Source: Muribaculaceae bacterium (lineage in GTDB: Bacteria > Bacteroidota > Bacteroidia > Bacteroidales > Muribaculaceae). From it: a stretch of DNA of 64,000 nt. The notes under the pieces are model-generated. The model was given only the letters and a program-made list of their open reading frames with translations. It had not been told where the DNA came from and searched no databases. Location: assembly GCA_022509165.1 (NCBI GenBank), contig JAFLTT010000008.1:62001-126000 (forward strand). The letters run 5' to 3'. Position numbers and translations under genes: made by a program. Positions 1-64,000 of the stretch are shown here, one piece after another; the stretch's first letter is position 1; each line of letters starts with the position of its first letter.

Positions 1-656
1 TTCTGAAACTTCATAAGGTCCAGATCTTTGGAAGCTATCCTATATTCTATCGGTTGTAAGTCTACAGGACATTTGGTGACGATAACCATATCAGCCCTGT
101 TTACTTGTATCGGAGCTTCTCGAAGTCGCCCTAACGGCAGCAACTTGTCTTTGTAGAAAGGACGGCTATAATCGGTAAGTAAAATAGAAATTTTGGGTTT
201 CACCCATCTATGCTGGAAGGAATCGTCGAGCACTATAACCTGAAGCTCAGGAAATAACTTTAACAATTCTTCTATTCCCTTTCTTCTACTCTCACATGTG
301 GCGACTATAACCCGACCATGGAATTTTTGATAAATCTGATATGGCTCATCCCCTATCGAGGCCGGAGTACTTTTGGCATTGGCAAGGACAAATCCCTTTG
401 TCTTACGTTTATATCCCCGGCTTAGTACAGCCACTTTATATTCCAATGAAAGATGGCTCACTATATATTCCACGTGCGGCGTCTTGCCGGTACCACCCAC
501 AGTGAGATTTCCTACCCCGATTATCGGTATGTCATATTCCACCGATTTCAGGAAATTGGAATCGAAAAGCCAGTTGCGAGTACCGGACACCGCTCCGTAT
601 AGCCATGAGGCCGGAGTGAGCAATGCTGCTAATATTTTATCCTTTGTACTTCGCAA
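1..656 (-). CDS. lpxK: Tetraacyldisaccharide 4'-kinase LpxK (partial, cut by the window's left end)
   Basis: Phosphorylates the 4' position of the tetraacyldisaccharide lipid A precursor at the inner membrane, using ATP. Reading the minus strand gives an N-terminal segment with LYG and RNWLFD, then the Walker A loop GVGNLTVGGTGKT, then SRGYKRKTKG and the VLDDSFQHR motif, all in LpxK order. About 218 residues are present; the C-terminal third lies outside the window. No in-frame ATG precedes the conserved N-terminus. The TTG at 656-654 is the best start, with ATT or ATA codons a few bases upstream as alternatives. It follows sppA by 17 bases and is probably co-transcribed with it. The family call is secure; the start is not. 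Confidence 0.93.
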   Translation of the reverse strand, partial: MRSTKDKILAALLTPASWLYGAVSGTRNWLFDSNFLKSVEYDIPIIGVGNLTVGGTGKTPHVEYIVSHLSLEYKVAVLSRGYKRKTKGFVLANAKSTPASIGDEPYQIYQKFHGRVIVATCESRRKGIEELLKLFPELQVIVLDDSFQHRWVKPKISILLTDYSRPFYKDKLLPLGRLREAPIQVNRADMVIVTKCPVDLQPIEYRIASKDLDLMKFQ

Positions 657-673
657 TTCTATTCTATTTATGA

Positions 674-2464
674 TTAAAATCCTACTTTCATTTCCGGCAT
701 CAAAGCTTGCACAGGTTTTCTTTCCATAACCTTTAATATCCTTTCAAAGAATAAAGGAGAAACCTCTGAAGATAATAACAAACGATATTTCTCTTTGCTT
801 TGCATATTCATTAATTCGGGTAAGAAATCCCACACTTTTGTTTCATATGAAGGGAAATTCACCACACCGTAGTTTTTAATATCAAGATCGGAAGCAACCC
901 ATTCAATTGCATCCTGTAGACCTCCGAGTTCATCTACCAATCCTATTTTCATAGCAGTCACAGCATCCCACACGCGGCCCTCTCCAATCCTGCGCACTTT
1001 AGCTTCTGAAAGTTTACGTCCTTTTGACACTCGTGCCACAAACTGGTCGTAACCTTCCTCCACCATTGTCTGCATACCTTCGAGTTGGCGCCCGTCCAAA
1101 GGTTTCACAAGCGAGGGAAATGTTGCACCGGGATTTGTAGATACCGTCACCATATTCAGTCCAAGTTTCTTTAAAAGGCCCTCGGCATTAGGGATAAGTC
1201 CGAAGATACCTATAGACCCTGTAATAGTCAATGGATCGGCAAAAATTCTATTAGCTCCACATGATATCCAGTAACCACCGGAAGCCGCATAATCTCCCAT
1301 AGAAACTGCCAAGGTTTTACCTTTGCTTTGGAAATAATCAAGTGCCTCACCTATCTGTTCGCTGCCAAATACCGATCCTCCGGGCGAATTTACTCTCAAG
1401 ACCATGCCCTTTACATTTTCATCATCGGCCAGTTCCACGATTATGGGCACATATCTTTCGTAATTGATACTATTATTTCCCCCACCATCCTGAATCTCTC
1501 CACATGCGTACAATACCGCTATCTGGTTTTTTGAATTCAAGCCGGCTAACATATCTTCTTGAGAAACTAATAAAGATGGACTTACAAAATTCAGGTCATC
1601 TTTCTTTTTATCTATACTGGCAGCAATTATGCTATCCATGCTGCGTTCATATTGCAATCCGTCTACCAGACCATTAGCTAATGCAAAATCAGCCTTTCTC
1701 AAGAAGACAAAATCATTGTTTATCAGTGAATTAATCTTTTCAGGTGTGAGACCCTTACGCTGCTGGGTGATACCCTCTAAGATCAAATTCCACATATTGC
1801 CATATAGGGTGTCGAGCTGAGCCCTCGCAGGAGCACTCATCTCTTCATGAATATAGGGTTCTACAGCGGATTTATAGGTACCTACCTTTACAACCTGAAA
1901 TTGAATTCCTATCTTATCAAAAAGTCCTTTGAAAAACGGAGTTATACCTCCCAGACCCTTCAAACCTACATCCCCTCCCGGGTTTAAATATAATTTATCA
2001 GCTACAGTGGCAATATAATAGTCGCCCATAGCCAGCATATCTCCATAGGCTATTATCTGCTTCCCGCTCTCCTTAAAGTCAAGAAGGGCATTTCTTAATG
2101 CATTCAAGGTTGCCGGGGATGCCACAATAGAGTTACATTTCAGATATATGGCTTTTATGTTCCTGTTGTCTGCTGCAGCACTTATAGCTTTTGTCAGCTC
2201 TGTGAGTGACTGTTTCTTTTCAAGATTACCGGAAATAAGCCGGGAGTAATCGAAATCAACAGGCATAGGGATTTCGTCAATTTCTCCCTGTAGATCTATT
2301 GTAAGTACACTGTCCTTAGTCACCTGGGCCGGATTCATCTGAGAAGAACCCAATCTGGCCACGATACCTACAATTACCATTACACAGACCGCCCCCAGCA
2401 GCACGATAGCTACCCAGGCGCCAATAAATGAAGAGAGTGCGTTGAGAAAAAATTTCTTCAGCAT
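674..2464 (-). CDS. sppA: Signal peptide peptidase SppA, 67K type
   Basis: A 596-residue membrane-anchored serine protease that degrades signal peptides left in the inner membrane. A single transmembrane anchor (about residues 12-36) is followed by two tandem ClpP-like S49 peptidase domains, the long-form architecture. The catalytic Lys/Ser dyad is visible: K198 in GTYKSAVEPY in the N-terminal half and S395 in DYAASGGYWIS in the C-terminal half. The motif RVNSPGGSV near residue 357 is also typical. Starts at an ATG 39 bases after glmM and is followed closely by lpxK, so sppA-lpxK look like one minus-strand unit. Confidence 0.95.
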   Translation of the reverse strand: MLKKFFLNALSSFIGAWVAIVLLGAVCVMVIVGIVARLGSSQMNPAQVTKDSVLTIDLQGEIDEIPMPVDFDYSRLISGNLEKKQSLTELTKAISAAADNRNIKAIYLKCNSIVASPATLNALRNALLDFKESGKQIIAYGDMLAMGDYYIATVADKLYLNPGGDVGLKGLGGITPFFKGLFDKIGIQFQVVKVGTYKSAVEPYIHEEMSAPARAQLDTLYGNMWNLILEGITQQRKGLTPEKINSLINNDFVFLRKADFALANGLVDGLQYERSMDSIIAASIDKKKDDLNFVSPSLLVSQEDMLAGLNSKNQIAVLYACGEIQDGGGNNSINYERYVPIIVELADDENVKGMVLRVNSPGGSVFGSEQIGEALDYFQSKGKTLAVSMGDYAASGGYWISCGANRIFADPLTITGSIGIFGLIPNAEGLLKKLGLNMVTVSTNPGATFPSLVKPLDGRQLEGMQTMVEEGYDQFVARVSKGRKLSEAKVRRIGEGRVWDAVTAMKIGLVDELGGLQDAIEWVASDLDIKNYGVVNFPSYETKVWDFLPELMNMQSKEKYRLLLSSEVSPLFFERILKVMERKPVQALMPEMKVGF

Positions 2465-2503
2465 ATATTAATAATCCTATCCTTTCTTTATTTTTTAAAA
2501 GGC

Positions 2504-3886
2504 TTATTTTTTACCGGTGATGATATTCATTACAGATAAGGCAAGCTCTTCTGCTCTTTCCGGTGTAGCAGCTTCACTATATACCCTTATAATAGGTTCG
2601 GTGTTTGATTTTCTCAGGTGAACCCAACCTTCGTCAAAATCTATTTTTACTCCGTCGATATCTGTTACTTTTTCATCCTTGAATTTTTCTTTCACTTCAT
2701 CCAGAAGTGCTTCAACATTGATATCGGGAGTCAATTCCACCTTATTCTTCACAATAGTATAGGCCGGATAAGTCTTTTTAAGTTCACTTACCTTCTTACC
2801 CTCCTTGGCAAGAAGTGTGAGGAAAAGAGCCACTCCTACCAGAGCATCACGACCATAATGGAGTTCCGGATAAATTACTCCACCGTTGCCCTCTCCTCCT
2901 ATCACAGCATTTGTAGATTTCATCTTATCTACAACATTCACTTCGCCGACTGCTGCAGCAGAATAAGAACACCCATATTTTTTAGAGATATCAGCCAATG
3001 CTCTTGAACTGCTGAGGTTACTCACTGTGGCTCCTGGTGTATGTCTCAGAATATAGTCTGCCACTGCTACCAGAGTATATTCCTCAACAAACATTTCGCC
3101 ATTTTCCATCACGACGGCCAGACGGTCTACGTCAGGATCTACTACGAATCCAACATCGGCTCCTCCATCCTTCATCAGAAGGGAAATGTCAGTGAGATTG
3201 GCCGGTATGGGTTCGGGATTGTGTGCAAATTTACCGTTTACCTCACAATTTAATTCTATTATTTTCTTTACTCCCAAAACTTTCAGGAGCAGAGGAATTA
3301 CTTCCCCCCCCACAGAATTAACAGCATCTACGGCTACTGTGAAATCTGCTTTTTCAATGGCTTCGCAATCCACAAGTTTTAGATTTTTTACCATTTCGAT
3401 ATGCCTCATGGTCCATGTTTCATCTTTATACTCATGTCCCAGAGAATCTACTATAGCAAAAGAATAGTCATCAGCTTCAGCAATGCTTATAATTTGTTTC
3501 CCCTCCTTATCGCTCAGGAACTCCCCTTTACTGTTCAATAACTTCAATGCATTCCACTGCTTTGGATTATGGCTGGCGGTAATGATGATACCTCCGTCAG
3601 CACCGGAACCTGTCACTGCAACTTCCGTTGTAGGTGTAGATGCCAATCCTATATTTATTACATCAAGCCCCATTGAAATTAGTGTGCCTGATACGAGATG
3701 TTCAACCATTTTTCCACTCAGTCTGGCATCCCTGCCCACCACTATTTTCTTTGCTGCGGGATTGTTTCTTTTTATAAATTCAGCGTATGCAGCTGTGAAC
3801 TTTACAATATCCACTCCGGAAAGGCCCTCTCCGGCTTTTCCGCCGATTGTGCCTCTGATGCCTGAAATCGATTTTATTAAAGCCAT
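2504..3886 (-). CDS. glmM: Phosphoglucosamine mutase
   Basis: Interconverts glucosamine-6-phosphate and glucosamine-1-phosphate on the route to UDP-GlcNAc for peptidoglycan and lipid A. The 460-residue protein has the four-domain alpha-D-phosphohexomutase layout: the phosphoserine loop IITASHNPKQWN (S105), the Mg2+ loop DPDVDR (D250, D252, D254), the sugar loop GEGNGG near residue 335, and a C-terminal phosphate-binding RKSNTEP segment. The GEGNGG loop differs from the GEQSGH form of proteobacterial GlmM, so another phosphohexomutase specificity cannot be fully excluded. The start codon shares one base with the stop of the upstream lipoprotein gene (TAATG), which suggests translational coupling. 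Confidence 0.9.
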   Translation of the reverse strand: MALIKSISGIRGTIGGKAGEGLSGVDIVKFTAAYAEFIKRNNPAAKKIVVGRDARLSGKMVEHLVSGTLISMGLDVINIGLASTPTTEVAVTGSGADGGIIITASHNPKQWNALKLLNSKGEFLSDKEGKQIISIAEADDYSFAIVDSLGHEYKDETWTMRHIEMVKNLKLVDCEAIEKADFTVAVDAVNSVGGEVIPLLLKVLGVKKIIELNCEVNGKFAHNPEPIPANLTDISLLMKDGGADVGFVVDPDVDRLAVVMENGEMFVEEYTLVAVADYILRHTPGATVSNLSSSRALADISKKYGCSYSAAAVGEVNVVDKMKSTNAVIGGEGNGGVIYPELHYGRDALVGVALFLTLLAKEGKKVSELKKTYPAYTIVKNKVELTPDINVEALLDEVKEKFKDEKVTDIDGVKIDFDEGWVHLRKSNTEPIIRVYSEAATPERAEELALSVMNIITGKK

Positions 3887-4494
3887 TAATATTCAGGTTT
3901 AAAGTATTTGATGTTCATGATATAGGGAACACAGTAAGTCTGCTCATCGGTAAATCCGTAATAGCTCTTTAAAACCAGATTAACCTCAGAGTTATAGCCT
4001 ACATATTTGAGTGGCATCTGAACACCGGTTCCCCATGTGGTACTTGATGAAAGGAATGTATTTTTATATACAAAACTTGTCGTGCCGTTAGGGAGATAAT
4101 CCTGATTACCCATCTGTACGGGTGTCAGACCCTCATACATATCCTTGATACTGGAACGTAGAAAACGAAAGTATACCAAATCTCCCTCATCTACCATCTC
4201 TTCGAAAGATGCTACCACTACCTGCATATACACATATCCTTCTTCATCGAGCTTATAGAAGGGTGCGTCTTCACCATAAGGCAAGCCATCCTCACCAATG
4301 GTCTCACTGGTGATTAAGTCTCTGGCATCTTCCGGAAGTTCAAGCATAACATTCTTGCTCGCCAGGTACCAATTGCAGGCTTTCTCTTCCTCACGTAATA
4401 ATTCAGAATAACTCTGTGTCTTGCTGCAACTTATATTAATTAGTGTCAGCAATCCTAAAGTTAAAACTAATATATTTCTATTTTTCATCTTCAT
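3886..4494 (-). CDS. DUF4827-family lipoprotein
   Basis: A 202-residue predicted lipoprotein. The N-terminus has basic residues, a hydrophobic stretch and a lipobox ending in ISC, so it should be lipidated and exported. The mature part, with a conserved CNWYLASKNV segment, resembles the DUF4827 family of Bacteroidales; FKBP-like folding has been suggested for similar lipoproteins but no catalytic motif is visible here. An open frame extends to a TTG at 4539, but the ATG at 4494 (or 4488) puts the signal peptide at the N-terminus and has AGGAAGG upstream. Its stop overlaps the glmM start by one base. Function unknown. Confidence 0.8.
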   Translation of the reverse strand: MKMKNRNILVLTLGLLTLINISCSKTQSYSELLREEEKACNWYLASKNVMLELPEDARDLITSETIGEDGLPYGEDAPFYKLDEEGYVYMQVVVASFEEMVDEGDLVYFRFLRSSIKDMYEGLTPVQMGNQDYLPNGTTSFVYKNTFLSSSTTWGTGVQMPLKYVGYNSEVNLVLKSYYGFTDEQTYCVPYIMNIKYFKPEY

Positions 4495-4601
4495 CAAAAT
4501 TCTACCCTTCCTATTTTTCAATATTTGATTCCCCTTCAAAACTTAATACGAGTATATATTACGTTATTTGTAAGGAAATTTTATTGATTCAATTTCAGAT
4601 A

Positions 4602-5627
4602 TTAATTTTTCAAAAATTTATCGAAATCTTTCATGTGGTCTACAAGAATTCTTCTACATTCTTCCAGACTTCCATGAAACTCTGCACCGGCTGCCTGTAC
4701 ATGTCCACCACCTCCGTATAATTGCTTACAAATCTCCGATACCGGAAAATTTTCACAACTTCTTCCGGAAACTTTGACACAATCAGGATCTTCCCTCATA
4801 AATATGGAATAAATCATCCCTCTTACTTCCAGAGGACGGTTTACCAGACCCTCCGTATCTCCTTTTTCGTAAGAAAATCTCTTTAATTCATCCTTATCCA
4901 GAGTGATAAGCGCACATTTATGTTCAGAGAAGATTTCCATTTTCTGTGAAATGGCATAAGCTTCGAGCCTAAGACTATTGAGACTCCGGGTATTCAATGT
5001 CTCCTTCACAATCCTTGTTTTGTCCACATCCTTTTCCAGCAGACGCATAAGGATATCATAAATATCAGGATAATTGACATTCACCGTAAAATTACGTGTA
5101 TCAGTAATGATACCTGTGAGCAGACAAGTAGCACATTGTGTATCTACTTTGTCATATAAACCCATTGCCGCAATTATTCTGAACACCAACTCACAAGTTG
5201 ACGACATCTTGGGATAAGAAAATGTAAGCTGGGCGAAATCCCCGGGCTCCATGTGATGATCTATCAAAACTTTTGGAACCTTGGCATTTTGAATCACCGG
5301 AGCAAGGGCATCTTGTCTGGAAGGTGTATTGAAATCACAACAAATTATCAGGTCGCTTTCATCCACACTCTTCTGGCAAAACTCTTTATGACTTGTAAAA
5401 ACAGCAATCTCTTTATAACCGGGAAGAAACGATAAGTTTACAGGAGCTTTATCCGGCACCACCACTGTTGCCTCTTTGCCAAGTACTCTTAGAAGATGCC
5501 ATAATCCAAGGGTACTCCCTATTGCATCTCCATCGGGACGAACATGACATGTCAGCACTACCCGGTTGCTATTCTTTAGCATCCCAAGGAAGATTCTTGC
5601 TTTATCTTTATCGATAATTTTATCCAT
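4602..5627 (-). CDS. DHH-family phosphoesterase, NrnA-like (nanoRNase / pAp phosphatase)
   Basis: A 341-residue DHH/DHHA1 protein. The N-terminal domain has HVRPDGDAIGS (about residues 28-38), a CCDFNTPSR segment and the signature DHH in IDHHMEPGDFA, which together bind Mn2+. The C-terminal DHHA1 domain ends with the substrate-binding GGGGHVQAAGAEF. The length and lack of extra domains match NrnA, which degrades 2-5 nucleotide RNAs and dephosphorylates pAp in the cytoplasm. c-di-AMP phosphodiesterase activity is known for some relatives and remains possible. Monocistronic or first gene of the lipoprotein-glmM run, with 107 bases to the next coding sequence. Confidence 0.85.
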   Translation of the reverse strand: MDKIIDKDKARIFLGMLKNSNRVVLTCHVRPDGDAIGSTLGLWHLLRVLGKEATVVVPDKAPVNLSFLPGYKEIAVFTSHKEFCQKSVDESDLIICCDFNTPSRQDALAPVIQNAKVPKVLIDHHMEPGDFAQLTFSYPKMSSTCELVFRIIAAMGLYDKVDTQCATCLLTGIITDTRNFTVNVNYPDIYDILMRLLEKDVDKTRIVKETLNTRSLNSLRLEAYAISQKMEIFSEHKCALITLDKDELKRFSYEKGDTEGLVNRPLEVRGMIYSIFMREDPDCVKVSGRSCENFPVSEICKQLYGGGGHVQAAGAEFHGSLEECRRILVDHMKDFDKFLKN

Positions 5628-5667
5628 TCTTTGAATTTACAAAATTAAAAATTATCCGGCATAAAGC

Positions 5668-5700
5668 AAAAAAGATACGGACTCATTATGAATCCGTATC
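5668..5700 (-). terminator. Intrinsic terminator downstream of mdh
   Basis: On the minus strand GATACGGA pairs with TCCGTATC, with a further TCAT/ATGA pairing inside (5674-5700). The stem is followed on that strand by a run of six T. It lies 61 bases past the mdh stop. Confidence 0.85.
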
Positions 5701-5760
5701 TCTGTTTTTGCCTATCTGAAAATTTCGTAGGCTAAAAAGGTTTTGTCTTTACCTCGATTC

Positions 5761-6690
5761 TTATTTCGGCAAGGCATCATTGGTCTTACGCACAGCCTCA
5801 GCACTTTTGCGGAAGAGTTCCTTCTCTTCTTCATTGAGAGGCAATTCGATGATTTTCTTTATCCCATCCTTACCTAATAGACAAGGCACACCTATACAAA
5901 TATCTTTTTCACCATATTCACCTTCCAGCATGGCTGAGCATGGTATGATGGCGTTCTGATCATGCAGTACAGCTTCGGCCACTTCTGCTGCTGCAGCTCC
6001 GGGTGCATACCAGGCTGAAGTGCCAAGAAGTTTTGTAAGAGTGGCACCGCCTACCATTGTATCAGCCACAATCTTATCAAGTTTTTCTTCGCTCAGACAT
6101 TCATTTACCGGAACACCGCGCAATGTAGCGAATCTTTTTAATGGAATCATGGTAGTGTCACCATGGCCACCAATCACCATTCCCTCAACCTCATTGGGAT
6201 TTGCATCCAGTTCCTGGCTGATATAATATTTGAAACGGCTGCTGTCTAAGGCTCCTCCCATTCCGATTATACGATTCTTAGGAAGACCTGAAACTTTATG
6301 AATCAAGTAAGTCATTGTGTCCATAGGATTGGAAACACAAATAATTACTGCATTTGGGCTGTGTTTTAATACACTTTCAGTAACACTTTTAACAATACCG
6401 GCATTTACTCCGATAAGTTCTTCACGGGTCATACCCGGTTTCCTTGGAATACCTGAAGTGATAATCACAACATCACTGTCTTTGGTGGCCTCATAGTCAT
6501 TGGTTACACCCTTGATGCGTGTATTCATGTCTAAAAGGTTTGCAGTCTGCATCATATCCATGGCTTTGCCTTCAGACACTCCCTCTTTAATATCTATCAT
6601 TACCACTTCGTCGGCTATCTCTCGTATAGCCAATACATTAGCCGCTGTGGCACCTACATTTCCTGCGCCTACTACTGTAATCTTTGACAT
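5761..6690 (-). CDS. mdh: Malate dehydrogenase (NAD-dependent, LDH-like type)
   Basis: Oxidizes malate to oxaloacetate with NAD+, or runs in reverse in the reductive branch from oxaloacetate toward fumarate and succinate used by Bacteroidales. The 309-residue protein has the Rossmann motif GAGNVG (residues 8-13), D33 for NAD preference over NADP, substrate arginines R83 and R89 in IPRKPGMTREE, D148/R152 in GALDSSRFK and the catalytic H176 in GGHGDTT. The two arginines in the mobile loop identify malate rather than lactate dehydrogenase. It stands alone with a terminator behind it and a probable promoter in front. Confidence 0.96.
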   Translation of the reverse strand: MSKITVVGAGNVGATAANVLAIREIADEVVMIDIKEGVSEGKAMDMMQTANLLDMNTRIKGVTNDYEATKDSDVVIITSGIPRKPGMTREELIGVNAGIVKSVTESVLKHSPNAVIICVSNPMDTMTYLIHKVSGLPKNRIIGMGGALDSSRFKYYISQELDANPNEVEGMVIGGHGDTTMIPLKRFATLRGVPVNECLSEEKLDKIVADTMVGGATLTKLLGTSAWYAPGAAAAEVAEAVLHDQNAIIPCSAMLEGEYGEKDICIGVPCLLGKDGIKKIIELPLNEEEKELFRKSAEAVRKTNDALPK

Positions 6691-6804
6691 TGGTTAATAT
6701 TTTTTAGTTTGATATATCTTTAATTTTCAACTTATTAGCGTAAATTAATTGTTCTCTCAAACTCTTGGCATTATAACCATGTCTAAAATTTTGAGGAACT
6801 ATTG

Positions 6805-6812
6805 CAAAGATA
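6805..6812 (-). promoter_or_regulatory. Bacteroidetes -7 box upstream of mdh
   Basis: On the minus strand the bases read TATCTTTG, matching TAnnTTTG. No clear TTTG lies 20 bp further upstream. It predicts an untranslated leader of about 110 bases for mdh. Confidence 0.45.
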
Positions 6813-6879
6813 GTAAATTTTAATAAAATTCCAATCTCTAAATCAACTTTCAGTACCTACTCTCTGTTTTAAAAATCTA

Positions 6880-7488
6880 CTATCTGCTTACAAGTTCTTC
6901 CGGACCTTCCCTCACTATTACAGGTTCACTTCCGGTACAGTCTAAAATGGCAGAAGGTATCAGTTTTCCCTCCTCTCCTTTCACCATCAGATCTACAGTA
7001 TTCTCATATTCCTCTTCTATCAAATCCGGATTCATTCCGTAATCTTCATCTCGGTAAGTGATAGAGGTAGAGAGCAAAGGATTTCCAAGTTTCTCTACTA
7101 TTGCACTCACCACTTCATTATCCGGAATCCTGATACCTACTATTTTTCGTCCCTTAAATGCGCGGGGCAATGAAGATGCGGCTCTAAACAAAAATGTGAA
7201 GGGACCCGGTGTATTATCTTTCAATAATCGGAAAGCATAGTTATCGAATTTTGCATAATCCGATACCATAGATATGTCATTACAAAGGATGGAAAGGTTG
7301 GTCTTCTCCGGATTTATTCCTTTCAAGCGGCAGACTTTTTCAATCGCCTTCGGATTTAAGGCATCGCAGGCTATGCCATAAAGAGTGTCGGTGGGTATAA
7401 CTATTATTCCCCCTTCTTTCAGTATTTCAACTATTCTTTCTACCTGGTTATCGGCTATTTTATCATTATAAACCTTGAGTGTTTCCAT
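6880..7488 (-). CDS. yciO: YciO-type YrdC/Sua5-fold protein
   Basis: A 202-residue protein with the YrdC fold: GGIIVIPTDTLYGIACD at the N-terminus, RLLKDNTPGPFTF in the middle and PVIVREG at the end. It matches YciO along its whole length rather than TsaC: the TsaC S-x-N motif (STSAN) is replaced by LLSTSITY, and the K-x-R motif of TsaC is altered. The second paralogue at 28106 keeps those residues and is the probable tRNA threonylcarbamoylation enzyme. YciO binds nucleotides and RNA; its physiological role is uncertain. It lies 58 bases downstream of the small Cys-rich protein gene, so it may be part of the mazG-topB run. Confidence 0.85.
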   Translation of the reverse strand: METLKVYNDKIADNQVERIVEILKEGGIIVIPTDTLYGIACDALNPKAIEKVCRLKGINPEKTNLSILCNDISMVSDYAKFDNYAFRLLKDNTPGPFTFLFRAASSLPRAFKGRKIVGIRIPDNEVVSAIVEKLGNPLLSTSITYRDEDYGMNPDLIEEEYENTVDLMVKGEEGKLIPSAILDCTGSEPVIVREGPEELVSR

Positions 7489-7546
7489 GTTCTATCTTTA
7501 TTATCCTTATCGCCTTTTTACTTCCCGTGGTGTCAATACCTCTTTC

Positions 7547-7762
7547 TTATCCTCTCTTATCCTCTTTTATTCTTTCCACCCTCTCTTTAACAATCTTCTT
7601 ATTGCAGGTGTCCGAGAGTGTGCAACCGCAACAGGATGAAATGCCTTCTTTTCGTTTCTTTAAAAGCTTCCACATTATCCAAAGGCAGGCGGCAAGAATT
7701 ATAAGGCCTACTATGGAATACTGTATTATAATATCAGTACTATATGCTTGGTTGGCTGGCAT
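7547..7762 (-). CDS. Small Cys-rich single-pass membrane protein
   Basis: A 71-residue protein with one N-terminal transmembrane helix (about residues 12-32), a basic stop-transfer stretch KLLKKRKEG, and a cysteine cluster CCGCTLSDTC followed by a charged tail. The arrangement resembles the FeoB-associated Cys-rich membrane proteins, but no feoB or feoA is nearby. Its ATG overlaps the topB stop by one base (TAATG), so it is translated from the topB mRNA. The four cysteines could bind a metal or an Fe-S cluster; that is inference. Confidence 0.7.
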   Translation of the reverse strand: MPANQAYSTDIIIQYSIVGLIILAACLWIMWKLLKKRKEGISSCCGCTLSDTCNKKIVKERVERIKEDKRG

Positions 7763-9597
7763 TAAGATTTTTTTCGAGGTTTTTTCCCTTTTTCTTCTTG
7801 TGTGGTTACGATACGTCGTTGGCTCCCATCTTTTATCACTGCCATGGTTATCTCATTCACCATTAGTTTTATCTCATTGATGAATGCTTCCGGACTATAG
7901 TTCCCTTTTTCAATACCACGCAGTTTTGCTTCCCATATACCTGTAAGTTTTGCACTTTTCAGAAGTTCTTCCTTTATCACAGTCATTAGGTCTTTGGCAG
8001 CCTGGGTGGCTTTAATCGACTTTCTTTCCTTGACAATATAACCCCTCTTATAAAGAATCTCAATTATGGCTGCACGTGTGGAAGGTCGGCCAATGCCATT
8101 AGCCTTAAGAGCTTCCCTTAAATCTTCATCCTCCACCGAAGACCCGGCCGTCTCCATAGCTTTTAATAATGTCCCCTCAGTATAGAACTTTGGAGGCTGG
8201 GTGGTTTTCTTTACAAGCTTTGGTTTATGAGGTCCGGTTTCTCCCTTTTGGAATTCAGGCAGGATCGATTCATCTTCCTTTGTAGAATTTGAATCATCCT
8301 CATCCGTAGCATCTGTATATACAGCTTTCCATCCGAGATCGGTCACTGTACGACCCGTAGCCTTGAAATTAAACGAATCAACCTGTGCGGAAACAATTGT
8401 CTGCAAATATGAAAAGTCAGGATAAAAAACGGAAATGAATCTCCTGGCTATTATGTCAAACACTTTCAACTCCTTTTCCGTAAGATTGGAGGGTAAAGAT
8501 TGACCGGTGGGAATAATGGCGTGGTGGTCGGTAACTTTGGAATTGTCGAATACCTTCTTGCTCTTTTTCAGTTTTGAGCCTCTGAGTGGATTTAAAAGAT
8601 CATTATACTGAGTCAATGATTTTAGAATATTTCCACACTTTTTGAAAACATCATCCGGCAGATAGGTGGTATCGACCCTGGGATAAGTCGTCACCTTCTT
8701 TTCATAAAGGCTTTGGACTGTCTTCAAAGTTTCATCGGCACTGAGATTAAGTTTTTTATTGCACTCTACCTGTAGTGATGTCAGGTCGAAAAGACGTGGT
8801 GGTGCCTCTTTTCCTGCCTTGGTACTGATATCAGTGATAGAGAGCGGAAGGTTTTTTATCTTGGAGAGTATCTCTTCTCCCTTTTCCTTCTGCTCAAATT
8901 TTTTCCCGGTGTATGAAAACAATACCCACTTATATTGGGTCTTCAGTTCCCAATAATCCTGAGGTATAAAATTTTCTATTTCGGCCTGCCGATTAACAAC
9001 CAGAGCCAGTGTAGGAGTCTGTACCCGACCTATGGATAATATCTGTCCCCTTTCTCCATACTTCAAAGAATAAAGGCGCGTAGCATTTATTCCCAATACC
9101 CAATCACCTATTGCACGACACAGACCGGCCAGATATAATGATTCGTAATGCTTTTCCGGTTTTAAATTTTGAAATCCTTCCCTTATGGCATCATCGGTCA
9201 TGGAATTGATCCAAAGCCTTTTTACCGGTTTTTTGCAACCGGCCTTCTGCATCACCCAACGTTGAATCAGTTCCCCCTCTTGTCCGGCATCTCCACAGTT
9301 TATTATTTCGTCACATTGGAGTATCAGGCTTGATATGGTCTCGAATTGTTTTCGGTAAGAATCATTGTCAATTAACCGTATGCCAAATCTTGGAGGTATC
9401 ATTGGAAGTGCTGAAATCGACCAATGTTTCCAGGATTGGGTATAATCACTGGGTTCCTTTAGACAACAAAGATGTCCGAATGTCCATGTAACACAGTAAC
9501 CATTCCCCTCAAGATAGCCTTCCTTGCGTGTGTTGGCCCCGAGTATCCTTGCAATATCACGACCGACACTCGGTTTCTCTGTGATACATAGTATCAT
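7762..9597 (-). CDS. topB: DNA topoisomerase III (type IA)
   Basis: Relaxes or decatenates DNA by single-strand passage. The 611-residue protein starts with the Toprim segment TEKPSVG (E7), has CGDAGQEGE in the acidic motif, and the active-site tyrosine Y305 in KKVTTYPRVDT. Further conserved blocks are SIGRVQTPTL (188-197) and GIGRPSTRAAI. It ends without C-terminal zinc fingers, as usual for TopB. In the acidic motif the second Asp of DxDxE is a Gly (D103-A-G-Q-E107). The stop overlaps the next small gene and the ATG overlaps the mazG stop by four bases (ATGA), indicating one operon. Confidence 0.94.
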   Translation of the reverse strand: MILCITEKPSVGRDIARILGANTRKEGYLEGNGYCVTWTFGHLCCLKEPSDYTQSWKHWSISALPMIPPRFGIRLIDNDSYRKQFETISSLILQCDEIINCGDAGQEGELIQRWVMQKAGCKKPVKRLWINSMTDDAIREGFQNLKPEKHYESLYLAGLCRAIGDWVLGINATRLYSLKYGERGQILSIGRVQTPTLALVVNRQAEIENFIPQDYWELKTQYKWVLFSYTGKKFEQKEKGEEILSKIKNLPLSITDISTKAGKEAPPRLFDLTSLQVECNKKLNLSADETLKTVQSLYEKKVTTYPRVDTTYLPDDVFKKCGNILKSLTQYNDLLNPLRGSKLKKSKKVFDNSKVTDHHAIIPTGQSLPSNLTEKELKVFDIIARRFISVFYPDFSYLQTIVSAQVDSFNFKATGRTVTDLGWKAVYTDATDEDDSNSTKEDESILPEFQKGETGPHKPKLVKKTTQPPKFYTEGTLLKAMETAGSSVEDEDLREALKANGIGRPSTRAAIIEILYKRGYIVKERKSIKATQAAKDLMTVIKEELLKSAKLTGIWEAKLRGIEKGNYSPEAFINEIKLMVNEITMAVIKDGSQRRIVTTQEEKGKKPRKKS

Positions 9598-10382
9598 TCC
9601 CTTTCCTTTGTTTTAGCTTCGTCCCATATTGCATCCATTTCTGCCAGAGACATCTCCTTAAGGCTTTTACCCATCTCTTTTGATTTAGCCTCTAAGTAGC
9701 TGAACCGCCTGATAAACTTCCGATTGGTCTTCTCAAGGGCATTTTCCGGATTCACTCCATACAAGCGTGCGGCATTTATTATTGCAAACATCAAGTCTCC
9801 GAATTCCTCCTCAAGCTTATCAGTGTTTCCGCTCCTGATTTCTTCCTCTACTTCAGCCGTCTCTTCCTTTACTTTGTTCCAGACTTGTTCACGTTCCTCC
9901 CAGTCAAATCCCACATTAGCGGCTTTTTCCTGGATTCGGTTGGCTTTGATTAGTGAAGGAAGTGATTTCGGAACTCCCGAAAGCACAGTCTTATTGCCAT
10001 TTTTCTCCTTAAGTTTTATTTGTTCCCAATTTTTAGAAACCTCCTCAGGAGAATCGGCCTTCACGTTACCATATATATGGGGATGACGGAAAATTAATTT
10101 CTCTGTCAAGGTGTTGCAAACATCTGCAATATCAAACTGGCCCTTTTCACTTGCTATCTTTGAGTAAAAGCCGATATGAAGAAGCACATCGCCCAATTCT
10201 TTTTTAATGTTATCTACATTATTATCCAATAGGGCATCCGTGAGTTCGTAAACTTCCTCAATAGTATTTGCTCTTAAAGATTCATTAGTTTGTTTGGCAT
10301 CCCACGGACACTTTACTCTCAAGGTGTCTAAAACTTCCAGGAATTTCAGGAATGCTTCTGATTTTTCGCTGTCTGAATGCAT
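9594..10382 (-). CDS. mazG: Nucleoside triphosphate pyrophosphohydrolase MazG
   Basis: Hydrolyses NTPs and dNTPs to monophosphates plus pyrophosphate, a housecleaning role. At 262 residues it matches E. coli MazG in length and has two tandem MazG domains: KCPWDAKQT and EEVYEL with GDVLLHIGF in the first, EETAEVEEEI and EEFGDLMFAI in the second, all metal-binding EExxE/ExxD patterns. The frame is open to a TTG at 10415, but the ATG at 10382 gives the normal family N-terminus. Its stop overlaps the topB start (ATGA). Confidence 0.93.
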   Translation of the reverse strand: MHSDSEKSEAFLKFLEVLDTLRVKCPWDAKQTNESLRANTIEEVYELTDALLDNNVDNIKKELGDVLLHIGFYSKIASEKGQFDIADVCNTLTEKLIFRHPHIYGNVKADSPEEVSKNWEQIKLKEKNGNKTVLSGVPKSLPSLIKANRIQEKAANVGFDWEEREQVWNKVKEETAEVEEEIRSGNTDKLEEEFGDLMFAIINAARLYGVNPENALEKTNRKFIRRFSYLEAKSKEMGKSLKEMSLAEMDAIWDEAKTKERE

Positions 10383-10448
10383 AGATGCGTTCACAAATTT
10401 TATTTCAATAGACAAACAGAAATATAACGATAAATTTGAAGTCTCTTC

Positions 10449-10730
10449 TTATAGTTTTGCCGTCACTTCATAAGCTACATATTCGCCTATGAAAGCAAGT
10501 ACCGCCAGCACAAGACATATGGCTCCTATTGATTGCAATCTCTTTCCTGCATATGGATTAAACCTACCGATATATAGACCTGCCAACTGGCAAAATACCA
10601 TCATGAAGGCAAAAAACAAATCTATGAAGCTCCACCACGCTTGGCGATATTGAAATGTGGTGACAATGACTATAACCACTATCGCGAGTGCAATCCACGC
10701 TACAAATGTCGATTGTAAAGGATTTTTCAT
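10449..10730 (-). CDS. Small integral membrane protein of unknown function
   Basis: A 93-residue protein with three predicted transmembrane helices, roughly residues 8-26, 34-54 and 66-86. A conserved-looking short loop GRFNPYAGKRLQ lies between the second and third. No catalytic motif is visible. It sits 36 bases after the MFS gene stop and 66 bases before the mazG start on the same strand, so it could accompany either. Not recognised beyond 'small membrane protein'. Confidence 0.65.
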   Translation of the reverse strand: MKNPLQSTFVAWIALAIVVIVIVTTFQYRQAWWSFIDLFFAFMMVFCQLAGLYIGRFNPYAGKRLQSIGAICLVLAVLAFIGEYVAYEVTAKL

Positions 10731-10766
10731 CGCGTTAGATGTTATCGTTATATTTCAATTTTATAA

Positions 10767-12260
10767 TTATTCTTCCACAGCCACCACTTCAGCTCCAAGT
10801 TCCTCTTCAAGAACTTCCTCGCTCTTGATATTCGGAAGTTCAAGTCCGTAATGGTTTTTAGCGTCAAGGGCCTTAAGGGTTACCCCAAGTATAAGTGCAA
10901 GCACACCAAGACCGGCAAACACGAGCATCGGAACAGTATAGTTATAATCTAAAGGATTATCCACTCCCGGATTAGAGGCTGTAAGCACTGCTCCAATTAT
11001 CATCGGGAATGCATATAGACCAATATTCTGTATCCAGAAAATCACCGCATAAGCAGATCCAAGCAACTTGTTATCTACAAGTTTGGGCACTGATGGCCAC
11101 AATGAAGCTGGAACCAGAGAGAAACTTATGCCAAGAAGGATAATCGCACCGTATGCAACCAATTCTGAACCTGTAGCCGGCAACACCAGAGCAAAGGTAA
11201 GATGGCAGATTATCATCAAAACTGCTCCAAATATCAGCATTGTGGCTCCCTTACCCTTTTTATCAAGATAGTTGCCAAGCAGAGGTGTCACAGCCGCTGC
11301 CCCTAACGGGAATACGAAGAAAACGAAACCTGCCTCCTGGGCTGTAATACCAAGGTTACATTGAAGCATATTAATAGCGTATTTCTGGAACGGGAAAATA
11401 GCTGAGTAATACAATACACAAAGCAATGATACAATCCAGAATACTTTTGAGGTAAAGATGAATTTCAAATCTGAAATCTTAAATGGATCATCTTTCTCTT
11501 CTGCATTGGTACCCATCTCGTTTTCAAGTTTTTTATCCATGAAAGCATAGACGATAAATGAAATAAGACCTATGAGAAGAAGTAAGACTGAAAAGGCTAC
11601 TGAACGTGACACACTGATGTGACCTCCGAGGGTAGCAATAAAAGGAGAACCTAAAACTACCGCAGCTACTCCTACACGTGCCAAAGCCATTTCTGTACCC
11701 ATGGCCAATGCCATTTCCTTACCTTGGAACCATTTCACGATACCTCTCGATACAGTGATTCCGGCCATTTCACAACCACAACCAAAGATCATGAAACCTA
11801 TGGCTGAAAGTTTAGCTGATGCCGGCATACCATCGTAAAAAGGAGTTATGTTCCACCAGGTATTGGGGAGGTTTACAAAATCATTCATAAAGGTATAAAG
11901 GCCGCTGTTCTGAAACGCTTCTGTAAGGGCATAGTAATTGATAAAGCCTCCTACAAACATCACGCTTCCGGATAAAATCGCCGTGAACCTCACACCCATT
12001 TTATCAAGAATGATACCTGCAAATATCAAGAAGAATACAAATACATTCAGGAAGGTCTCTGAGCCGGCAAAACGTCCATATGCGTCAGGATCCCATCCCT
12101 TTGTGCTCTGAAGATATTCCTGAAGAGGGGATAATACATCCACAAAGATATAGGCGAAAAACATCGCCCCCGCTAATAACACAAGAGCTGTCCATCGTGC
12201 CCATGATTTATCCCTAAGCAAATTACCGGTACCGGCAATAGGTTTCTGTTCTGTTGTCAT
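10767..12260 (-). CDS. Major facilitator superfamily transporter
   Basis: A 497-residue polytopic membrane protein with twelve predicted helices in two halves, a cytoplasmic loop around residues 240-255 ([10 protein letters not shown]) and an acidic C-terminal tail. The loop DKMGVRFTA between helices 2 and 3 and [11 protein letters not shown] between helices 8 and 9 are the MFS loop 2-3 signature and its repeat. The overall look fits a NarK/oxalate-formate-like anion or organic acid carrier, but the substrate cannot be read from sequence. It is divergent from efp and has its own -7 box at 12298. Confidence 0.85.
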
Positions 12261-12297
12261 GTTGTATAGTTATGTCTTTTGGTCAGTTTGATTATTG

Positions 12298-12305
12298 CAA
12301 AGTTA
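12298..12305 (-). promoter_or_regulatory. -7 box for the MFS transporter gene
   Basis: The minus strand reads TAACTTTG, a consensus Bacteroidetes -7 box, 38 bases before the ATG. A near-match to the upstream element (TTTC) lies about 20 bp further upstream. Confidence 0.55.
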
Positions 12306-12417
12306 ATGAATTGTCACATTATCTGAAAAACGTATTTATTCCACAGTTATTTTGCTTTACCCATCCTTTATCTCTCATGGCTATTTATATCTTAGGGCTA
12401 TTCTCAACTTTTTTTAC

Positions 12418-12425
12418 TAACTTTG
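12418..12425 (+). promoter_or_regulatory. -7 box for efp
   Basis: TAACTTTG, consensus TAnnTTTG, lies 47 bases before the proposed efp start. TTAG at 12392-12395 is a near-match to the TTTG upstream element. Its position inside the open frame upstream of efp argues against a longer EF-P. Confidence 0.6.
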
Positions 12426-12472
12426 CACAAACAACGAAACGCTGTAACAATCAGTTAAACATTTTAAGCGAT

Positions 12473-13039
12473 ATGATGAACGCTCAAGACATCAAAAACG
12501 GCACCTGTATTCGTCTCGATGGCCGTTTGTACTTCTGCGTGGAATTCCTCCATGTAAAACCGGGTAAAGGCAACACTTTCATGCGTACTAAACTCAAGGA
12601 TGTGGTAGACGGTCGTGTAATTGAACGTCGCTTCAACATCGGTGAAAAGCTCGAAGATGTACGTGTAGAACGTCGTCCCTATCAATATCTTTATGCAGAT
12701 GGCGGCGACGATATTTTCATGAATAACGAAACTTTCGAACAGGTACCTATCAATAAGGAATTAGTGACCGGGGCTGCCTTCATGAAAGAAGGTGACACTG
12801 TAGAAGTGGTGAGCGATGCTTCCACCGACACTGTGCTTTTTGCAGAAATGCCTGTTAAGACTACTTTAAAAGTTACTTATACAGAACCGGGTCTCAAGGG
12901 TGATACCGCTACTAACACCCTCAAACCGGCAACCGTGGAAACCGGTGCTACAGTACGTGTGCCTCTTTTCATCAATGAAGGTGAACTCATTGAAGTAGAC
13001 ACTCGTACAGGAGACTATACCGGCCGTGTAAAGGCTTAA
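12473..13039 (+). CDS. efp: Translation elongation factor P
   Basis: Binds between the P and E sites of stalled ribosomes and promotes peptide bonds at polyproline stretches. The 188-residue protein shows the three beta-barrel EF-P layout: an N-terminal KOW-like domain with the loop [15 protein letters not shown], central OB domain and C-terminal [14 protein letters not shown]32 at the loop tip is the position modified or used to contact the P-site tRNA. The open frame runs further upstream, but the [10 protein letters not shown] start matches the family N-terminus and follows a -7 box. The next gene starts 12 bases after the stop. Confidence 0.96.
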
Positions 13040-13051
13040 GAGTATCTGCTG

Positions 13052-14059
13052 ATGCCGGACAAATCACCTGCTTTCTCCATCATTGTACCGGTTTACAACC
13101 GTCCGCAGGAAGTGGAGGAACTTGTAAACAGCCTGGCTGATCAGACTCTTAAAGATTTTGAACTCGTGATTGTGGAAGATGGCTCTACCATTACCTGTAG
13201 AGACACTTGCCAAAAGTTTAGCGATCTAATCAACATAAAATATTACCATAAATCCAACGAGGGTAGAAGCATTGCCCGGAATTATGGAATGGATAGAGCC
13301 GACGGAGATTTTTTTATCTTCGTCGACTCTGATTGTATACTCCCCTCTGATTATATAGAAAACCTCCAAAAATGTCTTGCTGAAAATCCTACCGATTGTT
13401 TCGGAGGACCTGATACTGCCCATGAATCCTTTTCTGATGTGCAGAAGGCTATAAATTTTTCTATGACCTCTTTCTTTACAACGGGAGGTATCCGCGGAGG
13501 AAAGAAAAGTATGGAGAAATTCACACCTCGCACGTTCAATATGGGTTTCTCCAGAAAGGTATATGATACTGTGGGTGGATTTCGTGAAATGTTCAGTGAA
13601 GATATCGACATGAGCACACGGATCAAAAATGCCGGATTTAAGGTAGTTTTATATCCCGAAGTCAAGGTTTTTCATAAAAGACGTGTTAACTTTTCAAAAT
13701 TCTGGCGTCAGGTGCATGTGTTCGGGATGTCAAGAATCACTTTGCAACTGTTATATCCGGGCTCTATGAAACTGGTGCACTGGTTGCCCGCTTTATTCGT
13801 TATAATTGGATTGGGCCTGGTAATCGCTTCTTTCTTCAATTATTGGTTTCTAATTCCTTTGCTGGTATATTTTGTTGTGCTTCTGATTTCTGCTTTATAC
13901 ACCACGAGAAACCCCAAGATCGCTTTGTTGGCTATCCCGGCTTCTATAATTCAACTGGGAGGATACGGCACAGGTTTCATTCAAGCCTACGTATGGAAGA
14001 TTCTTCTTGGTCATGGCAGAGACTTAAATGATGAGATAGAACGAAGAAAAGGGAAATAA
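13052..14059 (+). CDS. Family 2 glycosyltransferase with C-terminal membrane helices
   Basis: A 335-residue inverting GT-A glycosyltransferase. The nucleotide-sugar binding start FSIIVPVYNRP (residues 8-18), the metal-binding DSDC at about residue 92, and the acceptor/base region MFSEDIDMSTRI around 190 are visible. Two hydrophobic helices follow (about 245-290), so the enzyme is membrane-bound and probably works on a lipid-linked or surface glycan. Starts 12 bases after efp and ends 11 bases before radC, so the three genes form an operon-like run. Donor and acceptor are unknown. Confidence 0.87.
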   Translation: MPDKSPAFSIIVPVYNRPQEVEELVNSLADQTLKDFELVIVEDGSTITCRDTCQKFSDLINIKYYHKSNEGRSIARNYGMDRADGDFFIFVDSDCILPSDYIENLQKCLAENPTDCFGGPDTAHESFSDVQKAINFSMTSFFTTGGIRGGKKSMEKFTPRTFNMGFSRKVYDTVGGFREMFSEDIDMSTRIKNAGFKVVLYPEVKVFHKRRVNFSKFWRQVHVFGMSRITLQLLYPGSMKLVHWLPALFVIIGLGLVIASFFNYWFLIPLLVYFVVLLISALYTTRNPKIALLAIPASIIQLGGYGTGFIQAYVWKILLGHGRDLNDEIERRKGK

Positions 14060-14070
14060 CAAATTTTATA

Positions 14071-14802
14071 ATGGATAAGTCTGTCCCCGGTCAAAAAGAA
14101 TATATCATCCCTGAAAGACCTGTTAAAACGGTTAAAGAGATGGATGAAGACCAGCAACCACGTGAAAAGGCTGAAAAATATGGTGTGGGAGTACTGTCTG
14201 TACCTGAATTATGGGCTATTATCCTGAGAACGGGCACTCCCGGATATCCAATTACAGAACTTTGTCGCGACCTGATGAGAGACAACGGGGGATCTCTTCA
14301 CAGGCTTGAAAGAAGAACAAAGCAAGAACTTTGCGAAAAAAAGGGAATTGGAAATACAAAAGCTATTCAAATCCTTGCTGTACTGGAACTCATCAAGAAA
14401 TATTTCCAAGAAGATATTCCGCAAGATGATCCCATCAGATCATCCACGCAAATATTCGACCGTATGCGTCATAAAATAGGCAACCTGGATCATGAAGAAA
14501 TCTGGATGCTTCTGCTCAACAGAAGAAACCAGGTTATCAAAGAATTCAAACTTACATCGGGCACAGGAAATGCTTCTGTGTTCGACACAAAAAATGCCTT
14601 AAAACTGGCTATCCTGGAAAATGCTGATGGAATGATTCTCTGTCACAACCATCCATCAGGCACATTGAAGCCAAGTCCTCAGGACGATAATCTCACACGT
14701 GATCTAAAACAGGCTTGCAAATACATGAATCTAAGACTCCTTGACCATGTAATAGTCACATCCAAAGGTTATTACAGTTATAACGACTCCTCTAATTTAT
14801 AA
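14071..14802 (+). CDS. radC: RadC-family JAB/MPN domain protein
   Basis: A 243-residue protein with an N-terminal UPF0758 domain including a helix-hairpin-helix (KKGIGNTKAIQIL) and a C-terminal JAMM metalloprotease-like domain. The zinc motif HNHPSGTLKPSPQDD (H-x-H-x7-S-x2-D) is intact. Despite the old name, a DNA-repair role is not established. It ends 18 bases before the convergent GH3 gene's stop, with no obvious hairpin in between. Confidence 0.92.
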   Translation: MDKSVPGQKEYIIPERPVKTVKEMDEDQQPREKAEKYGVGVLSVPELWAIILRTGTPGYPITELCRDLMRDNGGSLHRLERRTKQELCEKKGIGNTKAIQILAVLELIKKYFQEDIPQDDPIRSSTQIFDRMRHKIGNLDHEEIWMLLLNRRNQVIKEFKLTSGTGNASVFDTKNALKLAILENADGMILCHNHPSGTLKPSPQDDNLTRDLKQACKYMNLRLLDHVIVTSKGYYSYNDSSNL

Positions 14803-14820
14803 AGGATTACTTCCAATATT

Positions 14821-16023
14821 TCAATTATGCTGATATATTGAGAAAAGATATTTAGTAAAGAGCACTCGTCGGCATCGTTCATTGATTATTGAAAGATCTA
14901 AAGCTCCTGATTTTAAACTTTCTAATATCCCTTTGTAATCTTTGTCAATATCATCCGGACATAACACAATATCCGCTCCGGCATTCAATGCTTCCCAAGC
15001 AGAAAATCCTTTGGCCCCTCCCATATTGAATGCGTCAGTAAGAATTAGTCCCTTGAAATTCATTTCTTCCCTAAGCAACGAAGTCAGCATATCCATAGAA
15101 ACTGAAGCTGCCTTACCATCAGGATCTAATGCCGAAGATCTTATATGTCCTGCCATGATCCCGGAGAGACCCGAGTTTATATAATCCCGGAAAGGTCTGA
15201 GTTCTACTGTATCCAGAGCCGCTATATCTTTATTGAGATTTGCCACAGATTTATGGGAGTCTATCATTGCACTTCCATGGCCCGGAAAGTGTTTGGCAAC
15301 ACTTATCACACCCCCTGATTCCAGACCCTTTGCATAGGCCACACCAAAATCCGAAACTAATACAGGGTTATCGCCAAAAGAACGGTTCCCCATCACTCCT
15401 CCCGAAGAAAAATTTATATCTATCACCGGTCCCAGCACCATATTTATTCCGATCTCTTTGCACTCTGCTGCTATCTGAGACCCGTAATCGAATAGAGCTG
15501 TCTCCCCGGAATTTCTACTTATATGTCCATTCTTTGGATATATAGGGGCGTCCTCGAGCCGCATACCTAATCCCCATTCTGCATCAATGGCTACAAAAAG
15601 TGGAATCTTAGAATTTTCTGCAATCTGAGCCAATTGTCTGGCCGACAAAAGGTTTCCCTTCATCAGCACCACTCCCCCTACATGAAAATCATCTATATAT
15701 CTTTTTAATATCCTGAGGGTAGCTGAATCTGAAACAGAATTGATCGAGGGCATAAGGCACTGGCCCACCCTCTCTTCCAATGTAAGAGTAGTAAGAAGGG
15801 AATCGGCAAAAGAGGCTGCATTTTGGGAAATATCATTCTCATGATAATCCCCAATTGGAATGGTGTCGGTTGTGGATATTTTTTGATCTTTTTTTCCACA
15901 ACTACAAAATAGTAATAAAGAGAAGACACAGGTACACAGAGACCCTGTTACTATGCCTCTTCGGGTAAATTTCTTACCGATTGATTTTATAGTTCTAATT
16001 TCTGAGAACCTGTTCTTCCACAT
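14821..16023 (-). CDS. Glycoside hydrolase family 3 lipoprotein (beta-N-acetylhexosaminidase-like)
   Basis: A 400-residue GH3 enzyme. After a basic N-terminus comes a hydrophobic stretch with a lipobox at LFCSC (about residues 38-42), so it is an exported lipoprotein. The catalytic barrel has VAIDAEWG, the family motif KHFPGHGSAMIDSHKS and the region LILTDAFNMGGAKG with the nucleophile Asp. The His in the GHGSAMIDSH loop is typical of NagZ-like hexosaminidases, so cleavage of GlcNAc from peptidoglycan fragments or glycans is likely. The ATG lies 29 bases inside the end of the upstream 5'-nucleotidase gene, implying co-transcription. Confidence 0.88.
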   Translation of the reverse strand: MWKNRFSEIRTIKSIGKKFTRRGIVTGSLCTCVFSLLLFCSCGKKDQKISTTDTIPIGDYHENDISQNAASFADSLLTTLTLEERVGQCLMPSINSVSDSATLRILKRYIDDFHVGGVVLMKGNLLSARQLAQIAENSKIPLFVAIDAEWGLGMRLEDAPIYPKNGHISRNSGETALFDYGSQIAAECKEIGINMVLGPVIDINFSSGGVMGNRSFGDNPVLVSDFGVAYAKGLESGGVISVAKHFPGHGSAMIDSHKSVANLNKDIAALDTVELRPFRDYINSGLSGIMAGHIRSSALDPDGKAASVSMDMLTSLLREEMNFKGLILTDAFNMGGAKGFSAWEALNAGADIVLCPDDIDKDYKGILESLKSGALDLSIINERCRRVLFTKYLFSIYQHN

Positions 16024-17587
16024 CCACTACAAATCTGCTTCCCAATTCAGGAGCAACTTTCAATCCTAATTTCTGCTGATTCTTTATCCAAAGTAAAATG
16101 GGAATGGATACCTCCTCTTCACTTTCAAATATTTTCCTATGCCGGGCCAGACTCACTAAATCATCATTGCCTTCTGCTACATAATCAATGGTAGCAAGGA
16201 TATATTCACGGTCAGGGTCCATCTCCTTTCCATTTATTACCACTCTCTTTAGATTTCCCACAGAATCGGTTACTACCCTGACATTTCCGCTTATTGCTTC
16301 TCCACCTTTTGCGGCACTTACTCGCATTGCCTCAATTATATCTCTTCCCATTACTCCGACAATTACCAACTTATTGGAAAAAGGATAAGTGGAAAGTATT
16401 TGCCCTTCAGTTATCGCACCTTGTGGCATATGGTGACGAATCCCTCCCACATTCATTATAGATAAATCCAGATCGGAAATTTCTTCTCCATTTCTTTTTA
16501 AAGAATCTACAATTTCCTTTCCCTTGAAGTAAGCAATATCTGCCGTAAGATTTGCCAGACCCCCGGTTTTTGCTTTGCTTAATTCATATTCAGAAAATCC
16601 GACCACTACATTATTTACGGAGTCAACTGCCTCTCTATATGTTCTCAGAAAATCAATAATACCGGCATCTAACGTTTCTTCCGGGAATCTATCGGTTACA
16701 GGGATCAATTCATATTTTATTTCTTCACCATCTTTAAGAGGGAGTTGATTTAAGTCTATGGTCAATTTCCCTAAATATCTTCCTTGTTTACCTGTCTGCA
16801 CTACCCTTACTTTTTTACCAGCCTGATTTTCAAACAGGGAAGGATTTTTTTCAGGATGCGAGGGATCAATTAAAGTATGGGTATGACCACCTATTATCAA
16901 ATCTATATCTTCAGAATTCTCAGCTAATTCTATGTCACTCGTCTTGTCGTTTACTTTATCATATCCTATATGCGACACCACTACCACCAGGTCGCACCCT
17001 TGTTCCTTCTTCAGCTTTGAAGCCATTTCATTTGCTACTGGTATCACTTCTTTAAACTTTCCTGTGAAATTTTTTTGAGCGATGATACTTGCCGGATCAA
17101 TGTTGATCCCAATGAAACCGATTTTTTTCCCCTCGACTTCTTTTATAACAAAAGGCTGGAACAATCCTTCAAGTTCAGTACCGATAAATTCATAATTTGC
17201 TGAGAGAGCCGGATTTTTCATCTGTTTATAATGCGCGGAAAGATTTTCCATCCCGTTATCAAATTCATGATTACCGAGGATATGCAAGTCATATCCCATC
17301 ATATCGAGTAAGGGATATTCCACTGAACCGCCGAAATATTTGAAGAATAATGTGCCTTGTACCACATCACCGGCATCTACCAAAATTACATTTTTTTCAG
17401 CCTTTCTTACAGAATCGATTATGGCCTTTCTTTGTAGCACACCCCCGGTTCCGTCGGCCAAAGGATCTATAGTAGAATGAGTGTCATTGGTGTGGAGAAT
17501 CACAAGTTTTTCTGCTTCTGATATGCCACAAAAAGTCGCTGCCCCCAGAATTGGGAGCAGTGCCTTTATAATGAAAGAGTATTTCAT
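15995..17587 (-). CDS. Secreted 5'-nucleotidase / UshA-like bifunctional metallophosphatase
   Basis: A 530-residue exported protein with a signal peptide (residues 1-25, ending GISEA). The calcineurin-like N-terminal domain has LHTNDTHST (D35, H37), DAGDVVQG, GNHEFDNG, VVVSHIGY and GGHTHTLIDP, the dinuclear metal site. The C-terminal 5_nucleotid_C domain includes MNVGGIRHHMP and YPFSNKLV. It should release nucleosides and phosphate from nucleotides in the periplasm. Both domains are in one chain. Overlaps the downstream GH3 gene by 29 bases. Confidence 0.93.
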   Translation of the reverse strand: MKYSFIIKALLPILGAATFCGISEAEKLVILHTNDTHSTIDPLADGTGGVLQRKAIIDSVRKAEKNVILVDAGDVVQGTLFFKYFGGSVEYPLLDMMGYDLHILGNHEFDNGMENLSAHYKQMKNPALSANYEFIGTELEGLFQPFVIKEVEGKKIGFIGINIDPASIIAQKNFTGKFKEVIPVANEMASKLKKEQGCDLVVVVSHIGYDKVNDKTSDIELAENSEDIDLIIGGHTHTLIDPSHPEKNPSLFENQAGKKVRVVQTGKQGRYLGKLTIDLNQLPLKDGEEIKYELIPVTDRFPEETLDAGIIDFLRTYREAVDSVNNVVVGFSEYELSKAKTGGLANLTADIAYFKGKEIVDSLKRNGEEISDLDLSIMNVGGIRHHMPQGAITEGQILSTYPFSNKLVIVGVMGRDIIEAMRVSAAKGGEAISGNVRVVTDSVGNLKRVVINGKEMDPDREYILATIDYVAEGNDDLVSLARHRKIFESEEEVSIPILLWIKNQQKLGLKVAPELGSRFVVDVEEQVLRN

Positions 17588-17632
17588 TGGTCTGTCTTTA
17601 ATGGTACGATTGAAGGTTCAGGATTAGATGAT

Positions 17633-19141
17633 TTAATCTTTTATAAGGTTATGTCCATCCATATCTGAAGGTTGAGGCAGGTTCATTATATGAAGTATCG
17701 AGGGAGCCACATCTGCAAGACGACCGTTTTCTACAGTAGCATTCTTATTGCCAATGTAAATGAAGGGCACAGGATTCAATGAATGAGCCGTATTGGGTGT
17801 TCCATCCTCATTTACCACATAATCGGCATTGCCATGGTCGGCTATAATTATTGCTTCATAACCATGGGCTTTGGCTGCCTCCACTACTTTGCTTACACAG
17901 GTATCCAGGGCTTCCACTGCTTTTTGTACAGCGGAATATACACCGGTATGACCTACCATGTCTCCGTTGGCAAAATTCACTACGATAAAATCATATTTTT
18001 CGGAATCTATCGCCTTTACCAGTTTTTCAGTTACTTCAGGGGCACTCATTTCAGGCTGAAGGTCGTATGTGGGCACTTTTGGAGAAGGTACCAAAATACG
18101 GTCTTCGCCTTCAAATGGTTTCTCTCTGCCACCATTGAAGAAGAATGTGACATGCGCATATTTCTCAGTTTCAGCAATATGAAGCTGAGTCTTATCATTA
18201 TTGGAAAGATATTCCGATAAAGTATTAGGCACATCAGATTTTGCAAACAGTATATGCACTCCTTTAAATGAATCATCATAAGGAGTCATACAGTAATATT
18301 GCAAATCGGGTATCGGATTCATGCCATCCTCGCTATGCTGAGTGAGTACAATGGTAAGTTCCTTTGCCCTGTCGTTGCGATAATTAAAGAAGATTACTAC
18401 ATGGCCTGCACCGATTCTGCCATCTACCTTGTCATTAACAATCGGTTTCATGAATTCATCGGTGATACCCTCGTTATAATAATCTTTCACCGTATCTATG
18501 ACATTATCGGTATGCTTTCCTTCGCCATAAACCAGAAGATTATAAGCTTCTTTAAGACGCTCCCACCTCTTATCACGGTCCATTGCATAGTAACGGCCGA
18601 TTACCGTAGCGATTGTCCCGGCACTCTTGTCACAATGCTCCTTTATGTCGTTTAAGAATCCGGCACCACTCTTAGGATCTGTGTCACGGCCATCCATAAA
18701 ACAATGCACATACACCTTGCTTAGATCGTAATCCTTGGCAGTGTCACAAAGAGCATATAGATGATCAAGGCTTGAATGTACACCTCCGGCAGAAGCCAAA
18801 CCCATGAAATGGATCGGCACATTATGTTGTTTTGCATATTCAAATGCCGATCTTACCTCCGGATTACTTGCAAAAGTGCCGTTTGCTATAGCTTTATTGA
18901 TTTTTACAAGATCCTGATATACTACTCTACCTGCCCCGATATTAAGGTGACCTACTTCTGAATTACCCATCTGGCCATCCGGCAGTCCTACATTTTCACC
19001 ACTGGCTTGCAATTCGGAATGAGGATATTCAGCCATCAGTTTATCCATGTAGGGTGTAGGAGTATTATAGATGGCGTCTTCCTTACCATGACTTCCAATG
19101 CCATAGCCGTCAAGTATAATCAGTAATGCTTTATTAGCCAT
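17633..19141 (-). CDS. gpmI: 2,3-bisphosphoglycerate-independent phosphoglycerate mutase
   Basis: Interconverts 3- and 2-phosphoglycerate in glycolysis using two Mn2+ ions and a phosphoserine. The 502-residue protein has the alkaline phosphatase-like core: LDGYG (D11), the serine S61 in [36 protein letters not shown], and the C-terminal metal residues in [12 protein letters not shown] and IADHGNAD. Length and motifs are normal. It has a probable promoter and starts a minus-strand unit with the 5'-nucleotidase 45 bases downstream. Confidence 0.97.
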
Positions 19142-19222
19142 ATATTTCTTTTTTTCTGATGAAAATTATTTTTACTTTTTTAGTAGAAGGTTCGAATTAG
19201 GGCCTTCATAGCCACCCTTCTG

Positions 19223-19230
19223 CAAATATA
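19223..19230 (-). promoter_or_regulatory. -7 box for gpmI
   Basis: The minus strand reads TATATTTG. It predicts a leader of about 75 bases, which contains a small GAAGG/CCTTC hairpin (19186-19207). No good upstream TTTG was found. Confidence 0.4.
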
Positions 19231-19281
19231 ACAAATTTCAGCCTATTAAGGATTATTCTGGCACCAGATAATGTAGTCACC

Positions 19282-19309
19282 AAAAAAAATCCCGTTCTTT
19301 ATGAACGGG
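19282..19309 (-). terminator. Intrinsic terminator of rplS
   Basis: CCCGTTC pairs with GAACGGG (19291-19309) around a 5-base loop, followed on the minus strand by ATTTTTTTT. It is 23 bases past the rplS stop. Confidence 0.93.
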
Positions 19310-19331
19310 TTTATTCGTTGAGGAAGGCTTT

Positions 19332-19700
19332 TTAAGCTTCTTCTGTCTTCTTTACGCGACGCTCTTTGATGCGTGCTTTCTTACCGGTAAGATTACGCAG
19401 ATAGTAAAGTTTTGCTCTACGCACTTTACCATATTTGGTCACTGTCACTGATTCGATAAAGGGTGAATCCATCGGGAAGATTCTTTCCACACCTACGCCA
19501 TCAGATATTTTGCGTACAGTAAATCTTTTTTTATCCTCGCTACCATTGATGCGGATCACTACACCACGATACTGCTGGATTCTTTCTTTATTACCCTCTT
19601 TGATACGGTAAGCAACATTCACTGTGTCGCCAGGACCGAAATCGTCAAATTTTTTCTTAGGAGTTGCAAATGCCTCCTCTACTACTTTTATTAAGTCCAT
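19332..19700 (-). CDS. rplS: 50S ribosomal protein L19 (bL19)
   Basis: A 122-residue ribosomal protein located at the 30S-50S interface. Recognisable blocks are [47 protein letters not shown] and [14 protein letters not shown]. The C-terminal tail [19 protein letters not shown] is slightly longer than in E. coli. It stands alone between a full consensus promoter and a strong terminator, so it is monocistronic. Confidence 0.98.
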
Positions 19701-19712
19701 TGTGTTATAAAT

Positions 19713-19736
19713 TTGTTACCGTCTGCAATTTAACAA
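19713..19736 (-). promoter_or_regulatory. Candidate hairpin in the rplS leader
   Basis: In the 65-base leader, TTGTTA (19736-19731 on the minus strand) can pair with TAACAA (19718-19713) around a 12-base loop. Many ribosomal protein mRNAs carry an autoregulatory structure here, but this one is short and I only infer a role. Confidence 0.25.
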
Positions 19737-19772
19737 GCTTCTTAATCTTGCCAGAGATTACAGAACCGACTG

Positions 19773-19804
19773 CAAAATTACTGAATTCTAAATAAATTTG
19801 CAAA
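19773..19804 (-). promoter_or_regulatory. Consensus promoter of rplS
   Basis: On the minus strand TTTG (19804-19801) is followed by a 20-bp spacer and TAATTTTG (19780-19773). Both elements and the spacing match the Bacteroidetes housekeeping promoter. Confidence 0.75.
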
Positions 19805-19894
19805 TACTTTTCTTACACCCTCCCTTGAAGTGAGAATTGATGTCTTTTGAAAATAAAGGATTTACCTTCCTTTCTTAAATATTTAAATATTTCT

Positions 19895-20914
19895 CTAAAG
19901 CAATTCTGTAATGTCCAGGCCAAGATTGATCAATACCGTGGCGGCTCCTTTATGAGGCATGGCAAAGGCAGCTCCAACTGAAAAGGCCTTTACATTAAAA
20001 CCTGTTCCTACTGAAAACCCTGAAAAGAAATTTCTTTGATACGCAGCCATATCACTGGCTGTCTTATAATTATACCCTAAGGTAAGATAAAATTTATCAC
20101 TTGGGCTATATTCCACTCCAAATACTAAATGACGGAAAAAATTTCGAAAGAAACCGGCGTTGGTAAGTTCGGTCTCTCCTCCCTCTTCATGAACATAATA
20201 AGGAAGCCTCCATTTGGTGAGATGCCATGCGGTTATCGAGAAATTGAAAGTATTGTTAAACCCTTTCGTGATACCCATTTCAATGTCGAAAGGCACCGGA
20301 GTGTATTTATCCTGAAATCTCTTGAGCTGTCCTCCCATATTTTTCAGAACAAGGCCCCAGGAGAATTCATGCACTTCGTTATAATAGCAAAGACCAATGT
20401 CAGCAGCCAGAGCAAACGCTGAATATTGCTCATAGGCACTGTAAACCATCTTTACATTTATTCCACCTCGAAGTCTATATGTGAAATCGTGGGAATAGGA
20501 ACCCTCGACTACTACATCCTGCACACTGAAAGTGCCGGTAGACACACCGGAAGACTCATAGCCCTGAAATGTTCCGTAATTTAGATACCGAATACCGGCT
20601 GCCCATGCACCATGTTCTCCCGCTGCCATTCCATATCTGACACTACCAAAGTTGGAACTACCGATATAATGCATATACCCAAGTTTAAGTTCCTTATCAT
20701 TTTCCGGTCCAAATAAAGCCGGGTTCTGTGATACCAAATCGATATCACTATGAATGGATGACACATTAGTGCCTCCCATTCCATATACATAACTTGAACT
20801 TGGGATATTTAGGAAATCGTAGGCTGAGGAACCTTGAGCATATATTTTGCCCGTAAACACATATGCCCATATCAGCACGGTCATTAGTGTAAACACTTTT
20901 AAATATTGCCTCAT
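19895..20914 (-). CDS. porQ: Type IX secretion system protein PorQ
   Basis: A 339-residue outer membrane beta-barrel-like protein with a signal peptide ending near KIYAQG. The N-terminal YDFLNIPSSSYVYGMGG, SQNPALFGPE and FGSVRYGMAAGEHGAWAAGI segments, followed by alternating aromatic strands, match PorQ. In Porphyromonas gingivalis PorQ works with the PorU/PorV/PorZ attachment complex that processes CTD-bearing cargo at the cell surface. No other type IX gene is in the window, which is normal because the genes are scattered. Confidence 0.8.
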   Translation of the reverse strand: MRQYLKVFTLMTVLIWAYVFTGKIYAQGSSAYDFLNIPSSSYVYGMGGTNVSSIHSDIDLVSQNPALFGPENDKELKLGYMHYIGSSNFGSVRYGMAAGEHGAWAAGIRYLNYGTFQGYESSGVSTGTFSVQDVVVEGSYSHDFTYRLRGGINVKMVYSAYEQYSAFALAADIGLCYYNEVHEFSWGLVLKNMGGQLKRFQDKYTPVPFDIEMGITKGFNNTFNFSITAWHLTKWRLPYYVHEEGGETELTNAGFFRNFFRHLVFGVEYSPSDKFYLTLGYNYKTASDMAAYQRNFFSGFSVGTGFNVKAFSVGAAFAMPHKGAATVLINLGLDITELL

Positions 20915-21077
20915 CCTGTTATTTTGTAGTGGAGTCTTTTTTATAACGCAGGTTTTTTAAAACTATTGCTTGCCGACAAACTCATTATTTCCCTTTTCAA
21001 TCTGTGAAGAAATGTAAAACTATTATAAATATTCCAATCATATAGAATCTTTTATTGCAAATTTTAGTTTACAAAAA

Positions 21078-21085
21078 TATATTTG
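21078..21085 (+). promoter_or_regulatory. -7 box for the TonB-C protein gene
   Basis: TATATTTG matches TAnnTTTG and lies 25 bases before the ATG at 21111, giving a short leader. Confidence 0.5.
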
Positions 21086-21110
21086 CATTGTGAGAGGAGA
21101 CAAAATATAT

Positions 21111-21557
21111 ATGATGAAATTTCACAAACTGGCATTGCTCACATTTTCACTGTTTGCATTTACCCATTCTTTCCAGATATTTTCACAAACCACCAAAATC
21201 AAGACTGCCACTCTCGACAACGGCACTCCGGTATATACTGAAGTATTTGAATTTGACTTTGTGGATGAGAAACCACAATTCCCCGGAGGTTGTGCTTCTT
21301 TAGTACAGTTTATTAATGCCACCCGTCAATACCCGGAAGAGGCTTATCAGGAAGGAGTAGAAGGAAGAGTCACTTGTTCATTCATTGTTCTTCAAGATGG
21401 GAAACTAAGTAATATCAAAGTTATAAGAGGAGTAGAACCTTCATTAAATCAAGAAGCGGTAAGGATAATCTCTCTTATGCCTGAATGGTATCCCGGGAAA
21501 ATTCATGACCATGCTGTTCCTGTTCGAGTAGTTTACAGCATACCTTTTAGAAAATGA
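21111..21557 (+). CDS. Secreted TonB C-terminal domain protein
   Basis: A 148-residue protein with a signal peptide (MMKFHKLALLTFSLFAF region, cleaved near FSQ) and a single TonB C-terminal domain. The segment PQFPGGCASLVQFINATRQYP, together with EGVEGRVTCSFIVLQDG, NQEAVRIISLMPEWYPG and VRVVYSIPF, is the common Bacteroidetes TonB_C module. It lacks an N-terminal transmembrane anchor and proline-rich spacer, so it is not a normal TonB energiser. A GTG upstream at 21090 is less likely as start because it lies only five bases after the -7 box. Role unknown. Confidence 0.8.
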   Translation: MMKFHKLALLTFSLFAFTHSFQIFSQTTKIKTATLDNGTPVYTEVFEFDFVDEKPQFPGGCASLVQFINATRQYPEEAYQEGVEGRVTCSFIVLQDGKLSNIKVIRGVEPSLNQEAVRIISLMPEWYPGKIHDHAVPVRVVYSIPFRK

Positions 21558-21570
21558 TATATTTCTATAA

Positions 21571-21606
21571 AAAATTGGCTTCAGAATGTCTGAAGCCAAT
21601 TTTTTT
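21571..21606. terminator. Bidirectional terminator between convergent genes
   Basis: ATTGGCTTCAGA (21574-21585) pairs perfectly with TCTGAAGCCAAT (21589-21600) around a 3-base loop. It is flanked by A-runs on the left and six T on the right, so it can act on both strands, for the TonB-C gene and the bPH-like gene. Confidence 0.92.
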
Positions 21607-21670
21607 ATTTGTATTAGATATTTCCAGAATAGGTTTTATCTCCTATTAATCCTTTATTAATGCTTTACAT

Positions 21671-22231
21671 TTATTTTTTAGAAGCTTTTGCTTTTTTATT
21701 GATATAGTCTGACAAAGCTTGTGCATCAGTACCACCTACTACATACTGGCGTCCATCCTTTAGTCTGATTAGTACGGTATTGTCAGGTTTACCATAGTAT
21801 GCGAAATAGTCACCTATATTTTCATCGTTATAATGGCCCCAACGTCCGAATGATCTGATAGGACTGCTTCTGAATGCTTTTTTATTTGGCTTTTTGCTTA
21901 CCTGATATGGTTGTGCGGATTCTATTTCCGACATCCTTATTCTTCTTGTCTTGAGCGGACGCCTGATTCTTACCTCATCATCATCAGCGTATACATCCAT
22001 CGGTGTGTAGAACAATGTGGCAATCCACCAGAAAAATAAGATTCCGATTATAATCCAGAACCACCACCAGCCACCCCAGTTGTAGCCTCCACTATAATTG
22101 CTTGAGTAGTAATTGTCACCCCAGCCCCAATCAGGCCAGAAACAGAAGAAACATAACACACAAATAAGGATAAACCATATTATCGCGGTTCCTGAATAAT
22201 CGTCGCTGTCGTAAGATATTCTTTGTCTCAT
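21671..22231 (-). CDS. Membrane protein with C-terminal PH-like domain
   Basis: A 186-residue protein. Helix 1 (about residues 14-32) and helix 2 (about 54-72) flank a loop rich in Trp, Tyr and Gly. The C-terminal soluble part has RIRRPLKTRRIRMSEIES, a phenylalanine-containing middle and NTVLIRLKDGRQYVVGG, ending in an ALSDYI helix; this looks like the bacterial PH-like domains found after two transmembrane helices. No enzymatic residue is apparent. It ends at the bidirectional terminator and starts 79 bases from ispG's stop, so it may share the ispG transcript. Confidence 0.65.
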   Translation of the reverse strand: MRQRISYDSDDYSGTAIIWFILICVLCFFCFWPDWGWGDNYYSSNYSGGYNWGGWWWFWIIIGILFFWWIATLFYTPMDVYADDDEVRIRRPLKTRRIRMSEIESAQPYQVSKKPNKKAFRSSPIRSFGRWGHYNDENIGDYFAYYGKPDNTVLIRLKDGRQYVVGGTDAQALSDYINKKAKASKK

Positions 22232-22309
22232 AGCAGTTTTTGTTTTGTTGGTTATTAATTCAATTTTTAAAGTGATTATACTTTATTAACATTGATGCCA
22301 TTCAAAAGT

Positions 22310-23941
22310 TCACTGCTTTTCTTCACATGTAGAATGTATCAGATCAAGAAGCGCCGGTATGGCTTCTTCGCTCGGTATATTCTTTTTGATAAGTTCTTTC
22401 CCTTTATACAGACTGACTTTACCGGGTCCGGCTCCTACATAACCATAATCTGCATCCGCCATTTCTCCGGGTCCGTTGACTATACATCCCATTACCCCGA
22501 TTTTTAAGCCTTTCATCTCTTTAGTAGCCTCCTTCACATCCTTTAGTGTAGTCTGAAGGTCAAAAAGGGTACGACCGCAACTTGGACATGCAATATATTC
22601 TGTCTTTGAAATCCTTAAGCGTGCTGCCTGTAGAATAGATAGAGCCAAAGAATTTAATTCCTCTTGAGTAAATGCATTTGCTTCTATCCAAAGTCCGGAA
22701 CCATACCCCCATAAAAGAAGCGGACCCAAGTCAGCCGAAGCTTTTATCATCAGATCTTCAAAATCTTTATCGTTATACGAAATTTTCAATATTATAGGAT
22801 TCTTTGCGCCTTCTGTCTGGAACCTATCTATCCATGCTGCAATTGCTCCCGGCTTATTAGCATTGGCTGTTTCTATTACAATCGGATAGTCATCTTTTAG
22901 CTCCGGTATATCATCCGATGTATTAAATTGATGCCAATCTTTAGGGATTTCCTGAATATCCAATCCTACTACAGGATATTTGATATTCTCATAGCCACTA
23001 ACCGGAGCCGATTTTATCCTTGAGACTCCCTTACCGGTATTATCAGGTTCCTCAATTCGTTCATGAAGTCTTCGGGATTCTATATAGTCTCTCAATTTCC
23101 GGGCCACAGGAATTTCATTCTCCGGATCTTCAGTTAGTGATACACGTATCGTGTCTCCCAATCCTTCTCCAAGTAAGGTACCTATGCCAACAGCACTTTT
23201 CACCCTTCCGTCTTCGGCATCTCCGGCTTCAGTAACTCCTAAATGCAGTGGATAATGCATCCCTTCTTCCTTCATCTTCTCTGCCATGAGCTCAACTGTG
23301 CGTACCATGACACCTACATTGGAACTTTTTATGGATATCACAACATTGTCAAAACCCTCTTTCTGACATATCCGAAGATATTCCAGTGCGGATTCTACCA
23401 TTCCCTCCGGTGTGTCTCCATACCGGCTCATTATTCGGTCGGACAAGGAACCGTGATTAACGCCTAACCTTATTGCTGTGCCGTATTCTTTACATTTATT
23501 GAGGAAGGGAACAAATGTTTCCTTTATTTTTTCTATTTCCTCGTTGTATTCCTCGTCTGTGAAATCCAGCTTTTTGAATGTGCGTGCAGGATCAACAAAA
23601 TTTCCGGGATTTATTCTTACCTTTTCACATGTCTCTACAGCCTTAAATGCTGCCGAAGGGTTGAAATGAACATCCGCAACTAATGGTACTCTGCATTCCT
23701 TTTTGTCCAGCCCATTCCGAATCTCAGCCATATTGGCTGCTTCCTTGACACCCTGCGTAGTCAGACGCACTATTTCACCACCGGCTTCCGCTATTCTCAT
23801 TGCCTGGTCAACACTTCCATCTGTATCCATGGTAGAAGTATTGGTCATTGATTGAATCCTGATGGGGTTTTCGCCTCCGATACCTACATTACCTACTTTG
23901 GTCTCGGAAGTTCTCCTTCTCTCATAATTATAGCGGCTCAT
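22310..23941 (-). CDS. ispG: 4-hydroxy-3-methylbut-2-en-1-yl diphosphate synthase, long form
   Basis: Converts MEcPP to HMBPP in the MEP isoprenoid pathway. The 543-residue chain contains the N-terminal TIM barrel (NPIRIQSMTNTSTMDTDGSV, LVADVHFNPSAAF, RINPGNF, GVTEAGDAEDGRVKSA), a central insert of the kind seen in Bacteroidetes, Chlamydia and plants, and the C-terminal [4Fe-4S] domain with C452, C455 and C486 (CPSCGR and GCIVNGPGE). The cluster ligands are all present. It supplies precursors for menaquinone and undecaprenyl side chains. Confidence 0.96.
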   Translation of the reverse strand: MSRYNYERRRTSETKVGNVGIGGENPIRIQSMTNTSTMDTDGSVDQAMRIAEAGGEIVRLTTQGVKEAANMAEIRNGLDKKECRVPLVADVHFNPSAAFKAVETCEKVRINPGNFVDPARTFKKLDFTDEEYNEEIEKIKETFVPFLNKCKEYGTAIRLGVNHGSLSDRIMSRYGDTPEGMVESALEYLRICQKEGFDNVVISIKSSNVGVMVRTVELMAEKMKEEGMHYPLHLGVTEAGDAEDGRVKSAVGIGTLLGEGLGDTIRVSLTEDPENEIPVARKLRDYIESRRLHERIEEPDNTGKGVSRIKSAPVSGYENIKYPVVGLDIQEIPKDWHQFNTSDDIPELKDDYPIVIETANANKPGAIAAWIDRFQTEGAKNPIILKISYNDKDFEDLMIKASADLGPLLLWGYGSGLWIEANAFTQEELNSLALSILQAARLRISKTEYIACPSCGRTLFDLQTTLKDVKEATKEMKGLKIGVMGCIVNGPGEMADADYGYVGAGPGKVSLYKGKELIKKNIPSEEAIPALLDLIHSTCEEKQ

Positions 23942-24004
23942 CTTAAGGGTATATTAATTAAATGATTACTCGATTATCCTCATAAATACCCCCATTAATA
24001 AATT

Positions 24005-24113
24005 GCCCTCAAACGTAGGGACGCACGGCTCGTGCGTCCGAAATAAAAAAGGGATAATTCATTGATTATCAGAGGACGCAATGACCTTGCGTCCCTACAT
24101 ATGTCGTTTGGGA
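24005..24113. repeat. Compact inverted-repeat element (MITE/REP-like)
   Basis: About 110 bp with nested symmetry. The outer arm GTAGGGACGCA (24015-24025) is inverted as TGCGTCCCTAC (24088-24098), with looser matching beyond (CAAACG against CGTTTG). Inside are three hairpins: GGACGCACG/CGTGCGTCC (24019-24039), GATAAT/ATTATC (24053-24070) and GGACGCAA/TTGCGTCC (24074-24094). It has no coding capacity. No second copy was noticed in the window. Confidence 0.7.
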
Positions 24114-24174
24114 TATTATTTAGGATAATCATTAATTGTTACTTTGCTTGCAGATATATTTTTCTCCCTAAACT

Positions 24175-24984
24175 CTATCTGATATACATCATAAAGAAAA
24201 CAGAACAAAATCCTACGGCATATCCGGCCAGTACCTGCCAGACTGTGTGTCGTCCTAACCACACACGCGCCGAACCTAACAGACCGGCTGCGCCCACTGT
24301 AATGAGAAGCCAGACAAATAATTGTGGTTCAGCAGCCACATCGCGTTGAAGACGTATCAACAAGGCTACAAGACCTGCGATGGCAGCGGCATGTGCCGAA
24401 ATTTTCCATTTGAAATTGATTCCTAAGTTAATCAAGGAGGCTAAGGCTCCTCCGCAGAAGAACATTGCTACCCATGCCGGCGCTCCCCTTGCGGCTACAA
24501 ACCATGCCGAGCAACCATAACAAATAGCCGTTATGATATAAGGGATGGCCCTCTCTTTCTGACTATTCAACCCCACATCCTGAACAATTCCAAAGAGTTT
24601 CAAAAGGAAGATAAGAAGCATCGGTGCAAAGAAATTTATCCCTGCTATTACAAAGGTAACCGCAGTTTGCATGCCGGCCGGTATAACATCCAGAATGGAT
24701 AATCGGAAAATAAACAAAATTCCGAAAACCGGCATAAGCAACGGCACTAAGACCCATGAGATGATATGACTGAAAGTCTCGGCCGCTTTTTCCCAGATAT
24801 TTTCATCCTCTGCATTTCCCGGCGCTGAGGGCTGAGGGGTCATATCCGGTTTATCACAGTTATCTTCTTTTTCATTTTTCTTATTACCGAAAAGACTGTC
24901 GTGAATCCCATTCAGGCTTTCTTTGCTTTTCTCCCCTAAGGGTCCTTCTACTTCCGGATAGTATGTTGATGTGTCGATGGGCAT
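24175..24984 (-). CDS. PAP2-like integral membrane protein
   Basis: A 269-residue protein with a hydrophilic, acidic N-terminus of about 80 residues and six or seven transmembrane helices. The C-terminal half has KWKISAHAAA and ARVWLGRHTVWQVLAG, resembling PAP2 motifs PSGH and SRx5Hx3D. The histidines are kept, but the final Asp of motif 3 is a Gln (HTVWQ) and motif 1 is weak. It may be a lipid phosphatase relative with altered chemistry or a non-catalytic homologue. It lies between the repeat element and the RluA-type gene, 43 bases from the latter. Confidence 0.6.
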   Translation of the reverse strand: MPIDTSTYYPEVEGPLGEKSKESLNGIHDSLFGNKKNEKEDNCDKPDMTPQPSAPGNAEDENIWEKAAETFSHIISWVLVPLLMPVFGILFIFRLSILDVIPAGMQTAVTFVIAGINFFAPMLLIFLLKLFGIVQDVGLNSQKERAIPYIITAICYGCSAWFVAARGAPAWVAMFFCGGALASLINLGINFKWKISAHAAAIAGLVALLIRLQRDVAAEPQLFVWLLITVGAAGLLGSARVWLGRHTVWQVLAGYAVGFCSVFFMMYIR

Positions 24985-25027
24985 CTATAAATTTTTATAA
25001 AAAAATGAGAACTATATTTTTTCAAGA

Positions 25028-25993
25028 CTAATACCTTATAGCCTTATAAAATGCAGGAGGTACCGGAGATTCGAAATACATATCCTTCTTAGTGACAGGG
25101 TGAGCAAATCTCAATGTATTGGCGTGAAGACAAAGGCGCCCTATACGACTCTGTTTTGCTCCATATTTTCGGTCTCCCATTATAGGATGCCCCATTTCTG
25201 AGGCATGTACTCTTATCTGATTCTTCCTTCCTGTATCAAGCATGAATTCCACTAAAGAAAGCCCGTGTCCCCTTCCTTTCACCTTGAAACGAGTCACTGC
25301 AAGTTTACCCTCATCCTCCCTATCTGTGGAATATACCAAATATTGAGAATTTTCAGCAAGTCGACTTTTGATAACTCCCTCATCTTCTTTCACAAATCCC
25401 TCCAGCAAGGTGATATAAAGTCGTTCCAGCACAAAATTATTCCAATTATGTCTCAAAGTTTCCTGGGCCTCCTGTGTCTTGGCAAACATCATCACTCCGG
25501 AAGTATCACGGTCAAGCCTATGCACTACAAAGAGTTTGTTTCTCGGATCTTTTTTCTTGAGATAATCTCGCAGAATATCATATGCGGATTCAACCCTCTT
25601 TTTCCCTGCACCCGGAATTCCTACTGATAAAAGTCCATAACCTTTATCCACTACAATTACGTCATCATCCTCATAAATAATCTTGAGTCGGGGATGCTTT
25701 AACGTAACAAAAGGTCTGCCGAGATTTACTTCAACTTTTGATCCGGGCTCCACAACAGCATTGAACGCTGTTGTAATTTGTCCGTTAAGTTTTATTTGCC
25801 CATGCTTAAGCCAACTTTTGGCATCCGTGCGCGAAAAATCTTTTGCTTTTTCTATCACAAAATCAAGCAATTGCTTCGCCTCGGTTCCTTCATTATTCCA
25901 TGCAACAATCCTGTCTTCGCGAAATGCAGGACCGCTATGATGTCGTTCTTTCCTCATCTTATCTTGTTCAAACTTCAATAAGAGATTCTCCAT
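25028..25993 (-). CDS. RluA-family pseudouridine synthase
   Basis: A 321-residue enzyme that isomerises uridine to pseudouridine in rRNA or tRNA. The N-terminal third holds an S4-like RNA-binding domain (SWLKHGQIKLNGQ, VVEPGSKVEVN). The catalytic domain has FVVHRLDRDTSGVMMFAK with the nucleophilic Asp, LLEGFVKEDEG and KNQIRVHASEMGHPIMGDRKY. The frame is open to a TTG at 26008, but the ATG at 25993 is the first standard start. Which site it modifies (RluC, RluD or another type) cannot be decided from sequence. Confidence 0.9.
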   Translation of the reverse strand: MENLLLKFEQDKMRKERHHSGPAFREDRIVAWNNEGTEAKQLLDFVIEKAKDFSRTDAKSWLKHGQIKLNGQITTAFNAVVEPGSKVEVNLGRPFVTLKHPRLKIIYEDDDVIVVDKGYGLLSVGIPGAGKKRVESAYDILRDYLKKKDPRNKLFVVHRLDRDTSGVMMFAKTQEAQETLRHNWNNFVLERLYITLLEGFVKEDEGVIKSRLAENSQYLVYSTDREDEGKLAVTRFKVKGRGHGLSLVEFMLDTGRKNQIRVHASEMGHPIMGDRKYGAKQSRIGRLCLHANTLRFAHPVTKKDMYFESPVPPAFYKAIRY

Positions 25994-26063
25994 CTCTTCA
26001 GAATCCAATAAAAGTGCTTCACTTTCATTGTCTTCTTATGAAGTATTAACACTTTCTATTCTC

Positions 26064-26091
26064 CAAAGTTAATATATGCGGTTCAAAATTA
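26064..26091 (-). promoter_or_regulatory. Two candidate -7 boxes for the pseudouridine synthase gene
   Basis: On the minus strand TAATTTTG (26091-26084) and TAACTTTG (26071-26064) both fit TAnnTTTG. Only the outer one has a near-consensus upstream element (GTTG, 26115-26112) at 20 bp. Confidence 0.4.
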
Positions 26092-26133
26092 ATATTTTTC
26101 ACTTCATTTAACAACTGCCATAAAATTCTTCTG

Positions 26134-26141
26134 TAACTTTG
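26134..26141 (+). promoter_or_regulatory. -7 box for nadE
   Basis: TAACTTTG, consensus TAnnTTTG, lies 27 bases before the nadE ATG. It is divergent from the boxes serving the pseudouridine synthase gene. Confidence 0.55.
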
Positions 26142-26168
26142 TGTCTGAATTAAAAAAGACTGACTAAA

Positions 26169-28103
26169 ATGGATGTTTTCGGTTTTATCAGAATGAGGTC
26201 GGAAGTGCCCGAGGTCAGGATCGCTGACCCAGATTTTAATTCAGCACAGATCATCAATGCAGTGGCTAAAGCCCATGATGATAATGTGCACTGTATGGTA
26301 TTTCCGGAACTTTCCATTTCAGCATATACTTGTGCCGATCTTTTTCAGCAACATCTGCTTTTAAGGAAAGTGGAAGAAGTAGCTTCTCAAATTGCTAAGG
26401 CTACTGAAAATTTTGATGTTGCTTTTGCGGTGGGTGCACCTGTAATGGCTTTCGGCAAAAGATATAATTGTGCTTTGATGTTTTATCGTGGCCATATTCA
26501 TGGCATAGTGCCCAAGTCATATCTACCCAATTATGGTGAATTCTATGAGAAGAGATGGTTTGATTCCGGTAAGAACATTACAGAAGCAGAAATTAATTTT
26601 GCAGGGCAATCTATTCCTTTTGGCACAGATATCATTTTCAATCTTAGAGGCGTAAAGATCGGCATTGAAATTTGTGAAGACCTTTGGGTCCCAAATCCTC
26701 CCAGCGCTTCCTTGGCCATGGCAGGAGCCGAGATCATTCTTAACCTGTCTGCCTCCGATGATCTGATCGGGAAACATGACTACCTCGTTTCGCTCATTTC
26801 TCAGCAATCGGCAAGATGTAGATGTATATATGCTTATTCATCGGCCGGATGGGGTGAATCTTCCACTGATCTGGTATTTACAGGGAAAGCAATAATTGCT
26901 GATGATGGCAATGCCACCGGTACGGGTAATGATTTCATAGCGGGTCCCTTCTCCCACACAAGAGATGTAGACATTCAGAAACTTAAGTTAGATCGTTCAA
27001 AATTCAGCACTTTCATAGAAGATGAGTCCATTTCAAAAAGATATCGTCTTATATCTTTAGAAACTGACCATTTTATGACTGAAGTTCCCTCTGAATATCT
27101 AATGTATGTGAATCCAAAGCCTTTTGTACCCTCCGACCCTCTCACCCTTTCAAAAAGATGTGAGGAAATAGTCAATATCCAGTCATATGGACTAATGAAA
27201 CGTCTGGATGCAATCGGATGTCATACAGCACTGGTGGGGATTTCAGGAGGTCTGGATTCTACTTTGGCACTTCTTGTGACGGTGGAAGCGTTCAAAAGGT
27301 TAAAACTTCCTCTCGATGGTATAATTGCTGTAACAATGCCGGGATTCGCAACGAGTTCCCGAACAAAAAACAATGCATGGAAGCTGATGGAACTCCTCGG
27401 AGTTACCCCCATGGAAATATCTATCAAAAATGCTGTCGAGGTACATTTCAAGGACATTGGCCAGGATCCGTCAACATTCGACGCTACTTATGAAAATTCA
27501 CAAGCCCGCGAGAGAACACAATTGCTGATGGACCTCGCAAATAAAAAAGGAGGCATTGTGATTGGCACCGGCGACATGTCTGAACTGGCTTTAGGATGGT
27601 GTACATATAATGGCGATCAGATGTCAATGTATGGAGTAAATGCTTCAGTACCTAAAACTTTGGTAAGACACCTTGTGGAATGGTTTGCTTCTAAATCTGA
27701 CCAGGAAATCTCTTCAACTTTGCTTGATATTTGTGACACTCCTATAAGTCCCGAACTCGTTCCCTCCTCGAATGACGACATAGCACAGAAGACAGAAGAC
27801 CTGGTAGGTCCTTATGAGCTGCATGATTTCTTTTTATTTCACTTCCTTCGAAATTCTTTCGAACCAAAAAAGATCTTCACTTTGGCCCGAATTGCCTTCA
27901 AAGGGAAATACTCTGACGCTACAATCCTTAAATGGCTTAAAGTATTTTACCGTAGATTTTTCTCTCAGCAATTCAAGCGCTCTTGTATGCCCGACGGTCC
28001 AAAAGTAGGCAGTGTGAACCTTTCGCCTCGAGGAGACTGGAGAATGCCTTCCGATGCAGTAAGTGAAATGTGGTTAAAGCAGCTCGACGACATTATATTA
28101 TAA
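26169..28103 (+). CDS. nadE: Glutamine-dependent NAD+ synthetase
   Basis: Amidates nicotinic acid adenine dinucleotide to NAD+ using glutamine and ATP. The 644-residue chain has an N-terminal nitrilase-type glutaminase with the triad E47 (FPELS), K116 (VPKSYLPNYGEF) and C169 (GIEICEDLW), and a C-terminal synthetase with the ATP-pyrophosphatase loop SGGLDS (359-364) and GTGDMSELALGW. Two-domain NadE proteins obtain ammonia internally through a tunnel. The downstream tsaC starts three bases after the stop, indicating one transcript. Confidence 0.97.
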   Translation: MDVFGFIRMRSEVPEVRIADPDFNSAQIINAVAKAHDDNVHCMVFPELSISAYTCADLFQQHLLLRKVEEVASQIAKATENFDVAFAVGAPVMAFGKRYNCALMFYRGHIHGIVPKSYLPNYGEFYEKRWFDSGKNITEAEINFAGQSIPFGTDIIFNLRGVKIGIEICEDLWVPNPPSASLAMAGAEIILNLSASDDLIGKHDYLVSLISQQSARCRCIYAYSSAGWGESSTDLVFTGKAIIADDGNATGTGNDFIAGPFSHTRDVDIQKLKLDRSKFSTFIEDESISKRYRLISLETDHFMTEVPSEYLMYVNPKPFVPSDPLTLSKRCEEIVNIQSYGLMKRLDAIGCHTALVGISGGLDSTLALLVTVEAFKRLKLPLDGIIAVTMPGFATSSRTKNNAWKLMELLGVTPMEISIKNAVEVHFKDIGQDPSTFDATYENSQARERTQLLMDLANKKGGIVIGTGDMSELALGWCTYNGDQMSMYGVNASVPKTLVRHLVEWFASKSDQEISSTLLDICDTPISPELVPSSNDDIAQKTEDLVGPYELHDFFLFHFLRNSFEPKKIFTLARIAFKGKYSDATILKWLKVFYRRFFSQQFKRSCMPDGPKVGSVNLSPRGDWRMPSDAVSEMWLKQLDDIIL

Positions 28104-28105
28104 TT

Positions 28106-28687
28106 ATGCCTACAAATCCTGCAGACATATCAACCGACATTAAAGAAGCTTTGGAATGCCTTGAAAAAGGAGGCATAATTCTCTATCCTACCGACACTAT
28201 CTGGGGTATCGGTTGTGATGCACGCAATAGCAAAGCTGTGGAAAGAATTTATAAATTAAAACAGCGTGCAGACAATAAATCTATGTTGGTTCTCGTGAAT
28301 AATGAGAGGGCTCTTGAAAATATTGTGCCTGAAATTCCCGACATAGCCTGGCAACTTCTTGAGGCGGCCGTAAATCCACTTACTGTGATTTATGATAATG
28401 CTGTGGGAGTGGCTAAGGAACTTTTGGGAGAAGACGGTTCTCTTGGAATAAGAATCACCCATGAGAGGTTCTCTAATGAATTATGCAAAAGACTTAGGGC
28501 GCCTTTAGTTTCAACCTCTGCAAACATAAGCGGGTGTCCATCTCCGGCATCTTTCAAGGAAATAGCTCCTGAAATTTTGAATGGTGTGGATTATGTTGTG
28601 AAATTTGGCCAAAATGATGTTTCTCAAAAAAAACCAAGCAATATAATAAAACTTGGGGCCGGGGGACAGATTAAAATCATTAGATAA
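28106..28687 (+). CDS. tsaC: L-threonylcarbamoyladenylate synthase (TsaC/Sua5 type)
   Basis: Makes threonylcarbamoyl-AMP from threonine, bicarbonate and ATP for the t6A modification of ANN-decoding tRNAs. The 193-residue protein has GGIILYPTDTIWGIGCDA, the K-x-R motif in KLKQRADNKSM, ITHERF and the S-x-N motif STSANISG, the residues missing in the paralogue at 6880. It lacks the C-terminal Sua5 domain. The ATG at 28106 is chosen because it follows the nadE stop by two bases and gives the family N-terminus; an upstream in-frame ATG lies inside nadE. Confidence 0.92.
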   Translation: MPTNPADISTDIKEALECLEKGGIILYPTDTIWGIGCDARNSKAVERIYKLKQRADNKSMLVLVNNERALENIVPEIPDIAWQLLEAAVNPLTVIYDNAVGVAKELLGEDGSLGIRITHERFSNELCKRLRAPLVSTSANISGCPSPASFKEIAPEILNGVDYVVKFGQNDVSQKKPSNIIKLGAGGQIKIIR

Positions 28688-28701
28688 GGGCCTTAATATT
28701 A

Positions 28702-29280
28702 ATGATAGTGTTAAAACGAACTTTCGACATATTGTTTTCCGGTTTCCTCCTCATGGGATTGTCCCCTCTTCTTGTGGCTATCGCATTATCTATTAAACTG
28801 ACGTCAAAGGGTAATGTAATTTTCACACAGGAGAGAATTGGCAAAGACAAGAAGCCTTTCCACATGTACAAATTCAGGACAATGGTGGAAGGTGCAGAGG
28901 AATCTGGACCACAGCTTGCAATACCTGATGACCCTCGAGTAACCAAAACAGGAAAGATCTTACGCAGATATCATTTAGATGAGCTTACACAATTCTGGAA
29001 TGTTTTAAAGGGAGACATGTCGGTTGTGGGTCCCAGACCTGAAAGAGAGGTTTATATAAAGGAAATTTTAAAAAAATCATCGGAATATGCCCGGTTATCG
29101 GAAGTGAAACCGGGTATCACATCTTTAGGCATGGTAAAATATGGATATGCATCCGATGTAGATCAGATGGTGGAACGTTCAAAATATGACCTTTACTATC
29201 TCGATAACAAAAGTGCCAGCCTGGAAATGAAAATTATAGCCGACACTATCCTCACAATTTTCAAAGGGAAGGGATTATAA
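28702..29280 (+). CDS. Bacterial sugar transferase (PglC-like monotopic phosphoglycosyl transferase)
   Basis: Transfers a sugar-1-phosphate from a UDP-sugar to undecaprenyl phosphate, the first step of a surface glycan. The 192-residue protein is the minimal form: one N-terminal membrane helix (about 7-30), then FTQERIGKDKKPFHMYKFRTM with the catalytic Glu region, LRRYHLDELTQFWNVLKGDM and SVVGPRPERE. No large polysaccharide locus surrounds it, so it may initiate a single conserved glycan, such as the O-glycan of Bacteroidetes proteins. It sits 15 bases after tsaC and 8 bases before the ClC gene. Confidence 0.9.
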   Translation: MIVLKRTFDILFSGFLLMGLSPLLVAIALSIKLTSKGNVIFTQERIGKDKKPFHMYKFRTMVEGAEESGPQLAIPDDPRVTKTGKILRRYHLDELTQFWNVLKGDMSVVGPRPEREVYIKEILKKSSEYARLSEVKPGITSLGMVKYGYASDVDQMVERSKYDLYYLDNKSASLEMKIIADTILTIFKGKGL

Positions 29281-29287
29281 TTCACCA

Positions 29288-31087
29288 ATGGCTTATCAGG
29301 AAAGACATAACTGGTTTTCTGAAGGCTGGGTGAATGTAGTGGCCTGGCGTGAACGCCATATCGGGGAACGCTCTTTTGTGGTGATATTATCTCTTGTGGT
29401 GGGTATTATATGTGGCTTTGCGGCTCAGCTCCTTAAATTTCTTATCCATGTTATCGCCCACGCACTTACAGCCCATTTCAGTGCCACAACCGTCAACTGG
29501 CTCAACCTGGTATATCCCGTTGTAGGTATCTTTATTGTTACGATTTTCTTGAGATATGTGGTGAAAGATAATATCTCACATGGTGTCACCAAGGTATTAT
29601 ACGCAATTTCACGACGCAAGTCCCGCCTCAAGAAGAAAAATATGTACTCCTCTCTTATTGCCTCTTCTATAACCATTGGTTTCGGAGGGTCGGTAGGAGC
29701 CGAAGGCCCTATTGTATTTACCGGAGCAGCAATAGGTTCAAATATTGGCAAAGCCTTCCGCATGTCGCCAAGAATCCTTATGCTTCTTGTGGGTTGTGGA
29801 GCGGCTGCAGGTATAGCCGGAATATTCCGGGCTCCTATTGCCGGAATGCTTTTCACCCTCGAAGTGCTGATGATCGACCTAACGGGAGCCACAGTGATGC
29901 CACTGCTTATTTCAAGTATTACCGGCGCCACAGTGGCCTATGTATTGGAAGGATACAATGCAGAATTTTTCTTTACTCAAAGCGAACCGTTCAATCTTCG
30001 TAATATTCCTTATACAGTTTTCCTGGGTATTTTCTGTGGTCTCATCTCCCTTTACTTCACAAAAGTGATGTTTATGATGGAGACCATGTTTCATAAACTT
30101 AAAAACCGCGCCCTTAAAATATGTATCGGAGGTATTATTATGGCCGGTTTGATTTTCATCATTCCTCCTCTTTATGGAGAGGGTTATGATGCTATCAATC
30201 AACTTCTGGAGGGTGATTATTCTAAAATTGTAGACGGAACTTTCTTCTATTTTGACCGAGATAATGTATGGCTCATCTTCGGATTCATTGCGGCTATTAT
30301 CTTTATGAAGGCTTTCGCCACAAGTGCCACTAATGGAGCCGGAGGAGTGGGAGGTACTTTCGCACCTTCACTTTTTGTGGGTGCGATGTGTGGATTTCTA
30401 TTTGCTTTCTTTTTCAACATCGTATTAGACGGAGCAGGCATATCTAACAAAAATTTCACACTTTTAGGTATGGCAGGAGTGATGAGCGGGGTAATGCATG
30501 CGCCCCTTATGGCCATATTCCTTACCGCTGAAATGACAGGAGGCTATGATCTTTTCCTTCCTTTGCTTATTGTATCCACACTCTCTTATATGACCATAAA
30601 GGTGTTTTTACCCTATAGTATTTATACTATGCGTCTGGCTAAAGAAGGTGACCTTCTTACTCATGAAAAAGACAAAGCCGTGCTTACTATCATGAAGGTG
30701 GAAAACGTAATAGAAAAAGATTTTAAACCTGTTCATCCCGATATGACTTTGAAACAGGTGGTGGATATAATCGCTACTTCCAACCGTAATCTTTTCCCGG
30801 TAGTGGATGATGACAACAATCTAATGGGAGTGGTGCTTCTTGATGATATTAGAAATATTATGTTCCGTACCGACCTTTATAAAAAGATGCATGTTTCAAG
30901 ATTCATGTCTTCGGCTCCGGCTCGTATCGAAATGGATTTACCAATGGAAGAGGTGATGCGGATTTTCGATAAGACACATGCTTGGAATCTCCCGGTAGTG
31001 AACCATGGGAAATACGTAGGGTTTGTTTCTAAATCAAAGATTTTCAATTCATATAGAAGAGTGCTCAAGCATTATTGTGATGATTGA
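29288..31087 (+). CDS. ClC-family chloride channel or antiporter with CBS pair
   Basis: A 599-residue membrane protein. The ClC core (about residues 25-440) has GSVGAEGPIVFTG, in which E139 corresponds to the gating glutamate, GCGAAAGIAGIFRAPI and GAGGVGGTFAPSLFVG. A pair of CBS domains follows (about 470-590, e.g. NRNLFPVVDDDNNLMGVVLLDD), likely binding adenosine nucleotides. The gating glutamate is kept; whether it is a channel or a H+/Cl- exchanger is not settled by sequence. It sits in the run nadE-tsaC-sugar transferase-ClC-fmt. Confidence 0.93.
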   Translation: MAYQERHNWFSEGWVNVVAWRERHIGERSFVVILSLVVGIICGFAAQLLKFLIHVIAHALTAHFSATTVNWLNLVYPVVGIFIVTIFLRYVVKDNISHGVTKVLYAISRRKSRLKKKNMYSSLIASSITIGFGGSVGAEGPIVFTGAAIGSNIGKAFRMSPRILMLLVGCGAAAGIAGIFRAPIAGMLFTLEVLMIDLTGATVMPLLISSITGATVAYVLEGYNAEFFFTQSEPFNLRNIPYTVFLGIFCGLISLYFTKVMFMMETMFHKLKNRALKICIGGIIMAGLIFIIPPLYGEGYDAINQLLEGDYSKIVDGTFFYFDRDNVWLIFGFIAAIIFMKAFATSATNGAGGVGGTFAPSLFVGAMCGFLFAFFFNIVLDGAGISNKNFTLLGMAGVMSGVMHAPLMAIFLTAEMTGGYDLFLPLLIVSTLSYMTIKVFLPYSIYTMRLAKEGDLLTHEKDKAVLTIMKVENVIEKDFKPVHPDMTLKQVVDIIATSNRNLFPVVDDDNNLMGVVLLDDIRNIMFRTDLYKKMHVSRFMSSAPARIEMDLPMEEVMRIFDKTHAWNLPVVNHGKYVGFVSKSKIFNSYRRVLKHYCDD

Positions 31088-31108
31088 TCTTATTAAAGGT
31101 GTGGTAAT

Positions 31109-32062
31109 ATGGCAGAAAAAAAATTAAGGATAGTATTTTTTGGCACTCCCGAATTCGCAGTTGAAAGCCTCAATGCTCTGATAGAGAATGGATATGATAT
31201 CACTGCTGTAGTCACGATACCTGATAAGTTAGCCGGACGCGGCCACAAATTAATTCAGAGTGATGTCAAGAAGTATGCTATTTCAAAAGGATTGAGAATC
31301 TTACAACCTGAAAAATTAAAGGCTCCGGAATTTTTAAATACCCTGAAGGAAATAAATGCAGACCTTTTTATAGTAATTGCATTTAGAATGTTGCCGGAAG
31401 TAGTATGGTCTATGCCTCCACTTGGTACCTTTAATCTTCATGCCTCCTTGTTGCCAAAATATCGTGGTGCAGCACCTATAAATTGGGCTGTAATAAATGG
31501 TGACACTTATACCGGTGTAACTACTTTTTTTCTCAAACATGAAATCGATACCGGTGATATAATAAAACAGGAAAAAATTGAAATTCTTCCGGCAGATAAT
31601 GTGGGAGATGTACACGATAAACTTATGCATCTCGGAGCTCAAATAGTAATAGAAACTGTTAAAGATATAGAAAACGGTAATCTCTCTCCTATTCCACAAT
31701 CTGAAGAGGAATGTACTCAAGCACCCAAAATTTTTAAAGACACTTGCAGGATACATTGGGATAAGAATTCTAAAGAGATTCATAATCTGATAAGGGGACT
31801 TTCTCCTTATCCCGGTGCTTTTACTACAATGATAGATACAAAAAATCCGGAGGAACCTATAGATGTGAAGATTTTTGAATCTCAAATAGTATCAGAACCT
31901 GTAACTCCTAAAAACCCCGGAGAACTTATTATATTGAAAAACAGGCTCCTTGTATCTACCGGCGACTCTCTTCTTGAAATACTCTCTCTCCAACCTGCAG
32001 GAAAGAAAAGGATGGAAGCAGCTGCTTTCCTTAGAGGTTATCAGCCCATAAAATTTATCTGA
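31109..32062 (+). CDS. fmt: Methionyl-tRNA formyltransferase
   Basis: Formylates initiator Met-tRNA with 10-formyltetrahydrofolate. The 317-residue protein has FFGTPEFAVESL at the N-terminus, the catalytic block FNLHASLLPKYRGAAPINWA and GDTYTGVTTFFLKHEIDTGD, then the C-terminal OB-like tRNA-binding domain with IRGLSPYPGAF. All expected motifs are present. It is 21 bases after the ClC gene and 6 before menD, so fmt is in the same run as the menaquinone genes. Confidence 0.96.
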   Translation: MAEKKLRIVFFGTPEFAVESLNALIENGYDITAVVTIPDKLAGRGHKLIQSDVKKYAISKGLRILQPEKLKAPEFLNTLKEINADLFIVIAFRMLPEVVWSMPPLGTFNLHASLLPKYRGAAPINWAVINGDTYTGVTTFFLKHEIDTGDIIKQEKIEILPADNVGDVHDKLMHLGAQIVIETVKDIENGNLSPIPQSEEECTQAPKIFKDTCRIHWDKNSKEIHNLIRGLSPYPGAFTTMIDTKNPEEPIDVKIFESQIVSEPVTPKNPGELIILKNRLLVSTGDSLLEILSLQPAGKKRMEAAAFLRGYQPIKFI

Positions 32063-32068
32063 TCCTTT

Positions 32069-33766
32069 ATGGAAGATACAGCAAAAAAATTCAGTTCAAT
32101 TCTGTTTGATGTGCTTCAGGAAAAGGGAGTGAAGCATGTGGTATGTTCGCCCGGTTCTCGCAATGTACCTCTGCTTATTGCAGCAGCCTCCCGACCGGAG
32201 TTGAAGAAACATTTCGTAGTAGATGAACGTTCGGCTGCTTTTTTAGCTTTGGGAATTTCTTTAGTTAGCCGACAACCCGTTGCAATTTTATGTACTTCCG
32301 GTACTGCACTCCTTAATTATGCTCCCGCCATAGCTGAAGCCTATTACCAGGCAATTCCTCTGTTGGTAATATCTGCCGACCGTCCTGTGCAATGGATAGA
32401 TCAAGATGATTCCCAGACTCTAAGACAAGACGGAGCATTAAATAATTATGTAAAGAAAAGTTATTCATTGCCGGCTGACGGAGAAGAAAATCCACAACTT
32501 CAGTGGTATGTCAACCGACTTGCCAATGATGCTGTGATTACGGCTACTTCAGGCAGAATGGGTCCCGTGCATATAAATGTGCATCTCGATGAACCACTTG
32601 GAAAGAAAACAGAAAAAAATACTTCCCATCAAAGGATCATTCACACACTTGAAGCAGATGCGCTGGCTAATAAGGAAGTATTCCGACAACTTGCCGATTC
32701 AATTAAAAATAAAAGGATACTATTGGTATGTGGTTTTTCCCAACCTGATTCAAGATTGCAGAAAGCCATTGCGGATTTCTCAACTTTTCCCAATGTGGTC
32801 TGCATGGCGGAAACCATATCAAATCTACATCTTAACCTAAAGGATTTCAATATAGATTCAGTAATCACAGCATATGATGAGGAGGTTCTTGACAGTTATC
32901 GGCCTGATGTGGTAATATCTATTGGAGGAGCACTTGTATCACGGAAACTAAAAGAATTCTTACGCCGTAATTCCCAAGATTGCATTCATTGGTCGGTAGG
33001 ATTTTCTCACACTACCTCCGATCCTTTTATGTCTCTTTCTTTAAAAATTGAAACCGAACCTGCAAGATTTTTTAAGAATCTCAACAATGCTTTAAAGAAA
33101 TATAGGGCATCTTCTCAAATGCCGGATTACAGGAAAGAATGGCTTCATCTTAGACAAAGGGCCTCAGAAGTAAAAAACCGTTTTATAGATTCGGCACCTT
33201 GGAGTGAATTAAAAGCTTTTGATTTTATCCTCAGAAACCTTCCCCGAGATTATAACCTCTTTCTTTCAAACGGCACTGCAATAAGATATGCTCAAATTAT
33301 AGAATATGATTTGCCTCATGCCTCTTATTGCAACAGAGGGGTTTCCGGTATCGACGGAAGTATTTCTACCGCTATTGGCGGAGCATTGGCTTACAAAGGG
33401 AGAAGCATTATAATAACCGGAGACCTTTCCATGGCTTATGATATTTCCTCCTTGAGTCTTCGTGACGTTCCTGACGATTTTAAAATAATTGTTATAGATA
33501 ACCAGGGAGGTGGTATCTTCAGATTCATTCCTTCAACTTCTACTTTGAAAGAATGTGAGGAATATCTTTGTCAGCCCCCTCTACTTCCTCTTAGAAATCT
33601 TGCTGAGGGTTATGGATGGGCGTATATGGAATGTGACAATTTAGGTACCTTAGATAAAATTTACCCTTCTTTTTTATCCTTGAAAGAAAAGGCAATTCTG
33701 AATATTTCTTGTAATGGTGAGTTGAGTGCCTCCATTTTGAAACAATATATGGATATTAAGATATGA
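32069..33766 (+). CDS. menD: SEPHCHC synthase MenD
   Basis: Thiamine diphosphate enzyme that adds succinic semialdehyde (from 2-oxoglutarate) to isochorismate in menaquinone synthesis. The 565-residue protein has the N-terminal PYR domain with CSPGSRNVPLLIAAASRP, VVDERSAAFLALGIS and AILCTSGTALLNYAPAIAEA, and the C-terminal ThDP domain with NRGVSGIDGSISTAIGGALA, GDLSMAYD and DNQGGGIF. Starts the menD-B-C-E series. A 14-bp tandem duplication lies over its stop codon. Confidence 0.96.
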   Translation: MEDTAKKFSSILFDVLQEKGVKHVVCSPGSRNVPLLIAAASRPELKKHFVVDERSAAFLALGISLVSRQPVAILCTSGTALLNYAPAIAEAYYQAIPLLVISADRPVQWIDQDDSQTLRQDGALNNYVKKSYSLPADGEENPQLQWYVNRLANDAVITATSGRMGPVHINVHLDEPLGKKTEKNTSHQRIIHTLEADALANKEVFRQLADSIKNKRILLVCGFSQPDSRLQKAIADFSTFPNVVCMAETISNLHLNLKDFNIDSVITAYDEEVLDSYRPDVVISIGGALVSRKLKEFLRRNSQDCIHWSVGFSHTTSDPFMSLSLKIETEPARFFKNLNNALKKYRASSQMPDYRKEWLHLRQRASEVKNRFIDSAPWSELKAFDFILRNLPRDYNLFLSNGTAIRYAQIIEYDLPHASYCNRGVSGIDGSISTAIGGALAYKGRSIIITGDLSMAYDISSLSLRDVPDDFKIIVIDNQGGGIFRFIPSTSTLKECEEYLCQPPLLPLRNLAEGYGWAYMECDNLGTLDKIYPSFLSLKEKAILNISCNGELSASILKQYMDIKI

Positions 33767-33783
33767 ATATTAAGATATAAATT

Positions 33784-34599
33784 ATGAGAAACTGGAAGAC
33801 TATCAAGACATACACCGACATTCTATTTGAAGAATTTGACGGAATAGCTAAAATAACAATCAATCGTCCTAAGGTATATAATGCTTTTAGACCGCTAACC
33901 AATATGGAAATGCTTGATGCTTTCCGTATCTGCCGAGAACGACAAGACATAAGAGTAATTGTTTTAACCGGTGCTGGAGATAAGGCGTTCTGTAGCGGAG
34001 GTGACCAGAATGTAAAGGGGCATGGAGGTTATGTTGACGATGAAGGAGTACCAAGATTAAATGTACTTGATCTGCATAATGCCATCAGGTCTATTCCAAA
34101 ACCCGTTATTGCAATGGTGAACGGATATTCTATAGGTGGTGGAAATGTACTGAATGTGATCTGTGATCTGTCAATTGCTTCAGAAAATGCCATTTTCGGA
34201 CAGACCGGACCTAAAGTAGGCAGTTTTGATGCCGGATTCGGTTCATCCTACCTTGCAAGGTGTGTCGGGCAGAAAAAAGCCCGGGAAATATGGTTTCTTT
34301 GTAGACAATATTCTGCACAGGAGGCACTTGAAATGGGCATGATCAATAAGGTTGTGCCTCTTCATAGACTGGAAGATGAAGTGGTGGAATGGTGTGAGAT
34401 CATTAAGCAACGGTCTCCCCTCGCCATCCGTATGATAAAACGAGGCCTGAATGCAGAACTTGATGGCCAAAGAGGCCTTATGGAGTTTGCAGGTGATGCC
34501 ACACTTATGTATTACCTCATGGATGAGGCTCAGGAAGGTAAAAATGCCTTCTTGGAAAAAAGAGATCCTGACTTCGAACAGTTCCCCAAATTTCCTTGA
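33784..34599 (+). CDS. menB: 1,4-dihydroxy-2-naphthoyl-CoA synthase
   Basis: Cyclises o-succinylbenzoyl-CoA to the naphthoquinol ring. A 271-residue crotonase-fold protein with [12 protein letters not shown], the oxyanion-hole segment [29 protein letters not shown] and [20 protein letters not shown], the last being specific for MenB over other crotonases. Its position between menD and menC agrees. The gap to menD is 17 bases and to menC four. Confidence 0.97.
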
Positions 34600-34603
34600 T
34601 TAA

Positions 34604-35662
34604 ATGAGGCTCGAATTCGCTCCTTACAGACTTCTATTTAAGGAACCTTCAGGAACTTCCAGAGGGGTATTGACGGAGAAACCTACATTCCTGATTAGAG
34701 TGTATGATGAAAAGGATCCATCACACTTTGGTATCGGAGAGGCTGCAGTATTTCCCGGTCTTTCTCCCGAAGCCGATGGCAATTATGTATGGAAACTTAC
34801 TGAACTGCTGGCTAATGTAGCTATCGGGAAACCTACTGATTTATCTTATCATTCTTCTATACAGTTTGGTTTCGAACAGGCACTGCTCGACTTCTCAAAT
34901 GGCTGCCAAGGAATTTACTTCCCCTCGGAATTCACTTCCGGTAACCAATCTATTGAAATCAACGGTCTGATATGGATGGGAGATTTCCAAATAATGATGA
35001 GAAGGATAGAAGAAAAAATCCATCAGGGATTCAAATGCATTAAATTAAAAATTGGGGCAATAGACTGGGAAAGTGAATTGGATATGATACGTCATATTCG
35101 GCAATCTTATTCAGAAAACGAACTAATGATTAGAGTGGATGCAAATGGCGGATTCAGTTTCTCCGGAATAATGGAAAAACTATCCTCTCTTGCTTCTTTA
35201 GGTGTCCATAGCATAGAACAGCCGATAAAGGCCGGTCATCCTGACGAAATGGCATATCTTTGTGAAAACACTCCTATCCCTATTGCTCTTGATGAAGAAT
35301 TGATTGGCAAAAACTCTTTAGAAGAAAAGACTCACATTTTGGATTTTATAAAACCACAGTATATAATTCTTAAACCCGCTCTCTGTGGAGGATTTTCCGG
35401 AACCTCTGAATGGATTGAAGAAGCAGAGAAACGGGGAATCGGATGGTGGATCACCTCAGCACTTGAATCTAATGTAGGCTTGAATGCCATTGCTCAATAC
35501 ACTGCCTCAATACAAACCAAAGGACCTCAAGGGCTTGGTACAGGACACCTTTTCACAAATAATTTTGAGGTTCCTCTGGAATTGAAAAAAGATCGCCTTA
35601 TATTTGAACCTTCAATTCCATTCAATTATAAGCAATTTAATAATTTAAAATGGCATAAATAG
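34604..35662 (+). CDS. menC: o-Succinylbenzoate synthase
   Basis: Dehydrates SHCHC to o-succinylbenzoate. A 352-residue enolase-superfamily protein: the K-x-K pair in GFKCIKLKIGA, metal ligands in RVDANGG, EQPIK and ALDEEL, and a C-terminal catalytic Lys in ILKPALCGGFSG. The N-terminal capping domain carries PSGTSRGVL. Members of this superfamily can also act as dipeptide epimerases or N-acylamino acid racemases, but the operon position settles MenC. Confidence 0.93.
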   Translation: MRLEFAPYRLLFKEPSGTSRGVLTEKPTFLIRVYDEKDPSHFGIGEAAVFPGLSPEADGNYVWKLTELLANVAIGKPTDLSYHSSIQFGFEQALLDFSNGCQGIYFPSEFTSGNQSIEINGLIWMGDFQIMMRRIEEKIHQGFKCIKLKIGAIDWESELDMIRHIRQSYSENELMIRVDANGGFSFSGIMEKLSSLASLGVHSIEQPIKAGHPDEMAYLCENTPIPIALDEELIGKNSLEEKTHILDFIKPQYIILKPALCGGFSGTSEWIEEAEKRGIGWWITSALESNVGLNAIAQYTASIQTKGPQGLGTGHLFTNNFEVPLELKKDRLIFEPSIPFNYKQFNNLKWHK

Positions 35663-35711
35663 AATTTTGCCACTAAAGTTTTATGTTGGATAGGATGTAA
35701 ATTTTCAAGAA

Positions 35712-36668
35712 GTGACATACCGGGATTTTATCAACGAATGGAAAGGCCCTCAACCTTTTATCCGGGCTCATACCTCCGGATCAACCGGACAGCCTAAAGA
35801 AATAAAACTTTCAAAAGATTTTGTTGCTCAGAGTGCTTACCGAACTATTGATTTTTTCGGTATAAAAGATGAGGATATTCTTTATTCCTGCGTATCCCCT
35901 GATTTTATTGGCGGTAAAATGATGGCAGTAAGAGCCCTGCTATCTAATGCAGAACTGTGTTGGGAAGATCCTTCCAATCAACCCCTGAAAGATTTAACTT
36001 CCAATCGCGCCATAAAATTACTGGCAGTAGTACCCTCTCAGATGATTTTTCTGTGTGAGAATAAAGACTCTCTGCCTCATATAGAAAATATAATTGTGGG
36101 GGGTTCTCCCATCAATCCATCTCTCAGGGAGATGATTGTAGAGGCAGGTTTTAATGCTTATGAGACTTACGGAATGACAGAGACAGCATCTCATATTGCT
36201 TTAAGAAAAATTGAGAAGATTTCCACTCCTTTTGAATTACTTCCCGGGATAACAATAAATACTGTTGAAGATGATTGTCTCAAGATTTCATTCCCTGATG
36301 ACTTGGAGATTCAAACAAATGATATCGCAGAATTAATAACTCCAAAGAAATTTTATATTAAGGGTCGTCGGGATAATATGATTATTTCAGGTGCCCGTAA
36401 GGTCAATCCCTTAGAGATAGAAGACAAGATTTCAAAATTTATTTCCTCTCCTTTTTGTATAGTAGGAGTGCCCGACAAGAAATGGGGTCAAAAAGTTGTG
36501 CTTTTGATTGAAGGAGTAGACTCAGATTATCCCAATTTAAAAACTGAATTACAGAAAGCCTTAAAAAATTGGGAAGTCCCTAAAGAAATAAAATTTCTAA
36601 CTGCACTTCCCCGAACCCAAAATGGTAAAATTCTAAGAACTTTTCTCAAAAATTTGTCATCAGATTAG
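35712..36668 (+). CDS. menE: o-Succinylbenzoate-CoA ligase (short form)
   Basis: Activates o-succinylbenzoate with ATP and CoA. The 318-residue adenylating enzyme has the P-loop AHTSGSTGQPKEI, YETYGMTETASHI, the hinge GRRDNMIISGARKVNP and the C-terminal Lys in PRTQNGKILR. It is much shorter than E. coli MenE (about 450 residues) because the N-terminal region before the P-loop is nearly absent. The start is a GTG; no in-frame ATG precedes the P-loop. The 3' end overlaps a convergent small gene by four bases. Confidence 0.92.
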   Translation: MTYRDFINEWKGPQPFIRAHTSGSTGQPKEIKLSKDFVAQSAYRTIDFFGIKDEDILYSCVSPDFIGGKMMAVRALLSNAELCWEDPSNQPLKDLTSNRAIKLLAVVPSQMIFLCENKDSLPHIENIIVGGSPINPSLREMIVEAGFNAYETYGMTETASHIALRKIEKISTPFELLPGITINTVEDDCLKISFPDDLEIQTNDIAELITPKKFYIKGRRDNMIISGARKVNPLEIEDKISKFISSPFCIVGVPDKKWGQKVVLLIEGVDSDYPNLKTELQKALKNWEVPKEIKFLTALPRTQNGKILRTFLKNLSSD

Positions 36669-36883
36669 AGTTCTTCAATTTCTCTTTTCCTACGGATTCT
36701 GTATTCATCTCTTTTACGAAGAGCGAAAAAGGCTAAAACAAGCACTATAGACTCAGCTATTAGTGTCACCCAGAATCTCACGGTCTGACCCTCTCGAAGT
36801 AAATCCAAGCCAAAATATATTGTCATGAATAATGCATAAATTGCCATTATGCATGTAATGATATGGTATTTCTTTAATTTCAT
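36665..36883 (-). CDS. Small membrane protein, two helices
   Basis: A 72-residue protein with two predicted transmembrane helices (about residues 8-27 and 37-55) and a strongly charged C-terminal tail rich in Arg, Lys and Glu. Its ATG overlaps the stop of the exonuclease gene by four bases (ATGA), so it is likely translated from the same mRNA. Its stop overlaps the convergent menE stop region. No family recognised. Confidence 0.65.
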   Translation of the reverse strand: MKLKKYHIITCIMAIYALFMTIYFGLDLLREGQTVRFWVTLIAESIVLVLAFFALRKRDEYRIRRKREIEEL

Positions 36884-37548
36884 TTTATTTCTTTGTCTTG
36901 ATTTTCTTTTGGCTCGGGAGGTAGAGTCAGATATTTACTTTCCCTCGGATTGAATTTTCCCTCTTTCAGAAACTCATATATTCTTATACATGCATAAGCA
37001 TCCAATGCTGCGTAAGCCTGTTGGGATTCCGTAAGTTCAGCCTGTTCCCAATTAGTAAGCCGTTGACCTTTAGAAATTCTTTCTCCAAATAATATCCCGT
37101 ATAAACGGGAAAGACTATTATCAGCTATTTTGAATTCCTTCACATATGATTGCAAATCAATAAAACCATGAGGTTCTATTTCTGTGACTCTTCTTAGATG
37201 AAGAAAATCATCATGTACAGATAATCCTACCTTGGTGATACCAGGATTCTCTAATATTTCTATCAACTCCTTTGGATAACCTATCTCGTTGGTTCTGAAA
37301 AGGTAACAACACTCCGGAGTAGCCAGTTGAATTAAAGCCACCTTATAAGATTGTCCCCTTCTGAAACTTGGACGGGTTTCAGTGTCAAAACCTATGACCG
37401 GCATTGAATTAAGATTCTTGACGGCTTGCTCCAATTTCTTCTGGTTATCAATCATCACAATCTTACCGGGATAACCTGCTATTGGAAGAGAAGCCAGCTT
37501 ATCCTTGCTTATTGTGATTATTGCCTTATTAAATTCCTGTTGTGTCAT
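36880..37548 (-). CDS. 3'-5' exonuclease of the DEDDy (RNase D-like) family
   Basis: A 222-residue protein made of the exonuclease domain alone. The acidic residues are visible: D55 and E57 in GFDTETRPSF, an Asp in SVHDDFLHLRR around residue 118, and the Tyr/Asp pair in QAYAALDAYACIRIYEFL near 189-193. It lacks the HRDC domains of RNase D. Nucleic-acid substrate unknown; small proteins of this sort resemble the exonuclease domain of WRN or RNase D. Coupled with the small membrane protein gene. Confidence 0.88.
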   Translation of the reverse strand: MTQQEFNKAIITISKDKLASLPIAGYPGKIVMIDNQKKLEQAVKNLNSMPVIGFDTETRPSFRRGQSYKVALIQLATPECCYLFRTNEIGYPKELIEILENPGITKVGLSVHDDFLHLRRVTEIEPHGFIDLQSYVKEFKIADNSLSRLYGILFGERISKGQRLTNWEQAELTESQQAYAALDAYACIRIYEFLKEGKFNPRESKYLTLPPEPKENQDKEIK

Positions 37549-37605
37549 TTCATATTATAACGTTTTAACAAGGCATAAATTTTCATTTGTTTCTTTTTTA
37601 ACATT

Positions 37606-37656
37606 CAAAAATAAAAAAAGTCCCACATTTCACTTACTTTTTGTTGAAATGTGGGG
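37606..37656 (-). terminator. Intrinsic terminator of glyA
   Basis: CCCACATTTCA (37622-37632) pairs with TGAAATGTGGG (37645-37655). On the minus strand it is followed by ACTTTTTTTATTTTT. It lies 24 bases past the glyA stop. The T-run on the plus side (37657-37664) could also stop antisense transcription. Confidence 0.93.
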
Positions 37657-37678
37657 CTTTTTTTACAATTTTTTATAT

Positions 37679-38959
37679 TTACCAGGCAAACATGGGATAA
37701 TCATTCATCATATCGTTTACCTCTCCTCTCACCTTTGCTATTACTTCCGGTTCATCAGCGTGGGTCAATACTTCATCTATCAAATCTGCGATTTTTTCCA
37801 TCAGGTCTTCTTTGGCACCACGGGTAGTAATGGCTGCTGTACCAAATCTTAAACCTGAAGTGAGGAACGGACTACGGCTATCGTAGGGCACCATATTTTT
37901 ATTTGCCGTAATATCAGATTCCACAAGTACTCTTTCAGCCTTCTTGCCACTCATTTCAGGGAATTTAGGACGAAGATCTACCAACATGGAATGATTGTCG
38001 GTTCCATCCGAGATGATTTTATATCCTCTTTTCATCAAGGCATCTGCAAGGGCTTTGGCATTCTTTTGTACCTGGATTGCATATTCTTTCCATTCAGGTT
38101 GCAATGCCTCTCCAAACGCAACAGCCTTTGCTGCTATTACGTGTTCCAGAGGTCCTCCCTGCACACCGGGGAATACCGCCGAGTCAAGCAAAGCCGACAT
38201 CTTCTTTATCTCTCCCTTAGGCGTTTTCTTACCCCAGGGATTATCGAAATCTTTACCCATTAATATCATACCTCCACGAGGTCCTCTAAGAGTTTTATGG
38301 GTAGTGGTGGTTACTATATGGGCATATTTAACAGGATTCTCAAGCAGACCCGCGGCTATTAAACCTGCAGGATGAGCCATATCTACCATAAAGATAGCAC
38401 CTATCTCATCTGCCAGTTTCCTCATCCTGGCATAATCCCATTCACGGCTATAAGCGCTGGCTCCGGCTATTATCAGTTTAGGTTTATGCTCTCTTGCCTT
38501 GGCTTCCATTTCTTCATAATTTACTCGGCCGGTATTGGGGTCAACCGAATAACTTATGGGGTTGAAATGCAGACCTGAAAAATTTACAGGGCTTCCATGG
38601 CTCAAATGTCCTCCATGACTCAAATCCATTCCCATGAAAGTATCACCCGGTTGCAGACATGCCATAAAAACTGCCATATTGGCCTGGGCACCGCTATGAG
38701 GCTGTACATTCACCCATTCTGCTCCGAAAAGTTTCTTAGCTCTATCTATAGCTAAATTTTCTGCTTCATCCACAATCTGACATCCTCCATAGTAACGATG
38801 TCCGGGATAGCCTTCAGCATACTTATTGGTAAGACAGGAACCCATGGCTCGCATCACCTCATCGCTCACGAAATTCTCACTCGCTATGAGTTCTATACCT
38901 CTGCGTTGACGTAAATGTTCTCTATCGATGATATCAAAAATCTCGTTATCCCTCTGCAT
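37679..38959 (-). CDS. glyA: Serine hydroxymethyltransferase
   Basis: PLP enzyme converting serine and tetrahydrofolate to glycine and methylene-THF. The 426-residue protein shows [41 protein letters not shown] and the Schiff-base lysine K222 in [14 protein letters not shown]. Length is normal. It is 77 bases downstream of nqrF on the same strand with no clear terminator between them, so read-through from the nqr operon is possible. Confidence 0.98.
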
Positions 38960-39036
38960 AATTTTTATTTTTACTTATACATTCTTTTTTACTATATCTC
39001 AATCGCTAATGCCGTAAAATCTTTTTGCCGGTAAAA

Positions 39037-40329
39037 TTATCCTCCAAAATTATCATAATGGATAGATTCCTTTTCCACTCCCAGATTATAGAGCATATTA
39101 TTAACAGCGTTGCTCATCGGACCCGGACCACACATATAGTATTCTATATCCTCCGGATTCTCATGATCTTTGAGATATTTTTCATACATCACCTGGTGTA
39201 CAAATCCGGGTGTATATTCCACTCCGGCTGCATCTGCAGCAGGATCGGGCCGGTCAAGTGCCAAATAAAATTTGAAATTCGGAAATTCTTTTTCCAAAGC
39301 CAGAAAATCTTCCAGATAGAATACTTCATTAAGTGCTCTGGCACCATAGAAGTAACTCATCTTTCTATCAGTGCAATGGCGGGTCTTAGTCATCCACATT
39401 ATTTGTGCACGCAACGGTGCCATACCTGCTCCACCACCTACCCAAATCATCTCAGCCTTAGAATTTATTATAGGATGAAAATCACCGTATGGGCCACTCA
39501 TCAACACCTTATCACCCGGCTTCAAGGAGAAAATATATGAAGATGCAATTCCTGGAGGCACATCCATGAAACCTACCTGAGGTTTTGGTTTGAAAGGTGG
39601 TGTCGCTATTCTTACCGTAAGCATGAAACGATCCCCCTCCTCAGGATAATTAGCCATGGAGTAGGCTCTTACAGTTTCTTCAGTATTCTTGGCCTTTAGG
39701 CTAAATAGTCCGAATTTTTCCCAGGCCGGCAAATATTCATCCCCGATTAATTGTTTATCTATATCTTTATCATAATCGATAGAATATTTTGGAATTCTTA
39801 TCTGTGAATAAGAACCGGGAATAAAATTCATATGCTCTCCGGCTGGCAATTGAACTATGAATTCCTTCATGAATGTGGCTACATTCTTATTGGAAATTAC
39901 TTCACATTCATATTCCTTCACATCTAATGCAGCCTCATCTATTTCTATATGAAGGTCATTTTTTACTTTCACCTGGCATCCAAGGCGCCAATGATCTTTA
40001 ATCTGTTTCCTGGTGAAATGCACTGCCTCTGTAGGAAGCATATCTCCACCTCCCTCGGTGACTTGTAATTTACATTGTCCGCAACTACCTTTCCCTCCGC
40101 AAGCCGAAGATAAATGCACTCCACCCTCAGCAAGAGTGGCAAGCAAAGTTTTACCAGCCTGGGCAGGAAGTTCCTTTTTCCCACCATTGATAGTGATCAT
40201 CACATCTCCTCCCGCTACTAAGAATCGTTTAGCTAAAAGAAGGATTATCACAAGCACCAAAACTATTGAAAGGAAGATCAGGGCAGCCACTACCACCCCA
40301 TTCCAATGAATCATATTCAGAACCGTCAT
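39037..40329 (-). CDS. nqrF: Na+-translocating NADH:quinone oxidoreductase subunit F
   Basis: The electron entry subunit: takes hydride from NADH to FAD, then to a [2Fe-2S] cluster. An N-terminal membrane helix (about 10-32) is followed by the plant-type ferredoxin domain with C76, C82, C85 and C117 (CGGKGSCGQC and LGCQV), the FAD motif RAYSMANYPEEG, the NAD motif WVGGGAGMAPLRAQ and a C-terminal CGPGPM. The frame extends to a TTG overlapping the nqrE stop, but the ATG at 40329 is more likely. Last gene of nqrA-F. Confidence 0.97.
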   Translation of the reverse strand: MTVLNMIHWNGVVVAALIFLSIVLVLVIILLLAKRFLVAGGDVMITINGGKKELPAQAGKTLLATLAEGGVHLSSACGGKGSCGQCKLQVTEGGGDMLPTEAVHFTRKQIKDHWRLGCQVKVKNDLHIEIDEAALDVKEYECEVISNKNVATFMKEFIVQLPAGEHMNFIPGSYSQIRIPKYSIDYDKDIDKQLIGDEYLPAWEKFGLFSLKAKNTEETVRAYSMANYPEEGDRFMLTVRIATPPFKPKPQVGFMDVPPGIASSYIFSLKPGDKVLMSGPYGDFHPIINSKAEMIWVGGGAGMAPLRAQIMWMTKTRHCTDRKMSYFYGARALNEVFYLEDFLALEKEFPNFKFYLALDRPDPAADAAGVEYTPGFVHQVMYEKYLKDHENPEDIEYYMCGPGPMSNAVNNMLYNLGVEKESIHYDNFGG

Positions 40330-40334
40330 AATTG

Positions 40335-40949
40335 TCAAATCTTGATTCCGAGGAAGCTCATGAAGGCTATGCCCATAAGCCCGGTTATTATAAAGGTTAT
40401 ACCAATCCCACGTAAAGGCGCAGGTATCTGACTATAAGCCAGGCGCTCCCGAATAGCTGCCAGACATGTAATTGCCAAGAGCCAACCTACTCCTGATCCG
40501 GCTCCATATACTGTAGCAGTCCAGGGATTAGGGAAATCTCTTTGCTGCATGAAGAGTACCGCTCCCAATATGGCACAGTTCACCGCTATCAATGGAAGAA
40601 ATATACCCAGGGAGGCATATAGCGAGGGTGAATATTTCTCTATCACCATTTCCACTATCTGAACCAAGGCTGCTATTACAGATATAAACATTATAAGACC
40701 CAGGAAACTCAGGTCTGCGTCACGGTAATGTTCTCCCAGCCATGATAATGCTCCCGGTATTAGTATATATTGGTTGATACACCAAGTTATAGGCAAGGCA
40801 ATGATGAGTACGAAGCACACGGCTATACCAAGACCAAATGAAGTCTTCACATTTTTCGATACTGCCAGAAACGAACACATGCCCAGGAAGTAGGCAAATA
40901 TCATGTTATCGACAAATATCGACCGGATGAAAATATTTAGATTTTCCAT
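40335..40949 (-). CDS. nqrE: Na+-translocating NADH:quinone oxidoreductase subunit E
   Basis: Integral membrane subunit, 204 residues with six predicted helices. Motifs [20 protein letters not shown] and [17 protein letters not shown], each with a conserved Cys, match NqrE/RnfA; the two half-helix cysteines with those of NqrD hold the intramembrane [2Fe-2S] centre. Six bases separate its stop from the nqrF ATG. Confidence 0.97.
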
Positions 40950-40968
40950 AGTCTACTCTCCTGAGATA

Positions 40969-41592
40969 TTATTTCTCTTGCAAATCTTTATTCCTGGCTC
41001 TATGTACCCATATTATGCAGGCTACAGTAATCAGCGCCATTGGCGGTAAAATCATCATACCATTGTTCTGATAACCTTCATCATACCACCATTGAGGTAT
41101 GACCTGATACCCAAAAATCGAACCGCTACCTAAGAGTTCCCTTATAAAGGCCACAATTATCAAAATAATACCGTATCCTAAAGCATTTCCAATTCCATCA
41201 AGGAATGCCGGCCAGGGACGGTTGCTCATTGCAAAGGCCTCCAATCTTCCCATGATTATACAGTTGGTGATAATCAGCCCGATAAAGACTGAGAGGGCCT
41301 TACTTACTTCATAGTTCCAGGCTTTTAGCACCTGATCTACTATCACCACAAGTGCGGCAACTATCACAAGTTGCACAATTATTCTTATGGAGTTAGGGAT
41401 TGTATTCCTCAAAAGCGATATTATTACATTGGCAAAAGCCAGCACTGCTGCTACTGATATGGTCATAACCACTGCCGGCTCCAGCTTTGCCGTCACTGCA
41501 AGTGCCGAACAGATACCCAGCACCTGCACTATCACGGGATTATCCTTTGAAAGAGGATTCACCAATGGAAGCCATGTCTTACTTATTTTCAT
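40969..41592 (-). CDS. nqrD: Na+-translocating NADH:quinone oxidoreductase subunit D
   Basis: Integral membrane subunit, 207 residues with six predicted helices. NPVIVQVLGICSALAVTAKL and IVSNC-like GLIITNCIIMGRLEAFAM carry the two conserved cysteines expected for the shared [2Fe-2S] centre with NqrE. Paralogous in fold to NqrE with inverted topology. Lies between nqrC (11-base gap) and nqrE (19-base gap). Confidence 0.97.
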   Translation of the reverse strand: MKISKTWLPLVNPLSKDNPVIVQVLGICSALAVTAKLEPAVVMTISVAAVLAFANVIISLLRNTIPNSIRIIVQLVIVAALVVIVDQVLKAWNYEVSKALSVFIGLIITNCIIMGRLEAFAMSNRPWPAFLDGIGNALGYGIILIIVAFIRELLGSGSIFGYQVIPQWWYDEGYQNNGMMILPPMALITVACIIWVHRARNKDLQEK

Positions 41593-41603
41593 ATTATCAA
41601 GGC

Positions 41604-42416
41604 TTATAATTCTTGTGGTTGTAATTCAAGTCCTTCCGATTTGTCTTCATCGCCTGTGTAGCCTTCAGGAACCAGATTGCCGCTTCCTTCGTTGTCTACA
41701 ATCGACTCACCATCTGCAAGGTTAGAGAAGAAAGCAATGTATGGCTCTAATGAGTCGTAAAGCATTTTCTGTACCCCCTGACTGGTAATAGTACCACCAC
41801 TTACTGCGTGTACCCAAGCTTTCCCCTGAGGTTCCTTTCCGGTTTTTACCACCGCTATTGAGGTAAAATCACCATCTTTTGCAAATATGTCTTTACCTAC
41901 AAATTGATTCTGGAAAGCCGGTTTTTCAATCTCAGCTCCAAGTCCCGGAGTCTCTCCTTCATGACCGAAATATGCTCCATATATGGTGTCTCCATTTGAA
42001 TTAAATGCAACATAGCCCCAGATCGGCCCCCATAGACCGGCACCATACACCGGGACAATGAATTTCAATCCATCGGTTGTGTTACACTCATACACCGGTA
42101 GAAGTCTCTCATCGGCGGGTTTCTTTATCTCTATAGCCATATTGATATCAAAAGGATTCTGAGCATTATTCACTCTTTCTCCTGCTGAGTTTACAATATA
42201 ACTTGATACTATATGTTCGTCAAAAAGTGTTGAGATGCTTTCTCCATCCTTGGGTGACAGATGAGCCGAAGCAAGAATCTGTTTTTTGGTATCGTTGGCT
42301 ATATTTTCTAATTGTTTGGGACGAAGGGCCTGGTAGACAACTGAAAGCACCACGCCCACAATCACCACAAGCAATACTGCATAGATTATAGTGTATACGT
42401 TACTTTGCCTATTCAT
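41604..42416 (-). CDS. nqrC: Na+-translocating NADH:quinone oxidoreductase subunit C
   Basis: A 270-residue subunit with one N-terminal membrane helix (about 8-29) and a periplasmic FMN-binding domain. The covalent FMN site is T209 in AVSGGTITSQGV, fitting the flavinylation motif recognised by the FMN transferase ApbE. GLWGPIWGYVAF and GHEGETPGLGAEI are also characteristic. An acidic C-terminal tail extends beyond the domain (GDEDKSEGLELQ). No apbE is in the window. Confidence 0.97.
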   Translation of the reverse strand: MNRQSNVYTIIYAVLLVVIVGVVLSVVYQALRPKQLENIANDTKKQILASAHLSPKDGESISTLFDEHIVSSYIVNSAGERVNNAQNPFDINMAIEIKKPADERLLPVYECNTTDGLKFIVPVYGAGLWGPIWGYVAFNSNGDTIYGAYFGHEGETPGLGAEIEKPAFQNQFVGKDIFAKDGDFTSIAVVKTGKEPQGKAWVHAVSGGTITSQGVQKMLYDSLEPYIAFFSNLADGESIVDNEGSGNLVPEGYTGDEDKSEGLELQPQEL

Positions 42417-42427
42417 TTCCTTTCCTC

Positions 42428-43618
42428 CTATTCATTGCTAACAGCCCGTTTTAGTCTGCGGTTGATATTCCCGTTTACCACTATGTAATCAATCAATGGT
42501 GCAAAACAGTTCATAAGAAGCACAGCCAGCATGGCTCCTTCAGGATATCCTGTATTGTAACATCTTATTAAAATGGCGATAGCACCGATGAGAAATCCAT
42601 ATATACACTTACCTGCGGCTGTACGACATGCCGTCACCGGGTCGGTTGCCATGAATGTCACAGCAAAGGCAAAACCTCCCAGACTTAGCTGTTCCCATGG
42701 CAAAAGATATGTCACTGGATAGAGTTCATTGGCAAAATGGTGCGCTACCACTCCCATGAAGAATCCTCCGAACACCGCCGATAGAATGATACGCCAGGAG
42801 GCAATTCCAGTCACAAGCAGTATGCCTAATCCTAATAAAATACAGAAAGTAGAGGTTTCTCCCCATGAACCTGGATAAAAACCAAAGAACATATCGGTAA
42901 ACGATAACGGGTCTCCTACAACATTAAGCACTTGAGCATCCCCTCCTATAGCCGAAGCAAGCTGTCCGAGTGGAGTTGCTCCGGAATATCCGTCTACTGC
43001 AGTCTGGTGGCCTAAGGAGACAAAGACATTATCTCCGCTCATCTTTGAAGGATAAGCGAAGAAAAGGAAGGCTCTTGTCACCAAGGCTATGTTGAGAAAA
43101 TTATATCCGGTACCACCGAATACTTCTTTTGCAAATATTACTGCAAATGCTACCGACACCGCAAGCATCCAGCATGGGGTGTCTACAGGGCAGATCATTG
43201 GTATTAGTATTCCGGATACCAAAAATCCCTCCTGTATTTCATGACCACGTAGTTGCGCAACTATAAATTCAATACCAAGACCTACTATATAGGCTGTAAG
43301 TATCTGGGGTAATACGGCGAAAAATCCATAAAAGAACATTCTGAAAAATGCTCGGTCTGGATCGCCTATGGCCATGTTGTGTTGCAATCCGATGTTCCAC
43401 ATCCCAAACAATACACAGGGCAATAAAGCAATCACTACTGTTATCATAGTACGCTTTGAATCGTTGGAATCGTGGATATGAACTCCACTCCGCGATGTTT
43501 CGTTGGGTGTGAAAAGGAATGTGTAAAAACCGTCGAACACCGAATGGAATTTAGATAATTTCCCTTCTTTCTCGAAATGTGGTTTTACTTTATCTATTCT
43601 TTTCTTTAATCCTTTCAT
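42428..43618 (-). CDS. nqrB: Na+-translocating NADH:quinone oxidoreductase subunit B
   Basis: The large membrane subunit that carries Na+ and binds a covalent FMN and riboflavin. The 396-residue protein has about ten helices, GMWNIGLQHN in an early helix-loop, GFLVSGILIPMICPVDTPCW, and the flavinylation site T215 in YSGATPLGQL. The C-terminal AVTFMATDPVTACRT and NCFAPLIDYIVV segments complete the match. It is 12 bases upstream of nqrC; the gap to nqrA is 123 bases. Confidence 0.97.
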   Translation of the reverse strand: MKGLKKRIDKVKPHFEKEGKLSKFHSVFDGFYTFLFTPNETSRSGVHIHDSNDSKRTMITVVIALLPCVLFGMWNIGLQHNMAIGDPDRAFFRMFFYGFFAVLPQILTAYIVGLGIEFIVAQLRGHEIQEGFLVSGILIPMICPVDTPCWMLAVSVAFAVIFAKEVFGGTGYNFLNIALVTRAFLFFAYPSKMSGDNVFVSLGHQTAVDGYSGATPLGQLASAIGGDAQVLNVVGDPLSFTDMFFGFYPGSWGETSTFCILLGLGILLVTGIASWRIILSAVFGGFFMGVVAHHFANELYPVTYLLPWEQLSLGGFAFAVTFMATDPVTACRTAAGKCIYGFLIGAIAILIRCYNTGYPEGAMLAVLLMNCFAPLIDYIVVNGNINRRLKRAVSNE

Positions 43619-43741
43619 GTGGCTTTCTCTGTTTTCTTGAAGAGTGGCCCTCTTGATGGTTTAGTTAATATGTCGTTATTATGGATTTGTTCGAGTAGGT
43701 ATGATAATCAATATGGAGTATAATGGAATCTATATTTTTTC

Positions 43742-45076
43742 TTAAGATAATTCTTTTCTGAGATTATCAAGCCCTTCCCTTACGATTTTCTGCAATTCTT
43801 GTTTTGAAGTGTCTACAAATTCGGGTAAGGCAAAATCTTCAGGTGCTACCTCATAAATTCCTAATTTCTCCATCCGGTCAATGTCATTTGCCATGATAGC
43901 CTTTAAAAGATATTCCGGGTATATGTCGAATGGAAATACCTTGTCATATTCCTCACTAAGGATCATGGCTCGTTTGCCTCCTTTTATTCTTGCATCGAAG
44001 TCAAACGGTTTCGATAGTCCTCGCAGAAATGCCGGGAAATTCCTCTTTACACTGTATTTCCCGGGGTTGAGGGAAGCCCAGCCCATAAATTCGTCAGCTT
44101 CATCTCCCTCCTCTATCACTGTAACTTGTCTGTAGGGATAATGCAAATAACCATTTATGCCCACTTTCTCTCCTGTAAGGACATTACCCGATATTATCCT
44201 TTTCCCTTTTGGATCTTGCAGCAAACCATTCAGGATTCCTTCAATTGAAGCGCCTACAATAGTGCTTACAAGATGGGGGTCAGACACTTCCGGTCCCGTC
44301 ACTGCTACTAAGGTGGTATAATCTGATACTCCGGCACCAAAAAATTTGCCGATTCTCACTGCAGTACGTGCATCCAAAGTCCACACAGTCTCTCCTTTGT
44401 TCACAGGTTTAATGGCTGCTATCTGAACTCCTACATTACCTGCCGGATGGGGCCCTTCAAACTCAGTTACTGTTGCTGCTTTCGACTCAATTCCCTGACC
44501 TGCCCTAATATTCAGATATACTTTTCCGGAAGTAAGACGGCTTAAAGTTTCAAGTCCCTTTTCAAGCCATTCCTTATCTTTCTCTGTTATTATTTCTCCA
44601 GCGAGAGGTGATGTGTCAAAAGCTGTCACGAATATATCTCGTGCCACTGATTCTGCTTCCGGCACTATATCATAAGGCCTCTGTCTCATCATTGCCCATA
44701 AACCGGATCGCTGTAAAGTGGCTCTTATCTCTTCAGAGTCAATGCGATTTGAGGCAGCTGATGCCTTTTCATTATTTTTTTCTGATCGGGCAATACTTAT
44801 GTAATTAATATGACGCCTTTCTCCTCGGTTGATTTCTATAACTTCACCATCTACCGGAGCTACAAGGCAGATTTTGCCACTAATCTTATCGCTCAGGATT
44901 ATATCTCCTGAACTCACTACATCACCTGCCTTTACCTGGGCTTTCCATATCACTCCCGGGAAATCGTCAGGATATATGGCATATAGTTTTGATGATGTAT
45001 CAACTGTAATTTTATCGGAAGGCTTACCTTTTAAAGGTATATCAAGGCCTTTCTTTATACGAATTTTTCCTGCCAT
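43742..45076 (-). CDS. nqrA: Na+-translocating NADH:quinone oxidoreductase subunit A
   Basis: A 444-residue cytoplasmic subunit that interacts with quinone and NqrB. The start IRIKKGLDIPLKGKP and KLYAIYPDDFPGVIWKAQVKAG with the biotinyl-lipoyl-like GEVIEINRGERR are typical, as are GPHPAGNVGVQI and DARTAVRIGKFFGAGVSDYT. First gene of nqrA-F. A perfect hairpin with a 16-bp stem separates it from the upstream TPR gene, so the nqr transcript may be processed or regulated there. Confidence 0.96.
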   Translation of the reverse strand: MAGKIRIKKGLDIPLKGKPSDKITVDTSSKLYAIYPDDFPGVIWKAQVKAGDVVSSGDIILSDKISGKICLVAPVDGEVIEINRGERRHINYISIARSEKNNEKASAASNRIDSEEIRATLQRSGLWAMMRQRPYDIVPEAESVARDIFVTAFDTSPLAGEIITEKDKEWLEKGLETLSRLTSGKVYLNIRAGQGIESKAATVTEFEGPHPAGNVGVQIAAIKPVNKGETVWTLDARTAVRIGKFFGAGVSDYTTLVAVTGPEVSDPHLVSTIVGASIEGILNGLLQDPKGKRIISGNVLTGEKVGINGYLHYPYRQVTVIEEGDEADEFMGWASLNPGKYSVKRNFPAFLRGLSKPFDFDARIKGGKRAMILSEEYDKVFPFDIYPEYLLKAIMANDIDRMEKLGIYEVAPEDFALPEFVDTSKQELQKIVREGLDNLRKELS

Positions 45077-45096
45077 TTTGGCGATTTGCTAAATAG

Positions 45097-45134
45097 AGAT
45101 GGATAAGTATGACTTTTTTCATACTCATCCATCT
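45097..45134. promoter_or_regulatory. Long hairpin between the TPR gene and nqrA
   Basis: AGATGGATAAGTATGA (45097-45112) pairs with TCATACTCATCCATCT (45119-45134) over 16 bp with one wobble and a 6-base loop. No T-run follows on the minus strand, so it is not an ordinary terminator. It sits 21 bases before the nqrA ATG and could block ribosome loading or be an RNase site. Confidence 0.45.
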
Positions 45135-45158
45135 GTTAATCTCTTTAGTCTCAATATC

Positions 45159-46826
45159 TTATTTTGTCAGACCTTCAACAAACTTTCTATAAGCGTCATT
45201 GTTGGGATCAAGTTCAAGATACTTATTGAAATAAGTCACCGCTGTGGGTACATCTTTTTGATCAAGATAGTAGTTACCCATATAATTGTACATCTCTTTT
45301 GCATCTGATGCATAGCGGGCAGGATTATCACTGGTTTCAATCAGAGTGAGTGCTTCAGTGTAATAAGGTACGGCTACTGATGCCACCTGATCTTCTGTAG
45401 TGGTCTGTTTTGCTATGTCACCTGCAATCTTGTATGGCTTAGGGAAGTTAGGTGCGATGGCCTTTGCTTTGTCTGCGCTTGCCTGGGCCATATCATAGTA
45501 TTTTGCAGCCTCTGCCGGATTTTCTTTCTGATTTTGAACACCTGCATAGAAAGCGTAGGTAGCCTGTTGTACATAGTCGTTATAACCGGGATTTTCAGTA
45601 TTATCGATAAATCCTTGGAATGCTTCAGTAGCTTTCGGCAAGTTGTTCTCTTTTACGAAAACCATGGCCAATTGCTTATAGTAGTCACGATTGGTTGGAT
45701 CGTTGGCGATTGCTTCTTCAAGAAGAGCCTGGGCTTCATCTGCTTTACCGGCATTTGAGAGTTCTTCGCTGATAAGATTATAGTCAATCGGAGCAAAGAT
45801 GTTTTCCGGGTTAGCTTTATGTGCTGCAACCAATGCTTCTGCCATTGGTACCAACTGGTCCTGCATCTCCTTTATCTGGGCAGCGTTCATAAATTGGAAA
45901 CGTTGCGCAGTAAAGTTCTGCGGATTAGCTGCGAGAAGTTTTGTAGCAAAATCATAACCCTGCTGATAGTCGCCATCTACGAAGAGAAGGAATGCGAGTC
46001 TGTCTTCATCCTGCTTGAAATGGTTAGGATTCTGTACATATTTCTCATATTGTGCTGCTGCTTCTTTATATTTCTGAGCATTGTAATATGCATTGGCAAG
46101 CTCTCTCTGGCCCAAAGCTGATTGTGGATTCACCTTGAGAAGATTATTAAGCATGTTGATAGCATATTGCGGATTCACCTGTGTGAAAAGGTTGGCATAT
46201 TTCACATAAGCTTCAGTAGCATTGGGATTATAGGTTGTAGCCATTTCATACTGGTTGCCGGCGCCACCGAAATCCTTGTTGTCTTTCTTCCTGTCACCTT
46301 CAAACAAGTATATGTCAGCATTGGTAAAAGCGGGACCCTGCTTCGGGCTGTCTTTTTGAGCCTGAAGCACGTTCTTGTCTATCTCTTTTGCATAGGCTAC
46401 AGGATCTACATTATAATATGCTCTGGCTATGGCAATGTCCAATGAGGCTTTTTCATCTTTTTCCTTGCCTGCATATTTCTTTGCATCTTTGAAATATTTG
46501 TCGGCCTCTTGCTTTTGACCGGCCTTGAGAGCCATTTCTCCCATTCCTACATAATTGAATGCGTACTCCGGATTGATTTGGATACCTTTTTCAAAGTGTT
46601 GCTTAGCCTCTGCCGCATTGTTATTCTGCAAGGCAATTAAACCCAGATAATACTCGCTGACAGCCTTATCGGTGCCGGAGTTATTGTAGTTACGGGTAAG
46701 CAACTCCTTTGCGTTGCTTAACTGATCGGCGCGATAATACTCAACTCCTTCTACATGGGTCTGAGCCATGGAAAGGATGGATGTACCTGCTATCAAAGCC
46801 GCTGATAGAATGAGATTAAGTTTCAT
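45159..46826 (-). CDS. Exported tetratricopeptide repeat protein
   Basis: A 555-residue protein with a signal peptide (cleaved after SILSMA) and TPR repeats along almost the whole chain. Repeat-like blocks include AVSEYYLGLIALQNNNAAEA, NYVGMGEMALKAGQKQEAD, GQRELANAYYNAQKYKEAA and MYNYMGNYYLDQKDVPTAV. TPR solenoids usually bind proteins; this one should be periplasmic or outer-membrane-facing. Its location upstream of nqrA on the same strand is probably a co-transcription coincidence or a conserved Bacteroidales arrangement; partner unknown. Confidence 0.85.
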   Translation of the reverse strand: MKLNLILSAALIAGTSILSMAQTHVEGVEYYRADQLSNAKELLTRNYNNSGTDKAVSEYYLGLIALQNNNAAEAKQHFEKGIQINPEYAFNYVGMGEMALKAGQKQEADKYFKDAKKYAGKEKDEKASLDIAIARAYYNVDPVAYAKEIDKNVLQAQKDSPKQGPAFTNADIYLFEGDRKKDNKDFGGAGNQYEMATTYNPNATEAYVKYANLFTQVNPQYAINMLNNLLKVNPQSALGQRELANAYYNAQKYKEAAAQYEKYVQNPNHFKQDEDRLAFLLFVDGDYQQGYDFATKLLAANPQNFTAQRFQFMNAAQIKEMQDQLVPMAEALVAAHKANPENIFAPIDYNLISEELSNAGKADEAQALLEEAIANDPTNRDYYKQLAMVFVKENNLPKATEAFQGFIDNTENPGYNDYVQQATYAFYAGVQNQKENPAEAAKYYDMAQASADKAKAIAPNFPKPYKIAGDIAKQTTTEDQVASVAVPYYTEALTLIETSDNPARYASDAKEMYNYMGNYYLDQKDVPTAVTYFNKYLELDPNNDAYRKFVEGLTK

Positions 46827-46969
46827 TATTACTCGAATTAATTGTTTTGTCTTTTAACATATTGAGAAGATCGGTTCATTTTGAAAGAAGTAGTCTATTA
46901 AGAACCTCACCTCCAAAATTTTCTAAAGATACTATTTTTATCTTTAGTACCTCCATTTTCTCCTATTCG

Positions 46970-46977
46970 CAAAATTA
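46970..46977 (-). promoter_or_regulatory. Candidate -7 box for the TPR gene
   Basis: The minus strand reads TAATTTTG, 143 bases before the ATG. No clear TTTG at the right distance upstream. The rest of the 283-base gap 46827-47109 shows nothing else recognisable. Confidence 0.35.
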
Positions 46978-47109
46978 ATGAATTTTTCCAATAATTCTGA
47001 CTAAATAATAAAAAGTTGTGAGATACCCTGTAAAGAATTCTTTTTTGTGTTCTCGTTCACTTGTTTTATTGACAATTTGTCGGCCCAATGGTTTAGTGAA
47101 ATGAATATT

Positions 47110-49155
47110 TTAAATTCCTGAACGAAACACTGATTTCCCACCAAATTGTTCCGGAAAAATGAGCACAAGGTTATCGTGTGAATGGTTTTTTTGTAAATAT
47201 CCCGGCAAACTCTCCAGATCGGATGAATGTGAAACAGAACCTTTCCTGGAACCTATTATAACGAACATGTCATCTTCATTTATATCCCCCGTATGCAAGA
47301 TGAAATCGTCCCAAGATTTCAAATGGCGATATTCATGACGAATGGCATATCCCTCTGATATAATTATATTTCGAATAAAAGATGCGGTAGTTTCATAAGA
47401 GATAAATATGGCTTTGGCCGCAAGTTGCGAAGCCAGGTTCGAGATTCTTTCCACCCAAGTCTGGAAACCTGTTTCATATTCGGCTCTGTCAGGGACTAAT
47501 ATGAGCAAACGGGTGATTGTATCGACCGCAATAAAACACCTGCTGATAAAAACCATTCGATTGGTAGCCTTGAGTAATTGCTCGGTCATACTGCCGAAAA
47601 ATGAGTCTACAATATTTGAACGCCTGTGAAGTCCTATCATAATATCAGTAGACTGATTCTGTTTGGCTTCATTGGTGACTCCGGCTACAACGTTGATATC
47701 GTATCTCTCTATATCCTTGACTTCTATATCCACTGCCTGAGCTGCGGCTACTGCTATTTCAAGAGAATTGCGTCCGGCTTGCACCTTGGACGCGTCATCT
47801 GTATTTCGCACAAAAACCGCTGCCACAGCGTTACGGTTGCGCCTGTTGCGCATTAGTAAAGCCAGCTTCATTAAGTTTTCTGCGGTGACAGGATTGGCTA
47901 CCGCCACCAACTGTCTTGCAAAGTCTCCGGGTTGAGTTTCAGAGTCTTTCTTGAACTCTTCTTCGGTCAATTCTATCCTCATTCTTTTAGCTGCGGACTG
48001 TGTGGAAATCGAAGCGACTACGCAACTCACCAATATCATAAGCACAGCACCGTTAAGCATATCTTCGGTAAGTAACCCATGTTGAAAGCCAATAAGGGCG
48101 GCTGCAATAGTGGCGGCTGCCTTACCGGACGTCAATCCAAACATCAGTCGGGTTCCGGTCTTCCCAAAACCGAATATCTTACTTGCACTGAAAGCCGATA
48201 TCCATTTGGCTGCCATGGCAACTACAACCATATTGAGGGCAACCCACCCAACATTCCAGCTTTTAAAGATTACATGCACATTTATCAGCATACCCACTCC
48301 GATAAGAAAATAGGGTATAAAAATTGCATTCCCTACAAATTTTATCCTGCCCATCAGACCTGAGCGGTCAGGGATAAAACGGTTAAGTACCAATCCGGCA
48401 TAAAAGGCTCCTAAAATGGCTTCCAGCCCTATTACACTTGCCATCAGTGACGACAGAAAAACCATGGCCAGAACATAAATGAACTGATTTACCTGGTCGC
48501 TTATTTTTCTGAAAAAATACTTGGTGAAATAGTGTAAAAGTAATCCCATACCTACTGCGTATGCTATCATCAGCCATATAAGATTGAGAAATCTTATAAA
48601 CTTAAAGCCGCCGGCTTCCGATGCATCCACCACTCCTGCCAATACAAGAAGCGCTAAAAGCACGGTTACTATAGTGGAACAGACAGCAATCACTGCAGGT
48701 GCTGAATTTTGTAAGCCGAATCTGCTCACTATGGGATACGATATCAGGGTATGGGCTGCATACATGGTTGATATCAATGTGCATGTGCTCCATGATGCCC
48801 CAAAGGCAAAACGTGAACCAAAAATGCCCATTACGGTAGGAATGGCAAAAGTGAGAATGCCGAACAATACTCCTCTTCCCAGATTTTTCTTGAGGTGGAA
48901 CATATCTATTTCCACCGCAGCCATAAACATGATGTAAAGAATTCCTACCTGACCGAAAATTTCAAAACTCGCATCACGAGCAAGGATATTGAAACCATAA
49001 GGACCAACAAAAATACCGGCTATTATAAGGCCTACAAGCTGAGGTATTCCAAGCCGACGGAAAAGAAGTGGACACACCAATATTATCAGGAGCACCAACA
49101 GAAAGATCTCTATGGGCCCAGTGAGGGGATAACTGAGTGTGTATAATAAATTCAT
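47110..49155 (-). CDS. CPA2-family cation:proton antiporter with C-terminal cytosolic domain
   Basis: A 681-residue protein. The first 400 residues form the Na+/H+ exchanger domain with about 12 helices: LFRRLGIPQLVGLIIAGIFV, GAFYAGLVLNR and FGLTSGKAAATIA are typical. The C-terminal 280 residues are cytosolic with segments like RNAVAAVFVRNTDD and DIMIGLHRRSNIVDSFFGSM, resembling tandem universal-stress-protein folds rather than the TrkA-N domain of KefB. It differs from the second CPA2 gene at 58077. Transported ion unknown. Its stop is 282 bases from the TPR gene. Confidence 0.85.
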   Translation of the reverse strand: MNLLYTLSYPLTGPIEIFLLVLLIILVCPLLFRRLGIPQLVGLIIAGIFVGPYGFNILARDASFEIFGQVGILYIMFMAAVEIDMFHLKKNLGRGVLFGILTFAIPTVMGIFGSRFAFGASWSTCTLISTMYAAHTLISYPIVSRFGLQNSAPAVIAVCSTIVTVLLALLVLAGVVDASEAGGFKFIRFLNLIWLMIAYAVGMGLLLHYFTKYFFRKISDQVNQFIYVLAMVFLSSLMASVIGLEAILGAFYAGLVLNRFIPDRSGLMGRIKFVGNAIFIPYFLIGVGMLINVHVIFKSWNVGWVALNMVVVAMAAKWISAFSASKIFGFGKTGTRLMFGLTSGKAAATIAAALIGFQHGLLTEDMLNGAVLMILVSCVVASISTQSAAKRMRIELTEEEFKKDSETQPGDFARQLVAVANPVTAENLMKLALLMRNRRNRNAVAAVFVRNTDDASKVQAGRNSLEIAVAAAQAVDIEVKDIERYDINVVAGVTNEAKQNQSTDIMIGLHRRSNIVDSFFGSMTEQLLKATNRMVFISRCFIAVDTITRLLILVPDRAEYETGFQTWVERISNLASQLAAKAIFISYETTASFIRNIIISEGYAIRHEYRHLKSWDDFILHTGDINEDDMFVIIGSRKGSVSHSSDLESLPGYLQKNHSHDNLVLIFPEQFGGKSVFRSGI

Positions 49156-49158
49156 TTA

Positions 49159-49923
49159 TTAAATTTCAAAAATGGACCTTGTGTTTCGATCAGTCAGCTG
49201 CTCTGTCTCCTCTTTAGTTAATCCCAATGTTTCTGCAATTTTATCGCGCACAAAACTTATGTATGTACTTTCATTACGCTTGCCTCTGTGGGGAACCGGG
49301 GTAAGATAAGGAGAATCTGTCTCTAATAAAATATGATCTATTCCTATCTCTTTTAATGCTTCCCTTAATTCAGGAGCATTCTTATATGTCACAACGCCAT
49401 TAATACCGAAATAGGGGTTACAAATCTTGCGTATCTCCTTCACTTCCCTGGGACCATTAGTAAAACTATGGAAAACAATAGGCACTGTAGGTTTTATTTT
49501 CTCTATTACTTCCAAGGTTTCTTTCAAAGCATCTCTACAATGGATTATTACCGGAAGCTTATATTGTTCCGCCAAAAGTAGCTGCTTCTCAAAGGCTTCT
49601 ATTTGATTTGACTTATATGTCTTGTCCCAGTAAAGGTCCATCCCTATTTCACCCACCGCAACATACTGCCCGCTCTTTAATTCATCTTCCACTTTCTCAA
49701 TTACCTTTTTCCAATCCGATTTAACCTCGGTGGGATGAAGCCCTATTGCCATAGATGTAATATCAGGATACCTCGAATGGAAGTCTTTCATCTGTGGCAA
49801 GGATTCTTCATCTACATTGGGTAAAATGAAGTGGGATATACCGTTTTGGGCACATCGTTGCATCACATCATCTATCTCTTTTCCATATTCAGGGAAATAG
49901 AGATGAGTATGAGTATCTATCAT
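49159..49923 (-). CDS. tatD: TatD-family metal-dependent DNase
   Basis: A 254-residue TIM-barrel hydrolase. Metal ligands appear in IDTHTHLYFPEY (two His), GEIGMDLYWD (Glu), VIIHCRDA (His), FHSFTNG (His) and LLETDSPYLTP (Asp), in the expected order. TatD proteins act as 3'-5' exonucleases on DNA. Lies 9 bases downstream of the prenyl synthase and three bases before the antiporter start, so all three are probably co-transcribed. Confidence 0.94.
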   Translation of the reverse strand: MIDTHTHLYFPEYGKEIDDVMQRCAQNGISHFILPNVDEESLPQMKDFHSRYPDITSMAIGLHPTEVKSDWKKVIEKVEDELKSGQYVAVGEIGMDLYWDKTYKSNQIEAFEKQLLLAEQYKLPVIIHCRDALKETLEVIEKIKPTVPIVFHSFTNGPREVKEIRKICNPYFGINGVVTYKNAPELREALKEIGIDHILLETDSPYLTPVPHRGKRNESTYISFVRDKIAETLGLTKEETEQLTDRNTRSIFEI

Positions 49924-49932
49924 TATTGCTTG

Positions 49933-50901
49933 TTACTTCTTTCGGCCGATTAGTTTTTCTGCCAGTTTACGGAATCTCTCTTTTTCTTCTTCCGGAAGAG
50001 AAGTGCCGTTGATGGCTTTCAATGCCCTGGATGAAAAATGATTCACAGCCTTCTTAGCCGATTCGTCAATGCCGAGTTTTTCATACAGCCTTGTTACTGC
50101 TTTCACTCTTACATCTCCTGCGGGGATGCGATAAGCTTCTTTCAGGGCTTTTACTATTTCTCCATCTTGCTGTAAAGCCGATACATAGAGATAGGTTTTC
50201 TTGGCATTGTTTATGTCACCCCCAATGGATTTGCCAAATGTTGTAGGGTCGCCAAAAGTATCAAGCCAATCATCTTGTACCTGAAAAGCTATGCCTGTCT
50301 GGAGTCCGAATTCATACATCTTCTCGGCATCTTGATCCGAAGCGCCTCCAATTATCGCCCCAATCTTGGCACAGGTTCCAAGTAATGAGCCGGTCTTTCT
50401 CTCTATCATTTCAATATAGTCTGACAGGTCAATACTCTCCCTCTTCTCGAAATCCATATCTAACTGCTGACCTTCATATACTTTGATAGCCATTTCATTG
50501 AAGGAATTCAGAACTTTTCTCAATATTTCATCCGGAACATCACTTATATATTGGGTAGCTAATGTGAGCATTGTATCGCCAGACAAAATGGCAGTGTTCT
50601 CATCATATTTCTTGTGAACTGTGGTGCGTCCTCGTCTTATTTCACTCTTGTCCATCACATCATCATGGATAAGGGTAAAATTATGGAAAATCTCCAATCC
50701 TAAAGCAGCCTTTATAGCTTCTGGTGCTTTTTCTCCAAAAGCATCAGCTGTCATCAAAGTCAGCACCGGCCTGATTCTTTTACCACCTGCACTCATCGCA
50801 TATTCTATTGGTGAATATAGGTTGGCAAACTTGCCTCCCGGCAGGTTAAGGGCACGTAGGGCTGTCTCTATTTCTATTCTATATTCATCAAGAGTCTTCA
50901 T
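49933..50901 (-). CDS. Trans-isoprenyl diphosphate synthase (short-chain type)
   Basis: A 322-residue class I prenyltransferase. The first Asp-rich motif is DDVMD at 80-84 in LIHDDVMDKSEIRRG; the second is DDWLDTFGD near 237. GGKRIRPVL and GQQLDMDFE are also typical. The first motif has the DDxxD form without the two-residue insertion of bacterial FPP synthases, and F75 lies five residues before it; both hint at a C15-C20 product. It could make FPP/GGPP for menaquinone and undecaprenyl phosphate. The exact chain length is inference. Confidence 0.9.
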   Translation of the reverse strand: MKTLDEYRIEIETALRALNLPGGKFANLYSPIEYAMSAGGKRIRPVLTLMTADAFGEKAPEAIKAALGLEIFHNFTLIHDDVMDKSEIRRGRTTVHKKYDENTAILSGDTMLTLATQYISDVPDEILRKVLNSFNEMAIKVYEGQQLDMDFEKRESIDLSDYIEMIERKTGSLLGTCAKIGAIIGGASDQDAEKMYEFGLQTGIAFQVQDDWLDTFGDPTTFGKSIGGDINNAKKTYLYVSALQQDGEIVKALKEAYRIPAGDVRVKAVTRLYEKLGIDESAKKAVNHFSSRALKAINGTSLPEEEKERFRKLAEKLIGRKK

Positions 50902-50924
50902 ATTTCTAAATTTTATTTATTATG

Positions 50925-50932
50925 CAAATTTA
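50925..50932 (-). promoter_or_regulatory. -7 box for the prenyl synthase gene
   Basis: The minus strand reads TAAATTTG, 23 bases before the ATG. No matching upstream TTTG at the normal spacing. Confidence 0.4.
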
Positions 50933-51086
50933 CAAAATTTTATCCAAAGAATAATCGATTGACTCTGGCTGTATTCTATTGAGTCTATTACTAAATCCCG
51001 GCCATTTTGAGATTGAAAAATTATTCCGTAAATTCGCAACCGCTCATATCCTGCAAGGAGCTCCTGAAATTAAAAAAGACTCCTTC

Positions 51087-51120
51087 CTTTACGTTATGAA
51101 ATTAATCATTTCCCGTAAAG
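51087..51120. promoter_or_regulatory. Nested hairpin upstream of the DUF3127 gene
   Basis: CTTTACG (51087-51093) pairs with CGTAAAG (51114-51120), and GAAAT (51098-51102) with ATTTC (51108-51112) inside it. A 10-bp palindrome AGGAGCTCCT lies just upstream. No T-run follows, so a terminator is unlikely; it may structure the leader. Confidence 0.3.
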
Positions 51121-51179
51121 AGCGGAACTAACAGGATTTTTATCTTTTTTAATTGTAACATTAACATAAAGAAGTATAT

Positions 51180-51608
51180 ATGGATTTTCAAGGGAAAGTT
51201 ATTCAATTCTTGGGTGAAACTTCCGGCATCTCTAAGGCAGGGAATGCATGGAAAAAGAAAGAGTGGGTTTTCGAAACAATTTCTCAATACCCAAGGAAAG
51301 TGAAGGTTCACATTTTTGGTGACAGGGCAGATACTATTAATCTGGAATTAGGTAAAAATTACACTGTTCATTTTGATATCGAAAGCCGTGAATTCAACGG
51401 CCGCTGGTACACCGATATCAGTGTGTTCCGTGCCGAAGAGGTAGGCGACCAGGCTTCTTCTGCTCAGTTCCAACAACCCGGATCTACCGGATATCAACAG
51501 CCTCAGATGCCTTATGGTAATACCAATTTTGGTAATACCGGTGCATTTGGAGATTCTCAATCATTTCAGGGTGCTCCTGATGATAGTGACGAGGATCTTC
51601 CATTTTAA
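51180..51608 (+). CDS. DUF3127 domain protein
   Basis: A 142-residue protein. Residues 1-88 form the DUF3127 domain (DFQGKVIQFLGETSGISKAG, WKKKEWVFETISQYPRK, NGRWYTDISVFRAEEV), a small beta-rich, OB-like fold common in Bacteroidetes. The C-terminal 55 residues are low-complexity, rich in Gln, Gly, Pro and Asn with an acidic end (DDSDEDLPF). That tail resembles the acidic tip DDDIPF of single-stranded DNA-binding proteins, so a role in recruiting partners to nucleic acid is plausible but inferred. Confidence 0.85.
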   Translation: MDFQGKVIQFLGETSGISKAGNAWKKKEWVFETISQYPRKVKVHIFGDRADTINLELGKNYTVHFDIESREFNGRWYTDISVFRAEEVGDQASSAQFQQPGSTGYQQPQMPYGNTNFGNTGAFGDSQSFQGAPDDSDEDLPF

Positions 51609-51680
51609 TTTCATCGCTACATAATTATGCCGAAAAGCATATTTTTTTGGCATTTCCTTTAATAATTAATTGAATTTGTG

Positions 51681-51688
51681 TAATTTTG
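51681..51688 (+). promoter_or_regulatory. -7 box for gdhA
   Basis: TAATTTTG lies 36 bases before the gdhA ATG. The usual upstream TTTG is not at the right distance. Confidence 0.5.
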
Positions 51689-51724
51689 CCCAAAATTAAT
51701 CCAATTCAATTAATTATTTTTTTC

Positions 51725-53062
51725 ATGAAAGCTTCAGAAGTTATCGCGGATCTCAAAAGACGATTCCCTAACCAGCCGGAGTATCACCAGGCTGTAGAAG
51801 AAGTGCTCACCTCTATCGAGGATGTGTACAACCGCAACCCTCAATACGAGGAGTACAATCTCATCGAACGCCTTTGCATCCCTGACAGAATATTTGCATT
51901 CAGGGTTTCCTGGCTCGATGATAATGGAAAGGTCCAGAACAATATGGGGTATCGTGTACAACACAATAATGCAATCGGTCCTTATAAAGGAGGTATACGT
52001 TTCCACTCTTCCGTGAATATCTCTATTCTTAAATTCCTTGCATTCGAACAGACTTTCAAAAACTCTCTCACCACACTCGCTATGGGCGGTGGAAAAGGAG
52101 GAAGCGACTTCTCTCCCCGTGGCAAGAGCGATAAGGAAATCATGAGATTCTGTCAGGCTTTCATTAGCGAACTTTGGAGACAGATTGGTCCTGATACCGA
52201 TGTACCTGCTGGAGATATTGGCGTGGGTGCACGGGAAGTGGGTTATATGTTCGGCTACTATAAAAAGATGGCTCGTGAGTTCACAGGTGCATTCACCGGT
52301 AAAGGGCTTGGCTTCGGTGGTTCACTGATACGTCCGGAAGCAACAGGATATGGCAACTGCTATTTCCTGGAAAGCATGCTGGCTACACGTGGCCTCGATG
52401 TGAAAGGTAAGAAGGTGGCTGTGTCCGGTTCCGGAAATGTGGCTCTTTATACCACAAAGAAAATTATGGAACTCGGTGGCAAAGTAGTGTCCTTGAGTGA
52501 CTCAGGTGGTACTGTAATAGCACCCGAAGGTTTCACAAAAGAACAGTTCGATCACATCTTCGAACTTAAGTCGTACGGAGGCAGAATGTATGAAGTGCCC
52601 GAAACTTTCCCAGAACTGAAATATTATCCTGGCGAAAGACCATGGAAATTAGTGAAATGTGATATCGCCATGCCTTCAGCAACTCAGAATGAAATCGATG
52701 GCAGTGATGCAGATGCTTTGCTTGAAGGTGGATGCTTTGCCGTAAGCGAAGGAGCTAACATGCCATCTACTCCGGAGGCTGTGCATAAATTCATCGACGC
52801 TAAAATCCTTTATGCACCCGGAAAGGCTGCTAATGCCGGTGGTGTTGCTACTTCAGGTCTGGAAATGGCTCAAAATTCCCAGAAACTTTCCTGGACAGCC
52901 GAAGAGGTAGATCAGAAACTTCGCGCAATCATGAAAGACATTCATGAAAAATGCGTGGAATATGGTAAGGAAAGCGATGGATATGTAAATTATGTACGTG
53001 GAGCAAACGTAGCCGGTTTCATTAAAGTAGCCGACGCTATGATGGCTCAGGGCGTTTTGTAA
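51725..53062 (+). CDS. gdhA: Glutamate dehydrogenase (hexameric, NADP-type family)
   Basis: Reductively aminates 2-oxoglutarate to glutamate, the main ammonium assimilation route in gut Bacteroidales. The 445-residue protein has GPYKGGIRFHSSVN (K88), the catalytic K124 in AMGGGKGGSDF, PAGDIGVGAREVGYMFG and the Rossmann motif VSGSGNVALY. The frame reaches a TTG at 51686, inside the -7 box, so the ATG at 51725 is the start. lysC begins 8 bases later. Confidence 0.97.
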   Translation: MKASEVIADLKRRFPNQPEYHQAVEEVLTSIEDVYNRNPQYEEYNLIERLCIPDRIFAFRVSWLDDNGKVQNNMGYRVQHNNAIGPYKGGIRFHSSVNISILKFLAFEQTFKNSLTTLAMGGGKGGSDFSPRGKSDKEIMRFCQAFISELWRQIGPDTDVPAGDIGVGAREVGYMFGYYKKMAREFTGAFTGKGLGFGGSLIRPEATGYGNCYFLESMLATRGLDVKGKKVAVSGSGNVALYTTKKIMELGGKVVSLSDSGGTVIAPEGFTKEQFDHIFELKSYGGRMYEVPETFPELKYYPGERPWKLVKCDIAMPSATQNEIDGSDADALLEGGCFAVSEGANMPSTPEAVHKFIDAKILYAPGKAANAGGVATSGLEMAQNSQKLSWTAEEVDQKLRAIMKDIHEKCVEYGKESDGYVNYVRGANVAGFIKVADAMMAQGVL

Positions 53063-53070
53063 TTTTTAGA

Positions 53071-54384
53071 ATGAAAGTACAGAAATTTGGAGGCACATCT
53101 GTTGGTTCACCTCAAAGAATCAGGGATGTTGCCTCCCTTATTAAATCTTTCCCCGGACAAAATATTATAGTGCTCTCAGCAATGAGCGGCACTACAAATT
53201 CTTTGCTGGAAATCGTAAATGCCATTCGTGAAGGAAAGAAAAAAGAGGCTTATGATTTCACCAATACTCTATATGAAAAATATAGGAAGGTGATAGGCGA
53301 TTTGTATTCCTCCGAAGAATCGAAAGAGAAAGCAAGCCATATCGTTGACCAATTGTTTGATGAGATCAAAAATCTTATAGAGAAGCCCTATACTACCCTT
53401 ACAGAAAAGGAAATTGTGTCGAAAGGTGAGCTTATATCCACCAATCTGATGTACCTTTATCTTATGGAAGAAGGTGAGAAAGTAGCCCTTATACCGGCAC
53501 TTGACTTTATGAAGATTGATGCCAACGGTGATCCGGATTTCGATTTCATCGAAGAAAAGCTGGGTAAAATTCTCTCTAATTTAGGTAATGTCGATACTAT
53601 TATCACTCAAGGTTTCATTTGCAGGAATCCTAAAGGAGAGGTAGACAATCTGCTGAGGGGAGGTAGCGATTACACAGCATCTATAATTGGGGCTGCTGTA
53701 AATGCTGAGGAAGTTGATATCTGGACTGATATTGATGGAATGCATAATAATGATCCTCGATTCGTGGAAGAAACTTCACCGGTGCATAACCTGCATTTTG
53801 AGGAGGCCGCTGAATTGGCCTATTTCGGAGCCAAGATTTTGCATCCCACTTGTATTTTACCGGCTAAAATTAATAATATCCCTGTAAGGCTTCTGAATAC
53901 TATGGAGCCTGAAGCCGAAGGCACCTTAATCAACAATGACCTTGAGCGAGGTTCAATAAAAGCTGTAGCAGCTAAAGACAATATCACTGCTATTAAGATT
54001 AAATCCAGCAGAATGCTCTTGGCCTACGGATTTCTGAAGAAGGTGTTTGAAGTATTCGAAAAACATCGCACTCCGATAGATATGATAGCTACTTCCGAGG
54101 TAGGGGTATCACTTACTATTGACGATGATTCGCATCTTTCTCAAATATTGGAAGACCTCGAAGAGCTTGGCACAGTCACGGTGGATAAAAATATGGTGAT
54201 TATCTGTGTCGTGGGGGATCTTGAATGGCAGAATAAAGGTTTCGAGGCACGTGCCCTTGATGCTTTGAGAAACATTCCGGTGAGAATGATTTCTTATGGA
54301 GGAAGTAATTATAATATTTCCTTCCTAATAGATCAGAGCAACAAGACAAAAGCACTGCGCCTGCTCAGTTACCATCTTTTCTGA
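53071..54384 (+). CDS. lysC: Aspartate kinase
   Basis: Phosphorylates aspartate, the entry to lysine, threonine, methionine and diaminopimelate. The 437-residue monofunctional enzyme has KVQKFGGTSVGSPQRI, GELISTNLMYLYL, GFICRNPKGEVDNLLRGGSD and DIDGMHNNDPR in the kinase domain, and two ACT domains in the last 140 residues (RTPIDMIATSEVGVSLTIDD, ISYGGSNYNISFLI) for amino acid feedback. Co-transcribed with gdhA and closed by a terminator. Confidence 0.95.
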   Translation: MKVQKFGGTSVGSPQRIRDVASLIKSFPGQNIIVLSAMSGTTNSLLEIVNAIREGKKKEAYDFTNTLYEKYRKVIGDLYSSEESKEKASHIVDQLFDEIKNLIEKPYTTLTEKEIVSKGELISTNLMYLYLMEEGEKVALIPALDFMKIDANGDPDFDFIEEKLGKILSNLGNVDTIITQGFICRNPKGEVDNLLRGGSDYTASIIGAAVNAEEVDIWTDIDGMHNNDPRFVEETSPVHNLHFEEAAELAYFGAKILHPTCILPAKINNIPVRLLNTMEPEAEGTLINNDLERGSIKAVAAKDNITAIKIKSSRMLLAYGFLKKVFEVFEKHRTPIDMIATSEVGVSLTIDDDSHLSQILEDLEELGTVTVDKNMVIICVVGDLEWQNKGFEARALDALRNIPVRMISYGGSNYNISFLIDQSNKTKALRLLSYHLF

Positions 54385-54407
54385 TTTTTATCAGAATCAA
54401 AAGAATT

Positions 54408-54436
54408 TAGCCGGGCTTGAAACCCGGCTATTTTTT
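54408..54436 (+). terminator. Intrinsic terminator of gdhA-lysC
   Basis: TAGCCGGG pairs with CCCGGCTA (54408-54430) around a 7-base loop, followed by TTTTTT. It is 23 bases past the lysC stop. Confidence 0.94.
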
Positions 54437-54448
54437 GTTCTTCCTTAT

Positions 54449-54481
54449 TTTGTTCCATTTCCCTTTATTTTATTAATTTTG
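54449..54481 (+). promoter_or_regulatory. Promoter of the SIMPL-domain gene
   Basis: TTTG (54449-54452), a 21-bp spacer and TAATTTTG (54474-54481) fit the Bacteroidetes housekeeping promoter, 40 bases before the ATG. Confidence 0.6.
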
Positions 54482-54521
54482 GTCTTTCCTTACTATATCA
54501 TTTTTAATAATCTAACTCATT

Positions 54522-55238
54522 ATGTACGGCAGATTACGTGGTAATGTCACTATTTTCGGTCTATTAGTATGCGCAGGCCTTATAGTATTAGGAATTTTCA
54601 TACGTTACGGTCTCACACATCTGAACGATAGTCATAGAACGGTTACAGTCCGAGGCCTTTGTGAGAAGGAAGTAAAGGCTAATAAAGTAACATGGCCTAT
54701 TGTAAGTAAGGAAGTTGGAAATTATCTCCCCACCATCTTCAGCAACATCGAAAATACTAATACTCGAATAGTTGCCTTTCTAAAAGAAAACGGCATCACT
54801 GAATCGGAAATCTCAATCAATCCCCCGGCTATCGTAGATCTGCAAGCCGACAGGTATACCTATAATCAAAACCCATATCGTTACAATGTAACAAATGTGA
54901 TAGTTGTGACGTCATCACAGGTAGATAAAGTCAATGAACTCATAAAGAAACAAGCTGAACTATTAAAGCAAGGCATTGCCATAGTAGCCGGTGATTATCA
55001 ATATCAGACTATTTATGAATATACCGACTTGAATGCTATCAAACCGGAGATGATAGCAGAAGCAACAAAGAATGCACGCGAGGCAGCCGACAAATTCGCT
55101 GAAGACAGCGGCAGTAAGGTAGGAAAAATCCAGACAGCCTCGCAGGGTCAATTTTCAATTGAAGATCGTGACCAATATACTCCCGATATAAAAAGAATCC
55201 GGGTGGTCTCCTCCATAATTTACTATCTCGGCGACTGA
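54522..55238 (+). CDS. SIMPL (DUF541) domain protein
   Basis: A 238-residue membrane-anchored periplasmic protein. One N-terminal helix (about 9-27) precedes a SIMPL domain: VTVRGLCEKEVKANKVTWPI, ITESEISINPPAIVDLQADR, TNVIVVTSSQVDKVN and ATKNAREAADKFAEDSGSKV. The family includes the E. coli oxidative-stress protein YggE; its biochemical function is undetermined. Monocistronic, between the terminator at 54408 and the tRNA promoter at 55268. Confidence 0.87.
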   Translation: MYGRLRGNVTIFGLLVCAGLIVLGIFIRYGLTHLNDSHRTVTVRGLCEKEVKANKVTWPIVSKEVGNYLPTIFSNIENTNTRIVAFLKENGITESEISINPPAIVDLQADRYTYNQNPYRYNVTNVIVVTSSQVDKVNELIKKQAELLKQGIAIVAGDYQYQTIYEYTDLNAIKPEMIAEATKNAREAADKFAEDSGSKVGKIQTASQGQFSIEDRDQYTPDIKRIRVVSSIIYYLGD

Positions 55239-55267
55239 TTTATTAAATAAAAAAATTTCAACATTTT

Positions 55268-55299
55268 TTTGTGGAATTCCATTATTATGGGTAACTTTG
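55268..55299 (+). promoter_or_regulatory. Consensus promoter of the tRNA gene
   Basis: TTTG (55268-55271), a 20-bp spacer and TAACTTTG (55292-55299) match the consensus exactly. The tRNA begins 40 bases after the -7 box. No equivalent precedes the truncated copies downstream. Confidence 0.75.
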
Positions 55300-55338
55300 C
55301 ACTCGCAAAAACGTCACAAACGTTCTATCAAATGGATA

Positions 55339-55412
55339 GGTCCCATAGCTCAGTTGGTTAGAGCACCTGACTCATAATCAGGGAGTCCTTGGTTCAAGCC
55401 CAAGTGGGACCA
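55339..55412 (+). tRNA. tRNA with CAU anticodon (elongator Met or Ile2)
   Basis: All four arms fold: acceptor GGTCCCA/TGGGACC, D stem GCTC/GAGC, anticodon stem CCTGA/TCAGG with loop CTCATAA (anticodon CAT at 55373-55375), and T arm CTTGG/CCAAG around TTCAAGC. The discriminator is A at 55412, followed by an encoded CC, while the next base is T, so the terminal A of CCA is added by enzyme. Not the initiator, since acceptor pair 1-72 is an ordinary G-C. Choosing between Met and lysidine-modified Ile2 would need TilS identity rules. Confidence 0.93.
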
Positions 55413-55423
55413 CCTAAAAATCA

Positions 55424-55454
55424 AGCAGTTACTTCAATCGAGTAGCTGCTTTTC
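55424..55454 (+). terminator. Terminator of the intact tRNA (unit 1)
   Basis: AGCAGTTACT (55424-55433) pairs with AGTAGCTGCT (55441-55450), all pairs Watson-Crick except one G-U, then TTTTCGTT. Copied almost exactly after units 2 and 3. Confidence 0.8.
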
Positions 55455-55460
55455 GTTATT

Positions 55461-55516
55461 TAGAGCACCTGACTCATAATCAGGGAGTCCTAGGTTCAAG
55501 CCCTAGTGGGACCACC
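55461..55516 (+). pseudogene. 5'-truncated tRNA copy, unit 2
   Basis: Keeps the 3' half of the D arm, an unchanged anticodon arm with CAT, the T arm and acceptor 3' strand TGGGACCACC. It lacks the acceptor 5' strand and D-loop, so it cannot fold as a tRNA. The T stem is CTAGG/CCTAG where unit 1 has CTTGG/CCAAG: two changes that keep pairing, which suggests descent from a once-functional copy. Confidence 0.85.
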
Positions 55517-55526
55517 ACAAAATCAG

Positions 55527-55555
55527 GCAGTTACTTCAAAAGAGTAGCTGCTTTT
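55527..55555 (+). terminator. Terminator hairpin of unit 2
   Basis: GCAGTTACT (55527-55535) pairs with AGTAGCTGC (55543-55551), followed by TTTT. The loop differs from unit 1 (TCAAAAG). Confidence 0.75.
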
Positions 55556-55562
55556 CGTTATA

Positions 55563-55631
55563 TAGAGCACCTGCCTCTCCGTGCTCATATTCTGGCAGGG
55601 AGTCCTTGGTTCAAGCCCAAGTGGGACCACC
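55563..55631 (+). pseudogene. 5'-truncated tRNA copy with rearranged anticodon arm, unit 3
   Basis: Same 5' truncation as unit 2. The anticodon arm is 13 bases longer: CCTGCC pairs with GGCAGG around an 18-base loop containing GTGCTC, the inverse of the GAGCAC just upstream. The T arm and acceptor strand are identical to unit 1. Cannot function as a tRNA. Confidence 0.82.
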
Positions 55632-55640
55632 TAAAAATCA

Positions 55641-55676
55641 AGCAGTTACTTCAATCAAGTAGCTGCTTTTCGTTTT
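55641..55676 (+). terminator. Terminator hairpin of unit 3
   Basis: AGCAGTTACT (55641-55650) pairs with AGTAGCTGCT (55658-55667), then TTTTCGTTTTT. It differs from the unit 1 hairpin by one loop base. Confidence 0.78.
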
Positions 55677-55809
55677 TAAAACCTGTCTCGGTGCTCGGTT
55701 GCTGCGATCACCTGATTATGAGTCAGGCTGCCATTCACCAGCAAAATCCGCTGACCCAAAATCCGTTGATTCGTTTTTAGTTGATCTTGGTTAATGGATT
55801 TTATTCTTG
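55676..55809 (+). other. Decayed fourth repeat unit and lectin 3' flank
   Basis: ACCTGTCTCGGTGCTC (55681-55696) resembles the start of the unit 3 anticodon arm. CCTGATTATGAGTCAGG (55711-55727) is an exact inverted copy of the 17-base anticodon arm at 55366-55382. After it come two near-identical copies of CAAAATCCGYTGA (55742-55768) and an imperfect stem AAATCCGTT/AATGGATTT (55759-55801) that could terminate the lectin gene on the minus strand. Confidence 0.6.
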
Positions 55810-56379
55810 TCATTTCCGAGCTTTGTCATGCAAGGCTTTATATTCATCGAACAATGCTTTGTATCTTTCATCCTTATAGGGCATAATCACCCATTTCTGA
55901 TTCATTTCACCGGTGAATCTCTGTATCACTACTTTACTACCGTTTTGAACAGGACTTTCAACAGCCAATACATAATTATTATCAAGACAGCTTCGGAAAA
56001 CAAAATATTCATCCACATAATCTAGTTTCCACTTCTGAATATTACTTTGAGGATGAACATACCATAATTGCACCGGCTGATTATTCTGTATTACACCATC
56101 TGTGACATCAAAAGCTTTCTCCTTAAGAAATTCAGCTTCTATTATTACCGTATCGTTATCCAGGAAATCCAGATAGAAGGTTTGGTTTTGCCCTGTACTG
56201 TAATACTCCCATACCTGTAGTTTTACGCCGTCATAAAATCGTGCATCCGGCACATCTATTACCATTCCTATGTTTTCCATATTACCTAATACCACTTCGC
56301 GGGGTGCTTCTCCTATAGCAAGGAGAGGTGATAATGCAAACAATACGATTATTGATAGTTGTTTCATTAATCTTTCCAT
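55810..56379 (-). CDS. Secreted ricin-type beta-trefoil lectin-like protein
   Basis: A 189-residue protein with a signal peptide (cleaved after LLAIGEA) and a single ricin B-like domain. The Q-x-W/F pattern appears as QNQTFYL, IQKWKLDY and NQKWVIM, with VFRSCLDNNYVLAVES and VQNGSKVVIQRF between them, the usual repeat of beta-trefoil lectins. No enzymatic domain is attached, so it may bind glycans in the periplasm or outside. A second ATG at 56367 is an alternative start. It lies between the tRNA array and the 19-bp repeats, with no conserved neighbour. Confidence 0.75.
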   Translation of the reverse strand: MERLMKQLSIIVLFALSPLLAIGEAPREVVLGNMENIGMVIDVPDARFYDGVKLQVWEYYSTGQNQTFYLDFLDNDTVIIEAEFLKEKAFDVTDGVIQNNQPVQLWYVHPQSNIQKWKLDYVDEYFVFRSCLDNNYVLAVESPVQNGSKVVIQRFTGEMNQKWVIMPYKDERYKALFDEYKALHDKARK

Positions 56380-56596
56380 AAGTTAGATATGTTTTATTCT
56401 CCACGTTAAATTAATAAAAATATTAGAAATACCGAAATTTAACCATTTCTCATGAAAGTCTGGCACTTCCTCTTTAATAGATTGACTAAAGAGCCGTCCT
56501 AAGTTTATTTCTTCTAACTCTTGTTTGTTATAAAAAGACTGCTTTAGGAATTATACCGGGGCAATAACTTTTTTATATTTTGAGATGTTTAAAATA
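56380..56596. other. AT-rich intergenic stretch
   Basis: This 217-base stretch between the lectin gene and the promoter below is AT-rich. I see no ORF with coding character, no hairpin terminator and no consensus promoter for the lectin in it. Confidence 0.5.
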
Positions 56597-56604
56597 TAAA
56601 TTTG
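56597..56604 (+). promoter_or_regulatory. -7 box upstream of the 19-bp repeats and MFS gene
   Basis: TAAATTTG matches TAnnTTTG, with a near-match TTTA at 56572-56575, 21 bp upstream. Transcription would start about 56608, the first base of the repeat array. Confidence 0.5.
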
Positions 56605-56607
56605 CAT

Positions 56608-56797
56608 ATGTGAAGCAAACTCGCAGAGGTAGGTCAAACTCTTAGTAGTGGTGCAAACTACCAGTAGTTAGGCTAACTCTCAGATGTGATGCAAATTTTC
56701 AAATATGAAGTTAATTTTCAGATTATGTGAAAATTCTCTGGAATTGAAGGGATTTCCAAGAATTAAACACATTGTCTGGAGTGAACAGATTTTTAGG
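56608..56797 (+). repeat. Ten degenerate tandem 19-bp repeats
   Basis: Ten consecutive 19-base units fill 56608-56797. The best conserved are units 1-6, with a pattern near ATGTGAAGCAAACTCTCAG: for example unit 1 ATGTGAAGCAAACTCGCAG, unit 3 TAGTGGTGCAAACTACCAG, unit 5 ATGTGATGCAAATTTTCAA and unit 6 ATATGAAGTTAATTTTCAG. Units 7-10 decay. The period is not a multiple of three, so this is not coding repeat. Confidence 0.75.
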
Positions 56798-56818
56798 AGA
56801 TAAGAAAGTTGTAAGGCA

Positions 56819-58048
56819 TTGATTAAAACTGGAAAAAAACCTTTACCATTGCTGACATATATTGCCATTATGGCAGTATGTTTCATAATAAACCTTCCCG
56901 GGGTGGCTATAGCTCCGGTGGAAGGTAGGTTAAGGGCATTGCTTCATACTTCCGAACTTGAAATCCAGTTACTTACCACTCTCCCTAATTTCGTTATAAT
57001 ACCCTTCGTATTTCTTGCCGGAAAACTCTCCGACTATCGTCATAAGATACCTCTCATTGTCTTTTCTCTTATAGTTTTTATCGGTTGCGGACTACTATAT
57101 ATGTTTACAAAATCCATGACCGGCCTAATTGTAGCCAGTTGTATATTAGGAGCTTCTGACGGTATCCTCATACCATTTGCCATGGGATTTGTAGTAAATG
57201 CATTCACCGGGAAGTATCGCACCAGGAACTTGGGGATAAAGTCGGCGATTTCAAATTTGGGTACAGTGGTAGCAAGTTTCGTGGTAGGTCTACTTCTGAT
57301 CGGACATGACTGGCGTCTACCATTTGTGGTTTATCTGATAGCAATCGTGCCTCTTCTTTTAAGTTATTGGCTGAAAAATGTGCCCGGTTTCGGAGACATT
57401 AAAATAGATCCGATAGCCTTCCGGGAAGAATGTGTGATGCAAGATAACAGCAAGGGAGTTGATTACGGCAAAATCCGTTACCTCATGGGGAACAATGCCG
57501 TCTTCACATTCCTTACCTTCTCAATAGTGATTTACCTGCCTCAACTATTGCAACAAATGGGGGACTCACCTAAATTAGCCGGCTGGATCACTGGAGTTTT
57601 CTTTATTTCAGTTCTACTTTCCGGCTTTATCCTGGAACATTTCCTAAAGTTCTTCAAGAACATGGTTTACCCAATTCTCGGATTCTCTTTGGCCCTTGGA
57701 TTATTCTTTTTTACCTATGTTCACGGCGACTGGGCCATGTATGTGGGGAGTGTATTTTCCGGTTTCGCTTTTGGAATTTTCCAGCCACTGATTTATGATA
57801 AGACAAGTTATGCAGTCACAGATCCCAAGAAAAATATATTCGGCCTTTCCCTCGTGTTGTGTGCACTCTATATTGCCATTGCAGCCGAACCTTTTATCAT
57901 CACCGGCATATCTGATTTATTTAGAGTGCATGATGTGAATCATTTTGCTTTTTCCCTAAGCTTTTATCTCACGATTGCCTATATGATATGTGCCTTTATT
58001 TTTAGAAAGAAATTTATATTTTCAATAGAGCCCACCCTATATTCCTAA
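56819..58048 (+). CDS. Major facilitator superfamily transporter
   Basis: A 409-residue protein with twelve predicted helices. The loop LAGKLSDYRHKIPLI between helices 2 and 3 is the MFS signature region, and SCILGASDGILIPFAMGFV and FSGFAFGIFQPLIYDK are transporter-like helices. It looks like a drug/sugar efflux type, but the substrate is not evident. The proposed start is a TTG at 56819 because helix 1 begins a few residues later; the ATG at 56870 would cut helix 1. The leader contains the 19-bp repeats. Confidence 0.85.
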   Translation: MIKTGKKPLPLLTYIAIMAVCFIINLPGVAIAPVEGRLRALLHTSELEIQLLTTLPNFVIIPFVFLAGKLSDYRHKIPLIVFSLIVFIGCGLLYMFTKSMTGLIVASCILGASDGILIPFAMGFVVNAFTGKYRTRNLGIKSAISNLGTVVASFVVGLLLIGHDWRLPFVVYLIAIVPLLLSYWLKNVPGFGDIKIDPIAFREECVMQDNSKGVDYGKIRYLMGNNAVFTFLTFSIVIYLPQLLQQMGDSPKLAGWITGVFFISVLLSGFILEHFLKFFKNMVYPILGFSLALGLFFFTYVHGDWAMYVGSVFSGFAFGIFQPLIYDKTSYAVTDPKKNIFGLSLVLCALYIAIAAEPFIITGISDLFRVHDVNHFAFSLSFYLTIAYMICAFIFRKKFIFSIEPTLYS

Positions 58049-58076
58049 GAATCCCATTTCTTGGAATGAAAGACGC

Positions 58077-60416
58077 TTACTTCATCTCTTCCATCTTTTC
58101 AGGGTCACCTACCACCCATACAATATCGCCGGCTCTAAGCACAGTATCAGCCCCCGGTTGCTCAAAAATATCCTCTCCTCGCTGCACTTTCACTATCATG
58201 CAATAATAATCTCTTCTGATGTCGGTCTTTCCTAATGGTATATCTATCACCGGGGACGTTTCGCTGAGCGTAAGGCTCCTCAATTCTACCTTTGAACTAA
58301 ACACGTCGAGACTCCTGTAAGCCTTCTCATCTCTCTCGATATCATCATTGAGTTTCTTTATCTGCTCATCCGTCCCGATCACTCCCAGCACATCTCCCGG
58401 AAATATCCTGGCGTCTACCGATGGCAAAGGCATAGTGCGTTCTCCTCTTTGAATACTTGCGATGCTCACCCCATACTCATTCCGAAGTCCTGAATCCCTT
58501 AGTTTGTCACCCACAAACGGGCAATAAGCTCCCACCTCGATAAACGCCATATGGAGGTCGTCTATCAGACGATTGTTGGCACCGCTCTTAGTATTCTCCC
58601 TTATATTCAGATTATCTATAAATTTCTTCTCAATGGTATGATATCTGGCACTGATTTTCTGAGATGCAAACCCGATAATAGAGGCCAGGCATATCACCCC
58701 TCCAATCCAGGCCACTGTTGCATCATAAGCCAACGTAAGAAGATACACGATAAATAAGAGAGCTACCAGATATCTGATAATTTTCAAAGCTACAAGTGGC
58801 ACGTCATAAAAACTGGCTGAAGCATGAAGTCTCATTTTCTCATCCGGCTTAATGGTACTGAACGACAGTGCGAAGATAAAAGGCATCATTGCTGCCAGGG
58901 TTATGACAGTAGCCAGGAAGCGTCCCCAGTCAGCCAGAAGTTCCTCAAGTAAGGGGAACAAAAACTGCCGGCTTACAAGTATTATGGCGATCAATATCAC
59001 CGAAAAGATCACTACTCTACCCAGATAACGGCTTAAAATATCTTTCCAAAGTTTCTTCGTACTATTTGTGTCTACCACTTGTTTGGAATATCGGTCGATA
59101 AGAAACCTCAAGTTTTCGGGCAGTTTCGACTCCACAAACCGGTAAGCCGGCTGCGACAACTTCACAAAATAAGGCGTAGTAAAGATGGTTATTACCGACA
59201 CTGCTACAATGATAGGATAAAGAGACTGCTGCAACACTCCCAGACTCATACCAAGCGCCGCTATGATAAATGAAAATTCACCTACCTGAGTCAGCGTAAA
59301 ACCGCTCTCTATGGCTACTCTCAGGGTCTGTCCGGTAGTAAGCATTCCAAGGGTGCCGAAGAATATCATTCCGCATATCACCACGGCTGCCAGTATCAGT
59401 ATTTCCCACCAATAACTTACAAGCACTGAAGGGTCCACCATCATCCCCACTGATATAAAAAACACGGCACCGAAAAGATCTTTTACCGGTTTCACCACCT
59501 TCTCCATCCTTTCTGCAACCATTGTTCCGGCCAGTATCGAACCCATCACAAAAGCTCCCAATTCAAGCGAAAAACCACATATCACAGAGAAAATAGCCAT
59601 AGAGAAACATAGGCCCATGGCTACCACGAGCATCGTTTCATCATTAAGAAAATGGCGTATCTTGTTGAGGAACGACGGCAACACATACACTCCCACAAGA
59701 AACCATATTATGAGGAAGAACATCAGCTTTCCAATTGAAAACAACAGGTCGCTTCCTTCCACATTCCCCACCGCTATCGACGATAGCAATACCAGCATCA
59801 ATACCGCGAAAAGATCCTCTATTATGAGCACAGCCAGCACTAATGAAGCAAATTTCTTTTGCCGCATGCCGAGGTCGGTAAGTGTTTTCAGAATTATGGT
59901 GGTACTCGACATAGAAATCATACCCCCCAGGAAGATACAGTTGATTGAGTTCAGATGCAGAATCTTTCCCACTCCAAACCCGGCAAAAGTCATACCGGTA
60001 ATAATAATCAGAGCGGTCATTATTGCCGACGAACCCGCGTTCATAAGTTTCCTGAAACTGAATTCAAGACCGAGCGTAAACATAAGCACCACGATACCCA
60101 GGTCTGCCCAGAATTCTATATTCTCAAGATTGGATATCGAAGGAAGATAAGTAAACTTCGGACTTGCCAGGAATCCGGCAAGGATATATCCGAGCACTAC
60201 CGGCTGCTTCAGTTTCTTAAATAGCAAAGTCACCACTGCCCCAAGGAGCAATATCAGTGCCAGGTCGGCTATCAGTCCGTTGTTTGCATCTTCATGGGAA
60301 TTCTCTTCCGGCTCCTTGTCGTTGATTTCTGTATAAGTCTCATTCAGTATATCTTCGGTGTTCACACCGTCAAACACTTCTTCCTGGAAAGTGATGGAGG
60401 ATGGCAATGTCAACAT
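58077..60416 (-). CDS. CPA2-family antiporter with TrkA-C domains (KefB-like)
   Basis: A 779-residue protein. After a short acidic N-terminus comes the CPA2 exchanger domain with about 12 helices (KKLKQPVVLGYILAGFLAS, GMISMSSTTIILKTL, GAFVMGSILAGTMVAERMEK, GFTLTQVGEFSFIIAALGMS). A further set of helices (about 450-600) is followed by two TrkA-C-like modules (MPLPSVDARIFPGDVLGVIG and GADTVLRAGDIVWVVGDPEK). There is no NAD-binding TrkA-N domain. K+/H+ or Na+/H+ exchange is likely. The AI-2E family gene upstream on the same strand is 4 bases away. Confidence 0.87.
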   Translation of the reverse strand: MLTLPSSITFQEEVFDGVNTEDILNETYTEINDKEPEENSHEDANNGLIADLALILLLGAVVTLLFKKLKQPVVLGYILAGFLASPKFTYLPSISNLENIEFWADLGIVVLMFTLGLEFSFRKLMNAGSSAIMTALIIITGMTFAGFGVGKILHLNSINCIFLGGMISMSSTTIILKTLTDLGMRQKKFASLVLAVLIIEDLFAVLMLVLLSSIAVGNVEGSDLLFSIGKLMFFLIIWFLVGVYVLPSFLNKIRHFLNDETMLVVAMGLCFSMAIFSVICGFSLELGAFVMGSILAGTMVAERMEKVVKPVKDLFGAVFFISVGMMVDPSVLVSYWWEILILAAVVICGMIFFGTLGMLTTGQTLRVAIESGFTLTQVGEFSFIIAALGMSLGVLQQSLYPIIVAVSVITIFTTPYFVKLSQPAYRFVESKLPENLRFLIDRYSKQVVDTNSTKKLWKDILSRYLGRVVIFSVILIAIILVSRQFLFPLLEELLADWGRFLATVITLAAMMPFIFALSFSTIKPDEKMRLHASASFYDVPLVALKIIRYLVALLFIVYLLTLAYDATVAWIGGVICLASIIGFASQKISARYHTIEKKFIDNLNIRENTKSGANNRLIDDLHMAFIEVGAYCPFVGDKLRDSGLRNEYGVSIASIQRGERTMPLPSVDARIFPGDVLGVIGTDEQIKKLNDDIERDEKAYRSLDVFSSKVELRSLTLSETSPVIDIPLGKTDIRRDYYCMIVKVQRGEDIFEQPGADTVLRAGDIVWVVGDPEKMEEMK

Positions 60417-60420
60417 AATA

Positions 60421-61563
60421 TTAAGCTTCGCCCTCTATGGGATCGGATTCAGCGATTTCTACTTCAGGCCGGGCATAGCGGTCCACAATATAGATATTAT
60501 AATAAGAAAGGAGCAAGGTAGTAAGCGGAAGGGCTATGATAAGACCCATAAATCCCAGCAATGCTCCCCACACTGAAAGCGACAGCAATATTATTGCCGG
60601 GTTCAATCCCATCGCTTTCCCCATAATCTTTGGTGTGAGGATCACATCCTGTATTAACTGCACAATGATATATACTGCCATACTTTCCCAGAAAATAGCC
60701 CAGAAATTCACACCGGTGCTGGCGGTGCTCACAAGGCACAGTATAGCGGTGATGGGAAGTGATATCAATTGTAGGTATGGCACCATGTTAAGGCATCCGA
60801 TAAATAACCCGAGCACTACACCCATTGGAAGACCTATTATCAGGAAACCTATCGAAAAGAGTACTCCCACTATCATTGAGATAAAGAACTGGTTGCGGAA
60901 ATACCTGTTCATCGCACGCTCTATGTCGCGCCCTATCTGGTAAATCTGTCTGCGGTGAGGCATAGGCACCAGTTGCTTGAAACTGAGCATTATTCTTTCA
61001 TAATCAAGCATTATGAAAAGCACATACAATATCACTATCAGCCAACTTAATGCCCCGATTACAAACGACAGACCGGAACTTAAAAAGTTCCAAGAAGAAG
61101 TGAGGGCTGTCCGCAGCAGTTCCTTCCATTCCTGGGGAGTAAGCAACCTGGATATTGTGTCGTAGTCCAGATTCTCTTTCAGAAAGTCGTAGATCGGACC
61201 CGAGATATATGGTATCTCTATCTTGGCGCTCGCATAGTGCTTTACCATCACGGCCATTTGCTCGGCCTCGTCTATAAGATAAGGTATAAAAAGCAAGCCG
61301 AAGACGCTTACTATCAGACAGGCTTCCAGAAGAGTGAGCACCACAGGTATAAACCTATGCTTCAGTCTCAGCATCCTCATATTCCATTTCACAGCCGGCT
61401 CAAGCATGTATGATATCAGGCAGGCCACAAAAAACGGCAGCAACACTCCCTTCAGCGCATCAAGAATATAGAGCGTGGCTATGATTCCGATCACACTGAA
61501 TACTATTCTCACCACCCGGTCGAAGGTGTAGGGCTGCCGCACAGGATACCGCATCTTATCCAT
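60421..61563 (-). CDS. AI-2E family (PF01594-type) membrane permease
   Basis: A 380-residue protein of the AI-2E transporter / PerM family with about eight helices: VLLPFFVACLISYMLEPAVK, SGLSFVIGALSWLIVILYVL, PMGVVLGLFIGCLNMVPYLQL, WGALLGFMGLIIALPLTTLLL. The Pro/Gly-rich GLNPAIILLSLSVWG segment is typical. Family members export small molecules or Na+; the AI-2 role of TqsA does not extend to all. A promoter lies unusually close to the ATG. Probably co-transcribed with the CPA2 gene. Confidence 0.88.
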   Translation of the reverse strand: MDKMRYPVRQPYTFDRVVRIVFSVIGIIATLYILDALKGVLLPFFVACLISYMLEPAVKWNMRMLRLKHRFIPVVLTLLEACLIVSVFGLLFIPYLIDEAEQMAVMVKHYASAKIEIPYISGPIYDFLKENLDYDTISRLLTPQEWKELLRTALTSSWNFLSSGLSFVIGALSWLIVILYVLFIMLDYERIMLSFKQLVPMPHRRQIYQIGRDIERAMNRYFRNQFFISMIVGVLFSIGFLIIGLPMGVVLGLFIGCLNMVPYLQLISLPITAILCLVSTASTGVNFWAIFWESMAVYIIVQLIQDVILTPKIMGKAMGLNPAIILLSLSVWGALLGFMGLIIALPLTTLLLSYYNIYIVDRYARPEVEIAESDPIEGEA

Positions 61564-61567
61564 ATTG

Positions 61568-61599
61568 CAAAATTAACCACTTTCCACCACTATTCCAAA
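61568..61599 (-). promoter_or_regulatory. Promoter of the AI-2E family gene
   Basis: On the minus strand TTTG (61599-61596), a 20-bp spacer and TAATTTTG (61575-61568) are consensus. The box ends five bases before the ATG at 61563, so the mRNA would have almost no leader unless translation starts at the second ATG (61554). Confidence 0.6.
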
Positions 61600-61633
61600 G
61601 CTATCCCTTTATTCATTTCTTCAAAACTTTATG

Positions 61634-61641
61634 TAAATTTG
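61634..61641 (+). promoter_or_regulatory. -7 box for the PBP4 gene
   Basis: TAAATTTG lies 67 bases before the ATG. An imperfect TTTA sits about 22 bp upstream. It is divergent from the AI-2E family promoter. Confidence 0.4.
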
Positions 61642-61708
61642 CAATCCGATTTTTTTACTTTTTATAAAACAATCCCTTAGTTCTGAAAACAAAAAACTTA
61701 TTTTATTA

Positions 61709-62923
61709 ATGAAATTACAGCGGTCCGCATTATCCTTACTTACAATATTTCTTGCCGTATTTTCAGCCTTTGCTGCATCGGCCGACGAGGCGCTCTCCGA
61801 GTTCCTGCGCCGCAACGGCATCCCCGACAATTCCGTTTCAGTAAAAATAGTAGATCTTGCCGATGGTTCTGTGGTTGTATCTCACAACGAAGGCACACCC
61901 CTCATCCCGGCATCTATAATGAAATCGGTCACCACAGCTGCTCTTCTTGAATCCGTGGGACCTGACTGGAGATACCATACACGTATCTATATCGACGGAC
62001 CCATCGATCTGGGCTACCTCCGTGGCAACGTGATTGTGGAAGGTGCCTGCGACCCCACTCTCAATTCATCAAAGGAACCTTTTTCTGAAGACATTATCGA
62101 GGAAATATGCTCAGCCTTGTCGTCACAACTCATCCGCCGGGTGGAAGGCTCTATCATAATCGATGAAAATAATTTCCCCGGTTCACCTCATCCCGAATCA
62201 TGGGCTAAGGAAGACCGTGCCAAATATTACGGTACGGGAAGCCATGCCCTCAATTACTCGGATAATGCTCGCGGTGACTTCGCAGTGAAGAATCCTTCGG
62301 CCAATTTTGTCTCTCTGTTGAAAAAGGGTCTGGCTGCCCGTGATATCAGTCTTGAAGACAATCCTATGCCGGAGGGTAGACGCGTCCAGATTCATGATCA
62401 TCTCTCGGCCCCTATAGATGAAATAATGCGTTCATGTATGGTGCGCAGCGACAATCTTTTCGCTGAATCCATGCTGCGCACCTATGGCAAGATGGAGGGT
62501 TGCGACGGCTCTACTTCACAAGCCGTATCAAAAGAGATGCAGTTGTGGGAAGACAAGAATTTTCCTTTGGAAGGAGTGAAGATTCATGATGGATCAGGAC
62601 TTTCAAGGTCCAATCGTGTCACAGCCAACTTTATGACCGAACTTCTCAGCAATATGAGCGGCAACCCATATTATGCCTCTTTTTTCCCTTTGGCCGGTCA
62701 GGAAGGCACCCTGAAAAAATTCCTGGCTAACACTCCGCTTGACTCTTATGTGGCCATGAAGACGGGCTCTATGAGGGGGATACAATGCTACGCGGGTTAT
62801 AAGCTTGATGATGACTATATGCCCACTCATGTGATTGTGATAATCATGAACGACATCACAAAGAGCCGCGACCGTGCAAAGCAAGCCGCCGAGAAGTTGC
62901 TCCTCTCTATCTTTCAAGATTAA
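61709..62923 (+). CDS. dacB: Penicillin-binding protein 4-type D-Ala-D-Ala carboxypeptidase
   Basis: A 404-residue periplasmic serine peptidase that trims or opens peptidoglycan cross-links. A signal peptide (cleaved after FAASA) precedes the penicillin-binding domain with SxxK (S69-I-M-K72 in PASIMKS), SxN (S247-D-N249 in CMVRSDNLFAES) and KTG (K351-T-G in MKTGSMRG), all in order. It is shorter than E. coli PBP4 (477 residues), mainly because the inserted extra domains are reduced. A conserved unknown gene begins 6 bases later and rsmI follows. Confidence 0.93.
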   Translation: MKLQRSALSLLTIFLAVFSAFAASADEALSEFLRRNGIPDNSVSVKIVDLADGSVVVSHNEGTPLIPASIMKSVTTAALLESVGPDWRYHTRIYIDGPIDLGYLRGNVIVEGACDPTLNSSKEPFSEDIIEEICSALSSQLIRRVEGSIIIDENNFPGSPHPESWAKEDRAKYYGTGSHALNYSDNARGDFAVKNPSANFVSLLKKGLAARDISLEDNPMPEGRRVQIHDHLSAPIDEIMRSCMVRSDNLFAESMLRTYGKMEGCDGSTSQAVSKEMQLWEDKNFPLEGVKIHDGSGLSRSNRVTANFMTELLSNMSGNPYYASFFPLAGQEGTLKKFLANTPLDSYVAMKTGSMRGIQCYAGYKLDDDYMPTHVIVIIMNDITKSRDRAKQAAEKLLLSIFQD

Positions 62924-62929
62924 TTGTTT

Positions 62930-63439
62930 ATGAATCAAGATAATAAATCCCCTGACCCGACTGCTACGCCAACGCCTTTCTCCTCCTTGCTGGATAAGGC
63001 TTACGAACTCGAAGCGCTCCTTCACCTGGCAATAAAACGGGAAGAGGCTTCTCGTGATTTCATTCGGCTGATATCGCAGAAGGCCGAAGAAATATATAGG
63101 CATACTCAGAATCTTGACCCCGAAACTGTCCGGACTAAATCTCCCGAAGTTCCTGCGTCACACTCTAACTTTGACGAATACACAATTGAGGATGAAACTG
63201 AGACTCAGCCGGAAGTAAAAAAACGCGGTAAACTTGTTTTCACAGTCAACGACCGTTTCCGTTTTAAAAAGGAACTTTTTGAAAATTCCGACGCAGAGTT
63301 CAACAATACTCTGGCTCTTCTCGCTTCGATGGAAGATTATAATGAAGCGGAAGACTATTTCATCAATGAAGAGGGCTTCGACCCCACAAATCCTGTAGTG
63401 AAGGAATTCCTCCTTATTATTAAAAAATATTTTGTCTGA
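62930..63439 (+). CDS. Conserved Bacteroidetes protein of unknown function
   Basis: A 169-residue soluble protein. Residues 15-65 form a predicted helix rich in Glu/Arg, a middle region of about 35 residues is acidic and probably disordered, and the C-terminal 75 residues are compact: NDRFRFKKELFENSDAEFNN, ASMEDYNEAEDYFINEEGF and VVKEFLLIIKKYF. That C-terminal block looks like a conserved module found in Bacteroidetes. No catalytic signature. The ATG at 62930 is chosen over a TTG at 62924. It sits between dacB and rsmI. Confidence 0.7.
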   Translation: MNQDNKSPDPTATPTPFSSLLDKAYELEALLHLAIKREEASRDFIRLISQKAEEIYRHTQNLDPETVRTKSPEVPASHSNFDEYTIEDETETQPEVKKRGKLVFTVNDRFRFKKELFENSDAEFNNTLALLASMEDYNEAEDYFINEEGFDPTNPVVKEFLLIIKKYFV

Positions 63440-63441
63440 CC

Positions 63442-64000
63442 ATGTCCGGCTGCCTGTATCTCGTGCCTACTCCGGTGGGTAATCTGGAAGACATCACCCT
63501 GCGTGCCCTCAGCACTCTCAAGGAAGTAGATCTCATTCTTGCTGAAGATACCCGAACCTCGGGTATCCTTCTTAAGCATTTCGGCATTTCCACTCCGATG
63601 AAAAGCCACCATAAGTTCAATGAGCATGAAACTGCCCCGGCTCTGGCTCAACGAGTACTCGACGGAGAAAAAATCGCCCTTATCACCGATGCGGGCACTC
63701 CCGGCATCTCTGACCCGGGATTTCTTCTGGCACGTGAATGTAGGCGAATCGGAGCCGATGTAGTCTGTCTCCCGGGCCCCACGGCCTTTGTCCCGGCCCT
63801 GGTTGCCTCCGGCCTTCCATGCGACCGTTTCGTTTTCGAAGGGTTCCTGCCTCCCAAAAAAGGACGCGCCACTCGTCTTAATTTCCTGAAAGACGACCCC
63901 CGTACCGTTATCATCTATGAATCTCCCAAGAAACTGCCCCGCACCTTACGAGATCTGGCCACTGCTTTCGGACCTGACCGACCTGCCACGGTGTGCCGGG
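63442..64000 (+). CDS. rsmI: 16S rRNA (cytidine-1402-2'-O)-methyltransferase RsmI (partial, cut by right end)
   Basis: Methylates the ribose of C1402 in the decoding centre of 16S rRNA with S-adenosylmethionine. The first 186 residues are present: LYLVPTPVGNLEDITLRAL, LAEDTRTSGILLKHFGI, ITDAGTPGISDPGF, CLPGPTAFVPALVASGLP and FEGFLPPKKGRAT, all standard SAM-MTase class III (tetrapyrrole methylase fold) motifs. The ATG follows the previous stop by two bases. Confidence 0.95.
   Translation, partial: MSGCLYLVPTPVGNLEDITLRALSTLKEVDLILAEDTRTSGILLKHFGISTPMKSHHKFNEHETAPALAQRVLDGEKIALITDAGTPGISDPGFLLARECRRIGADVVCLPGPTAFVPALVASGLPCDRFVFEGFLPPKKGRATRLNFLKDDPRTVIIYESPKKLPRTLRDLATAFGPDRPATVCR

Follow-up and report, generated by a model that had tools for sequence, protein, structure and literature searches.

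Why should an intact tRNA gene be followed by several of its own 3' parts, each with a terminator? The question is raised by a tRNA-Met locus in a 64-kb stretch of DNA from a Muribaculaceae bacterium, referred to here, at its full length, as the window. An initial annotation, made from the letters of the sequence, described an intact CAU tRNA with 5'-truncated copies behind it and offered three origins: unequal crossing-over, repeated integration at the tRNA 3' end, or a locus that makes tRNA-like small RNAs.

The tRNA-Met locus and its truncated copies

ARAGORN calls a single tRNA gene in the window, tRNA-Met(CAT) at 55339-55414. Downstream of it, and in the same orientation, lie two tRNA 3' ends (units 2 and 3), followed by a remnant (Table 1). 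The tRNA gene (unit 1) and units 2 and 3 each have their own terminator-like hairpin, three in total, where shuffled sequences of the region give 0.6 (standard deviation, 0.7), in agreement with the initial description. The units adjoin directly, with no element body between the copies. The upstream neighbor encodes a SIMPL-domain protein, and the downstream neighbor, on the opposite strand, a ricin-type lectin-domain protein.

TABLE 1 Features of the tRNA-Met locus (positions within the window)
Feature	Position	Strand	Basis
Intact tRNA-Met(CAU)	55339..55414	+	ARAGORN; Rfam RF00005, 71.9 bits
Anticodon loop CTCATAA in the intact tRNA-Met	55371-55377	+	
Unit 1 terminator hairpin	55423..55451	+	
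Unit 2, tRNA D arm to 3' end, normal anticodon loop, T-stem CTAGG/CCTAG	55461..55516	+	
Unit 2 terminator hairpin	55525..55553	+	
Unit 3, 5'-truncated tRNA with the anticodon loop replaced	55563..55631	+	
Unit 3 insert of 18 nt replacing tRNA positions 35-39	55578..55595	+	Pattern match 55567-55604; alignment of 16 Met-type units
Unit 3 terminator hairpin	55640..55668	+	
Decayed remnant: insert-like stretch (by eye), then inverted anticodon arm	55678..55727	+	

Tandem Repeats Finder (TRF) reports the array at 55358-55678 with a period of 102 and a score of 441, the other five rows for the window scoring 50 to 93. The exact 102-bp period initially proposed holds for the unit starts, as marked by TAGAGC at 55359, 55461, and 55563, but not for the matched blocks, which are spaced 102 and then 115 because unit 3 has 13 extra bases in its anticodon region. 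In that unit, the five bases at tRNA positions 35-39 have given way to 18 bases. This replaced anticodon loop was absent from the initial annotation, and so was an inversion inside what it had called a decayed remnant: a remnant is indeed present, but the 17 nt at 55711-55727 reproduce the anticodon arm in reverse complement without a mismatch (100% complementary).

Against the Rfam tRNA cut-off of 29 bits, unit 2 scores 28.0, a narrow miss, and unit 3 scores 18.4, compared with 71.9 for the intact gene. Neither unit is called as a tRNA by ARAGORN in the window. The truncated units are not tRNAs, as stated earlier; most likely, both are without function. The source assembly is a draft genome of 38 contigs, and the array might have been a product of misassembly, as the initial annotation had allowed. 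However, units 1 and 2 are mismatched at 8 of 102 positions, and given that the units differ among themselves, the array is not one repeat multiplied by assembly. When we scanned the loci of 30 of the 47 tRNA matches in the same genome, truncated copies were found behind tRNA-Met(CAU) only; Gly, Val, and Asn tRNAs have full second copies.

Two other repeats lie nearby. A 38-bp tandem repeat (2.3 copies, 56610-56695) is located between the lectin-domain gene and a transporter-like open frame. The stretch at 55742-55769 contains AAAATCCGCTGACCC and a near repeat. The reverse complement of AAAATCCGCTGACCC, GGGTCAGCGGATTTT, occurs downstream of tRNA-Met copies in loci L019, L020, and L047; it is perhaps the end of an insertion sequence.

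Integration at tRNA-Met and the proposed origin of unit 2

The tRNA and its trailer, used as a query, matched in 109 of 111 genomes of the same genus, related tRNAs included. Trailers and terminators behind tRNA-Met differ between lineages, and tyrosine recombinase genes follow tRNA-Met in genomes of this genus. At 14 of 43 surveyed tRNA loci, a long frame starts no more than 800 bp behind the tRNA. Ten of these frames have integrase-type domains; the remaining four comprise a sigma factor, two AAA-type proteins, and one frame without a match. The other 29 loci have no long frame behind the tRNA, with less than 1 kb of sequence at 16 of them, and six array loci (the window and five others) are among the 13 with at least 1 kb.

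We further found 18 displaced 3' fragments that start at the anticodon loop, in 17 genomes of the genus. Seventeen of these sites, in 16 genomes, have at most two further tRNA bases upstream, and the last one, in G106, has only 9 bases of left flank. The 17-site count required an intact CTCATAATC and excluded sites whose left flank ends in CCTGA or TCTGA; by design, fragments starting earlier, in the D arm, are invisible in it. A recount that kept early starts showed that, besides unit 2 of the window, fragments in G047 (locus L040) and G141 (locus L199) start in the D arm; it also returned L043 and L047, both contig starts that do not allow a judgment. A degenerate fragment in G038 (L054, 12085) starts later than the anticodon loop, and one more short match, in G088, stands outside the fragment counts. 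In G056 and G099, apparently truncated copies stand at the very start of contigs; these seem to be contig overlaps and were discarded. Draft contigs of G085, G066, G067, G099, G102, and G076 stop at the tRNA-Met 3' end or a few bases from it, so that arrays of this kind are probably undercounted in short-read assemblies. Integrase-like genes lie beside the right ends in G004 and G065, identified by a SAM-like domain match only. Judged by these comparisons, the tRNA-Met gene is a hotspot of tyrosine-recombinase integration in genomes of this genus. This corresponds to the known mode of tRNA integration, as set out for Islander, in which the incoming island restores the gene (PMC4383910).

The alleles of the units connect the array with this process. 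Where units 1 and 3 have the T-stem CTTGG/CCAAG, unit 2 has CTAGG/CCTAG, two changes that compensate each other. Among the six genomes closest by upstream flank (G040, G047, G046, G043, G045, and G048; 73 to 76% identity), G043 and G045 have an intact tRNA-Met with the T-stem of unit 2, G046 and G047 have CTTGG, and G048 has GTAGG/CCTAC; in G040, the contig ends within the gene. In none of these six relatives, G040 with its incomplete gene included, did we see such an array or an insert-bearing unit. Compared over the 80-nt 3' blocks, units 1 and 3 are closest, with 2 differences, against 7 between units 1 and 2 and 9 between units 2 and 3. Such interleaved alleles are not the outcome of a simple run of duplications. 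Given that its T-stem allele is functional in two near relatives, unit 2 looks like a displaced former 3' end that once belonged to a functional gene.

As the leading account, we propose that an incoming element would bring a new tRNA 3' part and terminator into tRNA-Met. Comparison of the genomes suggests that the gene would stay functional through the 3' part supplied, and that the old 3' part, together with its terminator, would be pushed downstream. The array in the window would be a stack of such displaced ends, the element bodies between them having since been lost, with unit 2 as a former functional 3' end and unit 3 as an older one. The early start of unit 2 would derive from tRNA-like DNA at the right end of elements of its terminator family.

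Elements with such right ends were found in two genomes. The tRNA and terminator of the window are 97% identical over 122 bp to those of G047, where an integrase gene follows. The right end in G047 lies on another contig than its tRNA-Met and seemingly belongs to the same family as that of G141, from another genus (g4), in which a body of 4.6 kb separates the tRNA from the fragment. The element regions of the two genomes have stretches of 72 to 75% identity in common; in G141, the integrase start is broken and the body includes a DUF3871 protein. In both right ends, a tRNA 5' part reaching to the D loop is followed by a hairpin of ∼36 nt, tRNA positions 21-31, and the loop; the stretches folded gave −15.3 and −21.2 kcal/mol. 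Between the two (L040, 9374-9489, in G047; L199, about 13990-14067, in G141), the hairpin sequence differs and the stem is kept. Because elements of the window's terminator family end in tRNA-like DNA, they can explain why unit 2 starts early: loss of a body of this type down to positions 21-31 would give unit 2. It is these tRNA-like right ends that make the loss of bodies our leading reading.

Several observations weigh against it. Across unrelated arrays, the join always links the terminator T-run, or the bases just after it, to the D loop or D arm, and independent losses would not be expected to repeat the same join. The D-loop hairpin of G047 and G141 is absent from the array units inspected, and its pattern is present in 1 of the 111 genomes of the genus. 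Moreover, the terminators of units 1 to 3 all belong to a single family, a pattern that duplication would also yield. We found no closely related empty site, the best flank identity being 76% without a syntenic close relative, and the 29 of 43 loci without a long frame behind the tRNA add to these difficulties. Finally, the insert of unit 3 is left unexplained. We thus regard a stack of displaced tRNA ends with lost bodies as a plausible reading that we hold tentatively, while integration in any of its forms, taken jointly, probably explains the array.

Arrays and insert-bearing units in other genomes

A pattern based on unit 3 matched in 11 of the 111 genomes of the genus, the window's own counted, and not at all in the reversed control. 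Across 397 genomes of the family, it matched in 11, namely, 9 already known, G305 (g4, two units), and G225 (g16). A sequence model added insert-bearing units in G041, G060, and G072; G023 has a truncated one, and further Met-type units occur in G141 and G160 (g4). Within the genus, 15 of the 111 genomes have Met-type units. The insert is also found in a unit behind a tRNA-Lys in G069, in a Lys-like unit in G099 (judged by its arms), and in an Ile-like unit in G083 (judged by its D loop and T arm). Overall, insert-bearing units are present in 16 of the 111 genomes, the window included, and in four genomes of two other genera. This tally is probably an undercount, since in several genomes contigs stop at the tRNA or within an array. 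The initial annotation had named the absence of repeats from related genomes as what would speak against it; instead, 19 other genomes have insert-bearing units.

The insert has a consensus of about [AT]CC[GT]TGTCnATAnnTTGG, is 15 to 18 nt long, and lies between tRNA positions 34 and 40. The tRNA parts of the units match the host's own tRNA, and the insert is alike throughout. Examples are the ACAG/CTGT stem in G060, the ATCTG..CAGGGGG form in G041, and the T arm in G072, which is that of its own tRNA. Units start in the D loop or D arm, usually no more than a few bases from the previous T-run. We found no integrase-bearing element that ends in the insert, which is absent at the 17 loop-start right ends and in the rows of the recount. 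The insert of unit 3 is a second, recurring kind of join, outside the account of lost bodies.

Truncated units are stacked in the window and in G065, G090, G109, G305, G041, and G060. G062 and G065 each have, on a single contig, the tRNA, then a large stretch ending in a loop-start fragment, and then the array; in G070, fragment and array are joined in this way, and the tRNA lies on a different contig. From this order, the arrays in these three genomes are older than the insertion of the large stretch. In G041 and G038, the loop-start fragment lies beyond the units instead. G038 also has an AAA-ATPase-like gene (PF09820) between an insert-bearing unit and the degenerate tRNA 3' fragment (L054, 10510-12124), possibly a cassette with cargo. 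Loci L111 and L138 (G041:C24) have a run of N inside repeated units, and the array length there is not fixed by the assembly.

These arrangements bear on local tandem duplication, by slippage or unequal crossing-over, of the segment from D loop to terminator, followed by drift and gene conversion. Such a process would account for the constant junction of T-run and D loop, often GTTGG-TTAGAGC, for unit terminators that are often like that of the host tRNA (G109, G305, G041, and G060), and for unit tRNA parts that match the host's own variant (G041, G060, and G072). However, one array can hold different 3' alleles and terminators, as in the window, in the four-unit array of G090 with its three terminator types, and in G069, where, as in G160, the terminator behind the tRNA differs from that behind the unit. 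Furthermore, the last unit enters an element at its left end in two genomes, running into an integrase gene in G065 (L147, 5005-6369) and into a broken integrase start in G160, which has no other integrase-like frame there; behind the insert-bearing unit of G069, no integrase frame was found. Duplication would not produce the conserved insert either. We consider this origin unlikely, and plain unequal crossing-over, as first suggested, is insufficient. Integration scars with lost bodies fit better and are the best supported of the three origins proposed at the outset, given the integrases behind the tRNA in relatives, the loop-start fragments, and the unit 2 allele that is functional in relatives.

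We also looked for the insert as a free motif. With a looser pattern, 15 of the 111 genomes of the genus had 17 matches between them (reversed control, 9); these include 7 known units, and the remaining 10, each of which was inspected, were taken as chance. In the 397 genomes of the family, a pattern gave 13 matches in 11 genomes (reversed control, 5). Eight of these are units; of the five attributed to chance, four were inspected and the fifth has matched letters identical to an inspected one. Outside the family, a Met-specific pattern, which other tRNA variants would escape, matched in none of 291 genomes. Phages had no match, two scans of viral contigs gave three matches, none beside a tRNA tail, and the one match among plasmid records is an ordinary Parabacteroides tRNA-Met. 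In the contigs of GTDB species, 25 stretches matched, of which 12 are in Bacteroidales-type records; the remaining 13 belong to other phyla and were taken, unopened, as chance.

The third origin initially suggested is a functional locus for tRNA-like small RNAs, in which the insert hairpin would stand in for the anticodon arm. In the alignment of 16 Met-type units, the ends of the insert are conserved and its center is variable, RNAalifold predicts a bulged hairpin, and a terminator follows each unit, all of which would suit an RNA product. Against this, none of the 16 predicted pairs has a two-sided change. By eye, pairing is lost in the Lys units, G305, and G072, and T-stems are broken in G305 and in two G060 units, while the left arm of the hairpin in G060 has changed along with the host's stem. 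A sigma-70-type promoter scan, the one promoter type covered, gave one weak site at chance level, on the opposite strand, and Met-type units are present in only 15 of the 111 genomes of the genus. We claim no selection on RNA for these units, and such a locus seems very improbable.

The hairpin also recalls integron attC sites, whose imperfect hairpins likewise have a variable loop and, on one arm, two extra single bases. The resemblance is confined to the bulged hairpin and variable loop; by eye, the units contain no attC core boxes, and there are no gene cassettes.

Alternatively, the units could be gene-free cassettes of ∼100 bp, composed of tRNA positions 40-76, terminator, positions 15-34, and insert, that enter a tRNA near positions 39/40. 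The insert, 18 nt long and hairpin-forming, would be the element-side half of a recombination site, the cassette's own 3' end and terminator would restore the tRNA, and arrays would grow by single cassettes added at the tRNA. This would be an undescribed mobile cassette of Muribaculaceae, targeting tRNAs with a TGACTNNTAATCA-like anticodon arm (Met, Lys, and probably Ile). Consistent with it, a like insert occupies the same position in units behind tRNA-Met, tRNA-Lys, and an Ile-like tRNA, gene-free units recur in 20 genomes of three genera, and terminators vary within the G090 array (three types) and between tRNA and unit in G069 and G160. On the other hand, the insert is flanked on both sides by host-type tRNA, although a half-site needs no host-type left end. 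No circle, recombinase, or larger carrier was seen, and the insert was not found in viral contigs or in phage or plasmid records. Both the existence of such an element and this reading of the array strike us as doubtful.

Relation to known systems and implications

For tRNA-integrated islands, the Islander work describes a tDNA fragment at the far end of the island and rejects candidates below 2 kb (PMC4383910). The present locus has in common with the islands described there a displaced downstream tRNA 3' fragment, the anticodon-centered attachment class, and tyrosine integrases; it differs from them in that the window has no island body between copies and its units start before the loop. As to a start at the crossover, the 18 fragments in relatives begin at the loop, unit 2 of the window and the right ends in G047 and G141 begin in the D arm, and unit 3 is interrupted by the insert. 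With no element body between the copies and a mixed picture of the starts, we regard the array in the window as a variant of ordinary attR sites rather than a member of that class. Partial tRNA copies left by integration (attR) have also been reported as tRNA gene fragments misread as tRNA genes, associated with elements of about 9 to 23 kb (PMC9897764); the accessible text of that report describes no tandem units with terminators and no insert.

Another parallel is found in Dehalococcoides, whose islands are flanked by tandem ssrA direct repeats and were discussed as possible cis-mobilizable elements that undergo accretion, the insertion site being inferred from a 15-bp motif upstream of the repeats (PMC3146451). 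As here, several direct repeats lie behind one RNA gene, and some islands lack integration genes, as do the array units. The 15-bp motif, conserved upstream of each repeat and unmatched in the RNA gene, is comparable with the insert, and it was because the insert, a conserved motif directly upstream of a displaced repeat, resembles it in position that we considered mobile cassettes at all. Unlike that motif, the insert has tRNA sequence on both sides. The Dehalococcoides repeats are 20 bp long, the islands bear genes, and the recombinase is a serine recombinase, whereas the units here measure ∼100 bp and are free of genes. The window shares with accretion arrays its stacked units without recombination genes, which are putative attachment sites; by analogy, the array may work like an accretion of attachment sites at an RNA gene. 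In the literature searched, most subscription papers lying outside the search, we found no description of such arrays in Muribaculaceae.

If the leading account of integration scars with lost bodies is true, the arrays would record, in readable form, how integrations followed one another at a single tRNA gene, and would show how tRNA 3' halves, with their terminators, are exchanged between strains. If the insert-bearing units can move on their own, they would be integrative cassettes of exceptionally small size. With another origin, the insert would be a conserved motif in the anticodon loops of different truncated tRNAs whose cause is not known. What most deserves to be followed is the insert that recurs in the anticodon loops of the truncated units.
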